Source: Stella humosa
GTDB taxonomy: Bacteria; Pseudomonadota; Alphaproteobacteria; ATCC43930; Allostellaceae
Direction of reading: 5' to 3'
Assembly: GCF_006738645.1 (NCBI RefSeq)
Contig: NZ_AP019700.1
Span: 5,266,351 to 5,330,350, forward strand
Length of the DNA stretch: 64,000 nt
Positions 1 to 64,000 of this stretch are shown here, in pieces. The notes beneath the pieces are model-generated. The model did no database searches. It was not told the DNA's origin and was given only the letters and a program-made list of their open reading frames with translations. Position 1 is the stretch's first letter. Each line of letters begins with the position of its first letter. Both the position numbers and the translations under genes were made by a program.

Positions 1-344
1 CGGCGCAGGCTCTCGAGCCCGGTCGAGGACGCAACGCAGGTCTCGTGTCCCATCGCGCCCAGGGCCCGCACCGTGTCCGCCGCCCCGGCAATCGCCGCCA
101 GATCGGCCGCGAACCGCTGGTGGCTGGCCTCGCGGAGTCGCTCGAAATGGCCGTCGGGAATGGCAAAGCCATGGTCGTCGGCCAGGACGCGCCACACGTC
201 GCGGCCGGGAATGCCGCTGAAGCGACGGGCCAGTTCCGCCGGTACCGCCGCGAAGCCGAACTCGACCAGGAACACCGCGTCGACCTCGGCATAGATCAGT
301 TCGGAGTCGATGAGGACGCCGTCGCAATCGAAGATGACCAGCAT
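1..344 (-). CDS. HAD-family hydrolase (partial, runs off left edge)
   Basis: Only the first 114 codons of this leftward gene are in the window. Right after the ATG at 344 comes the HAD motif I, FDCDGVLIDS (residues 5-14), giving a nucleophile Asp6 and acid/base Asp8. A helical cap of the beta-phosphoglucomutase/phosphoglycolate-phosphatase type follows (FSGIPGRDVW), then a VASST segment near residue 107 that fits motif II. The family removes phosphate from small phosphorylated metabolites in the cytosol; the substrate cannot be read from this fragment. It starts 11 bp downstream of the alpha/beta hydrolase stop, so the two are probably co-transcribed. A GGAAG stretch precedes the start. Confidence 0.85.
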   Translation of the reverse strand, partial: MLVIFDCDGVLIDSELIYAEVDAVFLVEFGFAAVPAELARRFSGIPGRDVWRVLADDHGFAIPDGHFERLREASHQRFAADLAAIAGAADTVRALGAMGHETCVASSTGLESLR

Positions 345-355
345 GGATGGGCTTC

Positions 356-1240
356 CTAGGAGGATGGCAGTTCGGCCAGCGCCGCCAGCACCGCGCCCGG
401 CGCCTCCTGCGGCAGGAAATGGCCGGCGACGGGGATCACGCGGCGGACATAGGGGCCGGAGAAGAAGCGGGCATGGCCGGCCGAATCCGCGGGCGGGCTG
501 ACGCCGTCGGCTTCCCCGTGCAGGACGACGGTCGGCACCGATATCGCGGGCTGGATCGCCAGCCGCGCCTCGATCTCGTCCAGCGCCGGGTCGCCCGGTG
601 CTGCGCCGTAGCGGTGGCGATAGGACTGCACCGACACCGCGACAAAATCCGGATTGTCGAACGAGACCGCCGTCCGCTCGAAGGTGGCATCGTCGAAGGC
701 CCAGTTGGGCGACCAGAGCCGCCATAGCAGGCGGCAGATATCGCGCCGGTTCGCCTCCAGCCCGGCCTGTCCGCGCTCGGTGTGGAGATACCACTGGTAC
801 CAGTAGCGCGCCTCCTGGGCGGCCGGTGCGGGCCGGTTGGCCCGCGCGATGTTCTGGATGTTGTAGCCGCCGATCGAGACCAGCCCGGCCACCCGCTCGG
901 GCCAGAGCGCCGCCGTGACGCAGCAGGCCCGGCCGCCCCAGTCATAGCCGGCCAGGTGCGCGCGCGGGATCGCCAGCGCATCCATCAGCGCCAGCAGGTC
1001 GGCCCCCAGGGCTGCCTGTTGGCCCGAGCGCGGGGTCGCCGGGTCCAGGAAGCGCGTCGGTCCGTAGCCGCGCAGCCAGGGCACGATCACGCGCCAGCCC
1101 TGCGCGGCGAGCGAGCCGACGACGCCGTCCCAGCAACGGATGTCGTCCGGGAAGCCGTGCATCAGGAACACCGGCCGGCCGTCGGCCGGGCCATGTTCCT
1201 CGTAGGCGATCTCGAGCACCGGCGTGCGGATCGTCTTCAT
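356..1240 (-). CDS. alpha/beta hydrolase, epoxide-hydrolase-like
   Basis: About 294 residues starting MKTIRTPV. The oxyanion/HG motif appears as FLMHGFPDD, and the nucleophile elbow is GYDWGGR (Asp nucleophile, typical of epoxide hydrolases and haloalkane dehalogenases rather than serine esterases). A late acidic residue lies in LHGEADGVSP and a catalytic His in VAGHFLPQE. The Asp nucleophile suggests hydrolysis of an epoxide or related small molecule; the substrate is unknown. Several in-frame ATGs exist (1261, 1255, 1246, 1240); the one at 1240 has GGAG six bases upstream and matches the family N-terminus, but 1255 is also possible. Likely in an operon with the HAD gene. Confidence 0.85.
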   Translation of the reverse strand: MKTIRTPVLEIAYEEHGPADGRPVFLMHGFPDDIRCWDGVVGSLAAQGWRVIVPWLRGYGPTRFLDPATPRSGQQAALGADLLALMDALAIPRAHLAGYDWGGRACCVTAALWPERVAGLVSIGGYNIQNIARANRPAPAAQEARYWYQWYLHTERGQAGLEANRRDICRLLWRLWSPNWAFDDATFERTAVSFDNPDFVAVSVQSYRHRYGAAPGDPALDEIEARLAIQPAISVPTVVLHGEADGVSPPADSAGHARFFSGPYVRRVIPVAGHFLPQEAPGAVLAALAELPSS

Positions 1241-1286
1241 CGCCATCTCCGGCATCACCATCTCCGGGCTTGGGGTCTGCGCGCGA

Positions 1287-1478
1287 TCAGCGGCGGAACA
1301 GGGCTTCGGCCACGCCGCGATGGCCGCGCTTGGCTTCGATGGCGGCGCGAACGCGGGCGATCTCGACCTCCATCTCGGCGATATAGCTCTCCAGTTCCTC
1401 AACCGACATCGGGTCGAGCAGCCGCGGCGCCGGCTTGGCCGGACGGGGCATCAGGTCTTCGGGATCGATCGCGGACAT
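1287..1478 (-). CDS. DUF1192 family small protein
   Basis: A 63-residue protein, starting MSAIDPEDLMPRPAKP. It has a proline-rich lead followed by a heptad-like helix (VEELESYIAEMEVEIARVRAAIEAKR), the layout of DUF1192, a small family found widely in Alphaproteobacteria. No function is established. A longer open frame continues upstream to 1565, but the ATG at 1478 gives the family-typical length and a GAGA stretch lies upstream. It is divergent from the quinone oxidoreductase gene at 1568 and lies 46 bp upstream of the hydrolase. Confidence 0.75.
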   Translation of the reverse strand: MSAIDPEDLMPRPAKPAPRLLDPMSVEELESYIAEMEVEIARVRAAIEAKRGHRGVAEALFRR

Positions 1479-1567
1479 GGCGGCTATCGTCTCCGGCTCT
1501 TGTACAGTCGTGGCCTGCCATACTATCCGGGAACGCAAAGCCGGGAACCCTGGAGGAGCACCCACCG

Positions 1568-2566
1568 ATGGCCAATCTGCCCCCGACCATGCGCGCCGTG
1601 GAGATCGTCCGTCCCGGTGGCCCCGAGGTGCTCGTCGCCACCACCCGGCCGACCCCGCAACCCGGCCCGGGCGAAGTGCTGGTGCGCGTCCAGGCCGCCG
1701 GGATCAACCGGCCCGACGTGCTGCAGCGCAAGGGCGGATACGCCCCGCCGCCCGGTGCATCCGACCTGCCGGGCCTGGAGATCGCCGGCACCGTGGCCGC
1801 GGTCGGCGCCGATGCCGGGCGCTGGCAGCCGGGCGATGCGGTCTGCGCCCTGGTGTCGGGCGGCGGCTATGCCGAATATTGCGTGGCACCGGCGCCGCAG
1901 TGCCTGCCCATCCCCGCCGGCCTGACGATGGTCGAGGCGGGCGGGGTGCCGGAGACCTTCTTCACCGTCTGGACCAACGTCGTCGAGCGCGGGCGGCTGC
2001 AGGCGGGCGAGCGGCTGCTGGTCCATGGCGGGTCCAGCGGCATCGGCACGACCGCCATCCAGATGGCCAAGGCCTTGGGGGCCACGGTCTATGTGACGGC
2101 CGGGAGCGCCGAGAAGTGCGCGGCCTGCGTCGGCCTGGGCGCCGACCTCGCGATCGATCACGGCCGGGAAGACTTCGTGGCCCGGGTTCAAGAGGCGACC
2201 GGCGGCGCTGGTGTCGACCTCATTCTCGACATGGTCGGCGGCGACTACACCCAGCGCAACCTGGAGGCGCTGGCGGTCGAGGGCCGGCTGGTGCAGATCG
2301 CCTTCCTGCGCGGCGCCAAGGTCGAACTGAACCTGGAACCGATCATGCGCAAGCGCCTGACGCTGACGGGATCGACGCTGCGACCGCGCACCGTCGCCCA
2401 GAAGGGCGCCATCGCGGCGGCCCTGGAACAGCGGCTGTGGCCGATGCTGGCGGCTGGCCGGTTGAAGCCGCCGATCTTCCGCACCTTTCCGCTCGACCAA
2501 GCCGCGGCCGCCCATGCGCTGATGGAATCCAGCACGCATATCGGCAAGATCGTCCTGGAAGTCTGA
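1568..2566 (+). CDS. NAD(P)H quinone oxidoreductase, PIG3/zeta-crystallin type
   Basis: A 332-residue MDR-superfamily protein without zinc ligands. The N-terminal GroES-like domain includes AAGINRPDVLQRKGGY, and the Rossmann segment has the quinone-reductase motif VHGGSSGIGTTAIQMAKALG. Length and the MRAVEIVRPGGPEVL opening match the TP53I3/PIG3-like quinone oxidoreductases, which reduce quinones with NADPH in the cytosol. The start is well set by GGAGGAG at 1552-1558, nine bases before the ATG. It is divergent from the DUF1192 gene with about 90 bp between them, and is followed after 27 bp by the giant glycosyltransferase, with which it may share a transcript. Confidence 0.9.
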   Translation: MANLPPTMRAVEIVRPGGPEVLVATTRPTPQPGPGEVLVRVQAAGINRPDVLQRKGGYAPPPGASDLPGLEIAGTVAAVGADAGRWQPGDAVCALVSGGGYAEYCVAPAPQCLPIPAGLTMVEAGGVPETFFTVWTNVVERGRLQAGERLLVHGGSSGIGTTAIQMAKALGATVYVTAGSAEKCAACVGLGADLAIDHGREDFVARVQEATGGAGVDLILDMVGGDYTQRNLEALAVEGRLVQIAFLRGAKVELNLEPIMRKRLTLTGSTLRPRTVAQKGAIAAALEQRLWPMLAAGRLKPPIFRTFPLDQAAAAHALMESSTHIGKIVLEV

Positions 2567-2593
2567 GCCGCCGGACGATTGGGGCGGCCGGCC

Positions 2594-5500
2594 GTGCGAC
2601 AGGAACCCGAGGCCGGCCGACCGCCGTTCGACGAAGACCATTACCGGCGGCAGCTACCGCCGGGCGAGGCCGGCGGCGACGCCTGGGCGCACTACTGCGC
2701 GACTGGCTGGCGGCGCGGGCTCGACCCGCATCCGCTGTTCAGCAGCCGCCACTATCTGGCGCGGGCGCCCGGGGCGGCCGAAAGCGGGCTCGACCCGTTG
2801 ACCCACTATCTGCGGGTCGGCGCCGCGGCCGGCCGGTCGTTCCATCCGGCCTTCGACATCGTCCGCTATCGCGACCTGCTGCCGCCGGGCGAGACGGCGG
2901 CCGACCCGTTGCTCCACTACCTGATCCACGGCGCCGGACGCGGCCTCAGCCCGTGCGATTTCTTCGACCCCGAATATTATCTCCAGGGCGCCGGACCGGA
3001 GGCCGCCAGCGATCCGCTCTCCCACTACCTCTCGGTCGGCTGGCGGCGGGGCCTGGCCTTCCACCCGCTCTTCGCGCCCGACTGGTACATGGCCCAGCCC
3101 GGCGCCGGCCGCCACAGCCCGATCCCGCTCGTCGACTTCCTGCTGACGCCGGTCGGTGCCAAGCGAATCCCGCACCCGTTCGTCGAGCCGGGCCAGGCCA
3201 GGCCCGACATGCTGGATCGCCTGCTGGATGGCGGTGCGGAGCGATCGGCACCGGCGATCAACCGCCTGCGGTCGGATGGCTGGTTCCGTCGCGACGGCGG
3301 CAGCCGGCGCGGCTATCTGGCGGCCCGGCCGCGGCATCGGGCGGCGGGCCGCCGGCGGGTCGTCTTCGTCGGCCACGAAGCGAGCCGGTCGGGGGCACCG
3401 CTGATCCTCCTGCGCCTCATCGAGCATGCCGTGGCGACGGGCCTGCTCGAGCCGTTCGTCATCCTGGTCAAGGGCGGGGCGCTGCTCGACGCCTACGCCG
3501 CGACCGCGCACGTGCTGCTGGCCGAGCCGGGCGAGGCGCCGGGCGAGATGGTCCGCTACCTGCTGGACCGGCTGGCCGACGAGCCGCCCGCAGCCGGCCT
3601 CGTCAACACGATCGCCCGCCCGGACTTCCTGCCCGTCCTGGCCAGGGCCGGGCTGCCGCCGCACGTGATGGTCTACGAGCCACCGGACATGGCGCCGGCC
3701 AACGACGTGCGGGTCGTGGCCCTCCATGCCCACCGGCTGGTGTTCGCCTCGCACGACACCGCCGCCCGCTTTGCCCGACTGGCGCCCAACGCGAAGGGCA
3801 CCAGCGTGGCGCTCCATGCCGGGTCGACGGCACCGACGCTGCGTGGGCTGAGCCGCCCGGACGAGCCGGCCGAGCTGATCGTGCTGGGCTGCGGCGTGCT
3901 GAGCTGGCGCAAGGGCATCGACTGGTTCGTGGCCGTCGCGCGCAAGGTCCTGGCCCTGCTGCCGGTCGACACGCCCGTGCGCTTCCGCTGGGTCGGCCCC
4001 AGCCAGCAGCGCCACCATGAAGGGGTCGACCTCTGGGCCGTCTATGACGCCGAAGCCTTCGGCGTCGGTCATCGGGTGGAGTTCGCAGGCCCGGTGGAAG
4101 ACATGGCCGGCCACTATGCCGAGGCCGCCATCTTCCTCTGCACCTCGCGCGCGGACGCCTTTCCGGGCGTCGTCCTGGAGGCGATGGATGCCGGCCTACC
4201 CGTCATCGCCTTCGACGGCAGTGGCGGCGCGCCGGAAGCCCTGGCGGAAGGCGCCGGCATCATCGTGCCCTATGGCGATATCGACGCCATGGCGGCGGCG
4301 GCAGCGGCCCTGCTGCGATCGTCGACGGCGCGGCGGGAAATGGGCGCGCGGGCGGCCGATCGGATCGCCCGAAGCTATCGCTTCGCCGACTACACGGCCG
4401 CGGTTCTGCGCCCGATCCTGCCGGCGATCCGGGCCGAACAGATGGCCGGCGTCGCGATCGCCGGCATGAACGCCGGCATGAACGATACGGGCGCGACGCC
4501 GGCAACCGCCCCCGTCCCGGCCGTCGCGGCGAAACCGGCGCCCCGTCTCGACCCGTTGCGCGCCACCGTGCTGGTGGTGGTGGACGGCCGCGACAGCGAA
4601 TCCGCTATCCTGGCGCTCAATCTCGCGGGCGTGCTGCGCCAGAGCCGGAACGTCGTCCTGGCCATCTGCGCCGCGCGGGCACTGGCGGTGACCGGACGGC
4701 TTGCCGCCCACGTCGTGGCCCTGCTCGACCTGGCGCAGATGCGCAATCCCGGTGGGCTCAAGATCGAGTTCGACCGTCTGGCGGACGAGCATCGGGTCGT
4801 GCGCGCGATCCTGGTCGGCACACTGCCCCCGGCGATCGCGATCACGCTGGCCGCGCGCTTCGTGCCGGCAGTGCATGTGCCGGCCCGCGCGCTGGGCAAC
4901 GGCCCCGACCGCGAGATGGCGCTTTGGTCTCAGGCCGTGGTGGCGACGACACCCGCCATCGCCGATTCCGTGGCCGCCATGTTTCCGGAGCGCACCGCCC
5001 GCGACCGGCCCTGCTGGCCGGTCGGGCGGTCGCGCATCTGGACCGGCAGCGTGGCCGGGCGGCGCGCGGCCGTCGAGCGGTTGCAGGCCGCCCTGGGCGG
5101 CGGCGGCGGCGAGGGCCGGCCGCTGACGGTGCTGGGGGCGGGGCCGCCAACGCTGGAAGGCGGGTTCGACCGGTTCATGGACTGCGCGGCGCGCCTCGCC
5201 GAGCACGCCAACATCCGCTTCCTGTGGATATGCGATCCGGGCAGCACCGACAGCGCGGAATGGCAGGCGACGCGCCGGCGGCTGGCCGAGGATGCGCGCT
5301 ATCGCCGGCTCGTGCCCTGGGGTGAGACACCCTCGCTCGATCCGGTCTATCCGCTGGCCGGGATATTCCTGGCGACGGGCGGCGGCGACCGCATCCCGAC
5401 GGCCGTCGCGGGCGCGATGGAGCATCGCCTTCCCGTCGTGGCCTTTCGCGATGGAGGCGCGCTGGCAGCCTTGCTCGCCGGGAATGGCTGGCTTGTGGAC

Positions 5501-6724
5501 GAGTTCGATGCCGCGGCGGCAGCGGCCGTCATCGCCCGCCTGGCCGGGGCCGTGGCCGAGCGGACGGCCGCCGGCCAGGCAGCCGAGCTGCTGGCACGAA
5601 CCTTCCTGCCGATGGTGGAGTGGGTCGCGCAGGTCGACCGGCTGGCCATCGAGCGCGCGACCGATGCCGCGCGCGAGCAGGCCGACGTCGCCACCATCCT
5701 GGCCGACCCCGAGTTCGACCATGGAGAGTTCGCCGGCCCGGATAGGGACGCGGGCGAGCGCGCCTTCTCGGTCCTGACCCATGTCCGGCACTGGAGTGCG
5801 GGCTTCTGCCCCCGGCGGCCCGCCCCGGGGGTACATCCGGGCGTCCTACGGGAGAATGGCGGGCACGGATCCGGCGATCCCTTCGCCGGCCATATCCGGG
5901 CCGGCAAGCCCGCCGGGCCGGGACGCCGGGAGGTGATCGGGCCGGACGCGCAGCCCGGCGTCGAGACCGGCATGCGCGCGGCCCTGCACATCCACCTGTT
6001 CCATACCGACCTGGGGCCGGACCTGCTGCGCCGGCTGGCGGTCAATCGGCACCGCTGCGACCTGATCCTGACCACCGATACCCCGGCCAAGGCTCGCGAG
6101 ATCGCATGGTCGCTAGGCGCGATGGAGAATGGGCGCGCACGCGTTGTCGTCGTGCCCAATCGCGGACGGGACCTGGGTGCCTTCCTGACCGGCGTCGGCG
6201 GCGGGATGCTGGCCGGATACGACGTCGTCGGCCACCTGCACGGCAAGAAGGCCAGGCACCAGTCGGACAGCCAGACGGAACGCTGGCGCGAGCGCCTGTT
6301 CCAGTCGCTGCTGGGCGAGGTCCATCCCATGATGGACGCCATCCTTGCCCGCTTCGCCGCCGACCCTCGCCTGGGCCTGGTCCACCCCGACGATCCGCAC
6401 CTGATCGGCTGGGACGAGCGGCCGCCCAACGCGCCGACGTCGCCGCTGCGCAGCAACCGCCACTGGGCCGGCATGCTGGCACCGCGCCTGGGCCTCGACC
6501 GATTGCCGGCGTTCTTCGATTTCCCGGTCGGCAGCATGTTCTGGGCGCGGCGGGCCGCCCTGCAGCCGCTGTTCGACCTGGACCTGGGCTGGCAGGACTA
6601 TCCCGACGAGCCGGTGGACCGCGACGGGACCGTCCTGCATGCGATCGAGCGCCTGTTCGGCATCGTGGCCGAACGGGCCGGCTACCGGGTCGCGGTCAGC
6701 CACGTACCGGGTTTCACCAGATAG
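2594..6724 (+). CDS. giant multidomain glycosyltransferase: repeats, GT4, degenerate GT, RgpF domain
   Basis: About 1,376 residues. Residues 10-190 hold four copies of a ~42-residue repeat with the pattern DPL-HYL--G---GL-PHPLF----YL. A GT4 (GT-B) domain follows from FVGHEASRSGAP to about residue 620, with the E-x7-E region in GVVLEAMDAGLPVIAFD. A second, weakly conserved GT-B-like segment spans about 650-1060, and the C-terminus (ALHIHLFHTD onward) is a rhamnan-synthesis RgpF domain with VVPNRGRDLGAFL and HLHGKK. It probably builds a surface polysaccharide. Start is uncertain: GTG 2594 is preferred, TTG 2579 is also in frame; neither has a strong ribosome site. No other polysaccharide genes lie nearby, so it works with genes elsewhere or acts alone. 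Confidence 0.85.
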   Translation: MRQEPEAGRPPFDEDHYRRQLPPGEAGGDAWAHYCATGWRRGLDPHPLFSSRHYLARAPGAAESGLDPLTHYLRVGAAAGRSFHPAFDIVRYRDLLPPGETAADPLLHYLIHGAGRGLSPCDFFDPEYYLQGAGPEAASDPLSHYLSVGWRRGLAFHPLFAPDWYMAQPGAGRHSPIPLVDFLLTPVGAKRIPHPFVEPGQARPDMLDRLLDGGAERSAPAINRLRSDGWFRRDGGSRRGYLAARPRHRAAGRRRVVFVGHEASRSGAPLILLRLIEHAVATGLLEPFVILVKGGALLDAYAATAHVLLAEPGEAPGEMVRYLLDRLADEPPAAGLVNTIARPDFLPVLARAGLPPHVMVYEPPDMAPANDVRVVALHAHRLVFASHDTAARFARLAPNAKGTSVALHAGSTAPTLRGLSRPDEPAELIVLGCGVLSWRKGIDWFVAVARKVLALLPVDTPVRFRWVGPSQQRHHEGVDLWAVYDAEAFGVGHRVEFAGPVEDMAGHYAEAAIFLCTSRADAFPGVVLEAMDAGLPVIAFDGSGGAPEALAEGAGIIVPYGDIDAMAAAAAALLRSSTARREMGARAADRIARSYRFADYTAAVLRPILPAIRAEQMAGVAIAGMNAGMNDTGATPATAPVPAVAAKPAPRLDPLRATVLVVVDGRDSESAILALNLAGVLRQSRNVVLAICAARALAVTGRLAAHVVALLDLAQMRNPGGLKIEFDRLADEHRVVRAILVGTLPPAIAITLAARFVPAVHVPARALGNGPDREMALWSQAVVATTPAIADSVAAMFPERTARDRPCWPVGRSRIWTGSVAGRRAAVERLQAALGGGGGEGRPLTVLGAGPPTLEGGFDRFMDCAARLAEHANIRFLWICDPGSTDSAEWQATRRRLAEDARYRRLVPWGETPSLDPVYPLAGIFLATGGGDRIPTAVAGAMEHRLPVVAFRDGGALAALLAGNGWLVDEFDAAAAAAVIARLAGAVAERTAAGQAAELLARTFLPMVEWVAQVDRLAIERATDAAREQADVATILADPEFDHGEFAGPDRDAGERAFSVLTHVRHWSAGFCPRRPAPGVHPGVLRENGGHGSGDPFAGHIRAGKPAGPGRREVIGPDAQPGVETGMRAALHIHLFHTDLGPDLLRRLAVNRHRCDLILTTDTPAKAREIAWSLGAMENGRARVVVVPNRGRDLGAFLTGVGGGMLAGYDVVGHLHGKKARHQSDSQTERWRERLFQSLLGEVHPMMDAILARFAADPRLGLVHPDDPHLIGWDERPPNAPTSPLRSNRHWAGMLAPRLGLDRLPAFFDFPVGSMFWARRAALQPLFDLDLGWQDYPDEPVDRDGTVLHAIERLFGIVAERAGYRVAVSHVPGFTR

Positions 6725-6902
6725 GCCAAGGGTAATGGCTATCGGCGTGAATCGTCCCAAAAGGTTGCGCCAGACGGTGCTGGCGCCTTCCATGGCGCGC
6801 GGGCACAGCCTATATAGCCCCCCATCAGGACAGCAATGACCGGATGACGGACCCGCCGGAGCGGGCACGAACCGGGAGGCTCAACCAGAAGGATTCGGTG
6901 CG
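6725..6902. other. non-coding gap upstream of trcR
   Basis: 178 bp with no supportable gene. It should carry the promoter of the DUF1013 gene; a TATATA stretch is present near 6812, but no clear -35 partner was identified. An AAGGA ribosome site lies just before the start at 6903. Confidence 0.5.
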
Positions 6903-7475
6903 ATGACCCTGCCGCTGATGCCGAAGGCCACCGCCGTGTGGCTGGTCGAGAACACGGCGCTCACCTTCCAGCAGATCGCCGATTTCTGCGGCCTGCACGA
7001 GCTTGAGGTGCAGGCGATCGCCGATGGCGAGGTCGCGGCGGGCATGCAGGGGTGGGACCCGGTCGGCAACGGCCAGTTGACGCGCGAGGAGATCGCCCGC
7101 TGCGAGGCCGACCCGGCCCTGCGGCTGAAGCTGATCAAGGCGAACATTCCCCTGCCCCAGGCCAAGGGCAAGGGCCCGCGCTACACGCCCATCAGCCGCC
7201 GCCAGGACAAGCCGAACGCCATTGCCTGGCTGATCCGCGCCCATCCGGAACTGTCCGACGCCCAGGTATCCAAGCTGATCGGCACCACCAAGCCGACCAT
7301 CGAGAAGATCCGCGACCGCAGCCACCCGGATAGCCAGAACATCAAGCCGGCCCACCCCGTCACGCTTGGCCTGTGCACCCAGGTGGAACTGGATACCGCC
7401 CTGGCACGCGCCCACAAGACGCGCCCGCCCAGCCAGCGGCCGGTCGACGACCTGGAAGAGGAGCAGGCCTACTGA
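6903..7475 (+). CDS. trcR: DUF1013 protein, TrcR-type cell-cycle transcription regulator
   Basis: A 190-residue protein matching DUF1013 end to end: MPKATAVWLVENTALTFQQIADFCGLH forms an N-terminal helix-turn-helix-like part, and a second one is LSDAQVSKLIGTTKPTIEKIRDR near residues 115-140. The family is nearly confined to Alphaproteobacteria; in Caulobacter the member TrcR associates with RNA polymerase and influences cell-cycle promoters. Assignment to the family is sure; that this copy has the same role is inferred. AAGGA precedes the ATG. It converges on the SDR gene with 7 bp between stops. Confidence 0.9.
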   Translation: MTLPLMPKATAVWLVENTALTFQQIADFCGLHELEVQAIADGEVAAGMQGWDPVGNGQLTREEIARCEADPALRLKLIKANIPLPQAKGKGPRYTPISRRQDKPNAIAWLIRAHPELSDAQVSKLIGTTKPTIEKIRDRSHPDSQNIKPAHPVTLGLCTQVELDTALARAHKTRPPSQRPVDDLEEEQAY

Positions 7476-7482
7476 GGCTGGG

Positions 7483-8262
7483 TCATTCGGGCACCGGCAC
7501 GGTGTAGTTGAGGCCCATCCGGCCGCCATCGGCGAAGATGGTCTGGCCGGTGACGTAGCTCGAATCCTCGCTGGCGAGGAACAGCGCCACGGCGGCGATC
7601 TCCTCGGGCTCGCCGCAGCGGCCGAGCGGGGTGCGCGACAGGATGCGACGGCGGGCCGTCTCGTCGTTCATCATCACCTGCAGCATCTCGGTCCGGATGC
7701 TGCCGGGGCCGATCGCGTTCACCCGCACCCCCTTGTCGGCCAGCGCGATCGCCATCGCCGTGGTCAACTGGCTGACGCCGGCCTTGCTGACGACATAGGG
7801 AATGGCCGTCGGGATGGCCAGCTTGGCCGTGACGGACGACAGGTTCACGATGCTGCCGCGCCCGCCATCGGCCGCGAACTGGCGCGCCATCTGCCGGGCC
7901 GCGGCCTGGCCGACCAGGAACGTGCCCTTCAGGTTGACGCGCAGCACGCGGTCGAAATCGGCCTCCTCCAGGTCGAGGAATTCTGCCGCGTGCAGGATGC
8001 CGGCATTGTTCACCAGGACATCGACCCGGCCGAAGCGGGCAACGGTGCCCGCCACCAGGTCGGCGGCCGACTGGCCGCAGCCGACGTCGCAGACCAGGAA
8101 GGCGGCATTGGCGCCCAGCCCGGCCGCTGCGGCCGCGCCGCGCTCCGCCCCGATGTCGGCCAGCATCACCCGCGCGCCCTCGTCCACGAAGCGGCGGGCG
8201 ATGGCGAGGCCGATTCCCTGCGCCGCACCGGTCACGATCGCCACCTTGTTCGCCAGACGCAT
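7483..8262 (-). CDS. SDR-family oxidoreductase (3-ketoacyl reductase / glucose dehydrogenase-like)
   Basis: 259 residues, a classical short-chain dehydrogenase. The nucleotide-binding motif TGAAQGIG is near residue 11, NNAG near 87, and the catalytic Ser (NLSSVT) and YVVSK (Tyr-x3-Lys) follow in the expected spacing. An acidic residue after the second strand (LADIGAE) suggests NAD rather than NADP. The C-terminus GQTIFADGGRMG is the usual SDR ending. Substrate cannot be predicted. Single gene, convergent with trcR and divergent from the GNAT gene. Confidence 0.9.
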   Translation of the reverse strand: MRLANKVAIVTGAAQGIGLAIARRFVDEGARVMLADIGAERGAAAAAGLGANAAFLVCDVGCGQSAADLVAGTVARFGRVDVLVNNAGILHAAEFLDLEEADFDRVLRVNLKGTFLVGQAAARQMARQFAADGGRGSIVNLSSVTAKLAIPTAIPYVVSKAGVSQLTTAMAIALADKGVRVNAIGPGSIRTEMLQVMMNDETARRRILSRTPLGRCGEPEEIAAVALFLASEDSSYVTGQTIFADGGRMGLNYTVPVPE

Positions 8263-8379
8263 GCCGTTTCCCCGGGGATGTTTGCCGGCCGGAGCCTAGC
8301 CCCGGAACGGGCTCTCGACCAAATGCCGCGCACCGCCTATCGATAAATGATCTGCGCCCCGTTCCCGGACCGACCCGCC

Positions 8380-8973
8380 ATGTCCCTGCCCGACGGCTAT
8401 ACCGACGTCCCCGCCGGCAAGCTCGCCACCGTCGTAACCGCGCTCGAGATGCTGGCGCCGCCGGCCGCCCGGCCCGACCCCTCGCCCGCGCCATGGACGC
8501 TGCGCCCGGCGCACCGCCCCGACCTCGACTGGTATCGCGATCTCTATCGCCGGGTGGGCGAGGACTGGCTCTGGTTCTCGCGCCTGCGCATGGCCGACAC
8601 GGCGCTGGCCGCGATCATCCACGACCCCGGCGTGGCGGTGTTCGCGCTGGCGGTCGACGGGCGCGACGAGGGCCTGCTGGAACTCGACTTCCGCGCGCCC
8701 GGCATCTGCGAGCTGGCCTTCTTCGGAGTGACGGCCGGCCAGCTCGGCTCCGGCGCCGGGCGCTGGCTGATGAACCGGGCGGTCGAGCAGGCCTGGTCGC
8801 GGCCGATCGGGCGCCTGTGGGTGCATACCTGCACGCTGGACCACCCGGCAGCCCTTGCCTTCTATATCCGCTCGGGCTTCACCCCCTACCAGCGGCAGAT
8901 CGAGATCGCCGACGACCCCCGCCTGCTGGGCGAGGCCCCGCGATCGGCCGCCGCCCACATCCCGATGCTTTAG
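8380..8973 (+). CDS. GNAT-family N-acetyltransferase
   Basis: About 197 residues from the ATG at 8380 (an upstream in-frame ATG at 8347 would add 11). The acetyl-CoA-binding region reads FFGVTAGQLGSGAGRWLMNRAVEQAW, a GNAT motif A with a modified Q-x-x-G-x-G/A loop, followed by the motif B helix HTCTLDHPAALAFYIRSGFTPYQ. It transfers an acetyl group from acetyl-CoA to an unidentified amine or protein lysine. The last four bases overlap the end of the convergent prpE gene. Because GNATs can inactivate AMP-forming acyl-CoA synthetases, the pairing with PrpE is suggestive but unproven. Confidence 0.85.
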   Translation: MSLPDGYTDVPAGKLATVVTALEMLAPPAARPDPSPAPWTLRPAHRPDLDWYRDLYRRVGEDWLWFSRLRMADTALAAIIHDPGVAVFALAVDGRDEGLLELDFRAPGICELAFFGVTAGQLGSGAGRWLMNRAVEQAWSRPIGRLWVHTCTLDHPAALAFYIRSGFTPYQRQIEIADDPRLLGEAPRSAAAHIPML

Positions 8974-10874
8974 CCGGGGGCCCGCGCGTAGCCGATCCGG
9001 CCCAGCGCCTGGCGGATCTCGTCGAGCGCCGCCGGGTCGTCGATGGTGGCCGGCATGCGGTAGTCCTGGCTGTCGGCGATCGCCCGCATGGTGCCGCGCA
9101 GGATCTTGCCCGATCGCGTCTTGGGCAGGCGCTGGACGACGACGGCGGTCTTGAAGGCCGCGACCGGCCCGATGCGGTCGCGCACGAGCTGCACGACATC
9201 GCGGGCAACCTCGTCCGTGCTGCGCCTGGCACCCGACTTCAGCACCAGCAGGCCGAGCGGTACCTGCCCCTTCAGCTCGTCGGCGACGCCGATCACCGCG
9301 CATTCGGCCACGTCGGGATGGCCGGCCAGCACCTCTTCCATCGCCCCGGTCGACAGGCGGTGGCCAGCCACGTTGATGATGTCGTCGGTGCGCGACATGA
9401 CATGGACATAGCCGTCGCCGTCGATGAAGCCGGCATCGCCCGTCTGGTAGTAGCCGGGGAAGGCCGCCAAGTAGGCTTGGCGAAAGCGCGCCTCGGCGTT
9501 CCACAGGGTCGGCAGGGCGCCGGGCGGCAGCGGCAGCCGGATCGCCAGCGCCCCGACATCGCCCGCCGCCATCGGGCGACCCTCGGCGTCGAGACAGCAT
9601 ACGTCCCAGCCCGGCACGGCCACCGTCGGCGAGCCGGGCTTCACCGGCATCAGGCCCAGGCCCATGCAGTTGGCGGCGATCGGCCAGCCGGTCTCGGTCT
9701 GCCACCAATGGTCGATGACCGGCACCCGCAGCAGGTCCTGCGCCCATTCCACGGTTGGCGGATCGGCCCGCTCGCCGGCCAGGAACAGCGCCCGGAACCG
9801 GCCGAGGTCGTACTGCGCCAGCAGCCGGCCCTCCGGGTCGTCGCGCTTGATCGCGCGGAAGGCCGTGGGCGCGGTGAACATGACCGCCACCCCGTGCTGG
9901 GCGATCACCCGCCAGAAGGCGCCGGCATCGGGCGTGCCGACCGGCTTGCCCTCGTAAAGGACGCTCGTGGCCCCGGCCAGCAGGGGCGCATAGACGATGT
10001 AGGAATGGCCCACCACCCAGCCGACGTCGGACGCGGTGAACATCACCTCGCCCGGGGCTACCGCATAGATGTTGTCCATGCTCCAGCGCAGCGCCACGGC
10101 ATGGCCGCCATGGTCGCGCACGATGCCCTTGGGCTGGCCGGTCGTGCCGGAGGTGTAGAGGATGTAGAGCGGGTCGGTCGCGGCCACCGGCACGCAGTCA
10201 TGCGGCCGAGCGGCCGCCACGGCATCGGCCCAGTCGAGGTCGCGACCGGGCTCCAGCGTTGCCGCCAGCATCGGCCGCTGCAGGACGATGCAATGGCGCG
10301 GCTTGGCCTGGGCCAGGCGGATCGCCTCGTCCAGCAAGGGCTTGTAGGCGATCGTGCGGCTAACCTCGATCCCGCAGGAGGCCGAGACGACGACGGTCGG
10401 CCGGGCATCGTCGAGCCGGGTCGCCAGCTCGGCCGCCGCGAAGCCGCCGAACACCACCGAATGGATGGCGCCGAGGCGCGCGCAGGCGAGCATGGCGATC
10501 GCCGCCTCGGGTACCATCGGCATATAGATGACGACGCGGTCGCCCTGCACGACGCCCAGGGCCACCAGCGCACCGGCGAAGAGCGCCACCTGGTCGCGCA
10601 ACTCACGATAGGTGAACCGCTGCACCACGCCCGTGACCGGGCTGTCATAGATGAGGGCCGCTTGGTCGGCGCGGCCGCCCTCGACATGGCGGTCGAGGGC
10701 GTTCCAGCAGGTGTTGAGGATGCCGTCGGCGAACCAGCGGCCGGTGCCGTCGGCCTGGCGCTCCAGGATGCGGGTGGGTGCCCGGACCCAGTCGATGGCG
10801 CGCGCGGCCTCGCCCCAGAATGCCTCCGGGTCGTTCAGGGCGCGCTGGTGGGCCTCCTGGTAGCGGCTGGTCAT
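8970..10874 (-). CDS. prpE: propionyl-CoA synthetase (AMP-forming)
   Basis: 634 residues, the usual PrpE/Acs length. The N-terminal ACAS domain (SRYQEAHQRALNDPEAFW) is followed by the P-loop YTSGTTGQPKG, WWQTETGWPI, and the hinge YQTGDAGFIDGDGY. Near the C-terminus LPKTRSGKILRG carries the catalytic lysine that is the usual site of regulatory acylation. It converts propionate (or another short acid), ATP and CoA to the acyl-CoA. The start at 10874 follows AGAAGGG; an upstream in-frame extension to 10949 lacks homology. It is divergent from a second acyl-CoA synthetase, so both may respond to the same fatty-acid supply. Confidence 0.92.
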   Translation of the reverse strand: MTSRYQEAHQRALNDPEAFWGEAARAIDWVRAPTRILERQADGTGRWFADGILNTCWNALDRHVEGGRADQAALIYDSPVTGVVQRFTYRELRDQVALFAGALVALGVVQGDRVVIYMPMVPEAAIAMLACARLGAIHSVVFGGFAAAELATRLDDARPTVVVSASCGIEVSRTIAYKPLLDEAIRLAQAKPRHCIVLQRPMLAATLEPGRDLDWADAVAAARPHDCVPVAATDPLYILYTSGTTGQPKGIVRDHGGHAVALRWSMDNIYAVAPGEVMFTASDVGWVVGHSYIVYAPLLAGATSVLYEGKPVGTPDAGAFWRVIAQHGVAVMFTAPTAFRAIKRDDPEGRLLAQYDLGRFRALFLAGERADPPTVEWAQDLLRVPVIDHWWQTETGWPIAANCMGLGLMPVKPGSPTVAVPGWDVCCLDAEGRPMAAGDVGALAIRLPLPPGALPTLWNAEARFRQAYLAAFPGYYQTGDAGFIDGDGYVHVMSRTDDIINVAGHRLSTGAMEEVLAGHPDVAECAVIGVADELKGQVPLGLLVLKSGARRSTDEVARDVVQLVRDRIGPVAAFKTAVVVQRLPKTRSGKILRGTMRAIADSQDYRMPATIDDPAALDEIRQALGRIGYARAPG

Positions 10875-10989
10875 GGCCGGCCCTTCTCGTCTAAATGGCT
10901 GGGGATAGTGGATCAGCCCGCCCGGCCTGCCAAGGTGCCGAGGCAGCACCCGGTGGCCAGGGCCAAGTGGCTGGAGGACGCGACCGCAG

Positions 10990-12618
10990 ATGACCGACAG
11001 CCCCTACGACCAGCATCTCGGCCGCAACCCGGCCAACCACGTGCCGCTGACCCCGCTCGGCTTCCTCGAGCGTACCGCCCAGGTCTATCCCGACCGGATC
11101 GCCGTCATCCATGGCCGCCAGCGCCGGACCTGGGCCGAGACCCATGCGCGCTGCCGCCGCCTCGCCAGCGCGCTCGCCCGGCGCGGCATCGGCCGGGGCG
11201 ACACGGTGGCCGTGATGGCCCCCAACGTGACGGCCCTGTTCGAGGCGCATTTCGGCGTGCCCATGGCGGGCGCCGTGCTGAATGCCCTCAACGTCCGCCT
11301 CGATGCCGAGACGATTGCCTTCATCCTCGACCATGGCGAGGCGAAGGTGCTGCTGACCGACCGGGAGTTCGCGCCCACGGTCGCCAAAGCGCTGGCCATG
11401 GTCGCCCACCGCCCGGTCGTCATCGACATCGACGATCCCGATGGCCCCGGCGGCGAGACGCTGGGCGAGACCGACTATGAATCCCTGCTGACCGAGGGCG
11501 ATCCGGACTTCGCCTGGCAGCCGCCCGACGACGAGTGGGAAGCGATCGCGCTCAACTACACCTCCGGCACCACCGGCAACCCCAAGGGGGTCGTCTACCA
11601 CCACCGCGGCGCCTACCTGAACGCGATGGGCAATGTCCTGGTCTGGGGCATGCCGCGCCACGCCACCTATCTGTGGACGCTGCCGATGTTCCACTGCAAC
11701 GGCTGGTGCTTTCCCTGGACGGTGACGGCGCTGGCGGGGACCCACGTCTGCCTGCGCCGGGTGGAGGCGAAGGCCATCTTCGCGGCCATCGCCGACCATG
11801 GCGTGACCCATCTCTGCGGCGCGCCGATCGTCATGAACATGCTGATCCACGCCGCCCCGGCCGATCGCCGGGCGCTGCCCGGCACGGTCGAACTGATGAC
11901 CGCGGCCGCACCGCCACCCGCCGCCGTGATCGAGGCGATGGAGCGCCAGGGCTTCCACATCACCCATGTTTATGGCCTGACCGAGGTCTATGGCCCGGCC
12001 GTCGTCTGCGACTGGAACCAGGACTGGGACCGCTTGCCGGGCGAGGAGCAGGCCCGCCTCAAGTCCCGCCAGGGCGTGCGCTATCCGGTGCTGGAAGGGT
12101 TGATGGTGGCCGACCCGGCGACGCTGGCGCCGGTGCCGTCGGACGGCGCCACGATGGGCGAGGTCTTCATGCGCGGCAACATCGTGATGAAGGGCTACCT
12201 GAAGAACCCGCGCGCCACCGACGAGGCCTTCGCCGGCGGCTGGTTCCATACGGGCGACCTCGGCGTGCGCCACCCGGACGGCTATGTCGAGCTGAAGGAC
12301 CGCTCCAAGGACATCATCATATCGGGCGGCGAGAACATCTCGACGATCGAGGTGGAAGGCGTGCTCTATCGCCATCCGGCGGTGCTGGAAGCAGCCGTCG
12401 TCGCCAGGCCCGACGCCCACTGGGGCGAGACGCCATGTGCCTTCGTGACGCTGAAGGACGGCCAGGCGGCGACCGCCGAGGAGATCATCGCCTTCGCCCG
12501 TGCCAATCTCGCCCGCTTCAAGGTGCCCAGGACGGTGGTATTCGGCCCCCTGCCCAAGACCTCCACCGGCAAGGTCCAGAAATACGCCCTGCGCGAGCGT
12601 GCGCGGAATCTGGACTGA
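10990..12618 (+). CDS. acyl-CoA synthetase (AMP-forming), medium-chain / DmdB-like
   Basis: 542 residues of the ANL superfamily. Signature features are YTSGTTGNPKGV near residue 188, the adenylate motif VYGLTEVYGP, WFHTGDLGVRHPDGY, and a C-terminal LPKTSTGKVQKY with the catalytic lysine. The sequence ISGGENISTIEVEG and overall order resemble acyl-CoA synthetases annotated as medium-chain fatty-acid or methylmercaptopropionate (DmdB) ligases; the exact acid is not predictable. No dmd pathway genes lie in the window. It is divergent from prpE across 115 bp that must contain both promoters, and its ATG follows GGAGGA at a distance. Confidence 0.88.
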   Translation: MTDSPYDQHLGRNPANHVPLTPLGFLERTAQVYPDRIAVIHGRQRRTWAETHARCRRLASALARRGIGRGDTVAVMAPNVTALFEAHFGVPMAGAVLNALNVRLDAETIAFILDHGEAKVLLTDREFAPTVAKALAMVAHRPVVIDIDDPDGPGGETLGETDYESLLTEGDPDFAWQPPDDEWEAIALNYTSGTTGNPKGVVYHHRGAYLNAMGNVLVWGMPRHATYLWTLPMFHCNGWCFPWTVTALAGTHVCLRRVEAKAIFAAIADHGVTHLCGAPIVMNMLIHAAPADRRALPGTVELMTAAAPPPAAVIEAMERQGFHITHVYGLTEVYGPAVVCDWNQDWDRLPGEEQARLKSRQGVRYPVLEGLMVADPATLAPVPSDGATMGEVFMRGNIVMKGYLKNPRATDEAFAGGWFHTGDLGVRHPDGYVELKDRSKDIIISGGENISTIEVEGVLYRHPAVLEAAVVARPDAHWGETPCAFVTLKDGQAATAEEIIAFARANLARFKVPRTVVFGPLPKTSTGKVQKYALRERARNLD

Positions 12619-12632
12619 CGGCGGCCATCCGG

Positions 12633-14630
12633 TCAGGCATCGCGGACGGCCCGGTCGACGACAGCCCGGTCGACGGCCGCCCGCAACTGGCCGATGTCGA
12701 AGGGCTTGGCCATCATCAGCGAAAAGCCGGCAGCCTCGCGCGCGGCTAGGCCGCCATCGGCCGTCAGGCCGATGACCGGCACGTTCCTGTTGGGTCCGTC
12801 GCCCGCGCGCAGGCGCCGGACGGCATCGACCCCGTCCATCACCGGCATGTTCACGTCCATGACGACGGCGGCGAAGACCTGGCCTGCCAGTGCCGCCAAC
12901 GCCGCCTGCCCGTCGGCCGCTTCGACCACGTCATAACCCCACTGGCCGAGCAGGGTGGCCAGCAATAGCCGGCTGGTGGGGTCGTCCTCGGCCAGGAGGA
13001 TCGCGCGGCCGGCGGCGGTGACGTCGGGCAAGCTGCCGTCGGGGGACCCCGGGGGTGCCACGGCCGCCTGGGCGAACACTGTGAACCAGAAGCGCGTGCC
13101 CACGCCCGGCTGCGACCACACGCCCATGCTGCCGCCCAGCGCCTCGGCCAGACGCTTGGAGATCGCCAGGCCCAGCCCGGACCCGCCGCGCAGCCGGCGG
13201 CGCCCGTCGATCATCCGGAAGGGCTCGAACAGGCGGCCGACCGCTTCCCGCGTCATGCCGATGCCGGTGTCGCGCACCTCGTAGCGCAAGTCGACACCGG
13301 CATCCTGCGGCGCGGCTGAGACCGAGATCTCGACCGATCCGGCATCGGTGAATTTGACCGCGTTGGAGACGAGGTTCAGCAGGATCTGGCGGGTCTTGCC
13401 TTCGTCGCCCACCAGGCGCTCGGGCAGGTCGGTATCGCAGGCCACCGCCAGAGCGAGGCCGCGCTCCAGCGCCAGGGCCTGGAACAGCGCCGCCGATTCG
13501 CTGGCCAGCAGGGCTGGCTCGAACACCGAATCATGCCGCTCGATATGGCCCAGCTCGCCCTGGGAATAGTCGATGATGCGATCCAGCATGCCAAGCAGCG
13601 ACCCGGTCGACCGGCGCATCGCCTCCAGGTAGCGGCGATGCTCGGCGCCCAGCGGGGCATCGGCCAGCAGGTCGGCCATGCCGCGGATGCCGGTGAAGGG
13701 CGTGCGCAGCTCATGCCCGACCACGGCCAGGAACTCAGTCTTGGCGCGGTCGGCCGCCTCGGCCCGGGCGCGCGCCTCGGCCAGTTCGTCGGCCATCTGG
13801 CGCAGTTCGGCCGTCTGGCGCTGCAGGTCGGCATGGGCGGCCGCCAGTTCGCGCTCGCGCTGCTTCAGTTCGGTCACGTCGGTGCGCAGGCCCACGCGCA
13901 GGCCGCTCGGCGTCACCGCCTGGTGGATGACGATCCAGCGGCCGTCGGCAAGCTGGCGCTCGACGCCATCGAACACGCCCTCGCGGTGGCGCCGCAGGAT
14001 CGCGGCGTATTCGCCGCCCTCCATGTTGCCAAAATTGCGATAGTCGCCATTGCGGATGCCGGCCTCGATCAGGTCGTGGATGTGGGTCCCCGCGACCATG
14101 GCCGCGCGTTGGCCGGGGAACATGCTCCGGATCTGCTCGTTGGCCAGGACGACGCGGTCTGCGGCATCGAACAGGATGAAGCCGTTGTGCAGGCTCTCGA
14201 TCGCCTCCACCAGGCGCTGCTCGGCGCGGGCCTCGGCGGTCACGTCGGTGTGGATGACGACCTTGCCGCCATCCATGGTGCTGCGCTCGCCCGCCAGGAT
14301 GCGACGGCCATCCACCAGGGTGATGGTATAGGGGCTGCCGGCTGGCGCCGGCCATTCCGCCCGGCGCTGGGCCAGCAGCGCGCCGGCCTCGTCCCGGGCA
14401 TGGTCGCCCGCCACCATGGCGCTGACGCATTCGAAGAGCTCGGCCATGCTGCGCCCGGGCAGCGGCAACAGCCGCTCCAGCACCGGGTAGAGTTCGATCA
14501 GCCGCCGGTTGTGGAAGACGACGCGTTCAAGGCGATCGTAGACGATCATCCCGTCGCGGAGGCTCTGGATCGCATCCCACAACTGGCCCTCGGTCAGGGC
14601 GGGGGCCTCGGGATAGAACGATGGCTTCAC
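12633..14630 (-). CDS. soluble hybrid sensor histidine kinase, PAS-PAS-HisKA-HATPase-REC
   Basis: 665 residues with no membrane segment. Two PAS-like domains (about 15-130 and 140-255) lead through a coiled coil (257-298) to the dimerisation/H-box LAVVGHELRTPF, with phospho-accepting His306. The ATPase has its N-box at QILLNLVSNAVKF (414-426), G1 DTGIGM and G2 GGSGLGLAISKRL. A C-terminal receiver domain carries Asp591 (VVMDVNMPVMDG). It should phosphorylate itself and relay to its own REC domain, then to a histidine phosphotransfer protein not present here. Start is GTG with AGAGGG just upstream. Lacking a signal sequence, it senses a cytoplasmic cue. No cognate regulator is adjacent. Confidence 0.9.
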   Translation of the reverse strand: MKPSFYPEAPALTEGQLWDAIQSLRDGMIVYDRLERVVFHNRRLIELYPVLERLLPLPGRSMAELFECVSAMVAGDHARDEAGALLAQRRAEWPAPAGSPYTITLVDGRRILAGERSTMDGGKVVIHTDVTAEARAEQRLVEAIESLHNGFILFDAADRVVLANEQIRSMFPGQRAAMVAGTHIHDLIEAGIRNGDYRNFGNMEGGEYAAILRRHREGVFDGVERQLADGRWIVIHQAVTPSGLRVGLRTDVTELKQRERELAAAHADLQRQTAELRQMADELAEARARAEAADRAKTEFLAVVGHELRTPFTGIRGMADLLADAPLGAEHRRYLEAMRRSTGSLLGMLDRIIDYSQGELGHIERHDSVFEPALLASESAALFQALALERGLALAVACDTDLPERLVGDEGKTRQILLNLVSNAVKFTDAGSVEISVSAAPQDAGVDLRYEVRDTGIGMTREAVGRLFEPFRMIDGRRRLRGGSGLGLAISKRLAEALGGSMGVWSQPGVGTRFWFTVFAQAAVAPPGSPDGSLPDVTAAGRAILLAEDDPTSRLLLATLLGQWGYDVVEAADGQAALAALAGQVFAAVVMDVNMPVMDGVDAVRRLRAGDGPNRNVPVIGLTADGGLAAREAAGFSLMMAKPFDIGQLRAAVDRAVVDRAVRDA

Positions 14631-14675
14631 GATACCCTCTGACCCATCGAACAGGTGAAGCGTCGCCCGCTAATT

Positions 14676-15329
14676 CTAGCGATAAGTCGCGTCGAAGAAA
14701 GCCCCTTCCAGTTCCACCATGGCGCGGAATCGGTCTGCCACCCGCTGCCGCCCCGCATCGTCGAGCAGGGTCGTGGCAGCGTCGAACTCGCGTGCCACCG
14801 CGTTCACGAAATCGGCGAATGCGGGCACGGCGTGGAGGTGGATCCATTCCGCATGCTCGAAGCGGACGGGCGCCTTGGCGGCCTCGGCCGACGCCCAGTC
14901 GAGATAGATCCATTCCGCCGGCAGCAGGACCGAGAGGATGTCGGCGTATCCGCCCTCGCCGGCCGCGATCAGGAGATCGAGAAACTGCTGCGATTCCGAC
15001 CACAGCACCGGCGCCGTACGATCGGCCGGCGGCACGCCCAGGCTGTCGAAGCAGCGTTCGAAGTAGGTGTTCTCGTCGCTGGTGAGGACGGCCGCGAAAC
15101 CGGCGAACAGGCGCTTGCCCGCCATCGTCGGCGCACGCGCAATCGCCAGCCCGACCAGCGAGGTGAGCGTGCCGACGAAGGCATAGTCCTGCACGAGGTA
15201 GCCGCGCAGGACCCGGTCGTCGAGCGTGCCCGATCCCAGCTCCTGGACGAAGCGATGGCTGGTGGCCCGCACCCAGCCCTCGTGATTGTCGAAGCGCAGG
15301 GCAGCCGACAGGGAGAAGCCGGCGGTCAT
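14676..15329 (-). CDS. tenA: TenA/thiaminase II family protein, cysteine-less TenA_E type
   Basis: 217 residues of the TenA all-helical fold. Conserved acidic Asp48 lies in LVQDYAFVG and a late Glu in MVELEGAFF. Where classical TenA has the catalytic Cys (about residue 135), this protein has Glu139 in LLPAEWIYLDW, the pattern of the TenA_E class, which salvages thiamine pyrimidine derivatives without the active-site Cys. The predicted role is hydrolysis of (formyl)aminopyrimidine breakdown products to HMP. Its ATG overlaps the stop of pdxY (ATGA), so the two are translationally coupled; the kinase could act on the pyrimidine product or on B6 vitamers. Confidence 0.82.
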   Translation of the reverse strand: MTAGFSLSAALRFDNHEGWVRATSHRFVQELGSGTLDDRVLRGYLVQDYAFVGTLTSLVGLAIARAPTMAGKRLFAGFAAVLTSDENTYFERCFDSLGVPPADRTAPVLWSESQQFLDLLIAAGEGGYADILSVLLPAEWIYLDWASAEAAKAPVRFEHAEWIHLHAVPAFADFVNAVAREFDAATTLLDDAGRQRVADRFRAMVELEGAFFDATYR

Positions 15330-16213
15330 GGCTGGAACGGCTCGGCCGGGAACCAGCGGGCCGGGGCCACGATGTCTTCCTGCGCCGCCACCAGGGCCAG
15401 TTCGTCCCGGCCCAGGGCAAGCGTGCGTTCCAGCACGCCATGGATCGCCGACGCCGCGAAGGCCAGCGCCGCGGGGACCGTCCCGGCTCGCAGCAGGCCC
15501 GCCAGGAAGAGGGCGGCCACGAGATCGCCCGTGCCCTTGACGCGGACGGGCACCGTCGGATGAGTGACGAGCCAGGCACCGCCCTCGCCCACCGCCATCA
15601 TGCGCTGGCAGGACGGGTCGCCGCCGGCCTCCACGCTGGTCACCAGGACCGTGCCGCCGCCGATCTTGCCCGCACGGCCCGTCTTTCCCGTCCGGCCCGT
15701 CTCGCGCAGCCCTTGGGCGGCGGCCGCGACATCGGCCAGCGTCGCCAGCGGACGCCCGGTCAGCCATTCCAACTCGAACTGGTTGGGGGTCACGAGATCG
15801 GCTGCCGGGACCAGCCGGTCGCGGAACAGCTCGGGGATGCCGGCCGCGACATAGATGCCCTCGGCCCGGTCGCCGATGACGGGATCGCACGAATAGAGGG
15901 GCCCCGGCCCGTCTGTCCGCGCCCGCGCCAGCAGGGCCTCGATCGCGGCCCCCACCGCGGCATCGCCGACATAGCCCGACAGCACCGCCCGGCAGCGGGC
16001 GAGCAGGCCGCGATCGGCCAATGCCTCCAGCATGCCGGCGACGCGCTCGGCCGGCATCGCCCCACCGTGCCAGCGGGCGTGGCCCGGATGGTTGGAGCCA
16101 ACCCAGGTCGGCACCGCCCAGGTCTCGAAACCCAGCCGCTGGAGTGGGAACAGGGCGGCCGCGTTGCCGACATGGCCGGACGCGACCCAGGATTGAATGG
16201 AGAGGATTGCCAT
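15326..16213 (-). CDS. pdxY: pyridoxal/pyridoxamine kinase, PdxY-like
   Basis: 295 residues of the ribokinase-like PdxK/PdxY family. Matching segments to PdxY are the N-terminal AILSIQSWVASGHVGNAAA, LSGYVGDAAVG, SCDPVIGD, VTPNQFELEWLTG and the catalytic-base motif KGTGDLVAALF. The enzyme phosphorylates pyridoxal, pyridoxamine or a related hydroxymethylpyrimidine with ATP. The final GTGD differs slightly from GVGD of E. coli PdxY but keeps the Asp base. Followed with a 4-bp overlap by the TenA_E gene, which suggests a shared vitamin B1/B6 salvage role; a ThiD-like activity on pyrimidine is therefore an alternative. Confidence 0.85.
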   Translation of the reverse strand: MAILSIQSWVASGHVGNAAALFPLQRLGFETWAVPTWVGSNHPGHARWHGGAMPAERVAGMLEALADRGLLARCRAVLSGYVGDAAVGAAIEALLARARTDGPGPLYSCDPVIGDRAEGIYVAAGIPELFRDRLVPAADLVTPNQFELEWLTGRPLATLADVAAAAQGLRETGRTGKTGRAGKIGGGTVLVTSVEAGGDPSCQRMMAVGEGGAWLVTHPTVPVRVKGTGDLVAALFLAGLLRAGTVPAALAFAASAIHGVLERTLALGRDELALVAAQEDIVAPARWFPAEPFQP

Positions 16214-16338
16214 GGCGCGCCAACGCTACCCGCACCGGCCCCGCCCGTCACCGTCCCGTGCGCTCCACTGCCGACGATTGCCCGGGACGGGCAGCGGCCC
16301 TAGGGTCGCCGGCACCCGTCCCACCCGCCGGAGCCACC

Positions 16339-17208
16339 CTGGCCGCAGCCCCGATCCGCCCCCGCCGCAGCGTCCTCTACATGCCGGCCGCCAACGCGCG
16401 CGCCCTGGAAAAGGCCCAGACGCTGGATGCCGACGGCTTCATCTTCGACCTGGAGGATGCGGTCGCGCCCGACGCCAAGGTGGCCGCGCGCGACCAGCTT
16501 GCCCGGGCGCTCGCCGGCTTCGACTATCGCGGCCGCGAGCGGGTGGTGCGGGTGAACGGCCTGGACACCCCCTGGGCCGCCGACGACCTGCGCATGGCGG
16601 CCCGCAGCGGGGCGGACGCCGTGCTGGTGCCCAAGGTCGAGAGCGCGGCCGCCCTGCTGGCAGCCGAGGCGGCCCTGGTCGACGCCGGCGCGCCCGTGGG
16701 CATGGCCCTGTGGGCGATGATGGAGACGCCGCGCGCGTTCCTGCGCGCCGACGAGATCGCCGGGGCGACACCCCGCCTGGCCTGTCTGGCGATGGGCACG
16801 TCAGACCTGGCGCACGAGCTGCGCGCGCTCCACACGCCCGACCGCATCGCCTTCCTGCCGAGCCTGGGCCTCGGCCTGCTGGCCGCGCGTGCCCATGGGC
16901 TGGCGGCGCTGGACGGCGTTCATCTCGATCTGTCCGACGATGCCGGGTTCGAGGCCGCCTGCCGCCAGGCCCTCGTCCTGGGCTTCGACGGCAAGACGCT
17001 GATCCACCCGAAGACCATCGCCGGGGCCAACGCCGTCTTCAGCCCGGACCCCGCCCGCATCGCATGGGCCGAGCGCGTGACCGCGGCCCACGCGGCGGCC
17101 GAGGCGGCCGGGAAGGGCGTCGTTCTGGTCGACGGCAAGCTGATCGAGAACCTGCATGTGGCCGAGGCGCAGCGCCTGCTCGCGCTTGCGAACGCGATCG
17201 GCAATTGA
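16339..17208 (+). CDS. CoA ester lyase, HpcH/HpaI (CitE/malyl-CoA lyase-like)
   Basis: About 289 residues. RPRRSVLYMPAANARALEKA, DGFIFDLEDAV, MMETPRAFL and GFDGKTLIHPKTI are the hallmarks of citrate-lyase-beta/malyl-CoA-lyase-like enzymes that cleave or hydrolyse beta-hydroxyacyl-CoAs with Mg2+. The exact CoA ester is unknown. Homology begins before the first ATG (16381), which lies inside the first beta strand. The best-placed start is a CTG at 16339 with GGAG at 16330-16333; GTG at 16258 is in frame but has no ribosome site and adds an unlikely leader. It ends 95 bp before sdhC. Confidence 0.85.
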   Translation: MAAAPIRPRRSVLYMPAANARALEKAQTLDADGFIFDLEDAVAPDAKVAARDQLARALAGFDYRGRERVVRVNGLDTPWAADDLRMAARSGADAVLVPKVESAAALLAAEAALVDAGAPVGMALWAMMETPRAFLRADEIAGATPRLACLAMGTSDLAHELRALHTPDRIAFLPSLGLGLLAARAHGLAALDGVHLDLSDDAGFEAACRQALVLGFDGKTLIHPKTIAGANAVFSPDPARIAWAERVTAAHAAAEAAGKGVVLVDGKLIENLHVAEAQRLLALANAIGN

Positions 17209-17222
17209 GCGCCGGCGTCGCG

Positions 17223-17251
17223 TTGACTCGGCCGGACTCGCGGTCTATGTG
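17223..17251 (+). promoter_or_regulatory. candidate sigma70 promoter of the sdh operon
   Basis: TTGACT at 17223-17228 and TATGTG at 17246-17251, separated by 17 bp, sit in the 95-bp gap before sdhC. The -35 is a five-of-six match, the -10 only partial, so this is a candidate only. Confidence 0.4.
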
Positions 17252-17303
17252 ACTTTCTCTGCGCGGGTCTCGCGCACCTGCCGCTTCCCACGAGGCCGCC
17301 CGC

Positions 17304-17711
17304 ATGGCAACCGAACGCGCGACCGGTCGCACCCGACCGATGTCGCCGCATCTACAGATTTATCGTCCGCAGCTCACCACGGTGCTCTCGATCCTGCATC
17401 GCATGACCGGGGTGGCGCTTACCGTCGGCACGTTGATGCTGGTCTGGTGGCTGGTCGCAGCCGCCGCCGGCCCGGGGCCGTTCGCCTCGGCCCAGGGCTT
17501 CATCACATCCTGGTTCGGGCTGATCCTGCTGTTCGGCTGGACGTTCGCCCTCTTCTTCCACCTGTGCAACGGCATCCGCCACCTGGCCTGGGACGCTGGC
17601 CACGGCTTCGATCTGAAGACCGTCTATGCCAGCGGCTGGACCGTCGTCGCGGCCTCCGGGGGCCTGACGGTGCTGGCCTGGATCGTCGGCCTGGCCAGCC
17701 GCGGGAGCTGA
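17304..17711 (+). CDS. sdhC: succinate dehydrogenase cytochrome b556 subunit
   Basis: 135 residues. RPMSPHLQIYRP and SILHRMTGV are the SdhC N-terminal signature (Ser and Arg near the quinone site), followed by three hydrophobic segments. HLCNGIRHLAWD contains the conserved heme-region histidines. It anchors SdhAB in the inner membrane and helps form the ubiquinone site. GAGG lies eight bases before the ATG. The stop TGA overlaps the sdhD start as TGATG, consistent with coupled translation in the sdhCDAB operon. Confidence 0.96.
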   Translation: MATERATGRTRPMSPHLQIYRPQLTTVLSILHRMTGVALTVGTLMLVWWLVAAAAGPGPFASAQGFITSWFGLILLFGWTFALFFHLCNGIRHLAWDAGHGFDLKTVYASGWTVVAASGGLTVLAWIVGLASRGS

Positions 17712-18091
17712 TGCAGATGAAGATGCGTTCCAGCCTGGGCCGCGTGCGCGGCCTCGGATCGGCCAAGGACGGCGTCCACCACTGGTGGGTGCAGCGGCTG
17801 ACCGCCGTTGCCCTGGTGCCGCTCGCCCTGTGGTTCGTGGCAGCCCTGGTTTGCCAGGTCGGTGCCAGCCATGCGTCGGTGACGGCCTGGCTGTCGTCGC
17901 CGCTGCCGGCGATCGTCATGGTGCTGCTGTCGATCGCGACCTTCTACCACGCGGCCCTCGGGCTCCAGGTGGTGATCGAGGATTATGTGAGCCACGAGGG
18001 GCTGCGGCTCGTCGCCATCGCGGCGATGAAGCTCGCCTGCTTCGGGCTGGCTGTCGCTGCGATCTTCGCCGTCCTCAAGATCGCGCTCTGA
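17711..18091 (+). CDS. sdhD: succinate dehydrogenase hydrophobic membrane anchor
   Basis: 126 residues with three transmembrane segments. The N-terminal [21 protein letters not shown] and the later [20 protein letters not shown], with the heme-ligand-type His, match alphaproteobacterial SdhD. It pairs with SdhC to hold heme b and the quinone site. ATG at 17711 overlaps the sdhC stop; ATGs at 17717 and 17723 are also usable and 17717 is better spaced from the GGGAG at 17703. Followed by sdhA after 13 bp. Confidence 0.95.
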
Positions 18092-18104
18092 CGGGGCAAC
18101 AGAC

Positions 18105-19898
18105 ATGGCTTCCGCCTACAAGATCATCGACCACGCCTATGACGTCGTCGTCGTCGGCGCCGGCGGCGCCGGCCTGCGCGCCACGCTCGGCATGGGCATG
18201 GCCGGCCTGAAGACGGCCTGCGTCACCAAGGTGTTCCCCACCCGCAGCCATACCGTGGCGGCCCAGGGCGGCATCGGCGCCGCGCTGGGCAACATGGGGC
18301 CGGACGACTGGCGCTGGCACATGTTCGATACCGTGAAGGGGTCGGACTGGCTGGGCGACCAGGACGCGATCGAATACATGTGCCGCAGCGCGATCCCGGC
18401 CGTGGTCGAACTGGAGCATTTCGGCGTGCCCTTCTCGCGCACCGAGGAAGGCAAGATCTACCAGCGGCCGTTCGGCGGCCACACGACGGAATATGGCGAC
18501 GGGCCGATGGCCAAGCGCGCCTGTGCCGCCGCCGACCGCACCGGCCACGCCATCCTGCACACGCTCTACCAGCAGTGCCTGAAGCATAAGGCCGAGTTCT
18601 TCGTCGAATACTTCGCCCTCGACCTGATCATGGACGAGGACGGCGTGTGCCGCGGCATCATGGCCTGGAACCTAGACGACGGCACCATCCACCGGTTCCG
18701 CGCCCACATGGTGGTGCTGGCGACGGGCGGCTACGGCCGGGCCTACTTCTCCTGCACGTCGGCCCACACCTGCACCGGCGACGGCAACGCCATGGTGCTG
18801 CGCGCCGGCCTGCCCTTGCAGGACATGGAGTTCGTGCAGTTCCACCCGACCGGCATCTACAGCGCCGGCTGCCTCATCACCGAGGGCGCGCGCGGCGAGG
18901 GCGGTTACCTCACCAACTCCGCCGGCGAACGCTTCATGGAGCGCTATGCGCCGCACGCCAAGGACCTGGCGAGCCGCGACGTCGTCAGCCGCGCCATGAC
19001 CATCGAGGTGCGCGAGGGCCGCGGCGTCGGCAAGGAGAACGACCACATCATGCTCCACCTGGAGCATCTCGACCCCGCCGTGCTGCATGAGCGCCTGCCC
19101 GGCATCTCGGAGACGGCCAAGGTCTTCGCCGGCGTCGAGGTGACCAAGGAGCCGATCCCGGTGCTGCCGACCGTCCACTACAACATGGGCGGCGTGCCGA
19201 CGAACTATCACGGCGAGGTGCTGCGCCCGACCAAGGCCAACCCGGACGGCATCTGCCCCGGCCTGATGGCGATCGGCGAGGCCGCCTGCGTGTCGGTCCA
19301 TGGCGCCAATCGCCTCGGCACCAACTCGCTGATCGACCTGGTGGTGTTCGGCCGGGCGGCCGCCCATCGCGCGGCCGAGCTGGTGCGCCCCGGCATGCCG
19401 CACAAGCCCCTGGCGGCCAATGCCGGCGAGGGTGCGCTGGACCGGCTCGACCGCATCCGGAACGCCGCCGGCGGCAGCCCGACCAGCCGCATCCGCCTGA
19501 AGATGCAGCGGACGATGCAGAACAACTGCGCCGTCTTCCGCTCGGGCGACGTGCTGCAGGAGGGTTGCCGGCTGATCGACGAGGTCAACTCGCAGCTGGG
19601 CGACCTGTCGGTGTCCGACCGCACGATGATCTGGAACAGCGACCTGGTGGAGGCGCTGGAACTGGACAACCTCGTTTCGCAGTCGCTGGCGACGCTCTAT
19701 TCGGGGGCCGCCCGGACCGAGAGCCGCGGCGCCCATGCCCGCGAGGACTTCCCCGACCGCGACGACGCCAACTGGATGAAGCACACCCTGGCCTGGGTCG
19801 ACGGCAAGGGTGGCGTCTCGCTCGATTACCGCGACGTGCACATGTACACGCTGTCCAACGAGGTGTCCGTGTTCCCGCCCAAGAAGCGCGTCTACTGA
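18105..19898 (+). CDS. sdhA: succinate dehydrogenase flavoprotein subunit
   Basis: 597 residues, standard SdhA length. FAD-binding [19 protein letters not shown] is at the N-terminus, and the covalent-FAD His lies in [20 protein letters not shown]. Substrate and catalytic residues appear in the segments [23 protein letters not shown] and [11 protein letters not shown], and the C-terminal domain ends [20 protein letters not shown]. It oxidises succinate to fumarate on the cytoplasmic face and passes electrons to SdhB, linking the TCA cycle to ubiquinone. Long block identity to the family makes this call certain. Confidence 0.98.
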
Positions 19899-19911
19899 GA
19901 GGCCGTTGACG

Positions 19912-20691
19912 ATGGCTCAGCTCACGCTGCCCGCGAACTCCAAGGTTGGGGTCGGCAAGACCTTTCCGGCACCCGCGGGCGCCAAGGACGTGCGCGCCTT
20001 CAAGATCTATCGCTGGAATCCCGAGGACGACCAGAACCCGCGCCTCGACACCTACCAGATCGACCTCGCCGACTGCGGGCCGATGGTCCTGGACGCGCTG
20101 ATCAAGATCAAGAACGAGATCGACCCGACGCTGACCTTCCGGCGCTCCTGCCGCGAGGGCATCTGCGGCTCGTGCTCGATGAACATCGACGGCACCAACA
20201 CGCTGGCCTGCCTCAAGGGCATCGACGAGGTGCAGGGCGACGTGAAGATCTATCCGCTGCCGCACATGCCGGTGGTGAAGGATCTGGTGCCCGACCTGAC
20301 CCAGCCCTATGCCCAGTACGCCTCGATCGAGCCGTGGCTCCAGACCGAATCCCTGCCCCCGCCCGACAAGGAGCGGCTGCAGAGCGTCGAGGAGCGCAAC
20401 AAGGTCGACGGGCTGTGGGAATGCATCCTGTGCTTCTGCTGCAGCACGAGCTGCCCCAGCTATTGGTGGAACGGCGACCGCTATCTCGGCCCGGCCATCC
20501 TGCTCCAGGCCTATCGCTGGATCGCCGACAGCCGCGACGAGCATACGGGCGAGCGCCTGGATGCGCTCGAGGACCCGTTCCGGCTCTATCGCTGCCACAC
20601 GATCATGAACTGCACGAAGACCTGCCCGAAGGGTCTGAACCCCGCCAAGGCCATCGCCGAGATCAAGAAGCTGATGATCGAGCGGCGCTGA
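19912..20691 (+). CDS. sdhB: succinate dehydrogenase iron-sulfur subunit
   Basis: 259 residues. The 2Fe-2S ligands are in [22 protein letters not shown]; the 4Fe-4S and 3Fe-4S ligands are in [16 protein letters not shown] and [17 protein letters not shown]. It carries electrons from SdhA FAD to the quinone in SdhCD. The ATG at 19912 gives the usual [12 protein letters not shown] start; a longer open frame upstream is chance. Last gene of the operon. The OmpR-type regulator that follows is on the opposite strand, 27 bp away stop to stop. Confidence 0.98.
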
Positions 20692-20718
20692 CCGGCGCCG
20701 CTCGTCACACGCGGGTAG

Positions 20719-21453
20719 CTACTCCTTGCCGTCCGGCACGAACATGTAGCCGGTGCCGCGGACCGTCTTGATCACCTGCGGCTTGGCCGGATCGAGCTCG
20801 ATCTTGCGCCGCAGGCGGGTGATGCGGACGTCGATGCTGCGGTCGAACGGATCCCAGTCGCGATTGTGCGCCAGGTCCAGCAGCCGGTCGCGTGACAGCA
20901 CCTGGCGTGGGTGCCGGGCAAAGGTCCGCAGCAGGTCGAACTCCATCGCCGTGATCGCCAGCTCGCTGCCGTCGGCGGCAAAGAGACGCTGGCCCGCAAG
21001 GTCGAGGCGGCAGGCGCCGAACACGACATGGGCCGATGGCTCGGCCTTGTCGCCCGCCGCCTCGGCCGCGGCTGCGGCCGCCTGCGGCATGCGGCGCAGC
21101 ACGCTGCGGACGCGCGCCAGGAGTTCGCGCAGGTCGAACGGCTTGGGGATGTAGTCGTCCGCCCCCATCTCCAGCCCGACCACGCGGTCGATCGCCTCGC
21201 CGGCCGCCGTCACCAGGATCACGCCGATGCGCGTCTCCTGGCGCAGGTAGCGGGTGAGCGACAGGCCGTCCTCGCCCGGCATGTTGAGGTCGAGCAGGAC
21301 GAGGTCGACCGGGCCGGCAGCAATCGCCCGCCGCAAGTCGGCGCCGCCGGCCGCCGTGGTCACGGCAAAGCCCTGCATCGCCAGATATTCCTCCAGCGTC
21401 TCGCGAATGGCCGGCTCGTCGTCGACCACGACGATATGGGCGCGATCGGCCAT
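20719..21453 (-). CDS. OmpR/PhoB-family response regulator (orphan)
   Basis: 244 residues. The receiver domain holds the acidic pocket in VVVDDEP, phospho-acceptor Asp55 (LVLLDLNMPGEDG), the VTAAGE Thr and Lys in IPKPFDL. After an Ala-rich linker (about 125-140) comes a winged-helix DNA-binding domain ending IRRKIE-like RITRLRRKIELDPAKPQVIKTVRGTGYMF, the OmpR class hallmark. It binds DNA when phosphorylated. No histidine kinase gene is next to it. It is divergent from an ECF sigma factor across 165 bp, so it may control that gene or share its promoter region. Confidence 0.92.
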   Translation of the reverse strand: MADRAHIVVVDDEPAIRETLEEYLAMQGFAVTTAAGGADLRRAIAAGPVDLVLLDLNMPGEDGLSLTRYLRQETRIGVILVTAAGEAIDRVVGLEMGADDYIPKPFDLRELLARVRSVLRRMPQAAAAAAEAAGDKAEPSAHVVFGACRLDLAGQRLFAADGSELAITAMEFDLLRTFARHPRQVLSRDRLLDLAHNRDWDPFDRSIDVRITRLRRKIELDPAKPQVIKTVRGTGYMFVPDGKE

Positions 21454-21618
21454 CGGCCTCGTCCCCGATCCTTGGTGGAAATAATTGAAACGTCGGTGGA
21501 CACACCTTTAACCAAAAACGGCTTGGCGAGAAATCTCCGCGAAACGGCCCGCCGTCAATTTCCGCACCGTTCGATGAAGGCCGGAGCGATTTCCGGTCGA
21601 GCGTGCGGAGTGACCATC

Positions 21619-22239
21619 ATGGCCCATGCAGCGGCGGGTGCCCGGCAGGCCCCCAAGTTCCGGATCGTTTCCAGTGCAACCGACGCCAACCACGACACCG
21701 ACCTGGTGGCGCGGGTTGCCGCCGGCGACCGCCTGGCGCTCCGCCGCATCCACGAGCGCTTCCAGCGCCCGCTCGTCGGCTACCTGCTGCGCTTCGTGCG
21801 CGACCATGCCGTGGCCGAGGAACTGGCGGCCGAGGTGATGGTCGGCGTGTGGCGGCAGGCCGCGCGCTACGAGGGCCGGTCGTCGCTGGAGACCTGGGTC
21901 TTCGGCATCGCCCACAACAAGGCGGTGAGCTGGCTGCGCAAGCGGCGCGAGGAAGGCATGCCCGAGGGCGCGGCCGAGGCGCTGGTCGACGAGCGCGCCG
22001 ACCCGGAGGCCGAGGCCGAGGCCAGCAGCGTCACCGACATGATGACGCGCCTGATCGCCCGCCTGTCGGCCGAGCAGCAGGCGGCGCTCCAGTTGACCTA
22101 CTATCAGGAGATGCCGCTGGAGCAGGTGGCGTCTGCCATGGGATGCCCGGTCAACACGGTGAAGACCCGCATCTACTATGCCCGCCAGCACTTGAAGCGG
22201 ATGCTGGCCGACGAGGGTATCGCGGCGCTGGCGGCCTGA
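21619..22239 (+). CDS. ECF-type RNA polymerase sigma factor
   Basis: 206 residues. Region 2 runs DTDLVARVAAGDRLALRRIHERF through VGVWRQAARYEGRSSLETWVFGIAHNKAVSWLRKRR; region 4 is LSAEQQAALQLTYYQEMPLEQVASAMGCPVNTVKTRIYYARQHLKRML with the helix-turn-helix. Between them is a short acidic linker, without the sigma-3 region, as in ECF sigma factors. It should direct RNA polymerase to a small stress-type regulon. No anti-sigma gene is next to it. The ATG at 21619 is preferred (CGGAG upstream); a GTG at 21610 is in frame. Confidence 0.9.
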   Translation: MAHAAAGARQAPKFRIVSSATDANHDTDLVARVAAGDRLALRRIHERFQRPLVGYLLRFVRDHAVAEELAAEVMVGVWRQAARYEGRSSLETWVFGIAHNKAVSWLRKRREEGMPEGAAEALVDERADPEAEAEASSVTDMMTRLIARLSAEQQAALQLTYYQEMPLEQVASAMGCPVNTVKTRIYYARQHLKRMLADEGIAALAA

Positions 22240-22255
22240 ACCCGTACCCACTAGC

Positions 22256-22283
22256 CTCCCCCGGGAATCCATTCTCGGGGGAG
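22256..22283 (+). promoter_or_regulatory. stem-loop masking the ribosome site of the dihydroxyacetone kinase gene
   Basis: A perfect 8-bp inverted repeat, CTCCCCCG (22256-22263) and CGGGGGAG (22276-22283), encloses a 12-nt loop. The right arm contains the whole GGGGGAG ribosome site for the GTG at 22290. It could limit translation until opened, or serve as a terminator for the sigma gene that ends at 22239; there is no U-run, so translational control is favoured. Confidence 0.55.
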
Positions 22284-22289
22284 ACGCCG

Positions 22290-24002
22290 GTGCCGGCCAA
22301 GAAGCTGATCAACGATCCCGTCCATGTCGTGCGCGAGATGCTGGAAGGCATCGTCGCCACGACGCCGGGCCTTGCCCTGCTCGAAGGGTACAACGTCGTC
22401 GTCCGGCGCGACGCGACGGGGGGCGGCAATCGCGAGGTGGCGTTGATCTCCGGCGGCGGCAGCGGCCATGAGCCGGCCCACGCCGGCTATGTCGGCCAGG
22501 GCATGCTGCACGCGGCCGTCGCCGGCGACGTCTTCGCCTCGCCCTCGACCGATGCCGTGCTGGCCGCGATCCGCGCGGTGACGGGGCCGGCGGGCGCGCT
22601 GCTGATCATCAAGAACTACACCGGCGACCGGCTGAACTTCGGCCTGGCGGCCGCCATCGCCCGCAGCGAAGGCCTGGACGTCGACATGCTGATGGTGGCC
22701 GACGACGTCGCCATCCCGGACGATGGCGGCACGGCCGGCCGGCGCGGCATCGCCGGCACGGTGCTGGTGAACAAGGTGGCCGGCGCCGCGGCGGCCGCCG
22801 GCGCCAGCCTGGCCGACGTGAAGGCCGAGGCCGCGGCTGCGATGGCCGCACTCGGCACGATGGGGGTGGCGCTGTCGCCCTGCATCCTACCCGGCGCCGC
22901 CGCGCCCAACTTCACGCTGGGTCCCGACGAGATCGAGCTCGGGCTCGGCATCCATGGCGAGGCCGGGGTCAGCCGCGAGCGCATGATGCCGGCCGACCGA
23001 CTGGTGGACATCCTGCTCGACGCGGTCATCGCCGATCGCGGCCTGGCGGCGGGCGACCGGGTGGCGCTGCTGGTCAACGACCTGGGCACCACCACGCCCA
23101 TGGAACTGTCGGTGGTGGCGCGCCAGGCGGCCGCCCGGCTGGCCATGCGCGGGCTGGTGCTGGAGCGGGCCCTGACCGGCCGCTTCCTGTCCGCGCTCGA
23201 CATGGCCGGCATCTCCCTGTCGCTGCTGCGCCTGGACGATGCCCGCCTGGCCCGGCTCGACGCGCCGACCGAGGCCACCGCCTGGCCCCGCCTGGCAGCC
23301 CGGCGGCCCGCCGGCGCGGCGGCCCCGCGCATCGCCGTGCCGGTGCCTGCCGCCGATGGCGACGATGGGCGCCGGATGGCCGACCTGCCCGGCTTGCGCC
23401 CCGCGATATCCGCCGTATGCGACGCCCTGGCGCGCCACGAGCCGGAACTGACCGCACTCGACCGCCAGGTCGGCGACGGCGACCTGGGAAGCAGCCTTGC
23501 CCGCGGCGCCCAGAGCCTGCGCGCGACCATGGAAGCGACGGCGGGCGACGATCCGGCACGGATGGCCTCTGCCATGGCGGCCGCGTGGCGCCGCGATGTC
23601 GGCGGCACGTCCGGGCCGCTCTATGCCGTGTTCCTGCTGGAAGCCGGGAGCCGGCTGGCAGAGGCGGTTGGGCCGCCCACCCCGGCCGACTGGGCGGATG
23701 CCTTCCTGGCAGGCTGTGCCGCCATCGCCGGACTGGGCGGGGCCGAACGCGGCGACCGCACGATGCTGGATGCGCTGTGGCCGGCAGCCGAACGCTTCCA
23801 GGCGCGGCTGGCCGAGGGTGCCGCCCCGGCCGATGCCTGGGCCGCGGCGGTCGAGGCCGCCCGCCAGGGTGCGGAGGCGACCCGCCACATCCGTGCCCGC
23901 CGCGGCCGGTCGAGCTATCTGGGCGAGCGCGTCATCGGCACCCCGGACCCGGGCGCCGTTGCCGTCGTCCGCTGGCTGGAGGCGCTGGCCGGGCGCAACT
24001 GA
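22290..24002 (+). CDS. single-chain dihydroxyacetone kinase (DhaK + DhaL fused)
   Basis: About 570 residues. The N-terminal DhaK part has the glycine-rich SGGGSGHEPAHAGYVG (His60), and His222 in LGLGIHGEAG is the residue that binds dihydroxyacetone covalently. The DhaL part (from about residue 370) has the ATP-site acidic cluster DRQVGDGDLGSSLARGA and GGTSGPLYAVF. The fusion and length match ATP-dependent Dha kinases rather than the three-gene PTS type. It turns dihydroxyacetone into DHAP. Start is GTG, five to seven bases after GGGGGAG. Its ribosome site lies in a stem-loop. It follows the ECF sigma gene by 50 bp. Confidence 0.93.
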   Translation: MPAKKLINDPVHVVREMLEGIVATTPGLALLEGYNVVVRRDATGGGNREVALISGGGSGHEPAHAGYVGQGMLHAAVAGDVFASPSTDAVLAAIRAVTGPAGALLIIKNYTGDRLNFGLAAAIARSEGLDVDMLMVADDVAIPDDGGTAGRRGIAGTVLVNKVAGAAAAAGASLADVKAEAAAAMAALGTMGVALSPCILPGAAAPNFTLGPDEIELGLGIHGEAGVSRERMMPADRLVDILLDAVIADRGLAAGDRVALLVNDLGTTTPMELSVVARQAAARLAMRGLVLERALTGRFLSALDMAGISLSLLRLDDARLARLDAPTEATAWPRLAARRPAGAAAPRIAVPVPAADGDDGRRMADLPGLRPAISAVCDALARHEPELTALDRQVGDGDLGSSLARGAQSLRATMEATAGDDPARMASAMAAAWRRDVGGTSGPLYAVFLLEAGSRLAEAVGPPTPADWADAFLAGCAAIAGLGGAERGDRTMLDALWPAAERFQARLAEGAAPADAWAAAVEAARQGAEATRHIRARRGRSSYLGERVIGTPDPGAVAVVRWLEALAGRN

Positions 24003-24008
24003 AGGCCG

Positions 24009-27000
24009 TCAGACCGGGCGGCCCAGCAGCCGGCGGACGAACGCCACCACTTCGGGCGGGTCGAAGGGCTTCTCCAGCACTTCGCACCCGGCCTCGATCA
24101 GGAACTCCGCCGCCGAGGCGCCCAGCGAATCGCCGGTCATGAAGGCGATCGGCGTCCCCGGCCGGCCCGGCCGGCTGACGGCGCGCCACAGGTCGCGGCC
24201 GTCGATGTCCGGCATGCGGATGTCGCTCAGCACCAGGTCGAAATGCAGCCGCTCCAGCAGGTCGAGCGCGCCGCGGCCGGATTCGACGACGGTCACGCGA
24301 AAGCCGGCGCCGTCCAGGATCTCGCCCAGCATGGCGGCGATGTCGGGCTCGTCGTCGACCACAAGCACGTGCCGGCCGACGCCCGTCGCGTCGGCCGTCG
24401 CCAGTTCCTCGATATCTCCGTCCTCGCCTTCGCCCAGCGGCAGCTCGACCACGAAGGCAGCACCGCCGCCCGCTGCCTCCTCCACCCAGATCGCACCGTC
24501 ATGGCCGGCGACGATGCCATGGCAGACCGATAGCCCGACGCCAGTGCCGACCCCGGCCGGCTTGGTCGTGAAGAACGGATCGAAGATGCGCCGCCGCAGG
24601 TGCGGGTCGACGCCCGGCCCATTGTCGGCCACCGTCAGGCGCACGCGCGCGCCGCCCGGCAACAGGGCGGCCGTCACCGCCAGCCGACGCGGCGTTGGCG
24701 CTTCCATCAATGCCTGCTGGGCGTTCAGCAGCAGGTTCAACACCACCTGGCCCAGTTGGTCCTCGTCGGCCCACAGCAGCGGCAGGTCGTCGGGAACCAC
24801 AACCTGCAGCTCGACGCCCGAGGTGCGCAGGGGATAGGCGACGATGTCGAGTGCGGCCCGGACGACGGCGGTGAGCGCCACCCGCCGGCGCTCCGGCGGG
24901 CGCTGGCGGGCCATGGCGAGGAAGGTCTTGACGATGCGGGCGCAGCGGTCGGCGGCGGCCCGGATCTTGACGGCGCGGGCCCGCGTGCGCTCGTCGCGCG
25001 ATGTCTCTTCCATCAGGAAGGACTGGCCGACGACGACCGACAGCGGGTTGTTCAGCTCGTGCGCCACCCCGGCCAGCAGCGAACCCAGGGCGGCCAGCTT
25101 CTCGCTCTGGATCAGGGCCTCGCGCTGGCGCTGGATCTCGGCCGAGGCGCGGCGCTTCTCGGTCACGTCGCGGAAGATGAGCTGGAGCCGGTCGCGCTGC
25201 CCCGCCGCGACCTTGGTTCCCGTCGTCTCGACGATGAAGCGGGTGCCGTCGACGCGCAGCATCTCGCGCTCGCGATAGGGCGCCGGCTGGCCGGAATCGC
25301 GCACGACCCGCGCCCGCAGCCGCGCGATCGCGTGATACTCCGGCGGAACGAAGTCGTAGATGTCGCGCCCGACCAGTTCCCGGTCGCTGGCGGCACCCAT
25401 CATGCGCACGGCCGCAGCATTGGCCGACATGATGATCTGGTGCTCGGTGATCATGATGCCGTCGGGGGCGGCCTCGAACAGGCGGCGGTAGGTCTCCTCG
25501 GAATCCTGGCGGGCGGCCTCGCTGCGGGCGCGGTTGATCGCGACGCCGACCAGGTTGGCCACGGCGCGCAGCGCCTCCACCTCGATCGGGTGCCAGATGC
25601 GGTCGCTGCTGCAATCGTCGAGGCCGACCGTGCCCCACACCTGCTGGCCGATCATCACCGGCATGCGCAGCAGCGAGCGCACGCCGATCGCCTCCAGGAA
25701 GGCGCGCTTGCCGGGATCGAGGTCGCGGGTCAGGGCCTGCTCGGTCTCGCCCTGCTCGCGCCGGTCCCACCAGTCGGCGAAGGCCGCGTGGCGCGCCGCG
25801 TCCATGCCGGGGGGCATCGGCGTGGGTGGCGGCGGGGCACCGGGCGCGTTCCACACCACCAGGTCGACCAGGCGCCGGTCGCCATCGTCGCCATGGCGGA
25901 TCTCGGTCAGGATCACCCGGCTGGCCGACAGCACCTCGCCCGCGCGCGCCAGCAGCAGGCGCGTCTGCTCCAGCCAGCTCTCGCCCGAAAGGATGCGGGC
26001 GGCGGCCTCGGCCACGGCGGCCAGGATGGCCTGGTGGCGCTCGGCATCCTCCTCGGCCTGGCGCTGGGCGGTCACGTCCGTGAAGGTGGTGATGAAACCG
26101 CCATTGCGGGCAAAGTTGTGCCGCACGAAGAGGATCGTGCCGTCCGGCCGGCGCCGCTCGTAGCTTTCCGGCCGGGTCGAGGCCAGCCAGTCCGAATGGG
26201 TGCGGAACACCGCCTCGAACGAGGAGTCGCCGAATTCGCCGTTGGCGGCCTGGGCGCGCACCAGGTCGACCATGGAGACGCCACGGCGCTTCATCTCGTC
26301 CGGCAGGCCGGCCAGTTCGAACGCGCGGTCGTTCCAGGCGACCAGACGATGCTCGCCATCGAAGGCGACGATGCCGTCGCTCATGTTCTCCAGAGTCGTC
26401 TGGAGAATCTGCGAGCGCTCGGCCGCGCGCGCTTCGCGGCGCTTCAGGTCGGTGACGTCGATGCGGATCGAGACCAGCCCGCCATCCGGCATGGTGCGGT
26501 CGACGAGGCGGATCCAACGGCCGTCGATCCGCTCCACCTCGAAAGGCGGCAAGTTCTGGCGGCGCTCGCGTCGGCGGCGCTCGATATAGGCCTCGATCTC
26601 CGGCTGCAGCATCTGGAGCTGCGGTGCGTTGAGGCGGGCCCGGGCGTGGGAAGCGAAGTCGACCCCCGGATAGGTCAGGTCGTTGAAATCGCGATAGAGG
26701 TCGCGATAGCGGCGGTTGAAAAGGACGAGCCGGTCGTCCGCATCCCACACCGCGAACCCTTCCTCCAGCGCCTCGATCGCATCCGACAGCACCGGCAGGG
26801 TGGCCGAGCCGCGCGGCCATATCTCGATGCGGCGGCCATCGGCCAGGTCCAGCCGCTCGACCTCGCCCACCACCGGGCGGCCGTCGGCGACGAGGGCCGC
26901 GTAGGAGCGGTTGACGGCGCCGGGACTGCCATCGGCGGCGATCATGCGGGCGGGTGCGGCCAGCAGGTCGAGCAGGCCGACCAACGTGGCGTCGGCAGCG

Positions 27001-27044
27001 CTCGCACATTCCTCCGGCCGGGTGGATCGGATGGGGTCGCTCAT
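24009..27044 (-). CDS. large soluble hybrid sensor histidine kinase, PAS/GAF/PAS-HisKA-HATPase-REC
   Basis: 1,011 residues with no transmembrane segment. PAS-like domains lie at about 85-200 and 215-325, a GAF domain at about 345-505, another PAS at 518-630, then HisKA with His662 in SLLAGVAHELNNPLSV. The ATPase follows (N-box GQVVLNLLLNAQQAL, GTGVGLSVCHGI), and the C-terminal REC domain has Asp941 (LVLSDIRMPDIDG). It integrates several cytosolic signals and ends in its own receiver, implying a phosphorelay through an Hpt protein elsewhere. It shares architecture with the smaller kinase at 12.6-14.6 kb. The next gene downstream is dihydroxyacetone kinase, convergent, 6 bp away. Confidence 0.9.
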   Translation of the reverse strand: MSDPIRSTRPEECASAADATLVGLLDLLAAPARMIAADGSPGAVNRSYAALVADGRPVVGEVERLDLADGRRIEIWPRGSATLPVLSDAIEALEEGFAVWDADDRLVLFNRRYRDLYRDFNDLTYPGVDFASHARARLNAPQLQMLQPEIEAYIERRRRERRQNLPPFEVERIDGRWIRLVDRTMPDGGLVSIRIDVTDLKRREARAAERSQILQTTLENMSDGIVAFDGEHRLVAWNDRAFELAGLPDEMKRRGVSMVDLVRAQAANGEFGDSSFEAVFRTHSDWLASTRPESYERRRPDGTILFVRHNFARNGGFITTFTDVTAQRQAEEDAERHQAILAAVAEAAARILSGESWLEQTRLLLARAGEVLSASRVILTEIRHGDDGDRRLVDLVVWNAPGAPPPPTPMPPGMDAARHAAFADWWDRREQGETEQALTRDLDPGKRAFLEAIGVRSLLRMPVMIGQQVWGTVGLDDCSSDRIWHPIEVEALRAVANLVGVAINRARSEAARQDSEETYRRLFEAAPDGIMITEHQIIMSANAAAVRMMGAASDRELVGRDIYDFVPPEYHAIARLRARVVRDSGQPAPYREREMLRVDGTRFIVETTGTKVAAGQRDRLQLIFRDVTEKRRASAEIQRQREALIQSEKLAALGSLLAGVAHELNNPLSVVVGQSFLMEETSRDERTRARAVKIRAAADRCARIVKTFLAMARQRPPERRRVALTAVVRAALDIVAYPLRTSGVELQVVVPDDLPLLWADEDQLGQVVLNLLLNAQQALMEAPTPRRLAVTAALLPGGARVRLTVADNGPGVDPHLRRRIFDPFFTTKPAGVGTGVGLSVCHGIVAGHDGAIWVEEAAGGGAAFVVELPLGEGEDGDIEELATADATGVGRHVLVVDDEPDIAAMLGEILDGAGFRVTVVESGRGALDLLERLHFDLVLSDIRMPDIDGRDLWRAVSRPGRPGTPIAFMTGDSLGASAAEFLIEAGCEVLEKPFDPPEVVAFVRRLLGRPV

Positions 27045-27135
27045 GGCATCGTCCGGGGAAGAGGCGGCGGGAACCTAGCATGGACCCGGCCGCCCGGCCA
27101 AACGAACCCCATCCAATGCACGAGGAAACCCCGAC

Positions 27136-28065
27136 ATGAGCGAGCTTCGCGAGATCACGGGCGGACTGCGCTTTCCCGAAGGCCCCGTCGCCATGGCCGA
27201 CGGCTCGGTCCTGCTGGTCGAGATCGCGGCGAGCAGGCTGACCCGCGTCGCCGCCGACGGCACGAAATCCACCGCCTCGCAGGTCGGCGCCGGGCCGAAC
27301 GGGGCTGCCATCGGCCCCGACGGCCAATGCTGGATCTGCAACAATGGCGGCTTCAAGTGGCACGAGGAGCCGGGGATGATCCGCCCCGTGCTGCAGGCGG
27401 AGGACTACTCCGGCGGGCGGATCGAGCGCGTCGACCTGGCGACCGGCAAGGTCGAGCGCATGTATGACACGGCCGGCGGCTTCGGCCTGCGCGGGCCGAA
27501 CGACCTGGTGTTCGACGCCCATGGCGGCGTCTGGTTCACCGACCTCGGCAAGGCGCGCGCCCGCGACATGGACCGCGGCGGCGTCTACTACGCCCGGGCC
27601 GACGGCAGCGGCATCCGCGAGGTCATCCACCCGATGGTGACGCCCAACGGCATCGGCCTGTCGCCGGACGGGCGCACGCTCTATGTCGCCGAGACCGAGC
27701 CGGGGCGGCTCTGGGCCTTTGACATCGTCGCGCCGGGCGAGGTCTCGAAGCTGCCCTGGCCTTCGCCGCATGGCGGCCGCCTCGTGGTCGGGCTCGAGGG
27801 GTTCCAGCGGTTCGATTCGCTGGCCGTCCAGGCCGACGGCGCCATCTGCGTCGCCACCCTGATGTCGGGCCGCATCACCATCGTCGATCCCGATGGCGGC
27901 AACCTGCGCTTCGTCGAGATGCCGGAGCCCTATCCCACCAACATCTGCTTCGGCGGCCCCGACCGGAAGACTGCCTACATCACCCTGTCGATGACCGGGC
28001 GGCTGGTGGCCATGGACTGGCCGGTGCCGGGTGCGGCCCTCAACTATCTCGACGTGCAGCCCTGA
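27136..28065 (+). CDS. SMP-30/gluconolactonase (LRE) family protein
   Basis: 309 residues of the six-bladed SMP-30 propeller. The opening LREITGGLRFPEGPVAMADGSVLLVE, the metal-site segments MVTPNGIGLSPDGRTLYVAET and FQRFDSLAVQADGAICVATL, and the closing FGGPDRKTAYITLS are typical. Family members hydrolyse sugar lactones or similar ring esters using a divalent cation. No sugar-acid pathway genes lie next to it, so the substrate is open. GAGGAAA precedes the ATG. It converges on ureG with 9 bp between stops. Confidence 0.88.
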   Translation: MSELREITGGLRFPEGPVAMADGSVLLVEIAASRLTRVAADGTKSTASQVGAGPNGAAIGPDGQCWICNNGGFKWHEEPGMIRPVLQAEDYSGGRIERVDLATGKVERMYDTAGGFGLRGPNDLVFDAHGGVWFTDLGKARARDMDRGGVYYARADGSGIREVIHPMVTPNGIGLSPDGRTLYVAETEPGRLWAFDIVAPGEVSKLPWPSPHGGRLVVGLEGFQRFDSLAVQADGAICVATLMSGRITIVDPDGGNLRFVEMPEPYPTNICFGGPDRKTAYITLSMTGRLVAMDWPVPGAALNYLDVQP

Positions 28066-28074
28066 GACCGGCGG

Positions 28075-29361
<1,287 letters not shown>

Positions 29362-29387
<26 letters not shown>

Positions 29388-29886
29388 GGGGATGGTCATG
29401 GTCGTGCCCGTCCCCATGGTCGTGGCCATGGGGATGGCCGGGATCGTGGTTGTGCTGGCCGTAGGCCCCGCCCTCGGGATTGAAGGGCGCTTCCACCGCC
29501 TCGACGATCGCCCCCAGCCCGCGCAACATGTCGACGATCACATGGTCGTCGCGGATCAGGATGCGGTCATGGCCGATGTCGGCCGGCAAGTGGCGGTTGC
29601 CGATATGCCAGGCCAGTCGCGCCAGGCCGCCCGGCGTGGCCGCGCCCACCGACACCAGCCGCTCCGGCTTGGCCTCGACCCGCACGAAGCCGCCGCCGTC
29701 GAGCGCCAGCCCATCGCCGTCGCCCAGCACGGTGGCCGTCGGCAGGTCGAGCAGGAACAGGAGCCCGCTTTCGGCCCGCAGCCGCACGCGGCGGCGGAAG
29801 CGGTCCTCGAACTCCAGCACCACCCGGTCGACCACCTTCGCTTCGTCCCATCCGCCGCGCGGATGCACCTTCGTCGCCCGCAGCAC
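29362..29886 (-). CDS. ureE: urease accessory nickel chaperone UreE, His-rich tail
   Basis: 174 residues. The N-terminal peptide-binding and C-terminal metal-binding halves are recognisable (VVLEFEDRFRRRVRL, LARLAWHIGNRHLPADIG, ILIRDDHVIVDML). The last ~32 residues are a nickel-binding tail with 11 histidines (GHPHGHDHGDGHDHDHPHVH). UreE hands nickel to the UreDFG complex. The start follows the ureC stop by 10 bp. The His-rich tail suggests nickel storage as well as delivery. Confidence 0.95.
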
Positions 29887-29896
29887 CGGCCGGCCC

Positions 29897-31606
29897 TCAG
29901 AACAGGAAGTAGCGCTGCGCCATCGGCAGCTCGGACGCGGGCTCGCAGGTCAGCACCTCGCCGTCGGCCCGCACCTCGTAGGTCTCGGGGTCGACCTGCA
30001 TGTTGGGGGTCAGTTCGTTCAGGATCATGTCCTTCTTGCCGATGGTGCGCGTGCCCTTCACCGCCACCAGCCGCTTCGACAGGCCGTAGCGCTCGCCGAT
30101 GCCGACATCGAGCGAGGCCTGGCTGACGAAGATGACCGAGCTGTGGCTGAGCGCCCGGCCGTAGGCGGCGAACATCGGCCGATGATAGACTGGCTGCGGC
30201 GTCGGGATGGAGGCATTGGGATCGCCCATCAGGGCTGCCGCGATCATGCCGCACTTCAGCACCATGTCCGGCTTCACGCCGAAGAAGGCCGGCGACCAGA
30301 TCACGAGGTCGGCCAGCTTGCCGACCGAGACCGAGCCGATCTCGTGCGCCATGCCATGGGCGATGGCGGGATTGATCGTGTACTTGGCGATGTAGCGGCG
30401 GGCGCGAAAATTGTCGTTCTCGCCGATTTCTTCCGGCAGGGGCCCGCGCTGGCGCTTCATCTTGTCGGCGGTCTGCCAGGTGCGGATGATGACCTCGCCC
30501 ACCCGGCCCATGGCCTGGCTGTCCGACGACATCATCGAGAAGGCGCCGATGTCGTGCAGGATGTCCTCGGCCGCGATCGTCTCGCGCCGGATGCGGCTCT
30601 CGGCGAAGGCCACGTCCTCCAGCAGGCGCGGGTCGAGATGGTGGCAGACCATCAGCATGTCGAGATGCTCGTCGACCGTGTTGATGGTGTAGGGCCGGGT
30701 CGGGTTGGTGGAGGACGGCAGGACGTTCGGCTCGCCGCACACCTTGATGATGTCGGGGGCATGGCCGCCGCCGGCACCCTCGGTGTGGAAGGCATGGATC
30801 GTGCGGCCCTTGAAGGCGGCGACCGTCGCCTCGACGAAGCCCGATTCGTTCAGCGTGTCGGTGTGGATCGCCACCTGGATGTCCATGGCGTCGGCCACGG
30901 TCAGCGCGGTGTCGATGGAGGAGGGCGTCGTGCCCCAGTCCTCGTGCAGCTTCAGCCCGCAGGCCCCGGCCAGGATCTGTTCTTCCAGCGGCGCCGGCCG
31001 GCTGGCATTGCCCTTGCCGACGAAGCCGAGATTCATCGGGAAACCCTCGGCCGCCTGTAATATGCGCATCATGTGCCAGGGGCCGGGCGTGCAGGTGGTG
31101 GCGCTGGTACCGGCCGCCGGGCCGGTGCCGCCGCCCAGCATCGTCGTGATGCCGGCCATCAGTGCTTCTTCGATCTGCTGCGGGCAGATGAAGTGGATGT
31201 GCGAATCGAAGCCGCCGGGGGTTACGATCTTGCCCTCGCCGGCGATCACCTCGGTGCCGGCGCCGATGATGATGTCGACGCCCGGCTGGGTGTCGGGGTT
31301 GCCGGCCTTGCCGATGGCGACGATGCGCCCGTCCTTCAGGCCGATATCGGCCTTGATCACCCCCTGGTGGTCGAGGATGACGGCGTTGGTGATGACGGTG
31401 TCGACGACACCCTGGGCGCTGGTGCGCTGGCTCTGGCCCATGCCGTCGCGGATGACCTTGCCGCCGCCGAACTTCACTTCCTCGCCATAGATGGTGTGGT
31501 CGCGCTCGACCTCGATGAAGAGGCGGGTGTCGGCGAGGCGGATGCGGTCGCCGACCGTCGGGCCGAACATCGCGGCATAGCCGCGTCGGGTGCGCCGGAC
31601 GGCCAT
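29897..31606 (-). CDS. ureC: urease alpha subunit
   Basis: 569 residues, the usual length. Metal-ligand histidines are in [10 protein letters not shown] (His136, His138); the carbamylated lysine is Lys219 in [12 protein letters not shown]; further active-site residues lie in [10 protein letters not shown] and [13 protein letters not shown], and the mobile-flap Cys/His in MVCHHLDPR. It binds the two-nickel centre and hydrolyses urea to ammonia and carbamate. The ATG overlaps the stop of the fused ureAB gene by one base, so stoichiometry may be set by coupled translation. Confidence 0.98.
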
Positions 31607-32226
31607 CAGAGAGGTCCGTCGACGAGGCCGCGGAAGCCGATCGCCACCCGATCCCCGCCATAGGGAACCAGGGTGACGGACCGAGTCTGCCCCGGCTCGA
31701 AGCGCACCGCCGTGCCGGCCGGGATATCGAGCCGGCAGCCGCGCGCCTTCTCGCGGTCGAACTCCAGGGCCGCGTTGGTCTCGTGGAAATGGTAATGGCT
31801 GCCGACCTGGATCGGCCGGTCGCCGGTGTTGGCGACGTCCAGCGTGACGGTCGGCAGGCCCTCGTTCATCACGATGTCGCCCTCGCCTGTCACCACCTCG
31901 CCCGGTACCACCTGCGGCGTGCCCAGCCGGATCGGCTGGTGCACCGTCACGAGCTTGGTGCCGTCGGGAAAGGTGGCCTCCACCTGGATGTCGTGGATCA
32001 TTTCCGGCACGCCCTCCATCACCTGGTCGGGGGTCAGGAGATCCGCCCCGGCGGACATGAGGTCCGCGACGGTGCGGCCGTCGCGCGCGCCCTCCACGAC
32101 GAAGTCGGTGATCAGCGCCACCGCTTCCGGGTGGTTCAGCTTCACGCCCCGTTCCAGCCGCCGCCGCGCCACCATCGCGGCCATGGCGACGAGCAGCTTT
32201 TCCCGTTCCCTAGGCGTCAGGTTCAT
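31606..32226 (-). CDS. ureAB: fused urease gamma and beta subunits (UreA-UreB)
   Basis: 206 residues in one frame. Residues 1-100 are the gamma subunit ([35 protein letters not shown], then [28 protein letters not shown]); residues 105-206 are beta ([49 protein letters not shown]-type block). Gamma and beta are separate genes in most bacteria; here they form one chain, as in Helicobacter UreA. Together with UreC they make the urease enzyme. The fusion shows no frameshift. Confidence 0.93.
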
Positions 32227-32269
32227 CCCCGATCATCCCCCCTGCCCGACATGTCCCTGATGGGCTGCA

Positions 32270-33130
32270 TCATCCGTACCATAGTTCGGGCAACCGCTCC
32301 GACAGGCCGGCCAACCGATGGCGCACGCGACCGACCGACCGCACCACGGCATCGCGCAGCAAGCGGGCATCGCTGCCCAGAAAACGGGCAACCATCACCG
32401 GCCCGGTCACCGAGGCGCCGATGCGCACCGCCGGGCATGCCTCGGCGACCTCCCGGACGGCATCGCGCGCCGCCAGTCCGCCGTCGCCCGCCAGGATGAG
32501 CGTCGCCATCGCGGCCGCCCCGTCGAGGCCGGCGCGGGCGGCGAACAGGGGCGCCAGCGGCGCGTCCAGCCGCAGCGCATCGGCCCACACCAGGCGCCCG
32601 TCGACCCGCAGGCGCCAGTCCTCCCGCAGCATGCCATAGGAAAAGACCTCGCCCCGCGCGCGCCGGCCGAACACCAGCATCTCGATCGCCAGCAGGCGCC
32701 CGCCGGGCGCCAGGTCGACCGCGGTGGTGCGCGCGAAACGGGCGCCGTCGAAGAGGATCGTCTCCTGCGGCAGCCATTCCAGCCAGGCGCCGTCGGCCAC
32801 CGCGACCGTGGTCTCGAACCGCGTGGTGGCACCAGTCGAGCGGTAGACTTTCTCGGCCGCTTGGGTTCCGACCGTGGCGACGGCCCCGGCCTCCGCCGCC
32901 AGCGACAGGCGGATGCGATCGCCCCCGACCAGCCCGCCCGAGGTGGTGACGAGGATGGCCGGGACGGGCTCCCCCCGCTCCGGCAGCGGAAAGAGGAAGC
33001 GTACCGGATCGCTCTGGTAGAGGCCGCGCGCCTGGGTGCGGCCGCCGTCGGCCACGAATCGCAGGCGGCCGACGCCGTCGCCGCGCTGGAGCTTGGGGGC
33101 CTGGGGGCGGGGAATCCGGTCATGGGGCAT
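32270..33130 (-). CDS. ureD: urease accessory protein UreD (UreH)
   Basis: 286 residues. GDGVGRLRFVADGGRTQARGLYQSDPVRFLFP, ILVTTSGGLVGGDRIRLSL, TQAAEKVYRSTG, WLPQETILFDGARF and LWYG at the end match UreD. It is the scaffold of the UreDFG activation complex that inserts nickel into urease. It is the first gene of the operon ureD-ureAB-ureC-ureE-ureF-ureG on the minus strand, ending 43 bp before ureAB. No urea or nickel transporter gene is within the window. Confidence 0.95.
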   Translation of the reverse strand: MPHDRIPRPQAPKLQRGDGVGRLRFVADGGRTQARGLYQSDPVRFLFPLPERGEPVPAILVTTSGGLVGGDRIRLSLAAEAGAVATVGTQAAEKVYRSTGATTRFETTVAVADGAWLEWLPQETILFDGARFARTTAVDLAPGGRLLAIEMLVFGRRARGEVFSYGMLREDWRLRVDGRLVWADALRLDAPLAPLFAARAGLDGAAAMATLILAGDGGLAARDAVREVAEACPAVRIGASVTGPVMVARFLGSDARLLRDAVVRSVGRVRHRLAGLSERLPELWYG

Positions 33131-33188
33131 GGGCGGGTGGCCGACACGCTATCACCGTGCCAGCCCGGACGGGACCCATGCATTTGGC

Positions 33189-34400
33189 CTATGCCGGTGC
33201 CGTCCCCCGGCAGGCTGGCCCGACGACCGATGTCGCCAGCAGCCACAGCAGCAGGCCGGCCGCGGCGATACCGCCCAGCGCCAGGAAGGCTTCCGCATAG
33301 CCGAAGGACTGCGCCAGCATGCCGGCCAGGGCGGTGCTCGAGGCAGCGCCGACCGCCTGCAAGGTCATCACCGCGCCCAGCCCGGCATTGACGTGACCGC
33401 TGCCGGCCAGGATGCGCGCGACCAGGCCCGGCACCGCCACCCCGAGCAGGCCGGCGCCCACCCCGTCCAGCACCTGGATCGGCACCAGGCCCCAGGGATT
33501 GGTGACGAAGGCCGCCAGCACGCCGCGGATCGGCAGCGCCGCCAGGGCAGCCACGAACAGCACCCAGTATCCCCGCGTCTCGGCCAGCCGGGCGGCCAGC
33601 AGCGCCATCGGGATCATGGTGAGCTGCGCCACGATGATGGTGGCGGCGGTGAAGGCACTGGGATCCCCCGCGCCGCGCGCCACCAGCGCCTGGCCCAGCA
33701 GCGGCAGCATCGCCGCATTGCCGAGATGGAACAGCATCAGCACGACGGCCAGGACCAGCAGCGGCCGACTGCGGTAGAGCACCGCCAGGCTGGCGGGCGG
33801 CGGCGCCGCGCCGTCGGCACCATCGCCGCCGCCACGGGCTGCGACATGATCGATGTGCCGGGGGTCGATCGCGAGCGCGGCCGCGATCGAGGCCAGGGCC
33901 ATCGCCGCCAGGAGAAAGAAGATCGCCTGCAAGCCGAAGAGATAGCCGAAGCCGCCGCCCAGCAATGCCGCGAAGACGTTGCCCGCATGGTTGAAGGCCT
34001 CGTTGCGCCCGAGTTGGTGGGCGAAGCCGGCCTGGCGGACCAGGCCCAACGTGATGCCCGCGATCGCCGGCATCACGACCGCCCCAGCGACGCCCGTCAT
34101 GACCTGGGACAGGGCGGTGACGGCGAAGTTGGGCGCAGCCAGGATGCCCATGGAGGCGATGGCGACGGCCAGGGCGGCGGCCACCATCAGCCCGCGCTTG
34201 GACCGGGTGCCGTCGACCAGCATGCCGAGCGGCGTGGTCGCCAGCATTCCGGCGTACCCGCCCAGCGTCATCACAAGGCCGATCTCCGCCGGCTGCCAGC
34301 CCTGGCCCTGGAGAAAGACGCCGAGGAAGGGCCCCAGCCCGTCCCGCACGTCGGCCATGAAGAAATTCAGCGCGTTCAGCGCACCGAGCGACGATCCCAT
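33189..34400 (-). CDS. MFS transporter
   Basis: About 403 residues with roughly 12 hydrophobic segments. The start at 34400 (MGSSLGALNALNFFMADVRDGLGPFLGVFL) follows GGGGGAA; an earlier in-frame ATG at 34457 would add a soluble leader without homology. The loop-2 motif GMLVDGTRSKRGLMVAAAL resembles the G-x3-D-x2-G-R MFS signature, and a charged cytosolic loop lies near residue 190-215. Substrate is unknown. It may follow or precede the urease genes on the same strand, 58 bp upstream of ureD, but nothing shows it moves urea. Confidence 0.8.
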   Translation of the reverse strand: MGSSLGALNALNFFMADVRDGLGPFLGVFLQGQGWQPAEIGLVMTLGGYAGMLATTPLGMLVDGTRSKRGLMVAAALAVAIASMGILAAPNFAVTALSQVMTGVAGAVVMPAIAGITLGLVRQAGFAHQLGRNEAFNHAGNVFAALLGGGFGYLFGLQAIFFLLAAMALASIAAALAIDPRHIDHVAARGGGDGADGAAPPPASLAVLYRSRPLLVLAVVLMLFHLGNAAMLPLLGQALVARGAGDPSAFTAATIIVAQLTMIPMALLAARLAETRGYWVLFVAALAALPIRGVLAAFVTNPWGLVPIQVLDGVGAGLLGVAVPGLVARILAGSGHVNAGLGAVMTLQAVGAASSTALAGMLAQSFGYAEAFLALGGIAAAGLLLWLLATSVVGPACRGTAPA

Positions 34401-34753
34401 ACGGCCTGGTTCCCCCTGGAAGTTGCCGCAACATGGATCAGGCCGCCGATGAATCAAGTTGCGTGCGCGGCAAGGCCGTCAAAACAATTTTGGGGATAGC
34501 GGGAACCCGACGCGGCAATGGCCGTTGGATATCATGTTCGGGAGTTCCGAAGCGGCTGACCAGGATCGACGTAGAGATACGCTACTGCTGGCTCAGCGCG
34601 ATGGATCATATCCGGGAATGTTCACTACGGGAATACTTGAAGGTACTTCGGCTGGGGTGACGGGGATGCCCGACTTTCGATCACCGGGCGCCACAATTCG
34701 GTCCAGATCCATCCGTTGTACCCAGTTGAAACCGTGCATCGAAGGAGGTTTCC
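34401..34753. other. non-coding gap upstream of glycine-zipper lipoprotein gene
   Basis: 353 bp between divergent genes. A short open frame at 34433-34660 has no homology, ribosome site or coding-like composition and is not accepted. The region probably carries the promoters for both neighbours; no specific operator was recognised. Confidence 0.5.
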
Positions 34754-34999
34754 ATGAAGAAGTTCACGACGGCTGGTATCCTGTTTGCCGGTGCCCTCGC
34801 TCTCTCCGCTTGCGGCTATTCGCAGGGTGATCGCGCCCTCAGCGGCGGCGCGCTCGGCGCGGCCGGCGGTGCGGCGATCGGCGGACTGACGGGTGGTAGC
34901 GTCCTGGGCGGCGCCGTCCTCGGCGGCGCGGCCGGTGCCGCGACGGGCGCCCTGACCTCGCCCCGCGACGTCAATCTGGGCCGCCCGGCCTGGCGCTAA
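34754..34999 (+). CDS. small glycine-zipper outer-membrane lipoprotein
   Basis: 81 residues. A type-II signal peptide ends at the lipobox LSAC (Cys20 region of MKKFTTAGILFAGALALSAC). The rest is a glycine zipper (GGALGAAGGAAIGGLTGGSV, GGAVLGGAAGAATGAL), as in 17-kDa surface antigen/SlyB-like or osmotically inducible lipoproteins; it likely sits in the outer membrane, possibly stiffening it under stress. GGAGG six bases before the ATG is an ideal ribosome site. A strong terminator hairpin follows at 35057-35090, so it is probably monocistronic and well expressed. Confidence 0.85.
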   Translation: MKKFTTAGILFAGALALSACGYSQGDRALSGGALGAAGGAAIGGLTGGSVLGGAVLGGAAGAATGALTSPRDVNLGRPAWR

Positions 35000-35056
35000 A
35001 GGCTTCTTCCGGCCGACGCCGATCGCCCACGTGGCAGTCGGCGAAGCTGGGGAAGG

Positions 35057-35090
35057 AAAAATGGCAGCGAGCAATCGCTGCCATTTTTTT
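35057..35090. terminator. intrinsic terminator shared by convergent genes
   Basis: Perfect palindrome: ATGGCAGCGA (35061-35070), loop GCAA, TCGCTGCCAT (35075-35084), flanked by AAAA and a run of T. It ends rightward transcription of the lipoprotein gene and could also stop leftward transcription of the UdgX gene that ends at 35094, since the A-run gives U on the other strand. Confidence 0.85.
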
Positions 35091-35093
35091 CGT

Positions 35094-36509
35094 TCAGGCC
35101 GTGAGTTCGCGCATCGCGGTTTTGAGGTCGGCCGCCAGCAATGCCCGTTCGCGCGCCTGGCCTTCCGGCTCGGGGATACGCAGAGTGTAGGACGGATGGG
35201 CCGTGACCAACACCCGGGTGCCATCGGCCGCCGCCAGCACCTGACCGCGGTGGCGGCCGATGGGCAAGGCCCGGCCGAGCAGGGCATGGATTGCCGTGGC
35301 GCCCAGGGCGACCACCAGCCGGGGGCGGACCGCTGCCAGCTCATGTGCCAGCCACCAACGACAAGCCATGACCTCGCCCGCATCCGGCCGCTGGTGGATC
35401 CGGCGCTTGCCACGCGGCGCGAACTTGAAATGCTTCACCGCATTGGTGAGATAGACCGCCTGGCGGTCGATGCCGGCTGCGGCCAGGGCCTCGTCCAGGA
35501 CTTGGCCGGCCGGGCCGACGAAGGGCCGCCCGGCCAGATCCTCCTGGTCGCCCGGCTGCTCCCCGACCAGCATCAGCGTCGCGTCGGCCGGTCCCGCGCC
35601 GAACACGGTCTGGGTCGCCGGCTGCCACAGCGGGCAACGCCGGCAGCTTGCGGCCTCGTGGCGTAGGGTCGGCAGGCCTGCGGCCGCGATGACCGTCGGT
35701 GGAGCATCTGCAAAGCGCTGAGGCCGGGCGTTCGGCAGGGACGGGGCGTTCCGCACCATGTCGTCTGTGCGGGCGGCTGCCGACGCGATCAACGGGTCGA
35801 TCAGCGCGGCCTCGGGAAGGTTGCGCCAGTAGCGTCGCGGCATCTCGGCCCGCATGGCGCGCACCTTCAGGCGGGCGGGGTTGAAGATGGCGGCGTAGTA
35901 GCGCAGCCACAGCCCCTCGGCCGCGTCCTCATGCAGGTCGGCCGGGCGCGGCAGGCCCGGCGCGAAGAGCAGTTCATCGCCGTTCCACTCGACCGACCGA
36001 TCGGGCGTCAGGATCGACCAGCGCATGGCGGCGAACCGGTCGCGGAAGAACGGGGCGGCGGCGGCCACGACATGATGGTCGGGCTCGAACCAGGCGAGGA
36101 AGCGCTCGCCGTCATCGTCGCGGATCGCGCGGAAGCGCACGAAGGCATGCATCTTGTGGATGTCGCGGCGCACCGCCTTGGCCATGCCTTCCAGGCGGGC
36201 GACCAGGGGATCGGCCGAGATGGCCATCAGCCCCGGCTCGCGCATCGCCCGCCATGCCAGTTGATAGAGCAGGGCGAACCGCTGGCGGTCGCGATGAAGA
36301 ACCGCCTGACCGGCCAGGTCGAAGAATGCCCGCGGCATGGTCGGGGCAGATGCCCCTTCCGGCCGCGCATCCGCCGGAAACAGCGACCGGTCCGGGCCGT
36401 CCTCGGTCCAGGCCACCGCCTCGGGCGGAATGCCGGCGGCCAGCAAGGGCCGCGCAATCGCCCGCCAATCGTCCAGCCCGGCCGCGGCCGGCAGCAGGAC
36501 CGATCGCAT
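35094..36509 (-). CDS. udgX: UdgX-type uracil-DNA glycosylase with N-terminal DUF4130/TIGR03915 domain
   Basis: 471 residues. Residues 1-250 match the TIGR03915-like domain (DRQRFALLYQLAWRAMREP, AKAVRRDIHKMHAFVRFR, DAAEGLWLRYYAAIFNPARL). The C-terminal half is a family-4-like UDG with the iron-sulfur Cys pair SCRRCPLW (Cys289, Cys292; Cys383 also present), GEQPGDQED, GPAGQVLDE and the HPSYTLR motif. The KRRIH signature (368-372), with His372, is the hallmark of UdgX, which excises uracil and stays covalently linked to the abasic site. It overlaps the radical SAM gene upstream by one base (TAATG). Both lie behind a LexA box. Confidence 0.9.
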   Translation of the reverse strand: MRSVLLPAAAGLDDWRAIARPLLAAGIPPEAVAWTEDGPDRSLFPADARPEGASAPTMPRAFFDLAGQAVLHRDRQRFALLYQLAWRAMREPGLMAISADPLVARLEGMAKAVRRDIHKMHAFVRFRAIRDDDGERFLAWFEPDHHVVAAAAPFFRDRFAAMRWSILTPDRSVEWNGDELLFAPGLPRPADLHEDAAEGLWLRYYAAIFNPARLKVRAMRAEMPRRYWRNLPEAALIDPLIASAAARTDDMVRNAPSLPNARPQRFADAPPTVIAAAGLPTLRHEAASCRRCPLWQPATQTVFGAGPADATLMLVGEQPGDQEDLAGRPFVGPAGQVLDEALAAAGIDRQAVYLTNAVKHFKFAPRGKRRIHQRPDAGEVMACRWWLAHELAAVRPRLVVALGATAIHALLGRALPIGRHRGQVLAAADGTRVLVTAHPSYTLRIPEPEGQARERALLAADLKTAMRELTA

Positions 36510-37723
36510 TACAGCGCCAGCGACAATTGCCGCTGCGGCCGAAGGATCCGCTGCTTGAGGTCCTCCAGGTCGAGCAGGCGACGCGCATCCGAGCGCCCCG
36601 GCAGGATGACGAACGGGGCAACCCTGGACAGCGGCACATGCAGGCGCGTCAGGTCCTCCGCCCGGATGGTACGGCCGCGGCGCGACGCCAGGATGCGCCC
36701 CACGGCCTTGCTGCCCAGGCCCGGCACGCGCAGCAGGGCCTCCCGGTCCGCCCGGTTCACGTCGACCGGGAAGCGGTCGCGATGGCGCAGCGCCCAGGCC
36801 AGCTTGGGGTCGATGTCGAGCGCCAGCATGCCATCGGCCGTCTCGGTGATCTCGTCGACGCCGAAGCCATAGAACCGCAACAGCCAGTCCGCCTGGTAGA
36901 GGCGGTGCTCGCGCACCAGGGGCGGGGCGGTGGGCGGCAAAACGCGGCTGGCGTCCGGAATCGGGCTGAAGGCCGAGTAGTAGACGCGCTTCAGGCGGTA
37001 GCCCGCATAGAGCCCGGCGCTGGTCTGCAGGATGGTCTGGTCGCTGGAGGCATCCGCGCCGACGATCATCTGCGTGCTCTGGCCGGCCGGGGCAAAGCGC
37101 GGCGACCGCGGCTCGGCCGCCTTCTCGTCGAGCCGGAGCCGCAGCCGGCCCATGGTGCGGCGGATGGCGCCCATATCCTTCTCGGGCGCCAGCTTGGCCA
37201 GCCCGTCGGCGGTCGGCATCTCCACATTGATGCTGAGGCGGTCGGCGAAGCGCCCCGCCTCCGCCACTAGGCGCTCGTCGGCATCCGGGATGGTCTTCAG
37301 GTGGATATAGCCACGGAAGCCATGGTCGAGGCGGAGCGTGCGCGCCACCTCGACCACCTGCTCCATGGTGTAGTCGGCACTGCGGATGATGCCCGACGAC
37401 AGGAACAGCCCCTCGATGTAGTTGCGGCGATAGAAGTCGAGCGTGAGGCCGACGACCTCCGCGACGGTGAAGCGGGCGCGCGGGACGTTGCTGGACGAGC
37501 GGTTGACGCAATAGAGGCAGTCGAAGGCGCAGGCGTTGGTCAGCAGCACCTTCAGCAGGGAGATGCAGCGGCCGTCCGGGGCATAGGAATGGCAGATGCC
37601 CATGCCGGTGGTGGAACCCAGCCCGCCCGCCCGCGACGTTCGCCGCTCCGTGCCGCTCGACGCACAGGAGGCGTCGTACTTGGCCGCATCTGCCAGGATT
37701 TCGAGCTTGCGCGATATGTCCAT
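36509..37723 (-). CDS. radical SAM protein linked to UDG (TIGR03916-like, putative DNA modification/repair)
   Basis: 404 residues. The SAM-cluster Cys65, Cys69 and Cys72 lie in NACAFDCLYC. A GICHSYAPDGRCISLLKVLL segment and FLSSGIIRSADYTMEQV belong to the family, and a helix-hairpin-helix DNA-binding motif is at LRVPGLGSKAVGRIL (331-345). The reaction is not known; HhH plus linkage to UdgX suggests it acts on DNA, for example on modified or damaged bases or the UdgX-DNA crosslink. It is the first gene of the cassette, with GAAC-N7-GAAC 28 bp before its ATG. Confidence 0.85.
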   Translation of the reverse strand: MDISRKLEILADAAKYDASCASSGTERRTSRAGGLGSTTGMGICHSYAPDGRCISLLKVLLTNACAFDCLYCVNRSSSNVPRARFTVAEVVGLTLDFYRRNYIEGLFLSSGIIRSADYTMEQVVEVARTLRLDHGFRGYIHLKTIPDADERLVAEAGRFADRLSINVEMPTADGLAKLAPEKDMGAIRRTMGRLRLRLDEKAAEPRSPRFAPAGQSTQMIVGADASSDQTILQTSAGLYAGYRLKRVYYSAFSPIPDASRVLPPTAPPLVREHRLYQADWLLRFYGFGVDEITETADGMLALDIDPKLAWALRHRDRFPVDVNRADREALLRVPGLGSKAVGRILASRRGRTIRAEDLTRLHVPLSRVAPFVILPGRSDARRLLDLEDLKQRILRPQRQLSLAL

Positions 37724-37751
37724 CAGGCGTGAACGACGGCTACTTGCGTTT

Positions 37752-37766
37752 GTTCCCTATTTGTTC
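37752..37766. promoter_or_regulatory. LexA (SOS) box of the alphaproteobacterial type
   Basis: GTTC-CCTATTT-GTTC (37752-37766), a perfect GTTC-N7-GTTC, the form bound by LexA in Alphaproteobacteria. It lies 28 bp before the radical SAM start and abuts a TATAAC -10 on the minus strand, so LexA would cover the transcription start. Confidence 0.85.
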
Positions 37767-37796
37767 GTTATACGCGCAGGGCCGGGCGCAGGGCAA
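37767..37796 (-). promoter_or_regulatory. candidate promoter of the radical SAM-udgX cassette
   Basis: Reading leftward, TTGCCC (37796-37791) and TATAAC (37772-37767) are 18 bp apart. The -10 touches the LexA box. Four- and five-of-six matches make this a good but untested candidate. Confidence 0.55.
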
Positions 37797-37813
37797 CCAT
37801 GCCCTGCCGGCCC
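37779..37813 (-). terminator. hairpin after the oligopeptide ABC operon
   Basis: GCAGGGC (37788-37794), loop AACCAT, GCCCTGC (37801-37807), extended by GGGCCG/CGGCCC with a three-base bulge. It lies seven bases past the last ABC gene stop (37820). No U-run follows, so efficiency is uncertain; part of it overlaps the cassette promoter. Confidence 0.5.
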
Positions 37814-37819
37814 CGCCGA

Positions 37820-38867
37820 TCAGGCCGCGCCGACGCGGTCGGCGTAGTGGCAGGCCGCCCAGTGGCCGATCTCGCCGTGGCCGGCAGTGACCGGGTCCAG
37901 CGTCGGCGCCTCGACCGTGCAGCGATCCTGCTTCATCGGGCAGCGGGGATGGAAATGGCAGCCCGACGGCGGGTTCAGCGCGCTGGCGATCTCGCCCTTG
38001 GCCTTGTCGCGGGCGGTCGCCGCATGCTGCCGGAAGGGGTCGGGAATAGCGGCGATGAGCGCGCGCGTGTAGGGGTGGCGCGGGTTCTCGAAGATCTCGC
38101 GCCAGCCGCCACGCTCGACGATGCGGCCCAGATACATGACCGCCACCCGGTCGCTCATGTGCTCGACCACGCCCAGGTCGTGCGAGATCATGATGTAGGA
38201 AAGACCCAGCTCGTCCTTCAATTCCAGCAGGAGGTTGATGATCTGGGCGCGGATCGACACGTCGAGCGCCGATACCGGCTCGTCGCAGATGACCAGCCTG
38301 GGCTTCAGGATGAGGGCGCGTGCGATGCCGATGCGCTGGCGCTGCCCGCCCGAGAATTCATGCGGATAGCGGTCGGCATGCTCCGGCCGCAGGCCGACGC
38401 GGGCCAGCATGTCGGCGACCCGGCTCTCGACCTCGGCCTTGTCGTTGACGCCGTGCAGGCGCAAGGGCGCGGCCAGCGTCCGCCGCACCGTCTGGCGCGG
38501 GTTCAGCGAAGCGTACGGATCCTGGAACACCATCTGGACGGTGCGGGCCATCAGCTTGCGGTCCGGCCGGTCGCGGGCGCCGATGTCCTGGCCGGCGATG
38601 CGGATATGGCCGCGGGTCGGCGGCACGAGGCCCATGATCGCCAGGGCCAGCGTGGACTTGCCGCAGCCGGATTCGCCGACCAGCCCCAGGCATTCGCCGG
38701 GCTTCACGTCGAGGTCGATGCCGTCGACCGCCTTCAGCATGCGCTTGCCGGTGCCCAGCCGGCCGGTGACGGCGTAGTGCACCGCCAGGTCGTCCAGCGC
38801 CAGCAGCGGGGCGGACGACTGGCCGGACGGGGTGGAGTGCTGCGCCTGGATCTGGGACATCGACTGC

Positions 38868-38875
<8 letters not shown>
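37820..38875 (-). CDS. oligopeptide/dipeptide ABC transporter ATP-binding protein (DppF/OppF-like)
   Basis: 351 residues. Walker A GESGCGKSTLALAIMG, the family Q-loop VQMVFQDPYASLNPRQ, signature EFSGGQRQRIGIARAL and Walker B LVICDEPVSALDVS are all present. The C-terminal HPRCPMKQDRC is the oligopeptide-type iron-sulfur-like cysteine segment. It powers peptide uptake with the neighbouring DppD-like ATPase. It starts at 38875, eight bases inside the end of the DppD-like gene. Last of five genes in the operon. Confidence 0.92.
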
Positions 38876-39844
<969 letters not shown>

Positions 39845-39848
<4 letters not shown>

Positions 39849-40666
39849 GCGCGGCGCTCGCGCGACTGCGGGTCGAGGATGTCGCGCAGGCCGTCACCCA
39901 GCAGGTTGAGGCCGAGCACGGTGAGGAAGATCGCCAGCCCCGGGAAGACGGACAGCCAGGGCGCGGTCGTGATCTGGTCTCGCGCTTCCGACAGCATGCT
40001 GCCCCAACTGGGGAAGGGCGGCCGGATGCCGAGGCCCAGGAACGAGAGCGAGGCCTCCGCCAGGATCGCCGCCCCCATGCCCAGCGTGGCGATGACGATG
40101 ATCGGCCCCAGCATGTTGGGCAGAAGCTGGGTGAACATGATCCTGAGGTCGCCATAGCCCAGGATGCGGGCGGCCTGGACATAGCCTTGCGACTTCAGCG
40201 ACAGCACCTGGGCGCGGGCGATGCGGCAGGAGTAGGACCAGTTGGTGAGGCCCAGCGCGATCAGCAGGCTGCTGAGGCCCGGCCCCAGGATCGCCATGAT
40301 GGCCAGCGCGAAGATCAGCGACGGGATCGCCAGCATCAGGTTGGTGACGAGGCCGACGAAATCGTCCCACCAGCCGCCCCAGTAGCCGGCCGTCAGGCCC
40401 AGCGTCACCCCGATGATGGTATTGGCGATCTGCGAGACGATGCCGACGGTGAGCGAGATCTGGGCGCCATGGACGATGCGCGAATAAATGTCGCGCCCCT
40501 GCCCGTCCGTCCCGAAGATGAACTCCGACCCCGGCGGGATCTCGGCATTCATCAGGTTGGCGTCGAGCACCGGATCGTAGAGCGCGATCCAGGGCGCCAG
40601 GACGGCGACGATGGTGGCCAGCGCCACCAGCCCGCCGCCGATCATGAGATTGGCCCGGAACTTCAT
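39845..40666 (-). CDS. oligopeptide/dipeptide ABC transporter permease (DppC-like)
   Basis: 273 residues with about six membrane segments. The N-terminal MKFRANLMIGGGLVALATIVAVLAPWIALYDP and FGTDGQGRDIYSRIVHGAQISL are the DppC/OppC signature, and EAxxLGYG-type AARILGYGDLRIMFTQLLPN is the permease EAA loop that docks the ATPase. It forms the translocation path with the DppB-like subunit. Six bp separate it from the upstream gene. Confidence 0.94.
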
Positions 40667-40672
40667 CTGCCG

Positions 40673-41602
40673 TCAGCCGTAGCGGATGCGCGGATCGATG
40701 ATCACATAGGCGATATCGACCAGCGTGTTGATGAGGAGGAAGAACAGCACGATGACCAGGATGCTGCCCTGGACCGTCGGGATGTCGCGCTGGAAGACCG
40801 AATCGACCAGCAGCGAGCCCAGGCCCGGCCAGGAGAACAGCTTCTCGACGACGACCGCCTGGCCCATGAGCGAGCCGAACTGCAGGCCGATCGTCGTCAG
40901 CACCAGGACCAGCGCGTTGCGCACCACGTGCCAGCGGACGACGCGATATTCGCTCATCCCCTTGGAGCGCGCGGTGCGCACGAAATCGGCGTTGAGCACA
41001 TCCAGCACGCCCGCCCGCGTGGTCCGGGCCAGCAGCGCCATGGGGCTTACGCCCAGCGCCACCGCGGGCAATATCAGGTGCCTTATCCCCCCGTCGCCAT
41101 AGCCGAAGCTGGGCAGCCAGCCGAGCGTCAGCGCGAACAGGTACATCAGCATCAGGCCGAGCCAGAATTTCGGCAGCGACAGCCCGGATATGGCCACCAC
41201 CATGGTTGCCATGTCGATCAGGCTGCCCGGTTTGAGCGCGGCGATGAAGCCGAGCGGCACGCCCACGAGGATGGCAAAGCCCATCGCGGCCAACGTCAAC
41301 TTCAGCGACGGCCACAGGCGCTGGGCGATGATCTTGGTCACTGGCTCGCGGGTGCGGAAGGACGTGCCGAGATCGCCCTGCGCCAGATTGGCGACATAGG
41401 TACCGAAGCGCTGGTACAGGGGCTCGTCGAGCCCCAGTTCCTTGCGCATCCGCTCCATCACCTGGGCATCCAGCATGCGGCCGTCATCGCCGCTGGACGT
41501 GAAGCTGCCCGGAATGACGCTGAATAGCGTGAAGATCACCAGCACCACGGCCACGATCGTCGGGATCGTGTTGCCGAGCCGGCGAAGAATGAGAAGCGGC
41601 AT
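40673..41602 (-). CDS. oligopeptide/dipeptide ABC transporter permease (DppB-like)
   Basis: 309 residues with about six membrane segments. The opening LLILRRLGNTIPTIVAVVLVIFTLFSVIPG, then ALGLDEPLYQRFGTYV and DFVRTARSKGMSEYRVVRWHVVRNAL, are typical of DppB permeases. It is preceded, across 159 bp that contain three hairpins, by the substrate-binding protein gene, so its expression is likely lower than that of the binding protein. Confidence 0.94.
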   Translation of the reverse strand: MPLLILRRLGNTIPTIVAVVLVIFTLFSVIPGSFTSSGDDGRMLDAQVMERMRKELGLDEPLYQRFGTYVANLAQGDLGTSFRTREPVTKIIAQRLWPSLKLTLAAMGFAILVGVPLGFIAALKPGSLIDMATMVVAISGLSLPKFWLGLMLMYLFALTLGWLPSFGYGDGGIRHLILPAVALGVSPMALLARTTRAGVLDVLNADFVRTARSKGMSEYRVVRWHVVRNALVLVLTTIGLQFGSLMGQAVVVEKLFSWPGLGSLLVDSVFQRDIPTVQGSILVIVLFFLLINTLVDIAYVIIDPRIRYG

Positions 41603-41623
41603 GTATCGTCCGTCGAAGAAGCA

Positions 41624-41724
41624 GGCAGGGTGGCCGCCCTGCCCGGCAGCACGGGTGGCTGCCGGGAGGCTGGCCGGACGGTCGGCGGCGCTGCGGGGTT
41701 GCTAGGGCATCCCGCAGCGCCGCC
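41624..41724 (-). repeat. three tandem perfect hairpins between binding-protein and permease genes
   Basis: Stem 1: GGCAGGG 41624-41630 / CCCTGCC 41637-41643. Stem 2: CCCGGCAGC 41642-41650 / GCTGCCGGG 41658-41666. Stem 3: GGCGGCGCTGCGGG 41684-41697 / CCCGCAGCGCCGCC 41711-41724 (14 bp, no mismatch). Such structures commonly protect the 3' end of a binding-protein message or attenuate downstream genes. Confidence 0.75.
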
Positions 41725-41761
41725 GCCATCGGCTTCCGGACTGGAGCGGCGGCGGGCCGCC

Positions 41762-43351
41762 TTACTTGGCCGCCGGCGAGCGCTCGTCGATCCAGATGTC
41801 TTCCGGATACTGATGGGCAAGCTCGGTCGCATTCGCCTGCAGGCCGTGGATCCACGGCTGGAAGGCCATCGCCGCCTTGTTGTAGTTGAAGAACCACACC
41901 GGCGCCTCCTCATAGAGGAACGCGTTGGCCTGGCTCAGCAGGGCATTGCGCTTGGCCTCATCGGGCGCAGCGGCCGCGTCGTCCAGCAGCTTGTCGAAGG
42001 CCGGGTTGTTGAAGCCCGTGTAGTTGCAAGCCGTGCGCGGGGTACGGGAGTCGAAGCAGCGGAGCGTCGACAGCGAGTCCGGCCCGGTCTGGTTGGACGT
42101 GATGTAGCCCTGGAAGTCGCCCTTCATCGCGACCTCGGTCAGGACCGCGGTCTCGACCAGCTTGGCCTTCACCTTGATGCCGACGCGCGACAGGTAGGGG
42201 ATGGCCGCCTCGACGATCGGCAGGCCCCAGCTCTCGTTCTGGCTGGTGGTCCATTCCAGCTCGAAGCCGTCCTTGTAGCCGGCATCGGCCAGCAGCTTCT
42301 TGGCCTTCTCGGGGTCGAAGGCGTAGGGCTTCATGTTCTTGTCGTAGGCGGGCGACGCGATCGGCAGCCAGCTCGTCGCGCGATAGGCCTTGTCGCGCAC
42401 CAGGCGCTTGATGATCAGGTCGGTGTCGATGGCATGATTGAAGGCCTGACGCACCCGCTTGTCCGAGAACGGCTTGAAAGCCTGGTTCATCTGCATGTTG
42501 CGGGTGAAGACCTCGGCCACCTCGAGGATGTTCTTGGACAGCTCGGCATCCGCGCGATAGGCGACGTACTGGGCCGGCCCGAGGATCGAGGTGTCGATCT
42601 CCTTGTTGCGGAAGGCGACGTCGCGGGCTGCGGCCTCGCCCATGACCATCAGATGGACCCGGTCGGCGTAGGGCTTGCCCGGCTTGTAGAACTTCTCCCA
42701 GCGCTCGGCGACGAGGCGCGAGCCCGGCACGTGCTCGACGAACTTGAAGGGACCGAGACCCACGGGAGCCGCGGCGAAGGTCGTCTTGGCGACCTCTTCG
42801 CTCGGCAGGATCGAGGTGGTGTCGTTGAAGAAGTAGAAGCCCGGATCGACGCGGCTGGTCAGAGTCATCTCGACCGTCAGGTCGTCGACCTTGCGCAGGC
42901 CGGAAATCTCCTTGGCCGTGCCCTTCTCGACGTCCACCGCACCCTTGATGATGCGGACGTAGCGCGCGCCGGGGAAGCCCTTGCTGCCGTCCATGATGCG
43001 CGTGTACGACCAGATCACGTCGTCGGCGGTCATGCGCCGGCCGTTATGGAAATAGGCGTCGTCGCGCAGCTTGAAGGTGTGGACGAGGCCGTCGGCCGAA
43101 ACCGTCACCGACTTCGCCAGTTCCAGCACCGGCTTGTTGTTCTGGGTGTCCCAGTTGTACAGCGCGCGGTGCAGGATCTTGGCGACGATGCCGTCCTGGG
43201 CCCGCGGCGTGGTGTGGATGTCGAAGCTGCCGAGGCTGGCGCCGTACGGTCCCGTCAATCGGAGGGTGCCGCCCTTGCGGGGCGTCTGCGCCTCCGCCAC
43301 TCCGCCCAGCACGAAGGCAAGCGCCGTCGCTGCCAGAAGCATTTTCCGCAT
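41762..43351 (-). CDS. oligopeptide/dipeptide ABC transporter substrate-binding protein
   Basis: 529 residues of solute-binding family 5. The Sec signal MRKMLLAATALAFVLGGVAEA is followed by cleavage near AEA-Q; the mature protein begins TPRKGGTLRLTGPYGASLGSFD. RMTADDVIWSYTRIMDG and VGLGPFKFVEHVPGSRLVAERW are family signatures. It captures peptides or nickel/opine-like ligands in the periplasm and feeds the Dpp-like permease. The ATG at 43351 is chosen because the upstream open frame lacks a signal sequence. First gene of the operon. Confidence 0.92.
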   Translation of the reverse strand: MRKMLLAATALAFVLGGVAEAQTPRKGGTLRLTGPYGASLGSFDIHTTPRAQDGIVAKILHRALYNWDTQNNKPVLELAKSVTVSADGLVHTFKLRDDAYFHNGRRMTADDVIWSYTRIMDGSKGFPGARYVRIIKGAVDVEKGTAKEISGLRKVDDLTVEMTLTSRVDPGFYFFNDTTSILPSEEVAKTTFAAAPVGLGPFKFVEHVPGSRLVAERWEKFYKPGKPYADRVHLMVMGEAAARDVAFRNKEIDTSILGPAQYVAYRADAELSKNILEVAEVFTRNMQMNQAFKPFSDKRVRQAFNHAIDTDLIIKRLVRDKAYRATSWLPIASPAYDKNMKPYAFDPEKAKKLLADAGYKDGFELEWTTSQNESWGLPIVEAAIPYLSRVGIKVKAKLVETAVLTEVAMKGDFQGYITSNQTGPDSLSTLRCFDSRTPRTACNYTGFNNPAFDKLLDDAAAAPDEAKRNALLSQANAFLYEEAPVWFFNYNKAAMAFQPWIHGLQANATELAHQYPEDIWIDERSPAAK

Positions 43352-43481
43352 CGCATTTCCCCCTAGGATCGGCTCGTCGCCTTGCGCTGGCGCGGCCGGT
43401 TGGAACGTGCTGCACAATTACACGGCAAGCGTGGGCGCCCGCAAGGCTCGTCCGCCGCGAGCCGCGCGCCCGATGAGACGG

Positions 43482-44570
43482 TCAGTTGGGTCGTCGCGCC
43501 AGGCGCAGCTCGAGCCGCTGGCTCCAGCGCGACATGGCGAAGCAGACGATCCAGAAGACCACGCCCGCGAAGACATAGCCTTCGAGGTTGAGGCCGACCC
43601 ATTTGGGGTCGGTCAGGGCCGACTGGATCATGCCGAGCAGGTCGAACAGGCTGACGATGAGGACCAGCGTCGTGTTCTTGAAAAGCGCGATGAACTCGTT
43701 CACCAGGCTCGGGATGACGATGCGGATCGCCTGGGGCAGGATGATGAAGGTGGTGCCGGTCCAGTAGCCCAGGCCCAGCGACCGGGCCGCCTCGTACTGG
43801 CCCTTGGGGATCGCCAGTAGCCCGCCGCGGATCACCTCGGCCATGTAGGCAGAGATCACGAGGGCCAAACCGATCAGGGCGCGCGCCAGCTTGTCCACCG
43901 TCACCCCGGCCGGCACGATCAGCGGCAGCAGGTTGGAGGCCAGGAAGATGATCGCGATGATCGGCACGCCGCGCCAGAACTCGACATAGACGATCGACAG
44001 CACCCGCACGACCGGCAGCTTCGACTGCCGGCCCAGCGCCAGCAGCAGGCTGACCGGCACCGCCAGGATGGCGCCATAGAGCGCCATGAAGACGGTGACC
44101 ATCAGCCCTCCCCAGTCGCGCGTCTCGACAGGGCGGAGGCCGAGCACGCCACCCGACAGCAGCAGGACGATGCCTGGGATCGCGACCGCCAGCAGGCCGA
44201 TGGCCACCGCCTTCTTCGCCCGGAAGGGTGGCAGAAAGAGCAGCACGACCAGTGCCGCCACCAGCAAGCCCGCCAGGTTGACCCGCCAGCGCTCGGCCTC
44301 GGGGTAGAAGCCGTACATGAACTGGTCGAAGCGGACGCGGATGAAGACCCAGCAGGCCCCGCCCTCGGTGCAGGCGTCGCGGCTTTCCCCCATCCAGCGG
44401 GCGCTCAGCACCAGCCAGTCCAGCAACGGCGGCACGACCAGCCAGAGCAGATAGAGGCAGGCGAGCGTTATCGCCGTGTCCACCGGGCCGCGGAACAGCC
44501 GCGTCCGCACCCAGCGCCACGGGCCGGAGCGTGCCACGAGCGGCGGTGTCTGGCCGGAAGCCGTGGTCAT
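43482..44570 (-). CDS. aapM: amino-acid ABC transporter permease (AapM/BztC-like)
   Basis: 362 residues with about eight hydrophobic segments. RDWGGLMVTVFMALYGAILAVP and the His/Glu/Gln-type permease block VYVEFWRGVPIIAIIFLASNLLP, EVIRGGLLAIPKGQYEAARSLGLGYW, FKNTTLVLIVSLFDLLGM mark AapM/BztC. It forms the channel with AapQ for general L-amino acids. The ATG overlaps the aapQ stop (ATGA). The usual next gene, the ATPase aapP, is absent: an oligopeptide binding-protein gene follows after 130 bp. Confidence 0.9.
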   Translation of the reverse strand: MTTASGQTPPLVARSGPWRWVRTRLFRGPVDTAITLACLYLLWLVVPPLLDWLVLSARWMGESRDACTEGGACWVFIRVRFDQFMYGFYPEAERWRVNLAGLLVAALVVLLFLPPFRAKKAVAIGLLAVAIPGIVLLLSGGVLGLRPVETRDWGGLMVTVFMALYGAILAVPVSLLLALGRQSKLPVVRVLSIVYVEFWRGVPIIAIIFLASNLLPLIVPAGVTVDKLARALIGLALVISAYMAEVIRGGLLAIPKGQYEAARSLGLGYWTGTTFIILPQAIRIVIPSLVNEFIALFKNTTLVLIVSLFDLLGMIQSALTDPKWVGLNLEGYVFAGVVFWIVCFAMSRWSQRLELRLARRPN

Positions 44571-45745
44571 CGACCGACCATCCGGGTGCGCGCGTCGTAC
44601 CAGTTCATCAGGAGCGACACCGACACGTTGATCGCCAGGTAGATCGCCAGCGTGATGGCGATGATCTCGACCGCGCGCCCGGTGTTGTTGAGCGCCGAGC
44701 CGACGAAGACCGACACGATCTCGGGATAGGCGATGACCGCCGCATAGGACGAGTTCTTGATCAGGTTGACGTACTGGCTGGTGAGCGGCGGGATGATCAC
44801 CCGCATCGCCTGCGGCAGCACCACCAGGCGCAGGATCTGGCGTCGGTTGAGGCCGAGTGCTGCGGCGGCCTCGCGCTGGCCGCGCGTGACCGACAGGATG
44901 CCGCCGCGCACGATCTCCGCGATGAAGGCCGCCGTGTAGGTGCCGAGTGCAGCCAGCAGGGCCAGGAACTCGGGGATAACGGTGGTGCCGCCGCGCACGC
45001 CGAAGCGGCTGAGGGCGGGCCAGTTCCATGCCGTCATGGTCGCCGCCACCAGGGCTGCCGCCAGCGGCAGGCCGGCCACGAGGCCCACACCGGCGAGGAC
45101 GGTGGGGAAAGGCTGCCCCGTCGCGTCCTGGCGCGACCGCGCCCAGCGCCGCAGCAGCCAAGTGGCGGCGACACCGACGGCCAGTGCCACGATCACTGCC
45201 TGGAACGGGGATGGGTCGGTCGGCGAGGGCAGGAAGATGCCGCGGTTGTTGACGAAACCCATGCCGGCCAGGTCGATGCTCTGGCGGGGTGCGGGCAGGC
45301 CGCGGATGACGAGGTAGTACCAGAGCAGGACGAACAGCAGCAGCGGCACGTTGCGCACCGCCTCGACATAAATCGTCGAGAAACCGGCCAGCAGCCAGTT
45401 GCCCGACAGCCGACCGATGCCGACCGCAAAGCCGAGGACGGTCGCCAGCAGGATGCCGAAGAACGATACGAACAGCGTATTGGCGATGCCGACCAGCAGC
45501 AGCCGGCCGTAGGAAGAATCCGGCCCGTACTGGATCAGCTTGAAGTCGATGTCGACGCCCGAGCGCGCGCCCATGAAGTCGAAGCCGGTGGCGACGCCGC
45601 TGCGCGCCAGGTTCTCGCCGGCATTGTCGACGAAGAACCAGACCAGCCCGACCACGCCGAGCGCGATGCCGGCCTGGGCCAGCCAGCCGCGCACCCGGCC
45701 GTCATGCAGCAGACGGCCGGGCCGCATGACGTCGATGGAGGACAA
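44567..45745 (-). CDS. aapQ: amino-acid ABC transporter permease (AapQ/BztB-like)
   Basis: 392 residues. An N-terminal membrane segment, a periplasmic stretch with GARSGVDIDFKLIQYGPDSSYGRLLLVGIANTLFVSFFGI, and the permease signature STIYVEAVRNVPLLLFVLLWYYLV identify AapQ; the EAA loop is AAFIAEIVRGGILSVTRGQREAAAALGL. It pairs with AapM and accepts substrate from AapJ. It starts 25 bp after aapJ. The operon is aapJ-aapQ-aapM without aapP. Confidence 0.92.
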   Translation of the reverse strand: MSSIDVMRPGRLLHDGRVRGWLAQAGIALGVVGLVWFFVDNAGENLARSGVATGFDFMGARSGVDIDFKLIQYGPDSSYGRLLLVGIANTLFVSFFGILLATVLGFAVGIGRLSGNWLLAGFSTIYVEAVRNVPLLLFVLLWYYLVIRGLPAPRQSIDLAGMGFVNNRGIFLPSPTDPSPFQAVIVALAVGVAATWLLRRWARSRQDATGQPFPTVLAGVGLVAGLPLAAALVAATMTAWNWPALSRFGVRGGTTVIPEFLALLAALGTYTAAFIAEIVRGGILSVTRGQREAAAALGLNRRQILRLVVLPQAMRVIIPPLTSQYVNLIKNSSYAAVIAYPEIVSVFVGSALNNTGRAVEIIAITLAIYLAINVSVSLLMNWYDARTRMVGR

Positions 45746-45770
45746 GGCCCGCGCCCCCCGTTTCCGCCGA

Positions 45771-46823
45771 TCAGTCGAGGACGGGCGAGAACATCAGGCC
45801 ACCCTTGGTCCATAGCTGGTTGAAGCCGCGCTCCAGCTTCAGGTCGCTGCCCATGCCGACCGAGCGCTCGAACTGCTCGCCATAGTTCCCCACCTGCTTG
45901 ATGGCGTTGAACATCCATTCCTTGGGCAGGCCCAGGATCTGGCCGGCATTGCCGTCGGCGCCGAGCAGCATGCGGACCTCGGCGTTGCGCGATTCCGCCC
46001 GCATCTTGTCGACGTTGGCCGAGGTGACGCCGTGCAGCTCGGCGATCAGCGTACCGTTGAAAACCCAGCGGATGATGTTGTCCCAGCCGTCATCGCCCTC
46101 GCGGGTGACCGGGCCCTGGGGATCGCGCGAGATCGTGCCGGCCAGGATGACATGGTCGGCCGGATTCTTCAGCTTGCGGCGCTGGCCGGCCAGCGCCCCG
46201 GTGCCGGCGGTGTAGGTGTCGCAGCGCTCGGAATCATAGGCCGCGATGGCGTCGTCGTTCTTCTCGAACTTCACGATGTTGATCTTCAGGTTGCGCTCGC
46301 GGAACCAGTCGGTCGCGTTGCGCTCCTCGGTCGAGCCGGCGGCGACGCAAATGGCGGCCCCATCCAGGTCCTTGGCTTCCTTGATGTTCGCCGCCTTGCG
46401 GACGATGAAGGTCTGGCCCTCGAAATAGTTGATCTGGACGAAGTTGAAGCCGAGCTCGGTGTCGCGCTTGAAGGTCAGCGTGGAGATGCGCGACAGCAGG
46501 TCGACCTGGCCCGAGGACAGCACCGACCAGCGCTGCTGCACGGTGGTCGGCGTGTACTTCACCTTGCCGGCGTCGCCGAAGATGGCGGCCGCCACCGACC
46601 GGCACAGGTCGACATCGAGCCCGCTCCACTCGCCCTTGTCGTTGGGGAAGGACCAGCCGGGGATGCCGGTATGGACGCCGCATTCGAGGTGCCCGCGCGC
46701 CTTGACGGCGGCCAGCGTCGCGCTCTTGGCCCCCGGCGAGGCGGTCTGCGCCTCGGCGGCGATCGGTGCGGTCGCCAGCGCGGCCAGCGCCACGGCCGCC
46801 AGCTTCGTCATCATCCCACGCAT
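45771..46823 (-). CDS. aapJ: amino-acid ABC transporter substrate-binding protein (AapJ/BztA-like)
   Basis: About 350 residues. A signal peptide (MRGMMTKLAAVALAALATAPIAAEA) leads to mature sequence beginning QTASPGAKSATLAAVKARGHLECGVH. GIPGWSFPNDKGEWSGLDVDLCRSVAAAIF and ISTLTFKRDTELGFNFVQINYFEGQTFIV are AapJ hallmarks. It binds a broad set of amino acids in the periplasm. The start at 46823 follows a GGGAGT stretch; earlier in-frame ATG at 46880 is unlikely. Its upstream neighbour is the GntR regulator, same strand, 53 bp away. Confidence 0.93.
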   Translation of the reverse strand: MRGMMTKLAAVALAALATAPIAAEAQTASPGAKSATLAAVKARGHLECGVHTGIPGWSFPNDKGEWSGLDVDLCRSVAAAIFGDAGKVKYTPTTVQQRWSVLSSGQVDLLSRISTLTFKRDTELGFNFVQINYFEGQTFIVRKAANIKEAKDLDGAAICVAAGSTEERNATDWFRERNLKINIVKFEKNDDAIAAYDSERCDTYTAGTGALAGQRRKLKNPADHVILAGTISRDPQGPVTREGDDGWDNIIRWVFNGTLIAELHGVTSANVDKMRAESRNAEVRMLLGADGNAGQILGLPKEWMFNAIKQVGNYGEQFERSVGMGSDLKLERGFNQLWTKGGLMFSPVLD

Positions 46824-46876
46824 TGCTCGTACTCCCCTTCCAGCCTCGTTGACCCCAGGTCGGCCTGCAGAAACAC

Positions 46877-47542
46877 TCAAGATCCGTGCCCGCCGCGCCG
46901 CACGGTCGCCACCAGCGCCTTCTGCGAGTAGGCGATATGCGCATCGAGCAATTGCACCGCGGCGTCAATATCCCCCGCGCGGCAAGCGCGAAAAATGTCG
47001 CGATGCTCGCGGTGCGGCCGGTCGCGCCCGGTCGCGTTGGACACCTGCACGCGGGCGAAGCGATGCGCGTTGTCGATATTGTCCTGGATCAACGCCAGCA
47101 GGCGCGGCCGGTCGGCCGGCGCATAGAGCGCCAGGTGGAAGTCGCGATTGAGCCGGGCCAGTTCCGCCACGTCGGTCGCCGCACCATAGGCATCCAGCAC
47201 CGCCTCGATGCGCGCGAAGTCTGGATCGGTCATCGCCGGCACCGCCAGGCGAAGCGCGCGGCATTCCAGCGCGATGCGGATGTCCAGCATCTCCAGGGCG
47301 TCGGCCAGCGACACCTGCGACACGACGGCGCCGCGATTGGCTTGGTAGGTGACGAGGCCGTCCGCCTCCAGCCGGCGCAGGGCCTCGCGCACGGGGCTGC
47401 GGCTGACGCCGTGGCGAGCGGCCAGTTCCTCCTGGCGCAGCGGCATGCCGCCAGCCAGCGTGCCGTCGAGGATGCGGTCGCGCAGTTCGGCATAGAGGCG
47501 ATGGGGCGCCGAGCCAGCCCCTCCATCCTCCATGTCCGTCAT
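46877..47542 (-). CDS. GntR-family transcription regulator, FCD type
   Basis: 221 residues. An N-terminal winged helix (RILDGTLAGGMPLRQEELAARHGVSRSPVREALRRLEADGLV) is followed by an FCD ligand domain with the metal-type residues in NRDFHLALY and HREHRDIF. It is a dimeric repressor typical of amino-acid or organic-acid uptake control. A palindromic operator lies directly before its start, shared with the divergent FAD oxidoreductase gene. Probably autoregulated and controlling that gene, and perhaps aapJQM downstream. Start is ATG 47542; ATG 47533 is an alternative. Confidence 0.9.
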   Translation of the reverse strand: MTDMEDGGAGSAPHRLYAELRDRILDGTLAGGMPLRQEELAARHGVSRSPVREALRRLEADGLVTYQANRGAVVSQVSLADALEMLDIRIALECRALRLAVPAMTDPDFARIEAVLDAYGAATDVAELARLNRDFHLALYAPADRPRLLALIQDNIDNAHRFARVQVSNATGRDRPHREHRDIFRACRAGDIDAAVQLLDAHIAYSQKALVATVRRGGHGS

Positions 47543-47556
47543 GGCGCGCCCTCATG

Positions 47557-47581
47557 ATTGGATACAATCTTATCCAGATTG
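47557..47581. promoter_or_regulatory. candidate GntR operator between divergent genes
   Basis: Nested perfect inverted repeats: TGGATA-CAATCT-TATCCA (47559-47576), CAATCT-TATCC-AGATTG (47565-47581), and ATTG-GATA-CAAT (47557-47568). The cluster sits 15 bp before the GntR start and 50 bp before the oxidoreductase start, as expected for an autoregulated FCD repressor. Confidence 0.7.
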
Positions 47582-47630
47582 TCTAACATCGGCAGACCGT
47601 CGGCACAATCCCCGCATCCGGAGCTGCCCC

Positions 47631-49013
47631 ATGACCACCCAGGACACCGCCACGGACGCGGTCGAGATCGCCATCGTCGGCGCCGGCATCGTCGGCATTG
47701 CCGTGGCCCACTACCTGGCTGCCGCCGGGCGGGGGCCGATCGCCCTGATCGATGCCGGGCAGCCGATGGCCCTGACGTCGGCCCAGTCGGGCGAGAACTA
47801 TCGCAACTGGTGGCCGCACGGGGTGATGACGGCCTTCACCGACCACAGCACGACGCTGATGGAGGCGATCGCGCGCCAGACCGGCAACCGCATCGCCATG
47901 ACCCGGCGCGGCTACGTCCTGGCGACCCGGCAACAACACCCCGACGACCTGATCGAGCAACTCCATGTCGGCTATGGCACCGACGCCGCCGCCAGCGTCC
48001 GGCTGCACGACCGGGCCGACAGCCCGACCTACCGTCCGCCCGTCTCGGCCGACTGGGAGACCGCGCCTGACGGGGTCGACGTGCTGCTCGACCAGGACCT
48101 GATCCGCCGGACCTTCCCCAGCTTCGCCCACGATGTGGCCGCTATCCTCCACATCCGCCGTGCCGGCTCGATCGGCAGCCAGCAGATGGGACAATTCATG
48201 CTGGAGGGCCTGCGCGCGGCCGGGGGGCGCCTGCTCCGCGGCCGGGTAACAGGGATCGCGACCGGCCCGGGCTTCACCCTGGCCCTGGACACCGCCGATG
48301 GCCCTCGCCGCCTGCGCGCCGACATTCTCGTCAACGCAGCCGGCCCCCATGCCGGGGCGGTGGCGGCGATGCTGGGGGAGAGCCTGCCCATCGCCAACGT
48401 GCTGCAGCAGAAGATCACCTTCGAGGACCGCGAGGGCGCGATCCCGCGGCAGATGCCGTTCTCGATCGACCTCGACGGCCAGGAGATCGACTGGAGCTGC
48501 GAGGAGCGGGCGGCGCTGGCCGCCGACCCGCAGCATGCCTGGCTGGCGGGCGCCATGCCGGGCAGCATCCATTGCCGGCCCGAGGGCGGCGACGGCGGCC
48601 GCTGGATCAAGCTCGGCTGGGCCTACAACGACGTGCCCGGCCCGGTCGTGGAGGCGCCCGCCTTCGACCCGCATTTCCCCGAGGTGGTGCTGCGGGGTGC
48701 GGCCCGCCTCAACCCGGCGCTCAAGGCCTATTATGGCCGGCTGCCACGGCCTTGCGTGCTCTATGGCGGCTACTACACGATGACGCCCGAGAACTGGCCG
48801 CTGGTCGGGCCGATGCGCACCGCGGGTGCCTTCATGGCGACCGCGCTATCGGGCTTCGGCACCATGGCGGCCTGCGCCGCGGGCGACCTCTGCGCGAAGT
48901 GGATCACCGGCGCGGCGCTGCCGGCGCATGCCCACCCGCTCAGCCTGGCACGATATGACGACGCGGCACTGATGGCAGAACTGACCAGCCTGACCAGCAA
49001 GGGCGTGCTCTGA
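47631..49013 (+). CDS. FAD-dependent oxidoreductase (DAO family)
   Basis: 460 residues. The Rossmann FAD motif IAIVGAGIVGIAVAHYLA opens the protein, and the C-terminal GAFMATALSGFGTMAACAAGDLCAKWI closes the FAD site. GENYRNWWPHGVMTAFTDHSTTLMEAIA and TPENWPLVGPM are DAO-family features. Such enzymes oxidise secondary or D-amino acids, sarcosine-like amines or glycine. GGAG eight bases before the ATG fixes the start; an earlier in-frame ATG at 47532 overlaps the operator. It is divergent from GntR and co-directional with a racemase 40 bp further, suggesting amino-acid isomer use. Confidence 0.88.
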   Translation: MTTQDTATDAVEIAIVGAGIVGIAVAHYLAAAGRGPIALIDAGQPMALTSAQSGENYRNWWPHGVMTAFTDHSTTLMEAIARQTGNRIAMTRRGYVLATRQQHPDDLIEQLHVGYGTDAAASVRLHDRADSPTYRPPVSADWETAPDGVDVLLDQDLIRRTFPSFAHDVAAILHIRRAGSIGSQQMGQFMLEGLRAAGGRLLRGRVTGIATGPGFTLALDTADGPRRLRADILVNAAGPHAGAVAAMLGESLPIANVLQQKITFEDREGAIPRQMPFSIDLDGQEIDWSCEERAALAADPQHAWLAGAMPGSIHCRPEGGDGGRWIKLGWAYNDVPGPVVEAPAFDPHFPEVVLRGAARLNPALKAYYGRLPRPCVLYGGYYTMTPENWPLVGPMRTAGAFMATALSGFGTMAACAAGDLCAKWITGAALPAHAHPLSLARYDDAALMAELTSLTSKGVL

Positions 49014-49053
49014 GCTGCTACATTCGAGCGGCAAGCCATTCGGGACGGACATC

Positions 49054-49749
49054 ATGCCCCTGCACATCGGAATTGTCGGCTGCTCGGCCGAGGGTGCCGC
49101 CCTCTGCTACCGCACCATCTGCACCGAGGGCGCAGGGCTGTTCGGCCCGCATGCCCATCCCGAAGTGACGCTGCACACGCCCTCGCTGGCCGACTACATG
49201 GCCTGCATCGACCGCGGCGACTGGGCCGGCGTGGGCGAGATCATGCTGGCCTCGGCGCGCAAGCTGGCCGGCAGTGGTGCGGACTTCCTGATCTGCCCCG
49301 ACAACACCATCCACCAGGCCCTGCCCGGGATCGAGGACCGCTCGCCCCTGCCCTGGCTCCACATCGCCGAGGTGGTCGCCGCCGAAGCGGCCGCCCGTGG
49401 ATTCCAGCGGCTGGGCCTGACCGGCACCCGCTGGCTGGTCGAGAGTACGGTCTATCCGGGCAAGCTGGCGGCCCATGGGCTGGGGGTCATGCGGCCCGAC
49501 CTGGACGAGCGGGAAGCGATCAACCGCATCATCATGGACGAGCTGGTCTACGGCATCTTCAAGCCGGAATCGGTGGAGTGCTTCCAACGGGTCATGGGGA
49601 GGATGCGGGACGAGGCCTGCGACGCGGTCATCCTCGGCTGCACCGAGATCCCGCTGATCATGGACGACACGAACTCGCCCCTGCCGACGCTCGATTCCAC
49701 CCGCCTGCTGGCCCGGGCAGCCCTGCACCGGGCGGCGGGAACCTCGTAG
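49054..49749 (+). CDS. aspartate/glutamate racemase family protein
   Basis: 231 residues. The Cys-bearing GIVGCSAEGAALCYRTICTEG opens the fold; the first active-site loop reads FLICPDNTIHQALPGI and the second is AVILGCTEIPLIMDDT, with a conserved Cys. The family interconverts L- and D-amino acids or related hydantoins without cofactor. Substrate is unknown. Together with the FAD oxidase upstream it could convert an amino-acid isomer into the form the oxidase uses. Its stop is 4 bp from the stop of the convergent shikimate-dehydrogenase-like gene. Confidence 0.85.
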   Translation: MPLHIGIVGCSAEGAALCYRTICTEGAGLFGPHAHPEVTLHTPSLADYMACIDRGDWAGVGEIMLASARKLAGSGADFLICPDNTIHQALPGIEDRSPLPWLHIAEVVAAEAAARGFQRLGLTGTRWLVESTVYPGKLAAHGLGVMRPDLDEREAINRIIMDELVYGIFKPESVECFQRVMGRMRDEACDAVILGCTEIPLIMDDTNSPLPTLDSTRLLARAALHRAAGTS

Positions 49750-49753
49750 GCGG

Positions 49754-50581
49754 TCAGCTCGCCGCCAGGCAGCGCAGCTCGTCGGGCGTGGCCGGGGGAA
49801 ACCCGAAGAACTCGAGATAGGCCGGGATCTGCTCGAACAGCATGTCGCTGCCGACCTGGAAGGCGCAGCCGCGGCGGCGGACCGCCTCCAGGAAGGGCGT
49901 GATCTCGGCCGCCATCACGACCTCGCCCACGAAGGTAGAGGGGGCGATGCGCTCGACATCCATCGGCAGCGGGTCGCCCGCCTGCATGCCGAGCGGCGTG
50001 GCGTTGACGACGAGATCGAAGCCGGCCGGGTCGGCCGACCCGACGGTGACCGCCAGCCCCGGATGGTGCCGCCGCAGCCGCCCGGCCAGGCCCATCATCG
50101 CCGGCACTTCGGCGTCGAACAGCGCCAGTGCGGCCACCCCGGCCTGGGCCAGCGATGCCGCGATGGCCGAGCCGACGCCGCCCGCCCCCACCACCAGCGC
50201 GCGGGCGCCAGCCAGCACCCGCCCCTTGCGCAGCACGCCGCGCACGAAGCCCTCGCCATCGAACATGTCGCCGACCAGCGTCCCGCCCGGCCCCAGGCGC
50301 ACCGCGTTGCAGGCGCCCGCCACGCGGGCTGTCGGCCGCACCTCGTCCAGCAGCGCCACCGTCGCCACCTTGTGCGGCATGGTGACGAGCGCGCCATGGA
50401 TGTTGGACAGGCGGAAGACGAGCTTCAGGAAATCGGCGTAGTCGTCGGCCCTGCAGCCCATCGGCACGACGACCGCGTCGATGCCGCGGGCGGCGAAGTA
50501 GGGGTTGTAGATCATCGGCGACCGGAAGGCCGCGGTCGGGTAGCCCAGATGGGCGATCAGCCGGGTCGTGCCGCGGATCAT
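49754..50581 (-). CDS. shikimate 5-dehydrogenase-like protein (AroE/YdiB family)
   Basis: 275 residues. FRSPMIYNPYF replaces the usual SxS substrate loop, the catalytic Lys is in VTMPHKVATVALL, the NAD(P) site is VVGAGGVGSAIAASLAQAG, and VNATPLGM and SDMLFEQIPAYLEFFG close the pattern. The altered substrate loop suggests a secondary, quinate- or amino-shikimate-type reaction rather than the main aromatic pathway. It starts 8 bp after the Gfo/Idh gene and ends the operon that begins with two permeases at 53.9 kb. Confidence 0.82.
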   Translation of the reverse strand: MIRGTTRLIAHLGYPTAAFRSPMIYNPYFAARGIDAVVVPMGCRADDYADFLKLVFRLSNIHGALVTMPHKVATVALLDEVRPTARVAGACNAVRLGPGGTLVGDMFDGEGFVRGVLRKGRVLAGARALVVGAGGVGSAIAASLAQAGVAALALFDAEVPAMMGLAGRLRRHHPGLAVTVGSADPAGFDLVVNATPLGMQAGDPLPMDVERIAPSTFVGEVVMAAEITPFLEAVRRRGCAFQVGSDMLFEQIPAYLEFFGFPPATPDELRCLAAS

Positions 50582-50589
50582 GGCGCCGG

Positions 50590-51606
50590 CTAGGCGGCGA
50601 CGCGCACGGCGGCACCCGACCGGGCGCTTTCCCCGATCGCGTCCAGGGTCAGGGCGATGTCGATCGACTCCTCGGGCGTAGCCCCGGTCCAGTGTTCCCG
50701 CCCCTGGCGCAGCAGGCGCACAAAGGATTCGGCCTCGGCCAGGAAGCCGTTGCCGGGTGCCACCTCGACGATCTCGGCCACGGCCGCCGCGGTCGTGCCG
50801 CGCTTGACCGACAGGACCGGCGGGCCACCCATCGGCGGGTGGTTGAGGTAGGTCGTCTCGATGGTGCCGGCCGCGCCCGAGATCAGGGCCTGGCGATGGT
50901 AGGCCGTGGCGAAGCTGCACGAGACGAGACCCAGCGCGCCGCCCGGAAACTCCAGCGTGGCGACGGTCGAAAGGTCGACGCCGGTGGCACTCCATCGGGA
51001 CGTGGCGCTCACCCGCTCGGGCCGCTCTCCCACCGCCAGCAGGGCCAGGCTGACGGCGTAGCTGCCGGCATCGAGCAAGGCGCCGCCGCCCACCTCCGGC
51101 TTCAGGCGGATGTTGGTCGGGTCGGAGAAGGGGATGCCGAAGCTGGAGCGGACCAGCTCGACCCGGCCGATGGCGCCCGCGGCCAGCAGCTCGCGCATCT
51201 TCAGGGTCTGCGCCTGGGCGCGGTAGGGATAGGCCTCGACCAGATGGCGCCCGTGCCGGCGGGCGGCATCGAACATGGCGCGGGCCTCTGCCGCCGTCAT
51301 CGCCAGCGGCTTCTCGCACAGCACATGCTTGCCCGCCTCGACCGCGCGGATCGACCATTCGGCGTGCAGCGAGTTGGGCAGCGGGTTGTAGATCGCCTCG
51401 ATGTCCGGGTCGGCCAGCATGGCCTCGTAGGAGCCATGGAAGCGGGGGATGCCGCATTCGCGCGCGAACGCTTCGGCCTTGGCGGGATCGCGGCTGGCGA
51501 CGGCCGCGATCGCGACGTCGGCGGACGGCGCCACGCCGCTGGTGAAGGCGCGCGCGATATTGGCCGCACCCAGGATGCCGAGTTGCAGCGGCTTTGCTTC
51601 ACCCAT
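50590..51606 (-). CDS. Gfo/Idh/MocA-family oxidoreductase
   Basis: 338 residues. The NAD(P) motif GILGAANIARAF starts the protein and the catalytic EKPLAMTAAEAR follows (Lys after the Rossmann domain); VGGGALLDAGSYAVSLALLAVG is the family mid-domain. These enzymes oxidise or reduce sugars, inositols or similar polyols. The ATG at 51606 is preceded by GAGGAGAAG; ATG 51624 is less likely. It shares an operon with ABC transporter genes and the shikimate-dehydrogenase-like gene, so transport and enzyme steps may handle the same compound. Confidence 0.87.
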   Translation of the reverse strand: MGEAKPLQLGILGAANIARAFTSGVAPSADVAIAAVASRDPAKAEAFARECGIPRFHGSYEAMLADPDIEAIYNPLPNSLHAEWSIRAVEAGKHVLCEKPLAMTAAEARAMFDAARRHGRHLVEAYPYRAQAQTLKMRELLAAGAIGRVELVRSSFGIPFSDPTNIRLKPEVGGGALLDAGSYAVSLALLAVGERPERVSATSRWSATGVDLSTVATLEFPGGALGLVSCSFATAYHRQALISGAAGTIETTYLNHPPMGGPPVLSVKRGTTAAAVAEIVEVAPGNGFLAEAESFVRLLRQGREHWTGATPEESIDIALTLDAIGESARSGAAVRVAA

Positions 51607-51642
51607 CGGGCTTCTCCTCGACATCCTGGTTGGCGGTGCCGC

Positions 51643-52500
51643 TTAGCTGGCGACGAAGGGGATGTTCTCGATGCTGGCCGGGAACTCCGGCGGCGAGAGC
51701 TTCATCCACTTGGCATAGGTCTTCGCAAGATCGCCGTTGGCCTTGATCTTGTCGATGAAGGCGTTCACCGCGGCGTTGATCTCCTTCTCGCCCAGGCGGG
51801 TGCAGGCGCCGTTGTAGAGCTTGGTGAACTCCAGCTTGTTCTCGAACATGCCGGGCTTGGCCTGGTCGAGGCGCTGGACATAGAACATGTTGGCGCCCAC
51901 GGCCTGGACCTGGCCGGACAGCAGGGCCTGGATGGTGGCGGCATCGTCGTCGAACCGACGGATAGTCGTGCCGGCAGGCGCGTTGTTGGTCACCTGGGTG
52001 TCCTGCACGCTGGAGCGCGGGACGCCGATGGTGACCTTGCCCATGTCGGCATTGGTCTTGATCTCGGTCCCCTTGGCGGCCACCAGCGAGATGATATTGG
52101 CGACGTAGGGCTTGCTGAACTGCACGACCTTGGCCCGGTCCGGCAGCATGCCCATGGTGGCGAACAGGATGTCGACGCGCCCGCTGGTCAGGGCCGGGAT
52201 GCGGTTGGCCACGGCCAGCGGCGAGAATTCCACCGGGACGCCCAGCTCGGCCGCGAAGAGCGCGCCGATGTCGGCGTCGAAGCCCTCCTGCTTGCCGCTG
52301 GAATTGACGAAGCCCCAGGGCGGGTTGTCGCCCTGGATGCCGACCACCAGCTTGCCCTTGCCCTTGATCTCGGCCGGCGTGACGGCCGCTGCCCGGCGCA
52401 CGAGCACGGCCGGGGCCGCCAGGGCCACGGCGGCGCCCAGCAGAACCTGCCGGCGCCCCACCATCAGCTTGCCCGGCCGACCGTCATTCGCGTTCTTCAT
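51643..52500 (-). CDS. polar amino-acid ABC transporter substrate-binding protein
   Basis: 285 residues, solute-binding family 3. A possible Tat-type signal (VGRRQVLLGAAVALAAPAVL) precedes the mature domain GKLVVGIQGDNPPWGFVNSSGKQEGFDADIG. Further family segments are VDILFATMGMLPDRAKVVQFSKPY and VGANMFYVQRLDQAKPG. It binds a polar amino acid or a similar ligand in the periplasm. A transporter of this kind needs an ATPase, which is not in the cluster. Confidence 0.9.
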   Translation of the reverse strand: MKNANDGRPGKLMVGRRQVLLGAAVALAAPAVLVRRAAAVTPAEIKGKGKLVVGIQGDNPPWGFVNSSGKQEGFDADIGALFAAELGVPVEFSPLAVANRIPALTSGRVDILFATMGMLPDRAKVVQFSKPYVANIISLVAAKGTEIKTNADMGKVTIGVPRSSVQDTQVTNNAPAGTTIRRFDDDAATIQALLSGQVQAVGANMFYVQRLDQAKPGMFENKLEFTKLYNGACTRLGEKEINAAVNAFIDKIKANGDLAKTYAKWMKLSPPEFPASIENIPFVAS

Positions 52501-52548
52501 GGCGCTCTCCCCTGGTTGAACCTGATCTTGTTGAACCGGACGGCCGCA

Positions 52549-53190
52549 TCACCGCGCCGACACGGCTAGCTGGCGTTCCAGCCGCGCACCGAATAGCGAC
52601 AGCGGCCAGCACAGGACGAAGTAGAGCGCCCCCACGATCGCGAAGACGACCAGGGGCTGGAATATCTGGTTGGAGATGATGTTGCCGGCGCGCGTCAGCT
52701 CGGTGAAGCCGACGATGGCCGCCAGCGAGGTGCCCTTGATGAGCTGCACCAGGAAGCCGACGGTGGCCGGCAGCGAGATGCGCAGCGCCTGCGGCAGGAT
52801 CACGCGGGCCATCCGCGGCACGTAGCCCAGGCTGAGCGACAGCGCCGCCTCGGCCTGGCCGCGCGGCACCGCCGCGATCGAGCCGCGCCAGATCTCGCCC
52901 AGATAGGCGCTGGCGTGCAGCGTGAAGCCGATCGCGACCGCCGCCCACGCATCGAGCTTCAGCCCGGCCAGGGCCAGCCCGTAATAGACGACGAAGAGCT
53001 GCATCAGCAGCGGCGTGCCCTGGAAGAGCGCGATGTAGCCGGCCGTCCCCCGCTCCAGCATCCGGACCCCCGACGTCCTCGCCAGCGCCACCGCCAGCCC
53101 GGCCAGGCCGCCGCCGAGGAAGCCGATGGCCGAGAGTGCCACGGTCCATTTCAGGCCGACCAGGAGGAAGACGAATTCGTTCGGTCCCAC
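52549..53190 (-). CDS. polar amino-acid ABC transporter permease (first of two)
   Basis: 213 residues with about five membrane segments. The HisMQ-type block AYLGEIWRGSIAAVPRGQAEAALSLSLGYVPRMARVILPQALRI and FLVQLIKGTSLAAIVGFTELTR are clear. It forms a heterodimer with the permease encoded just before it. It lies 48 bp upstream of the substrate-binding protein gene in transcription order. Confidence 0.92.
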   Translation of the reverse strand: MGPNEFVFLLVGLKWTVALSAIGFLGGGLAGLAVALARTSGVRMLERGTAGYIALFQGTPLLMQLFVVYYGLALAGLKLDAWAAVAIGFTLHASAYLGEIWRGSIAAVPRGQAEAALSLSLGYVPRMARVILPQALRISLPATVGFLVQLIKGTSLAAIVGFTELTRAGNIISNQIFQPLVVFAIVGALYFVLCWPLSLFGARLERQLAVSAR

Positions 53191-53203
53191 GGGGTGGCCG
53201 CCC

Positions 53204-53872
53204 TCACCGGACCGGATAGCTGAGATAGCGCGCCTGGATCAACGCGAAGAGCCGCATCAGCAGCCAGGACATGGCGAGGTAGAACAGCGTCACCGTGCCG
53301 TAGACCTCGAAACTGCGGAAGCTGTCGGATTCGATGCGCTGGGCGACCGAGGTCAGCTCATAGGCCGAGATGGCCGAGGCGACGCTGGTGGTCAGCGTCA
53401 GCAGCACGAACTGGCTGGTGAGCGAGGGGAAGATCGCGCGCAAGGCCGGCTTCAGCACGATCAGCCGGAACACCAGGCCGCGGTGCAGGCCGAGCGCCAG
53501 ACCGGCCTCCACCTGGCCGCGGGCGATCGACTGCACGCCGCCGCGGATGATCTCGATGGCGTAGGCTCCGCCATTGATGCCGAGCGCGATGAGGGCGGCC
53601 GGCGTCGGGTCGAAGCGCAGGCCGGCCAGCGGCAGGGCGAAATAGATGAAGTAGATCTGTACCAGGAAGGGCGTGTTGCGGATCAGCTCGACGAACGCCA
53701 TCACCAGCCAGCGGACCTGGCGGATGCGCGACTGCCGCAGTAACACCCCGCCGATTCCGATGACGATGGCCAGCGCCATGCCGCCCAGCGCCAGCACCAG
53801 CGTGCCCAGGCACGCCGAAAGCAGGCCGGGCAGCGCCTCGATCACCGGCGTGAAGTTGAGCCTGTAGTTCAT
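53204..53872 (-). CDS. polar amino-acid ABC transporter permease (second of two)
   Basis: 222 residues. PGLLSACLGTLVLALGGMALAIVIGIG, FVELIRNTPFLVQIYFIYFALPLAG and the EAA loop AYAIEIIRGGVQSIARGQVEAGLALGLHRG define a HisMQ-type permease. The start at 53872 gives the usual N-terminus; an upstream ATG at 53965 overlaps the TetR operator. It is the first gene of the leftward operon and divergent from the TetR regulator. Confidence 0.92.
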   Translation of the reverse strand: MNYRLNFTPVIEALPGLLSACLGTLVLALGGMALAIVIGIGGVLLRQSRIRQVRWLVMAFVELIRNTPFLVQIYFIYFALPLAGLRFDPTPAALIALGINGGAYAIEIIRGGVQSIARGQVEAGLALGLHRGLVFRLIVLKPALRAIFPSLTSQFVLLTLTTSVASAISAYELTSVAQRIESDSFRSFEVYGTVTLFYLAMSWLLMRLFALIQARYLSYPVR

Positions 53873-53938
53873 GGCGTTCCTGGGCGGTCGGCTTTCTGGG
53901 CGGGCCGATCCGCATTCCCCCTTTGTCGTCGGCGGCAA

Positions 53939-53956
53939 TTGTACTAATTGGTTCAA
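53939..53956. promoter_or_regulatory. candidate TetR/RutR-type operator
   Basis: An 18-bp imperfect palindrome TTGTACTAATTGGTTCAA (14 of 18 positions symmetric; TTGnAC core) sits between the divergent permease gene (starts 53872) and the TetR gene (starts 54014). Its TTGxAC..GTxCAA form resembles the RutR consensus. Confidence 0.65.
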
Positions 53957-54013
53957 TCGCTTCAAGCGAAATTAACCACCCGGTCCATTTGCGGCCGGCG
54001 CCCAAGGTGCGAC

Positions 54014-54688
54014 ATGAACGAGATCAGCCCCGCCCCGCCGCGGCCGGCGCCGACCGGCCGGAAATCGGCCGGCTGGACACAGGACCCGGAAGGCGTGCGG
54101 CGCGACATCCTGGCCGTCGCCCGCGCGGAATTCGTCGAGAAAGGGTTGAGCGGCGCGCGCGTGGACGAGATCGCCGCCCGGACGGCCGCCAGCAAGAGGA
54201 TGATCTACTACTATTTTGGCGACAAGGAGGGCCTCTACCGCGCGGTGCTGGAGGAGATGTACGCCCGCATCCGCACCTTCGAGCGCAGCCTGGACCTCGA
54301 CGCCCTGCCGCCACGCGAGGCCATCGAGCGGCTGGCCGGCTTCACCTTCGACTACCACGCCGACAACCCGGACTTCGTCCGCCTCGTCATGGTCGAGAAC
54401 ATCCACCACGCCCGGCACCTGGAAAGCTCGCCCCGGATCGCCGCGCTGAACCTGTCGGCGATCGACATGATCCGCGCGGTCTATGAACGCGGCCTGGCCG
54501 ATGGCGTGTTCCGCTGCGGCCTCGACCCCATCGACATCCACCTGACGATCAGTGCGCTCAGCTTCTACAACGTCTCGAACCGGGCCAGCATCCGCCAGGT
54601 TTTCGGCCACGACATGGCTGATCCCGCCGCACGCGAGAGGCGGCGGCGGAGTGCGGTGGATACGGTGCTGCGGATGCTGTGCCGGTAG
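54014..54688 (+). CDS. TetR-family regulator, RutR-like
   Basis: 224 residues. The N-terminal helix-turn-helix is ILAVARAEFVEKGLSGARVDEIAARTAASKRMIYYYFGDKEGLYRAVL. The C-terminal ligand half contains FTFDYHADNPDFVRLVMVENIHHARHLESS, which fits the YcdC/RutR-like TetR class. It probably represses its own gene and the divergent transport/enzyme operon through the palindrome at 53939-53956. The inducer is unknown; RutR itself responds to pyrimidines. AAGGTG precedes the ATG. The last gene before the AT-rich patch. Confidence 0.87.
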   Translation: MNEISPAPPRPAPTGRKSAGWTQDPEGVRRDILAVARAEFVEKGLSGARVDEIAARTAASKRMIYYYFGDKEGLYRAVLEEMYARIRTFERSLDLDALPPREAIERLAGFTFDYHADNPDFVRLVMVENIHHARHLESSPRIAALNLSAIDMIRAVYERGLADGVFRCGLDPIDIHLTISALSFYNVSNRASIRQVFGHDMADPAARERRRRSAVDTVLRMLCR

Positions 54689-54789
54689 CAAAAATAAAGA
54701 AGAAACTTTGCATCAAGAAGGCCAGCGTCCAATAGGGTAGGAATTGTCATGATAGCTTTGTTGTTTATAATACACACCATATAAATGTT
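54689..54789. other. AT-rich non-coding stretch
   Basis: Short AT-rich spacer after the TetR gene, with runs of A and T unlike the rest of the window. No gene. It is the left part of the patch that ends at the tRNA-Gly. Confidence 0.5.
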
Positions 54790-55362
54790 TTAATTATTAC
54801 GAATAACATACTGAATAAAATCAGACTCTACTCTATAGATTTCTATCTTATGCCCTTCTACCAATATATGCGCACCTGCTTGAGCTCGGAGTGTAATTGG
54901 ATCGAGCGCTCCCGTGGCTCTTTGAGAAGGACGCGGTGGAACAACAATGTAGCCAGGCGCCGATTGTTGTGCGGAGAAAGGTGTACCGCCAACCACTCCT
55001 GAGGTCGTTGTCGTTGATATACTTGGTATCAGCAGGGGCGTGCGCGACATGGTCGTCTCATTGCTGTCGATGAGAAGATCCTGTCGCGTAAACACTGCCA
55101 TTCCGTCGTGACTGCCGATGTAGCGAACGACCACTCTTCCAGCATCGGTCGTTCGCCCAAATACGTCGGCTTTCCCGAATGCATTGGGCAGTGGCCGCAC
55201 AACCCGAATATCAAGAACGGTGTCCCCGGGGCCAGCCGTGGCGCTCCCTCCAGTAGGTGCACTAGTAATAATTTCTGTTCGCCGGACGCTTGCGTCTCCA
55301 CAGCCCGAAATAAATAATATGGCTGTAGCGCAGAATATAACGGCGAAAACAGAATTACTCAT
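54790..55362 (-). CDS. putative lipoprotein of unknown function in AT-rich patch
   Basis: 190 residues with a lipoprotein signal: hydrophobic VFAVIFCATAILFISGC, lipobox ISGC. The mature part is Ser/Thr-rich (RRTEIITSAPTGGSATAG; SISTTTTSGVVGG) with a more ordered C-terminal half (AGAHILVEGHKIEIYRVESDFIQYVIRNN). I recognise no family. GAGGTGA five bases before the ATG supports translation. Codon use is AT-richer than all neighbours, so it was probably acquired by transfer, next to the tRNA-Gly end. Confidence 0.6.
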   Translation of the reverse strand: MSNSVFAVIFCATAILFISGCGDASVRRTEIITSAPTGGSATAGPGDTVLDIRVVRPLPNAFGKADVFGRTTDAGRVVVRYIGSHDGMAVFTRQDLLIDSNETTMSRTPLLIPSISTTTTSGVVGGTPFSAQQSAPGYIVVPPRPSQRATGALDPITLRAQAGAHILVEGHKIEIYRVESDFIQYVIRNN

Positions 55363-55684
55363 AGTTTCACCTCAATATACAATTACCTGAAGTGTGACAT
55401 TATTTGAGATAAATGATCAGAATTTCTTCGCGAAGCTTAACGTGAATTTTGTGAAGATCTTCAGGTGGCGAAGCGATAGAGTTGGGCAGATGGAATACTC
55501 ATTGGCCTGCTGGCCTGACAAACCCGGACATCACGCTAACGGGTTTAACTAACAAGCTGTATCGCTATCGCTCAGCATCAAGGCTGGGCTGTCACAAATG
55601 GTAGCTTGGCCGCGCGCCCGCACCGCTCAAACACGCCCTATTCCAACCAACGAGACGCTGGCGGCAATCAGATCGCTTGAAGAT
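55363..55684. other. AT-rich non-coding stretch between lipoprotein gene and tRNA-Gly
   Basis: About 320 bp without a gene. A stem of AAACCCG (55520-55526) and CGGGTTT (55540-55546) with a 13-nt loop is the only structure seen. No integrase fragment, and no direct repeat of the tRNA 3' end was found in the patch. Confidence 0.5.
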
Positions 55685-55758
55685 TGGAGCGGGTGAAGGG
55701 AATCGAACCCTCGTCGTAAGCTTGGGAAGCTTCTGCTCTACCATTGAGCTACACCCGC
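55685..55758 (-). tRNA. tRNA-Gly, anticodon CCC
   Basis: 74 bases with an encoded CCA. Acceptor GCGGGTG pairs with CACCCGC; D-arm GCTCAATGGTAGAGC; anticodon loop TTCCCAA (anticodon CCC); T-arm has GGTTCGATTCC. Position 27-43 is unpaired, as in related alphaproteobacterial tRNA-Gly(CCC). Its 3' end faces the AT-rich patch. Confidence 0.95.
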
Positions 55759-55898
55759 ATCCGGGGGGCGGACAGGCCGCCGCGCGACGCGCCCCATGAA
55801 TAGCGAGCCTGTGGCCGCGCTTCAAGAGGGTGCGCATGGCGGCCATGCCACCCAGCCATGTTGCGCCGCAGCATGATTGAGGGGAGAGTGCGCCGGCG

Positions 55899-58619
55899 AT
55901 GACCATACGCAATCTCGACCGCCTGCTGACGCCGGGGTCCGTCGCCCTGATCGGTGCCTCGCCGCAACCCCGTTCGGTGGGCCAGGTCACGGCCCGCAAC
56001 CTGCTGCATGGCGGGTTCAAGGGGCCGATCCTGCCGGTGAACCCGCGCCACGCGGCGATCGAGGGCGTGCTGGCCTATCCCGACGTGGCGTCCCTGCCGA
56101 TCGCGCCCGACCTGGCGGTCATCGCCACGCCGCCGCACACCGTGCCGGGGCTGATCGCCGAGCTGGGGCAGCGCGGCACGCGGGCGGCCGTCGTGCTGAC
56201 GGCGGGGTTCGGCGAGGGCGGCAATGCCGCCGGGACGGCGTTGCGCCAGGCGATGCTGGACGCCGCCCGGCCGCACCTGCTGCGCGTGCTGGGGCCGAAC
56301 TGCGTCGGGCTGCTGGTGCCGGGCATCGGGCTCAACGCGTCCTTTGCCCATATCGGGGCCAAGCCGGGGGACCTGGCGTTCCTGACCCAGTCGGGTGCCA
56401 TCGTGACGGCCCTGCTGGACTGGGCGGCGTCGCGCAACATCGGCTTCTCGCATCTCATCTCGATGGGCGGGATGGCGGACGTCGATTTCGGCGACCTGCT
56501 GGACCAGTTGGGCCAGGACCCGGCGGTGCGGGCCATCCTGCTCTATGTCGAGGGCATCACCAGCCCGCGCAAGTTCATGTCGGCCGCGCGCGCGGCCGCC
56601 CGGGCCAAGCCCGTGCTGGTGGTGAAGTCGGGCCGGCGGAGCGAGGGGGCGCGGGCCGCGCGGTCGCACACCGGTGCGCTGGCCGGGTCGGACGCGGTCT
56701 ACGACGCGGCCTTCCGCCGCGCCGGCATGCTGCGGGTGCACGACACAGCCGAGCTGTTCGACGCGGTCGAGACGCTGGCGCTGGTGGCATCGCGCCTGGG
56801 CGGCAACCTGCCGGGCGAACGGCTGGCGATCCTGACCAATGGCGGCGGGCCGGGCGTGCTGGCGACCGACGCGCTGATCGACCGCGGCGGCGCGCTGGCC
56901 GACCTGGCGCCGGCGACCATCGCCGCCCTCGACGCCGCCCTGCCGCCCACCTGGTCGCACGGCAACCCGGTCGACATCATCGGCGACGCCCCGGCCGAGC
57001 GCTATCGGGCCGCACTAGACGCCGTGCTGTCGGATCCCAATGCCGACGCCGTGCTGGTGCTGAACTGCCCGACCGCCATCGCCGACCCGACCGAGGCGGC
57101 CGAGGCGGTGATCGACACCATCGGCGACCGGCGCCGGCTGGTCCTGACTAACTGGCTGGGGGCGGGGGCGGCCGCGCCCGGCCGGGCGCTGTTCGCACGC
57201 GCCGGCATCCCGACCTACGAGACGCCCGACCAGGCGGTGCGCGCCTTCATGCACCTGGTGCAGTACCGCCGGAACCAGGAGCTGCTGCGCCGCGTGCCGC
57301 GCCTGGTCGGCACCGGCCGGCGCTCCGACCGCGCCGCCGCGCGCTGCCCGATCGAGCAGGCGCTGGCCGAGGGCCGCCCCTGGCTGTCGGAGGTGGAGGC
57401 CAAGGCGGTGATGACCGCCTATGCCATCCCGATCGTGCCGACCGAGATCGCGGCCACCCCGGACGAGGCGGCCGCCACCGCCGGCCGGCTGGGCCTGCCG
57501 GCCGCCCTGAAGATCCTGTCGCCCGACATCACCCACAAGACCGACGTCGGCGGCGTGGCGCTCGACCTGGCCGACCCGCAGGCCGTGCGGATCGCGGCCG
57601 AGCGGATGCTGCAGGGCGTCGCCCGCCTGGCGCCGGAGGCGCGGATCGAGGGCTTCACCGTGCAGCCGATGATCGCCCGGCCGGGTGCGCTGGAACTGAT
57701 CCTCGGCATCGTCGACGACGAGACTTTCGGGCCAGTGCTGCTGTTCGGCCAGGGCGGCGTCGCGGTCGAGGTGCTGGACGACAAGGCCCTGGGCCTGCCG
57801 CCGCTGGACGAGGTGCTGGCGCGCGAGATGATCGGCCGCACTCGCGTATCGCGCCTGCTGGCCGGGTTCCGCGGCCGGCCGCCGGCCGATATCGACGGCA
57901 TCGTCCATGCGCTGATCCGCCTGTCGGAGCTGGCCGCCGACCATCCCGAGATCGTCGAGCTCGACATCAACCCGCTGCTCGTCGACGCCCACGGCGTGGT
58001 GGCGCTGGACGCCCGCATCCGCGTCGCGCCCGCCACCCGGCCCGGCACCGACCGCTTCGCCATCCGCCCCTACCCGCAGGAGCTGGAGGAGGCGACCAGC
58101 CTGCCGGACGGCACGGCCATCCGCCTGCGCCCGATCCGGCCGGAGGATGCGCCCGCGCTGGAATCGATCATCGCCGGGATGACGCCGGACGACCTGCGCA
58201 TGCGCTTCTTCGCGCCGATGCGCCGCTTGCCCGACCTGCTGCTCGCCCGGCTGACGCAGATCGACTACGACCGGGAGATGGCCTTCATCGCCTTCGCCGA
58301 TGCCGGTGCGACGGAGGGTGCCGGCCTGGGGGTCGCCCGCCTGCTGGCCGATCCGGGCCGCGAGCAGGCGGAGTTCGCCATCGGCATGCGCAGCGACGCC
58401 AAGGGCCACGGGCTGGGCTGGCTGCTGATGGGCCGCATCATCGCCTATGCCCGCAGCCGCGGCATCGGCCGCATCGTGGGCGACGTGCTGCGCGAGAACC
58501 AGCCGATGCTGGAGCTGGCCCGCGACCTGGGCTTCCGCCCCGAAGCGGCATCCGCCGACCCGGCCGTCGTCCGCATCCGCCTGGAACTGGCGGACGCGCG
58601 CCCCGCTCCCAGCGCCTAG
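55899..58619 (+). CDS. acyl-CoA synthetase (NDP-forming)/GNAT fusion, Pat-like
   Basis: 906 residues. A CoA-binding domain opens it (LTPGSVALIGASPQPRSVGQV), followed by the ligase domain with the phosphorylated His257 in ARSHTGALAGSDA, an ATP-grasp domain (HKTDVGGVALDL; PMIARPGALELILGIVDD; LFGQGGVAVEVLDD) and a C-terminal GNAT domain (GHGLGWLLMGRIIAYAR). Similar proteins acetylate Acs-type enzymes (Pat); in Pat of Salmonella the catalytic His is lost, whereas here it is kept, so ligase activity may remain. Isolated by 140 bp from tRNA-Gly. The start follows GGGGAG at a distance; the N-terminus matches the family. Confidence 0.9.
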   Translation: MTIRNLDRLLTPGSVALIGASPQPRSVGQVTARNLLHGGFKGPILPVNPRHAAIEGVLAYPDVASLPIAPDLAVIATPPHTVPGLIAELGQRGTRAAVVLTAGFGEGGNAAGTALRQAMLDAARPHLLRVLGPNCVGLLVPGIGLNASFAHIGAKPGDLAFLTQSGAIVTALLDWAASRNIGFSHLISMGGMADVDFGDLLDQLGQDPAVRAILLYVEGITSPRKFMSAARAAARAKPVLVVKSGRRSEGARAARSHTGALAGSDAVYDAAFRRAGMLRVHDTAELFDAVETLALVASRLGGNLPGERLAILTNGGGPGVLATDALIDRGGALADLAPATIAALDAALPPTWSHGNPVDIIGDAPAERYRAALDAVLSDPNADAVLVLNCPTAIADPTEAAEAVIDTIGDRRRLVLTNWLGAGAAAPGRALFARAGIPTYETPDQAVRAFMHLVQYRRNQELLRRVPRLVGTGRRSDRAAARCPIEQALAEGRPWLSEVEAKAVMTAYAIPIVPTEIAATPDEAAATAGRLGLPAALKILSPDITHKTDVGGVALDLADPQAVRIAAERMLQGVARLAPEARIEGFTVQPMIARPGALELILGIVDDETFGPVLLFGQGGVAVEVLDDKALGLPPLDEVLAREMIGRTRVSRLLAGFRGRPPADIDGIVHALIRLSELAADHPEIVELDINPLLVDAHGVVALDARIRVAPATRPGTDRFAIRPYPQELEEATSLPDGTAIRLRPIRPEDAPALESIIAGMTPDDLRMRFFAPMRRLPDLLLARLTQIDYDREMAFIAFADAGATEGAGLGVARLLADPGREQAEFAIGMRSDAKGHGLGWLLMGRIIAYARSRGIGRIVGDVLRENQPMLELARDLGFRPEAASADPAVVRIRLELADARPAPSA

Positions 58620-58682
58620 CGGCCGCTCGACGCCGGCTGCCGCCGGCCGCTACAATCGCCGCCCAGCGGGGGGAGCGGCAGG

Positions 58683-59438
58683 ATGCGGTTGGACGGCAAG
58701 GTGGCGATCGTCACCGGCGGCGGCTCTGGCTTCGGCGAGGGCATCGCCCGGCGCTTCGCCGGCGAGGGTGCCGCCGTCATCGTCAACGACATCAGCCGCG
58801 ACGGCGGCGAGCGGGTGGCCGGCGGCATCGTCCAGGATGGCGGCCGCGCCCTCTTCGTGCAGTCGGACGTGTCGAAGAGCGAGGGCGTGGGCGTGCTGGT
58901 GGAGGCCGCCATCCGCGCCTTCGGCCAGATCGACTGCATGGTGAACAATGCCGGCGTCACCCATCGCAACCAGCCGCTGACCGAGGTGAGCGAGGCCGAG
59001 TTCGACCGCGTCTTCGCGGTCAACGTGAAGGCGATCTATCACGCCGCCATCCATTGCGTGCCGCAGTTCCGCCGCCTGGGCGGCGGCAACTTCATCAACA
59101 TCGCATCGACCGCGGGGCTGCGCCCCCGCCCCGGCCTCACCTGGTACAACTCGACCAAGGGGGCGGTCATCACCATGACCAAGTCGATGGCGGTCGAGCT
59201 GGCGGCCGACCAGATCCGCGTCAACTGCCTGTGCCCGGTGGCGGGCGAAACGCCGCTGCTGCCGTCCTTCATGGGGCGCGACGATGCCGAGACGCGCGAG
59301 CGTTTCCTGGCCACCATCCCGCTCGGCCGCTTCAGCACGCCGGCCGACATCGCCAACGCCGCCCTGTGGCTGGCCTCCGACGAGGCGGAATTCATCACCG
59401 GCATCGCCATGGAAGTGGATGGCGGTCGCAGCGTCTAG
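58683..59438 (+). CDS. SDR-family oxidoreductase
   Basis: 251 residues. TGGGSGFGEGIARRF is the cofactor motif near residue 11, NNAGVTHRN follows, then the catalytic Ser in NIASTAGLRPR and YNSTKGAV (Tyr-x3-Lys). The PG motif reads NCLCPVAGETPLLPSF. The substrate is open. GGGGGAG precedes the start. It begins 63 bp after the ligase fusion and 18 bp before the zinc alcohol dehydrogenase, so the two dehydrogenases are likely one transcript and may act in series on an alcohol. Confidence 0.9.
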   Translation: MRLDGKVAIVTGGGSGFGEGIARRFAGEGAAVIVNDISRDGGERVAGGIVQDGGRALFVQSDVSKSEGVGVLVEAAIRAFGQIDCMVNNAGVTHRNQPLTEVSEAEFDRVFAVNVKAIYHAAIHCVPQFRRLGGGNFINIASTAGLRPRPGLTWYNSTKGAVITMTKSMAVELAADQIRVNCLCPVAGETPLLPSFMGRDDAETRERFLATIPLGRFSTPADIANAALWLASDEAEFITGIAMEVDGGRSV

Positions 59439-59456
59439 GACCGAAGGAAACGATCC

Positions 59457-60587
59457 ATGAAGATAAAGGCAGCCGTCCTGCGGCAGATGGGGGCCGTTGC
59501 GCCCTATGCGGAAAGCCGGCCGCTCTCGATCGAGGAAGTGGAGCTGGACCCGCCCGGCCCGGGCGAGGTGCTGGTGCAGGTGAAGGCGGCCAGCCTCTGC
59601 CATTCCGACCTGTCGGTGGTGAACGGCGACCGGCCGCGACCTCTGCCGATGGTGCTGGGACATGAGGCGTCCGGCATCGTCGCCGAGTGCGGGCCGGGCG
59701 TCGACGACCTGGCGCCGGGCGACCATGTGGTGATGATCTTCGTGCCGAGCTGCGGCCAATGCATGCCCTGCATGGAGGGCCGGCCGGCACTCTGCGAGCC
59801 GGCGGCCGCCACGAACGGCGCCGGCACGCTGCTGTCGGGCGACCGGCGCCTGTCGCGCGATGGCGAGGCGATCCACCACCATGTCGGCGTGTCGGCCTTC
59901 GCCGAATACACCGTCGTCTCGCGCCGCTCGCTGGTGAAGGTCGAAGGCAAGCTCGATCATGCCGAGGCCGCCCTCTTCGGCTGCGGCGTGCTGACCGGGG
60001 TGGGGGCGGTCGTCAACACGGGCGACGTGCGCGCCGGCTCCACGGTGGCCATCGTCGGGCTGGGCGGCGTCGGCCTCAACGCCATGCTGGGGGCGATCGT
60101 GTCGGGGGCCCGCCAGGTGGTCGCGATCGACATGCTCGACGAGAAGCTGGATCTCGCCCGCCAGCTTGGCGCCACCGACACGGTCAATGCGGGTGCTGCC
60201 GACGCCATCGAGCAGGTGAAGGCCCTGACCGCGGGCGGTGTCGACGTAGCGGTGGAGACCGCGGGCTCGGTCAAGGCGATGGAACTGGCCTATCGCGTCA
60301 CCCGGCGCGGCGGCACCACCGTCACCGCCGGCCTGCCCAATCCTGCGCATCTGTGGCCGCTGCAACATGTGAACCTGGTGGCCGAGGAGCGCACGGTGAA
60401 GGGCTCCTACATCGGCTCCTGCGTGCCGGGCCGCGACCTGCCACGCTACATCGACCTCTATCGCCGCGGCCGCTTGCCGGTCGACCGGCTGATGAGCGAC
60501 CGCATCCGGCTGGACGACATCAACGCCGCCTTCGACCGGCTGGCGTCGGGCAGGACCGTGCGCCAGATGGTGATCTTCGACCACTGA
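59457..60587 (+). CDS. zinc-dependent alcohol dehydrogenase, class III-like
   Basis: 376 residues. Catalytic-zinc ligands are in ASLCHSDLSVV and VLGHEASGIV; the structural-zinc cysteines are in CGQCMPCMEGRPALC. The NAD site is VAIVGLGGVGLNAMLGAIVSGA. It oxidises primary alcohols or aldehydes with NAD; the particular substrate is unknown. AAGGAAA lies just before the ATG. It forms a pair with the SDR upstream. The C-terminus VRQMVIFDH is normal for the class. Confidence 0.9.
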   Translation: MKIKAAVLRQMGAVAPYAESRPLSIEEVELDPPGPGEVLVQVKAASLCHSDLSVVNGDRPRPLPMVLGHEASGIVAECGPGVDDLAPGDHVVMIFVPSCGQCMPCMEGRPALCEPAAATNGAGTLLSGDRRLSRDGEAIHHHVGVSAFAEYTVVSRRSLVKVEGKLDHAEAALFGCGVLTGVGAVVNTGDVRAGSTVAIVGLGGVGLNAMLGAIVSGARQVVAIDMLDEKLDLARQLGATDTVNAGAADAIEQVKALTAGGVDVAVETAGSVKAMELAYRVTRRGGTTVTAGLPNPAHLWPLQHVNLVAEERTVKGSYIGSCVPGRDLPRYIDLYRRGRLPVDRLMSDRIRLDDINAAFDRLASGRTVRQMVIFDH

Positions 60588-60665
60588 AACACCCGTCGCC
60601 GGACGGATGACATCGAACTGTCATCCGTCTGTGCCGGCGCCGGCGCCGGGCGTATCCTCGGCCCC

Positions 60666-61874
60666 ATGACCCACGGATTGGCAGATGCGGCCGACCGGCC
60701 GCGCACGACCGGTGCAGAGCGGCGGGCCATGGGCACTGCCTGCGGCGCCCACGCCGTGCATGACGGCTATACCGACGTCCTCTATGTGATGCTGCCGCTG
60801 TGGCAGTCCGAGCTGGGGCTGGGATATGCCGCGGTCGGGGCGCTGCGCGGCCTCTATTCCGGCGCCATGGCGCTGTTCCAGATCCCGGCCGGCTCGCTGG
60901 GCGACCGCTTCGGCGCCGGGCTGATGCTGGCGATCGGCACGGTGATGGCGGCCGCCGCCTTTCCACTGGCCGCCCTGGGACACGGCTTCCTGCCGCTGGC
61001 GGCGGCCCTGGTGGTGGGCGGCATCGGCGCCAGCGTCCAGCACCCGATCGCGTCCGCCGTCGTCGCGCGGGCCTATCACGGGGTGCGGTCGCGCACGGCA
61101 CTCGGGACCTACAATTTCGCGGGCGACATCGGCAAGATGCTGCTGCCGGCCGGCACCGCCTTGCTGCTAACGCTGCTGCCCTGGCGCACCGCCATGTGGG
61201 CGCTCTTTGCCATCGGCATCCTGGCGGCCATCGCCATCCTGGTGGCGACGCCGGCCGGCCATGGGCGCCCGGCCGCCAAGACCCTCGCCCGCCCGGGCAC
61301 GGCCGCACCGGTCAAGGGCGGCTTCCGCCTGCTACTGGCGATCGGCATCATCGATACCGGCACGCGCTCGGGCTTCCTCACCTTCCTGCCCTTCCTGCTG
61401 GCGGCCAAGGGGGCGGAGCTGCCGACCATCGGCCTGGCGCTGACCCTGATCTTCGCCGGCGGGGCCGCCGGCAAGCTGGTCTGCGCCTGGCTCGGCGCCC
61501 GGCTGGGCGTGCTGCGCACGGTCCTGCTGACCGAGGGTCTGACCGCCATCGGCATCCTGGCCTTGCTGCCCCTGGAGCTGGAAGCCGGCCTGGCGCTGCT
61601 GCCGCTGATCGGGGTGGCGCTGAACGGCACGTCGTCCGTCCTCTACGGCACGGTGCCGGAACTGGTGCCGGAATCGCGACGGACCCGGGCCTTCGGCATC
61701 TTCTATACCGGCACCATCGGCGCCGGCGCCCTGTCGCCCATCTTCTACGGCCTGCTGGGCGACTGGACCGGGGTGACGCATGCCATGCTGGCGGTGGCGG
61801 CCATGGTCCTGGCGACGCTGCCGCTCGCCGTCCTTCTCAACCGGGCCATGCGGCGTCATATAGCGGCGGAATGA
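60666..61874 (+). CDS. MFS transporter
   Basis: 402 residues with about 12 hydrophobic segments. The N-terminal [26 protein letters not shown] and the motif [23 protein letters not shown] resemble FsmR/fosmidomycin-type and related MFS exporters. The substrate is unknown. Its stop overlaps the tsaD start (ATGA), so the two are translationally coupled, although a functional link is not expected. Confidence 0.85.
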
Positions 61875-62959
61875 CCGCCGCCACTCCCCACCACGCTCAC
61901 CCGCTCCGCGTCCTCGGCATCGAGACGAGCTGCGACGAGACCGCCGTCGCCATCGTCGACGCCGACCGCCGCATCCTGGCCGACCGGGTGCTGTCGCAGA
62001 CCGGCGTCCACGCCCCCTATGGCGGCATCGTGCCCGAGATCGCGGCCCGCGCCCATCTCGACCATCTGGACGGGCTGATCCGCGATGCCCTGGCGGAGGC
62101 CGGCATCGGGCTCGACGGCATCGACGCGGTGGCGGCTACCGGCGGGCCCGGCCTGATCGGCGGCGTCATGGTCGGCGTCATGGCGGCCAAGGGCATGGCG
62201 CTCGCCCGCGGCCTGCCCTTCCTGGCCGTGAACCACCTGGAGGGGCACGCGCTGACCGCGCGCCTCAGCCACGGGCTGGAGTTCCCCTACCTGCTGCTGC
62301 TCGTGTCGGGCGGCCATACCCAGCTGCTGGTGGTGGAGGGGGTCGGCCGCTACACGCGCCTCGGCACCACGATCGACGACGCGGCGGGCGAGGCCTTCGA
62401 CAAGACCGCCAAGCTGCTGGGCCTGCCCTATCCCGGCGGACCGGCCATCGAGCGCGCCGCCCGCGACGGCGACCCGCGCCGCTTCGCCCTGCCCCGGCCG
62501 ATGATCGGGCGGCCCGGCTGCGACTTCTCCTTCTCCGGCCTGAAGACCGCCGTTCGCCATGCCCTGGCCGACCTGCCCGCGCCCCTGTCGGCCCGCGACG
62601 TTGCCGACATGGCGGCCTCGTTCCAGGCGACGGTGGCCGCCGTCATGGCCGACCGCTGCCGCCGCGCCATTGCCCTCTTCCGCGACCGCCACCCCACCGG
62701 CGGAGCCCTGGTGGTGGCCGGCGGCGTCGCCGCCAACACGGCCCTGCGCGCCTCACTGGAACGGCTGGCGACCGACGCCGACCTGCCCTTCGTGGCCCCG
62801 CCGCACCGCCTCTGCACCGACAATGGCGCCATGATTGCCTGGGCCGGCATCGAGCGTTTCCGCCTGGGCCAGCAGGACGGGCTGGACTTCGCCCCGCGCC
62901 CGCGCTGGCCACTGGATCCGACCGCCGCCAGGGCTATCGGGGCCGGGGTGAAGGCGTAG
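61871..62959 (+). CDS. tsaD: tRNA N6-adenosine threonylcarbamoyltransferase TsaD
   Basis: 362 residues. The metal-site [11 protein letters not shown] (His-x3-His) and the ATP-binding sequence [16 protein letters not shown] are clear, as are [15 protein letters not shown] and [12 protein letters not shown]. With TsaB, TsaC and TsaE it makes the t6A37 modification of ANN-decoding tRNAs. The essential role means transcription should be robust. Its ATG lies inside the MFS stop (ATGA); no ribosome site is needed beyond coupling. A weak hairpin follows. Confidence 0.97.
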
Positions 62960-62962
62960 ACA

Positions 62963-62988
62963 CCATCCTTGCCCCGCTCGGAGGATGG
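62963..62988 (+). terminator. hairpin after tsaD
   Basis: CCATCCT (62963-62969) pairs with AGGATGG (62982-62988) across a 12-nt loop, three bases past the stop. No U-run follows, so it may be a weak or factor-assisted terminator. Confidence 0.45.
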
Positions 62989-63144
62989 CCAACTCGTGCT
63001 TTCGCCCGCTTCCCCGGCTAAGGTAACCCAGCTACCTCTGATCGATGGCGCGAGACGCTCCGGCGCGCGGTGACGCTCGTTGCGTTCTCAGCCACGACGC
63101 GTTTCTTGTGCAATCGACAGCAAACAGCGGGGCGGCCGGCAGCG

Positions 63145-64000
63145 ATGAGTGTAGGCCTGATCGCCCTTCTCGACGACATCGCGGCCCTGGCAAAAGTCGC
63201 CGCGGCCTCTCTGGACGATATTGCCGGCCAGGCCGCCAAGGCGGGGGCAAAGGCAGCCGGCGTCGTCATCGACGATGCGGCGGTCACGCCGCGCTACATC
63301 ACCGGCTTCACGGCGGCCCGCGAACTGCCGATCATCCGCAAGATTGCCATCGGCTCGGTCCGCAACAAGCTGTTGATCCTGCTGCCGGCAGCCTTGGTGT
63401 TGAGTCTTCTCGCGCCGCAAGCGATCACCCCGCTGCTGATGATCGGCGGCGCATACCTCTGCTACGAAGGCGTCGAGAAGGTCTACGAGGCCGTCGTGCC
63501 GCATGCCGCGCACAGCCATGAGGCCGAGCTCAGCTCGATCGATCCCAACGCGCAGTCCCAAGAGGACGCCAAGGTGGCGAGCGCGATCAAGACCGACTTC
63601 ATCCTTTCGGCCGAGATCATGGCCATTACGCTGGCGTCCGTGCCGGACAGCGGCTTCGTCACCCAAGCCACCGTCCTGGCGGTCGTCGGCGTGGGCATCA
63701 CGGTTGCCGTCTATGGCGTGGTCGCCCTGATCGTCAAAGCCGACGACCTCGGCCTGGCGATGGCCGGCATGAAGTCGGCTTCGCCGCCGGGTGCCCTGTT
63801 GCGGGCCGGCGGTCGGATGCTCGTTCTGGGCATGCCGTATTTCCTGAAGGCTCTTGGCATCGTCGGCACCGCCGCCATGATCTGGGTCGGCGGCGGCATC
63901 GTCGTGCACGGCTTGGAGACCTACGGTTTCGACAGCCCCGCCCATTTCATCCACGCCGCCGCCGAAAGGGCGGCGCAGACACTGCCCGCATCCGCCGCCG
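63145..64000 (+). CDS. DUF808 family membrane protein (partial, runs off right edge)
   Basis: The first 285 codons of a YedI-like DUF808 protein. SVGLIALLDDIAALAKVAAASLDDIAGQAAKAGAKAAGVVIDDAAVTP, then LPIIRKIAIGSVRNKLLILLPAALVLS and TDFILSAEIMAITLASVPD are family hallmarks. It is an inner-membrane protein with several segments; its function is not established. The gene continues past the window end. The start at 63145 gives the family N-terminus. Confidence 0.85.
   Translation, partial: MSVGLIALLDDIAALAKVAAASLDDIAGQAAKAGAKAAGVVIDDAAVTPRYITGFTAARELPIIRKIAIGSVRNKLLILLPAALVLSLLAPQAITPLLMIGGAYLCYEGVEKVYEAVVPHAAHSHEAELSSIDPNAQSQEDAKVASAIKTDFILSAEIMAITLASVPDSGFVTQATVLAVVGVGITVAVYGVVALIVKADDLGLAMAGMKSASPPGALLRAGGRMLVLGMPYFLKALGIVGTAAMIWVGGGIVVHGLETYGFDSPAHFIHAAAERAAQTLPASAA

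Follow-up and report, generated by a model that had tools for sequence, protein, structure and literature searches.

A LexA-Boxed Operon Joining a Radical SAM Protein of the TIGR03916 Family, Which Ends in a Conserved Clamp-Type Peptide, with a DUF4130-UdgX Fusion

Introduction

Why should a radical SAM protein be encoded together with a UDG of the UdgX type, and at what would its chemistry be aimed? The question is raised by an operon of two minus-strand genes, radical SAM first and DUF4130-UdgX second, in the 64,000-nt stretch of DNA analysed here, which is referred to as the window. The operon belongs to a bacterial gene pair already known from the DNA-damage response. That the COG1573-COG4277 pair is under SOS control has been published (PMC8565304), and in the accessible portions of that paper the pair is regarded as a putative UDG base-excision system and papers on Verrucomicrobia and Caulobacter are cited on the SOS operon. 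The published operon (TIGR03914/03915/03916) resembles the present one in its two-gene layout and its LexA control, whereas PMC8565304 is not among the full-text matches to DUF4130, and the same portions of it mention neither UDG-less operons nor a C-terminal clamp-type motif.

An earlier note on this DNA had recorded the genes, their motifs and a LexA box, all of which are borne out here, and had overlooked the DUF4130 half of the second protein and the QLSLAL end of the first. The SOS operon and a true UdgX domain are supported, and its view that the pair acts jointly in a DNA-damage response is likely to be right. The label of "unknown chemistry" also stands, TIGR03916 being named by NCBIfam a putative DNA modification/repair protein.

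Organization of the Operon

The features of the operon are collected in Table 1. The two genes overlap by one base (TAATG), as had been described, base 36509 being common to the stop codon of the radical SAM gene and the start codon of the DUF4130-UdgX gene. A consensus scan around the operon matched no terminator, and neither of the two proteins matched a PADLOC anti-phage model at E 0.001.

Table 1. Features of the radical SAM and DUF4130-UdgX operon (positions in the window)
Feature	Positions	Strand	Remarks
Radical SAM gene	36509..37723	minus	404 aa, TIGR03916 (rSAM_link_UDG)
DUF4130-UdgX fusion gene	35094..36509	minus	471 aa, TIGR03915 + TIGR03914
LexA box GTTC-N7-GTTC	37752..37766	.	28 bp before ATG; gene sense GAACAAATAGGGAAC
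Candidate -10 TATAAC	37767..37772	minus	adjoins LexA box; read from sequence
Candidate -35 TTGCCC	37791-37796	minus	18-bp spacer to TATAAC
N-terminal C20, C44-H45, C53	37565..37666	minus	three further conserved Cys
CxxxCxxC, C65/C69/C72	37508..37531	minus	radical SAM cluster; invariant in alignments
Helix-hairpin-helix region, residues about 304-350	36674..36814	minus	sub-threshold Pfam HHH and profile matches
C-terminal QLSLAL	36512..36529	minus	presumed hexapeptide form of beta-clamp-binding motif (putative binding)
DUF4130 domain (PF13566)	35811..36284	minus	E 3.8e-39
UdgX domain (TIGR03914)	35118..35804	minus	family score, profile and structure matches
KRRIH R-loop with predicted crosslinking His372	35394..35408	minus	His in 71/71 fused homologues

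For the comparisons below, homologous ORFs were chosen by a pattern containing the letters AKYD.SC and CxxxCxxC; L048, which duplicates the window, L054, which is truncated by its contig, and L068, L103 and L144, where no ORF fitted the pattern, were left out before counting. The Fisher tests ignore phylogeny, although the homologues are kin.

The DUF4130-UdgX Protein

The second protein belongs to TIGR03915 (201.3 bits, cut-off 112.25) and to DUF4130 of Pfam (134.5 against 27), and equally to UdgX, with 324.7 bits against TIGR03914 (cut-off 189.95). By profile it matched UdgX chains at E of about 1e-75 to 1e-72 and family-4 UDG chains at 1e-45 to 1e-37; the chains of Mycobacterium smegmatis UdgX were found with E 1.4e-75 by profile and with Z 29.0 and rmsd 1.4 over 188 residues by structure, and the matches listed in the structure search of the DUF4130-UdgX model were filled by UDG. 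The UdgX identity is hence borne out by both sequence and fold, the window possessing KRRIH, GEQPG and HPSYTLR. His372 of KRRIH lies where the earlier note had put it, and its full conservation (Table 1) is the only informative count among the 71 fused homologues, which had been chosen by GEQPG; none of the aligned UDG domains has a motif other than GEQPG. A covalent uracil-DNA crosslink through His372 is predicted for this domain from its sequence. GEQPG, KRRIH and the crosslinking His are shared with M. smegmatis UdgX at 52% identity over about 195 residues; the solved chains of the latter, however, are single-domain proteins of about 205-229 aa, whereas the UdgX of the window is fused to DUF4130 in a LexA operon.

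LexA Box and Promoter

The perfect GTTC-N7-GTTC box reported upstream of the radical SAM gene is present (GTTCCCTATTTGTTC). About one such box (mean 0.80) is expected by chance in the window, and the genome harbors 94 of them versus 28 for a reversed control pattern; the box is therefore taken as real on the strength of the genome-wide excess and of its conservation in homologues, not of the window count. In the same genome it also precedes lexA, recA, uvrA/ssb and an imuA-like gene. A survey of homologous neighbourhoods for conserved boxes, which the earlier note had proposed, gave a positive answer: among homologues with a parsed start, L150 being left out and L110 and L129 (of unclear class, both with a box) counted apart, the LexA box precedes 62 of 69 alphaproteobacterial genes (0.34 expected from mononucleotide shuffles, 0/69 for the control pattern), where L043-L053, genomes of the class of the window, are taken as Alphaproteobacteria and the alpha or non-alpha labels of L070-L149 rest on record titles and general taxonomy. 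CTGT-N8-ACAG occurs instead in 9 of the 18 other homologues (beta, gamma and one Verrucomicrobiota; shuffles 0.035), so LexA control appears to be kept while the box itself changes. On the present sequence evidence, LexA control of the radical SAM and DUF4130-UdgX operon is well supported.

The TATAAC that had been read as a -10 element does adjoin the box, but as a -10 it is weak, because the consensus scan of 34950-37900 gave no sigma-70 promoter.

Gene Partners across Genomes

The two genes co-occur in related genomes, as had been anticipated: of 80 named loci, 78 have a DUF4130 gene behind the radical SAM gene, in a few cases after an interval of some hundred bases. In L108 and L118, the two loci where no DUF4130 gene follows, a contig ends about 300 and 700 bases away. 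In a set of 240 genomes, the radical SAM protein was found in 12, DUF4130 in 12 and both in 11; the pairing fails once where a contig border truncates the radical SAM gene and once where the operon has decayed. Caulobacter vibrioides is one of the control genomes in which the radical SAM protein, DUF4130 and UdgX families all gave matches, irrespective of the cut-off.

The UDG half is less regular. The DUF4130 partner is fused to UDG in 65 of the 80 named loci, UdgX being joined to DUF4130 in most proteobacterial loci seen, and UdgX over the cut-off accompanies the radical SAM protein above chance (8/12 versus 9/228 genomes), so that 9 of the 240 genomes have UdgX and no radical SAM protein. 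DUF4130 stands alone, with no UdgX, in loci of Acinetobacter, Fusobacterium, Parabacteroides, Spirosoma and Pusillibacter. UdgX over the cut-off was absent from all seven searched genomes with UDG-less operons, whose completeness is not given, and also from G162, G175 and G198, which have the radical SAM protein and DUF4130. Most UDG-less radical SAM and DUF4130 operons in alphas have a LexA box, a perfect one being absent from three of ten (L043, L085 and L101). DUF4130, not UdgX, is the constant partner of the radical SAM protein.

The Radical SAM Protein

The first protein falls within TIGR03916 at 563.2 bits (curated cut-off 343.5), and its AlphaFold2 model reached a mean pLDDT of 86.6 and a pTM of 0.84. 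CxxxCxxC was found at the cysteines named in the earlier note and is invariant in homologue alignments. It is also present in all 94 alignment rows, as is C20; both belong to the pattern by which the ORFs had been chosen, however, so that their constancy in these rows is circular. C44, H45 and C53 are likewise present in 94/94 rows, and none of these three had been used for selection. L103 and L144, outside that selection, both carry GICH and DGRC. C20, C44, H45 and C53 are missing from L068, a relative of Gemmatirosa, and C44 and C53 from a sister radical SAM family of Verrucomicrobiota. It is possible that C20, C44 and C53 hold an auxiliary Fe-S cluster or serve as hydrogen-atom donors. The helix-hairpin-helix motif that had been claimed is discernible but weak, with 20.8 bits for Pfam HHH_3 against a gathering threshold of 27 and with ComEA/RuvA chains matched by profile at E 0.02-0.07.

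The C-Terminal Peptide

Terminal peptides of the QL(S/D)LF type are carried by beta-clamp clients, including polymerases, Hda, MutS and others. The radical SAM protein of the window ends in QLSLAL, which we take to be the hexapeptide form of the beta-clamp-binding motif and which matches the hexapeptide part of our strict tail pattern. Three patterns of differing strictness were applied, and the loose one was applied anew to the TIGR03916 homologues, the two PA0069 sets and the background ORFs. Over the last 22 aa, the loose pattern, which was shaped on the data, was found in 93/93 TIGR03916 homologues versus 44 of 616 background ORFs (7%); the strict pattern was found in 77/93 versus 1/616, and that single background match is a PA0069-family radical SAM protein whose gene has a LexA box. 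The tails are QLSLF and variants; 16 of the 93 depart from the strict pattern, among them QASLF, QLSLI and QPDLF. A similar end peptide occurs in 10/10 further homologues from Verrucomicrobiota, Bacillota and Bacteroidota, and, outside the 93, L103 ends in QLSLF, L144 in QLQLI, and L068 has QLSLW in its end stretch; in L215 it is set back from the C-terminus by about 30 residues. The clamp-type motif is absent from the sister family of Verrucomicrobiota. Over the four C-terminal residues of the model the mean pLDDT is 60, which fits a loose end.

By this conserved terminal peptide the TIGR03916 proteins are candidate beta-clamp clients; for such clients the consensus QL(S/D)LF at the C-terminus is given in PMC9690074. 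They resemble these clients in bearing the peptide after a variable linker and differ from the polymerases, Hda and MutS in being radical SAM enzymes. We infer from the sequences that the tail binds the DnaN sliding clamp. A search of the available literature for radical SAM together with the clamp found no report of a radical SAM enzyme with a clamp-binding tail, and the conserved clamp-type peptide at the end of TIGR03916 proteins, as a sequence feature, is new here. A clamp motif in the DUF4130 protein was considered as well and dropped, since the xLF-type peptide near its residue 43 (86/93) has Q at the first position in just 7/93.

Radical SAM Proteins of the PA0069 Family

The PA0069 family (NF033668), of which the genome has one copy (G000:C1:5108098-5109144), shares with TIGR03916 both the LexA box and the C-terminal clamp-type motif. 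The end peptide was found in 30/30 class loci (the best 30 of 68 genomes over the cut-off, own genome included) and GTTC-N7-GTTC upstream of 26 of the 30 (shuffles 0.36, control pattern 0); among four proteins from clearly non-alpha genomes, three match the loose pattern only (QGQLF, QQTLF and QGDFF) and one has QLELF. Unlike TIGR03916, the family resides mostly in DUF4130-free genomes (27 of the 30 gave no DUF4130 match), so the tail does not signal a DUF4130 partner, and the two proteins are alignable by profile at 14 columns only, which are the cluster motif. Comparisons of the radical SAM protein with LipA and PA0069 profiles gave nothing past chance or the CxxC region.

It may be, tentatively and at somewhat less than even odds, that TIGR03916 and PA0069, both LexA-controlled, each gained a clamp-binding tail and represent radical enzymes coupled to replication, which would reverse or modify lesions at the fork, TIGR03916 acting with DUF4130 and possibly a second Fe-S cluster at C20/C44/C53. 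The likeness of the tails suggests that fork radical chemistry may recur in the bacterial SOS response.

Proposed Mode of Action and Alternatives

The operon is best read as encoding an SOS-induced, clamp-tethered radical SAM and DUF4130 unit for DNA lesions with UdgX as an accessory, to which we assign a probability of roughly 0.6. Once LexA is cleaved, the radical SAM protein and DUF4130 would be produced jointly and form the catalytic core; the QLxLF/QLxLxL tail would dock the former on DnaN, and its helix-hairpin-helix region may grip duplex DNA, so that docking and grip together would aim the radical chemistry at damaged nucleotides located either at a stalled fork or behind it. UdgX would catch uracil or AP sites there and may shield them covalently, presumably without being a substrate of the radical SAM step.

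The last point departs from the guess of the earlier note, taken here to mean that the covalent crosslink between UdgX and an AP site is resolved or released by the radical SAM protein. The shared operon with overlapping genes, the frequent fusion of UdgX to the DUF4130 partner and its above-chance company with the radical SAM protein accord with that guess, but operons and whole genomes that have the radical SAM protein and no UdgX, the loci with DUF4130 alone, and the genomes with UdgX and no radical SAM protein disfavour it, and with DUF4130 as the constant partner it appears very improbable. As for the tail, it goes together with a DUF4130 neighbour in TIGR03916 proper and might bind DUF4130 or another protein instead of the sliding clamp. 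This is rather improbable in view of the DUF4130-free genomes with tailed PA0069 proteins, of L068, whose locus gave no BLAST match to the DUF4130-UdgX of the window despite its QLSLW, and of the fit to the published clamp consensus.

Two further proposals concern the chemistry. Direct repair of pyrimidine lesions in the manner of spore photoproduct lyase (SPL, SplB) would suit a radical SAM protein with a DNA-damage and SOS link and a helix-hairpin-helix region, and a figure legend in PMC3765255, the part of that source drawn on, calls the associated proteins SplB-like as a contextual suggestion. By profile, however, TIGR03916 is another family: no SPL model was matched at E 0.001 by the protein against NCBIfam or by its own genome against TIGR03886, and membership was rejected. 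SPL was likewise absent among the matches listed (50 in each of two lists), which excludes nothing, MiaB appearing in one list only. The hydrogen-donor Cys of SPL presumably follows the cluster motif, and TIGR03916 has no invariant Cys after C72. The proposal is regarded as unlikely. The least probable alternative is a LipA/MiaB-like insertion of sulfur on DNA by an auxiliary cluster of the three N-terminal cysteines. All of them precede CxxxCxxC, and lipoyl synthase is among the top fold neighbours listed (Z 18.4, rmsd 3.1, 221 residues, model range 4-283); HydE ties with it, though, the LipA profile comparison aligns 29 columns only, without support, model residues 21-42 are of low confidence, and the conserved cysteines could instead be hydrogen donors or a metal site.

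The clamp-tethered reading would give TIGR03916 a concrete address, the replication clamp on DNA, and would shift the focus from the UdgX crosslink to DUF4130, its constant partner; a single substitution in the tail should then part recruitment from catalysis. As a side observation, two loci were found on viral contigs, and L150 has the radical SAM gene, the tail and the box.

Operon genes and domains

The operon is composed of a radical SAM gene and a second gene, where one base is common to the stop of the former and the start of the latter. Pfam assigned Radical_SAM and HHH matches (the HHH below gathering) to the first protein, and DUF4130 and UDG to the second. The earlier note had proposed an SOS-controlled radical SAM and UdgX cassette; its recognition of the UDG half was borne out, while the DUF4130 half had been overlooked and was found by Pfam.

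Coordinates of the operon and of related features
Feature	Location	Strand	Detail
Radical SAM protein	window 36509-37723	minus	404 aa; TIGR03916, 563.2 bits (NCBIfam)
Second protein	window 35094-36509	minus	471 aa; TIGR03915 + TIGR03914 (NCBIfam)
xLF-type peptide of DUF4130 protein	about window 36375-36390		
Hairpin	window 35056-35090		ATGGCAGCGA-GCAA-TCGCTGCCAT
Neighboring ORF	window 34754-34999		
PA0069 family protein, own genome	L035:1599-2672; G000:C1:5108098-5109144	minus	528.5 bits
Box upstream of mraZ, own genome	within L034 (G000:C1:4482000-4487500)		GTTC-N7-GTTC
Extra gene, Stakelama	L119:7309-7788		hemerythrin HHE (Pfam)
Extra gene, Pseudomonadota MAG	L129:7268-7759		similar by eye
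Extra gene, viral contig	L150:6303-6785		hemerythrin HHE (Pfam)

Among 240 genomes of the class, TIGR03916 exceeded its cut-off in 12, DUF4130 in 12, and both in 11, the exceptions being G045, where the gene is cut by the contig, and the genus mate G182, where the operon is eroded. UdgX exceeded its cut-off in 17 of the 240, shared one open frame with DUF4130 in seven of these, and occurred without the radical SAM protein in nine; in G033 it is separate from the operon. Three genomes (G162, G175, and G198) possess the radical SAM protein and DUF4130 with no UdgX over cut-off, and none was detected in the fragmentary genome of G045 either. The 80 named loci comprise 65 DUF4130-UDG fusions, 13 with DUF4130 and no UDG in the ORF (including the contig-cut L114), and two cut ahead of the partner. 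Seven genomes from the 12 uncut UDG-less loci were searched, none of which yielded UdgX over cut-off, and the fused controls were positive in 3/3. Stand-alone DUF4130 was also found in Acinetobacter (L066), Fusobacterium (L067), Parabacteroides (L065), Spirosoma (L216), and Pusillibacter (L217). On account of these co-occurrence counts and the UdgX-less operons, the core of the operon is the radical SAM protein with DUF4130, and UdgX is an add-on.

Radical SAM protein and its C-terminal tail

Confidence in the radical SAM model is high apart from residues 21-42 and, to a lesser degree, the last residues. Its fold neighbors are radical SAM barrels in general, with lipoyl synthase and HydE scoring equally (both Z 18.4). 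C44, H45, and C53 are invariant in 94/94 rows; C20 is likewise found in 94/94, but it was part of the row filter. The conserved N-terminal cysteines could ligate an auxiliary cluster, supply a donor thiol, or bind a metal.

In an alignment of eight homologues, a Q and an L near the C-terminus are invariant after a variable linker. A loose five-position pattern (Q; 12 permitted residues; any; L, M or F; any), applied to the last 22 residues, matched 93/93 homologues and 44/616 other ORFs of at least 200 aa, whereas a strict pattern (last 16 residues) matched 77/93 homologues versus 1/616 background ORFs. The loose-pattern tails have L or M at position 2 in 79/93 and F at position 5 in 59/93, the commonest being QLSLF (16) and QLELF (9), and the consensus for beta-clamp clients is given as a C-terminal QL(S/D)LF in PMC9690074. 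A similar peptide was observed in ten further proteins from Verrucomicrobiota (6), Bacillota (3), and Bacteroidota (1), L197, which shares its genome with L138, being left out; off-consensus examples are QPELF, QLEFLL, and QLSIF, and in L215 the peptide lies about 30 residues before the C-terminus. Among the titles listed in searches of a literature set lying mostly outside subscription journals, none pointed to a clamp-binding radical SAM enzyme, and no paper in that set names UdgX together with radical SAM.

A sister family of radical SAM proteins in Verrucomicrobiota (L201-L213) has a YDLAC N-terminus and reached about 280-295 bits with the TIGR03916 model, less than its cut-off. It is devoid of C44 and C53, the clamp motif is present in 0/12 tails read (12 of 13 loci), and pattern search disclosed no DUF4130 in the short stretches around the loci. 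In L207 a UDG-type ORF adjoins the radical SAM gene. Separately, an xLF-type peptide was noticed in the variable linker near residue 43 in 86/93 DUF4130 proteins.

A second tailed radical SAM family

The sole strict-pattern background match was itself a radical SAM protein, a member of the PA0069 family ending in QLSLL; a separate LexA box precedes its gene by 27 bp. No alignment between TIGR03916 and PA0069 extended beyond the cluster motif. The family exceeded its cut-off in 68/142 genomes of the class sample, and tails and boxes were read in the best-scoring 30 of the 68, own genome included. The tail pattern of that survey fitted 28/30, the remaining two being QLSLI and QLTLI, and the loose pattern fitted 30/30. 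In the 450 bp preceding the cluster motif, GTTC-N7-GTTC is present at 26/30 loci (shuffles 0.36, control pattern 0), and 27 of these 30 genomes gave no DUF4130 match. Six more proteins came from genomes reached via named loci. The fit is good for QLSLF, seen in Asticcacaulis (alpha) and in a proteobacterium whose class is unclear, and for QLELF in Chthoniobacteraceae; it is only loose for QGQLF (Xanthomonas), QGDFF (Pseudoduganella), and QQTLF (a Burkholderiales). CTGT-N8-ACAG precedes the Pseudoduganella and Burkholderiales genes.

Probable LexA control

In the own genome (5.83 Mb, one contig), GTTC-N7-GTTC occurs at 94 sites versus 28 for the backward-read pattern. It was located 81 bp upstream of lexA, 85 bp upstream of recA, in the interval of divergent uvrA and ssb, and 50 bp upstream of an imuA-like gene; these identities derive from NCBIfam, with ImuA scoring 63.8 bits against a cut-off of 150 and UvrA matched over a partial stretch. 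A perfect site also stands upstream of mraZ, hinting that the division cluster of this genome is SOS-controlled.

Homologous radical SAM genes were scored for a perfect GTTC-N7-GTTC in a segment spanning the chosen start, with 150 bp before it and 20 bp after it. The site was present at 62/69 alphaproteobacterial genes (shuffles 0.34; control pattern 0/69) and at 0/18 non-alphaproteobacterial homologues. Ten UDG-less alpha operons include seven with a perfect box (L045, L046, L050, L091, L098, L105, and L116) and three with none (L043, L085, and L101). Perfect CTGT-N8-ACAG, which we take to be the beta/gamma LexA box, was found at 9/18 of the non-alphaproteobacterial homologues (shuffles 0.035). 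Since GTTC-N7-GTTC in the alphas is replaced by CTGT-N8-ACAG in these nine, the regulator seems to be kept with its site changed. SOS control of the radical SAM/UDG pair is already published: PMC8565304 describes a two-gene COG1573-COG4277 operon within a Bacteroidetes SOS network and cites prior reports on this pair for Verrucomicrobia and Alphaproteobacteria. In Stenotrophomonas (L094) and Xanthomonas (L109), a GTCTCAT...TGAGAC-like palindrome lies just before the radical SAM gene, with neither GTTC-N7-GTTC nor CTGT-N8-ACAG present.

UdgX half and proposed mode of action

The UDG half matched M. smegmatis UdgX chains with E 1.4e-75 and structurally with Z 29.0 (188 residues, 1.4 A). His372 and the Arg two places upstream are invariant in 71/71 fused homologues; PMC10359453 links excision and crosslinking by UdgX to the KRRIH loop and to the Glu and Gln of GEQPG.

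We infer SOS induction and clamp tethering from conserved sequence motifs: upon induction, the radical SAM protein and DUF4130 would be made as a unit, which would be tethered to the sliding clamp and might act on a lesion in the DNA at forks or behind them, and UdgX, where fused, may be a resident catcher of uracil/AP sites. PMC3765255 suggests an enzymatic role in mutagenesis for DUF4130, in association with radical SAM proteins of SplB-like type and with UDGs, which might modify thymines.

Neighborhood of the operon

A perfect hairpin with A and T runs on its flanks, unreported by the terminator scan, sits between the operon and the neighboring ORF and is possibly a bidirectional terminator. 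Erosion of the operon in G182 (loci L055 and L193) has removed or broken the radical SAM gene's N-terminal part together with much of the UDG part, yet the operon lies beside the same ABC transporter genes as in the window and still has the box GTTCCCTATATGTTC. Three loci harbor an extra gene downstream of the radical SAM gene, as listed in the table.
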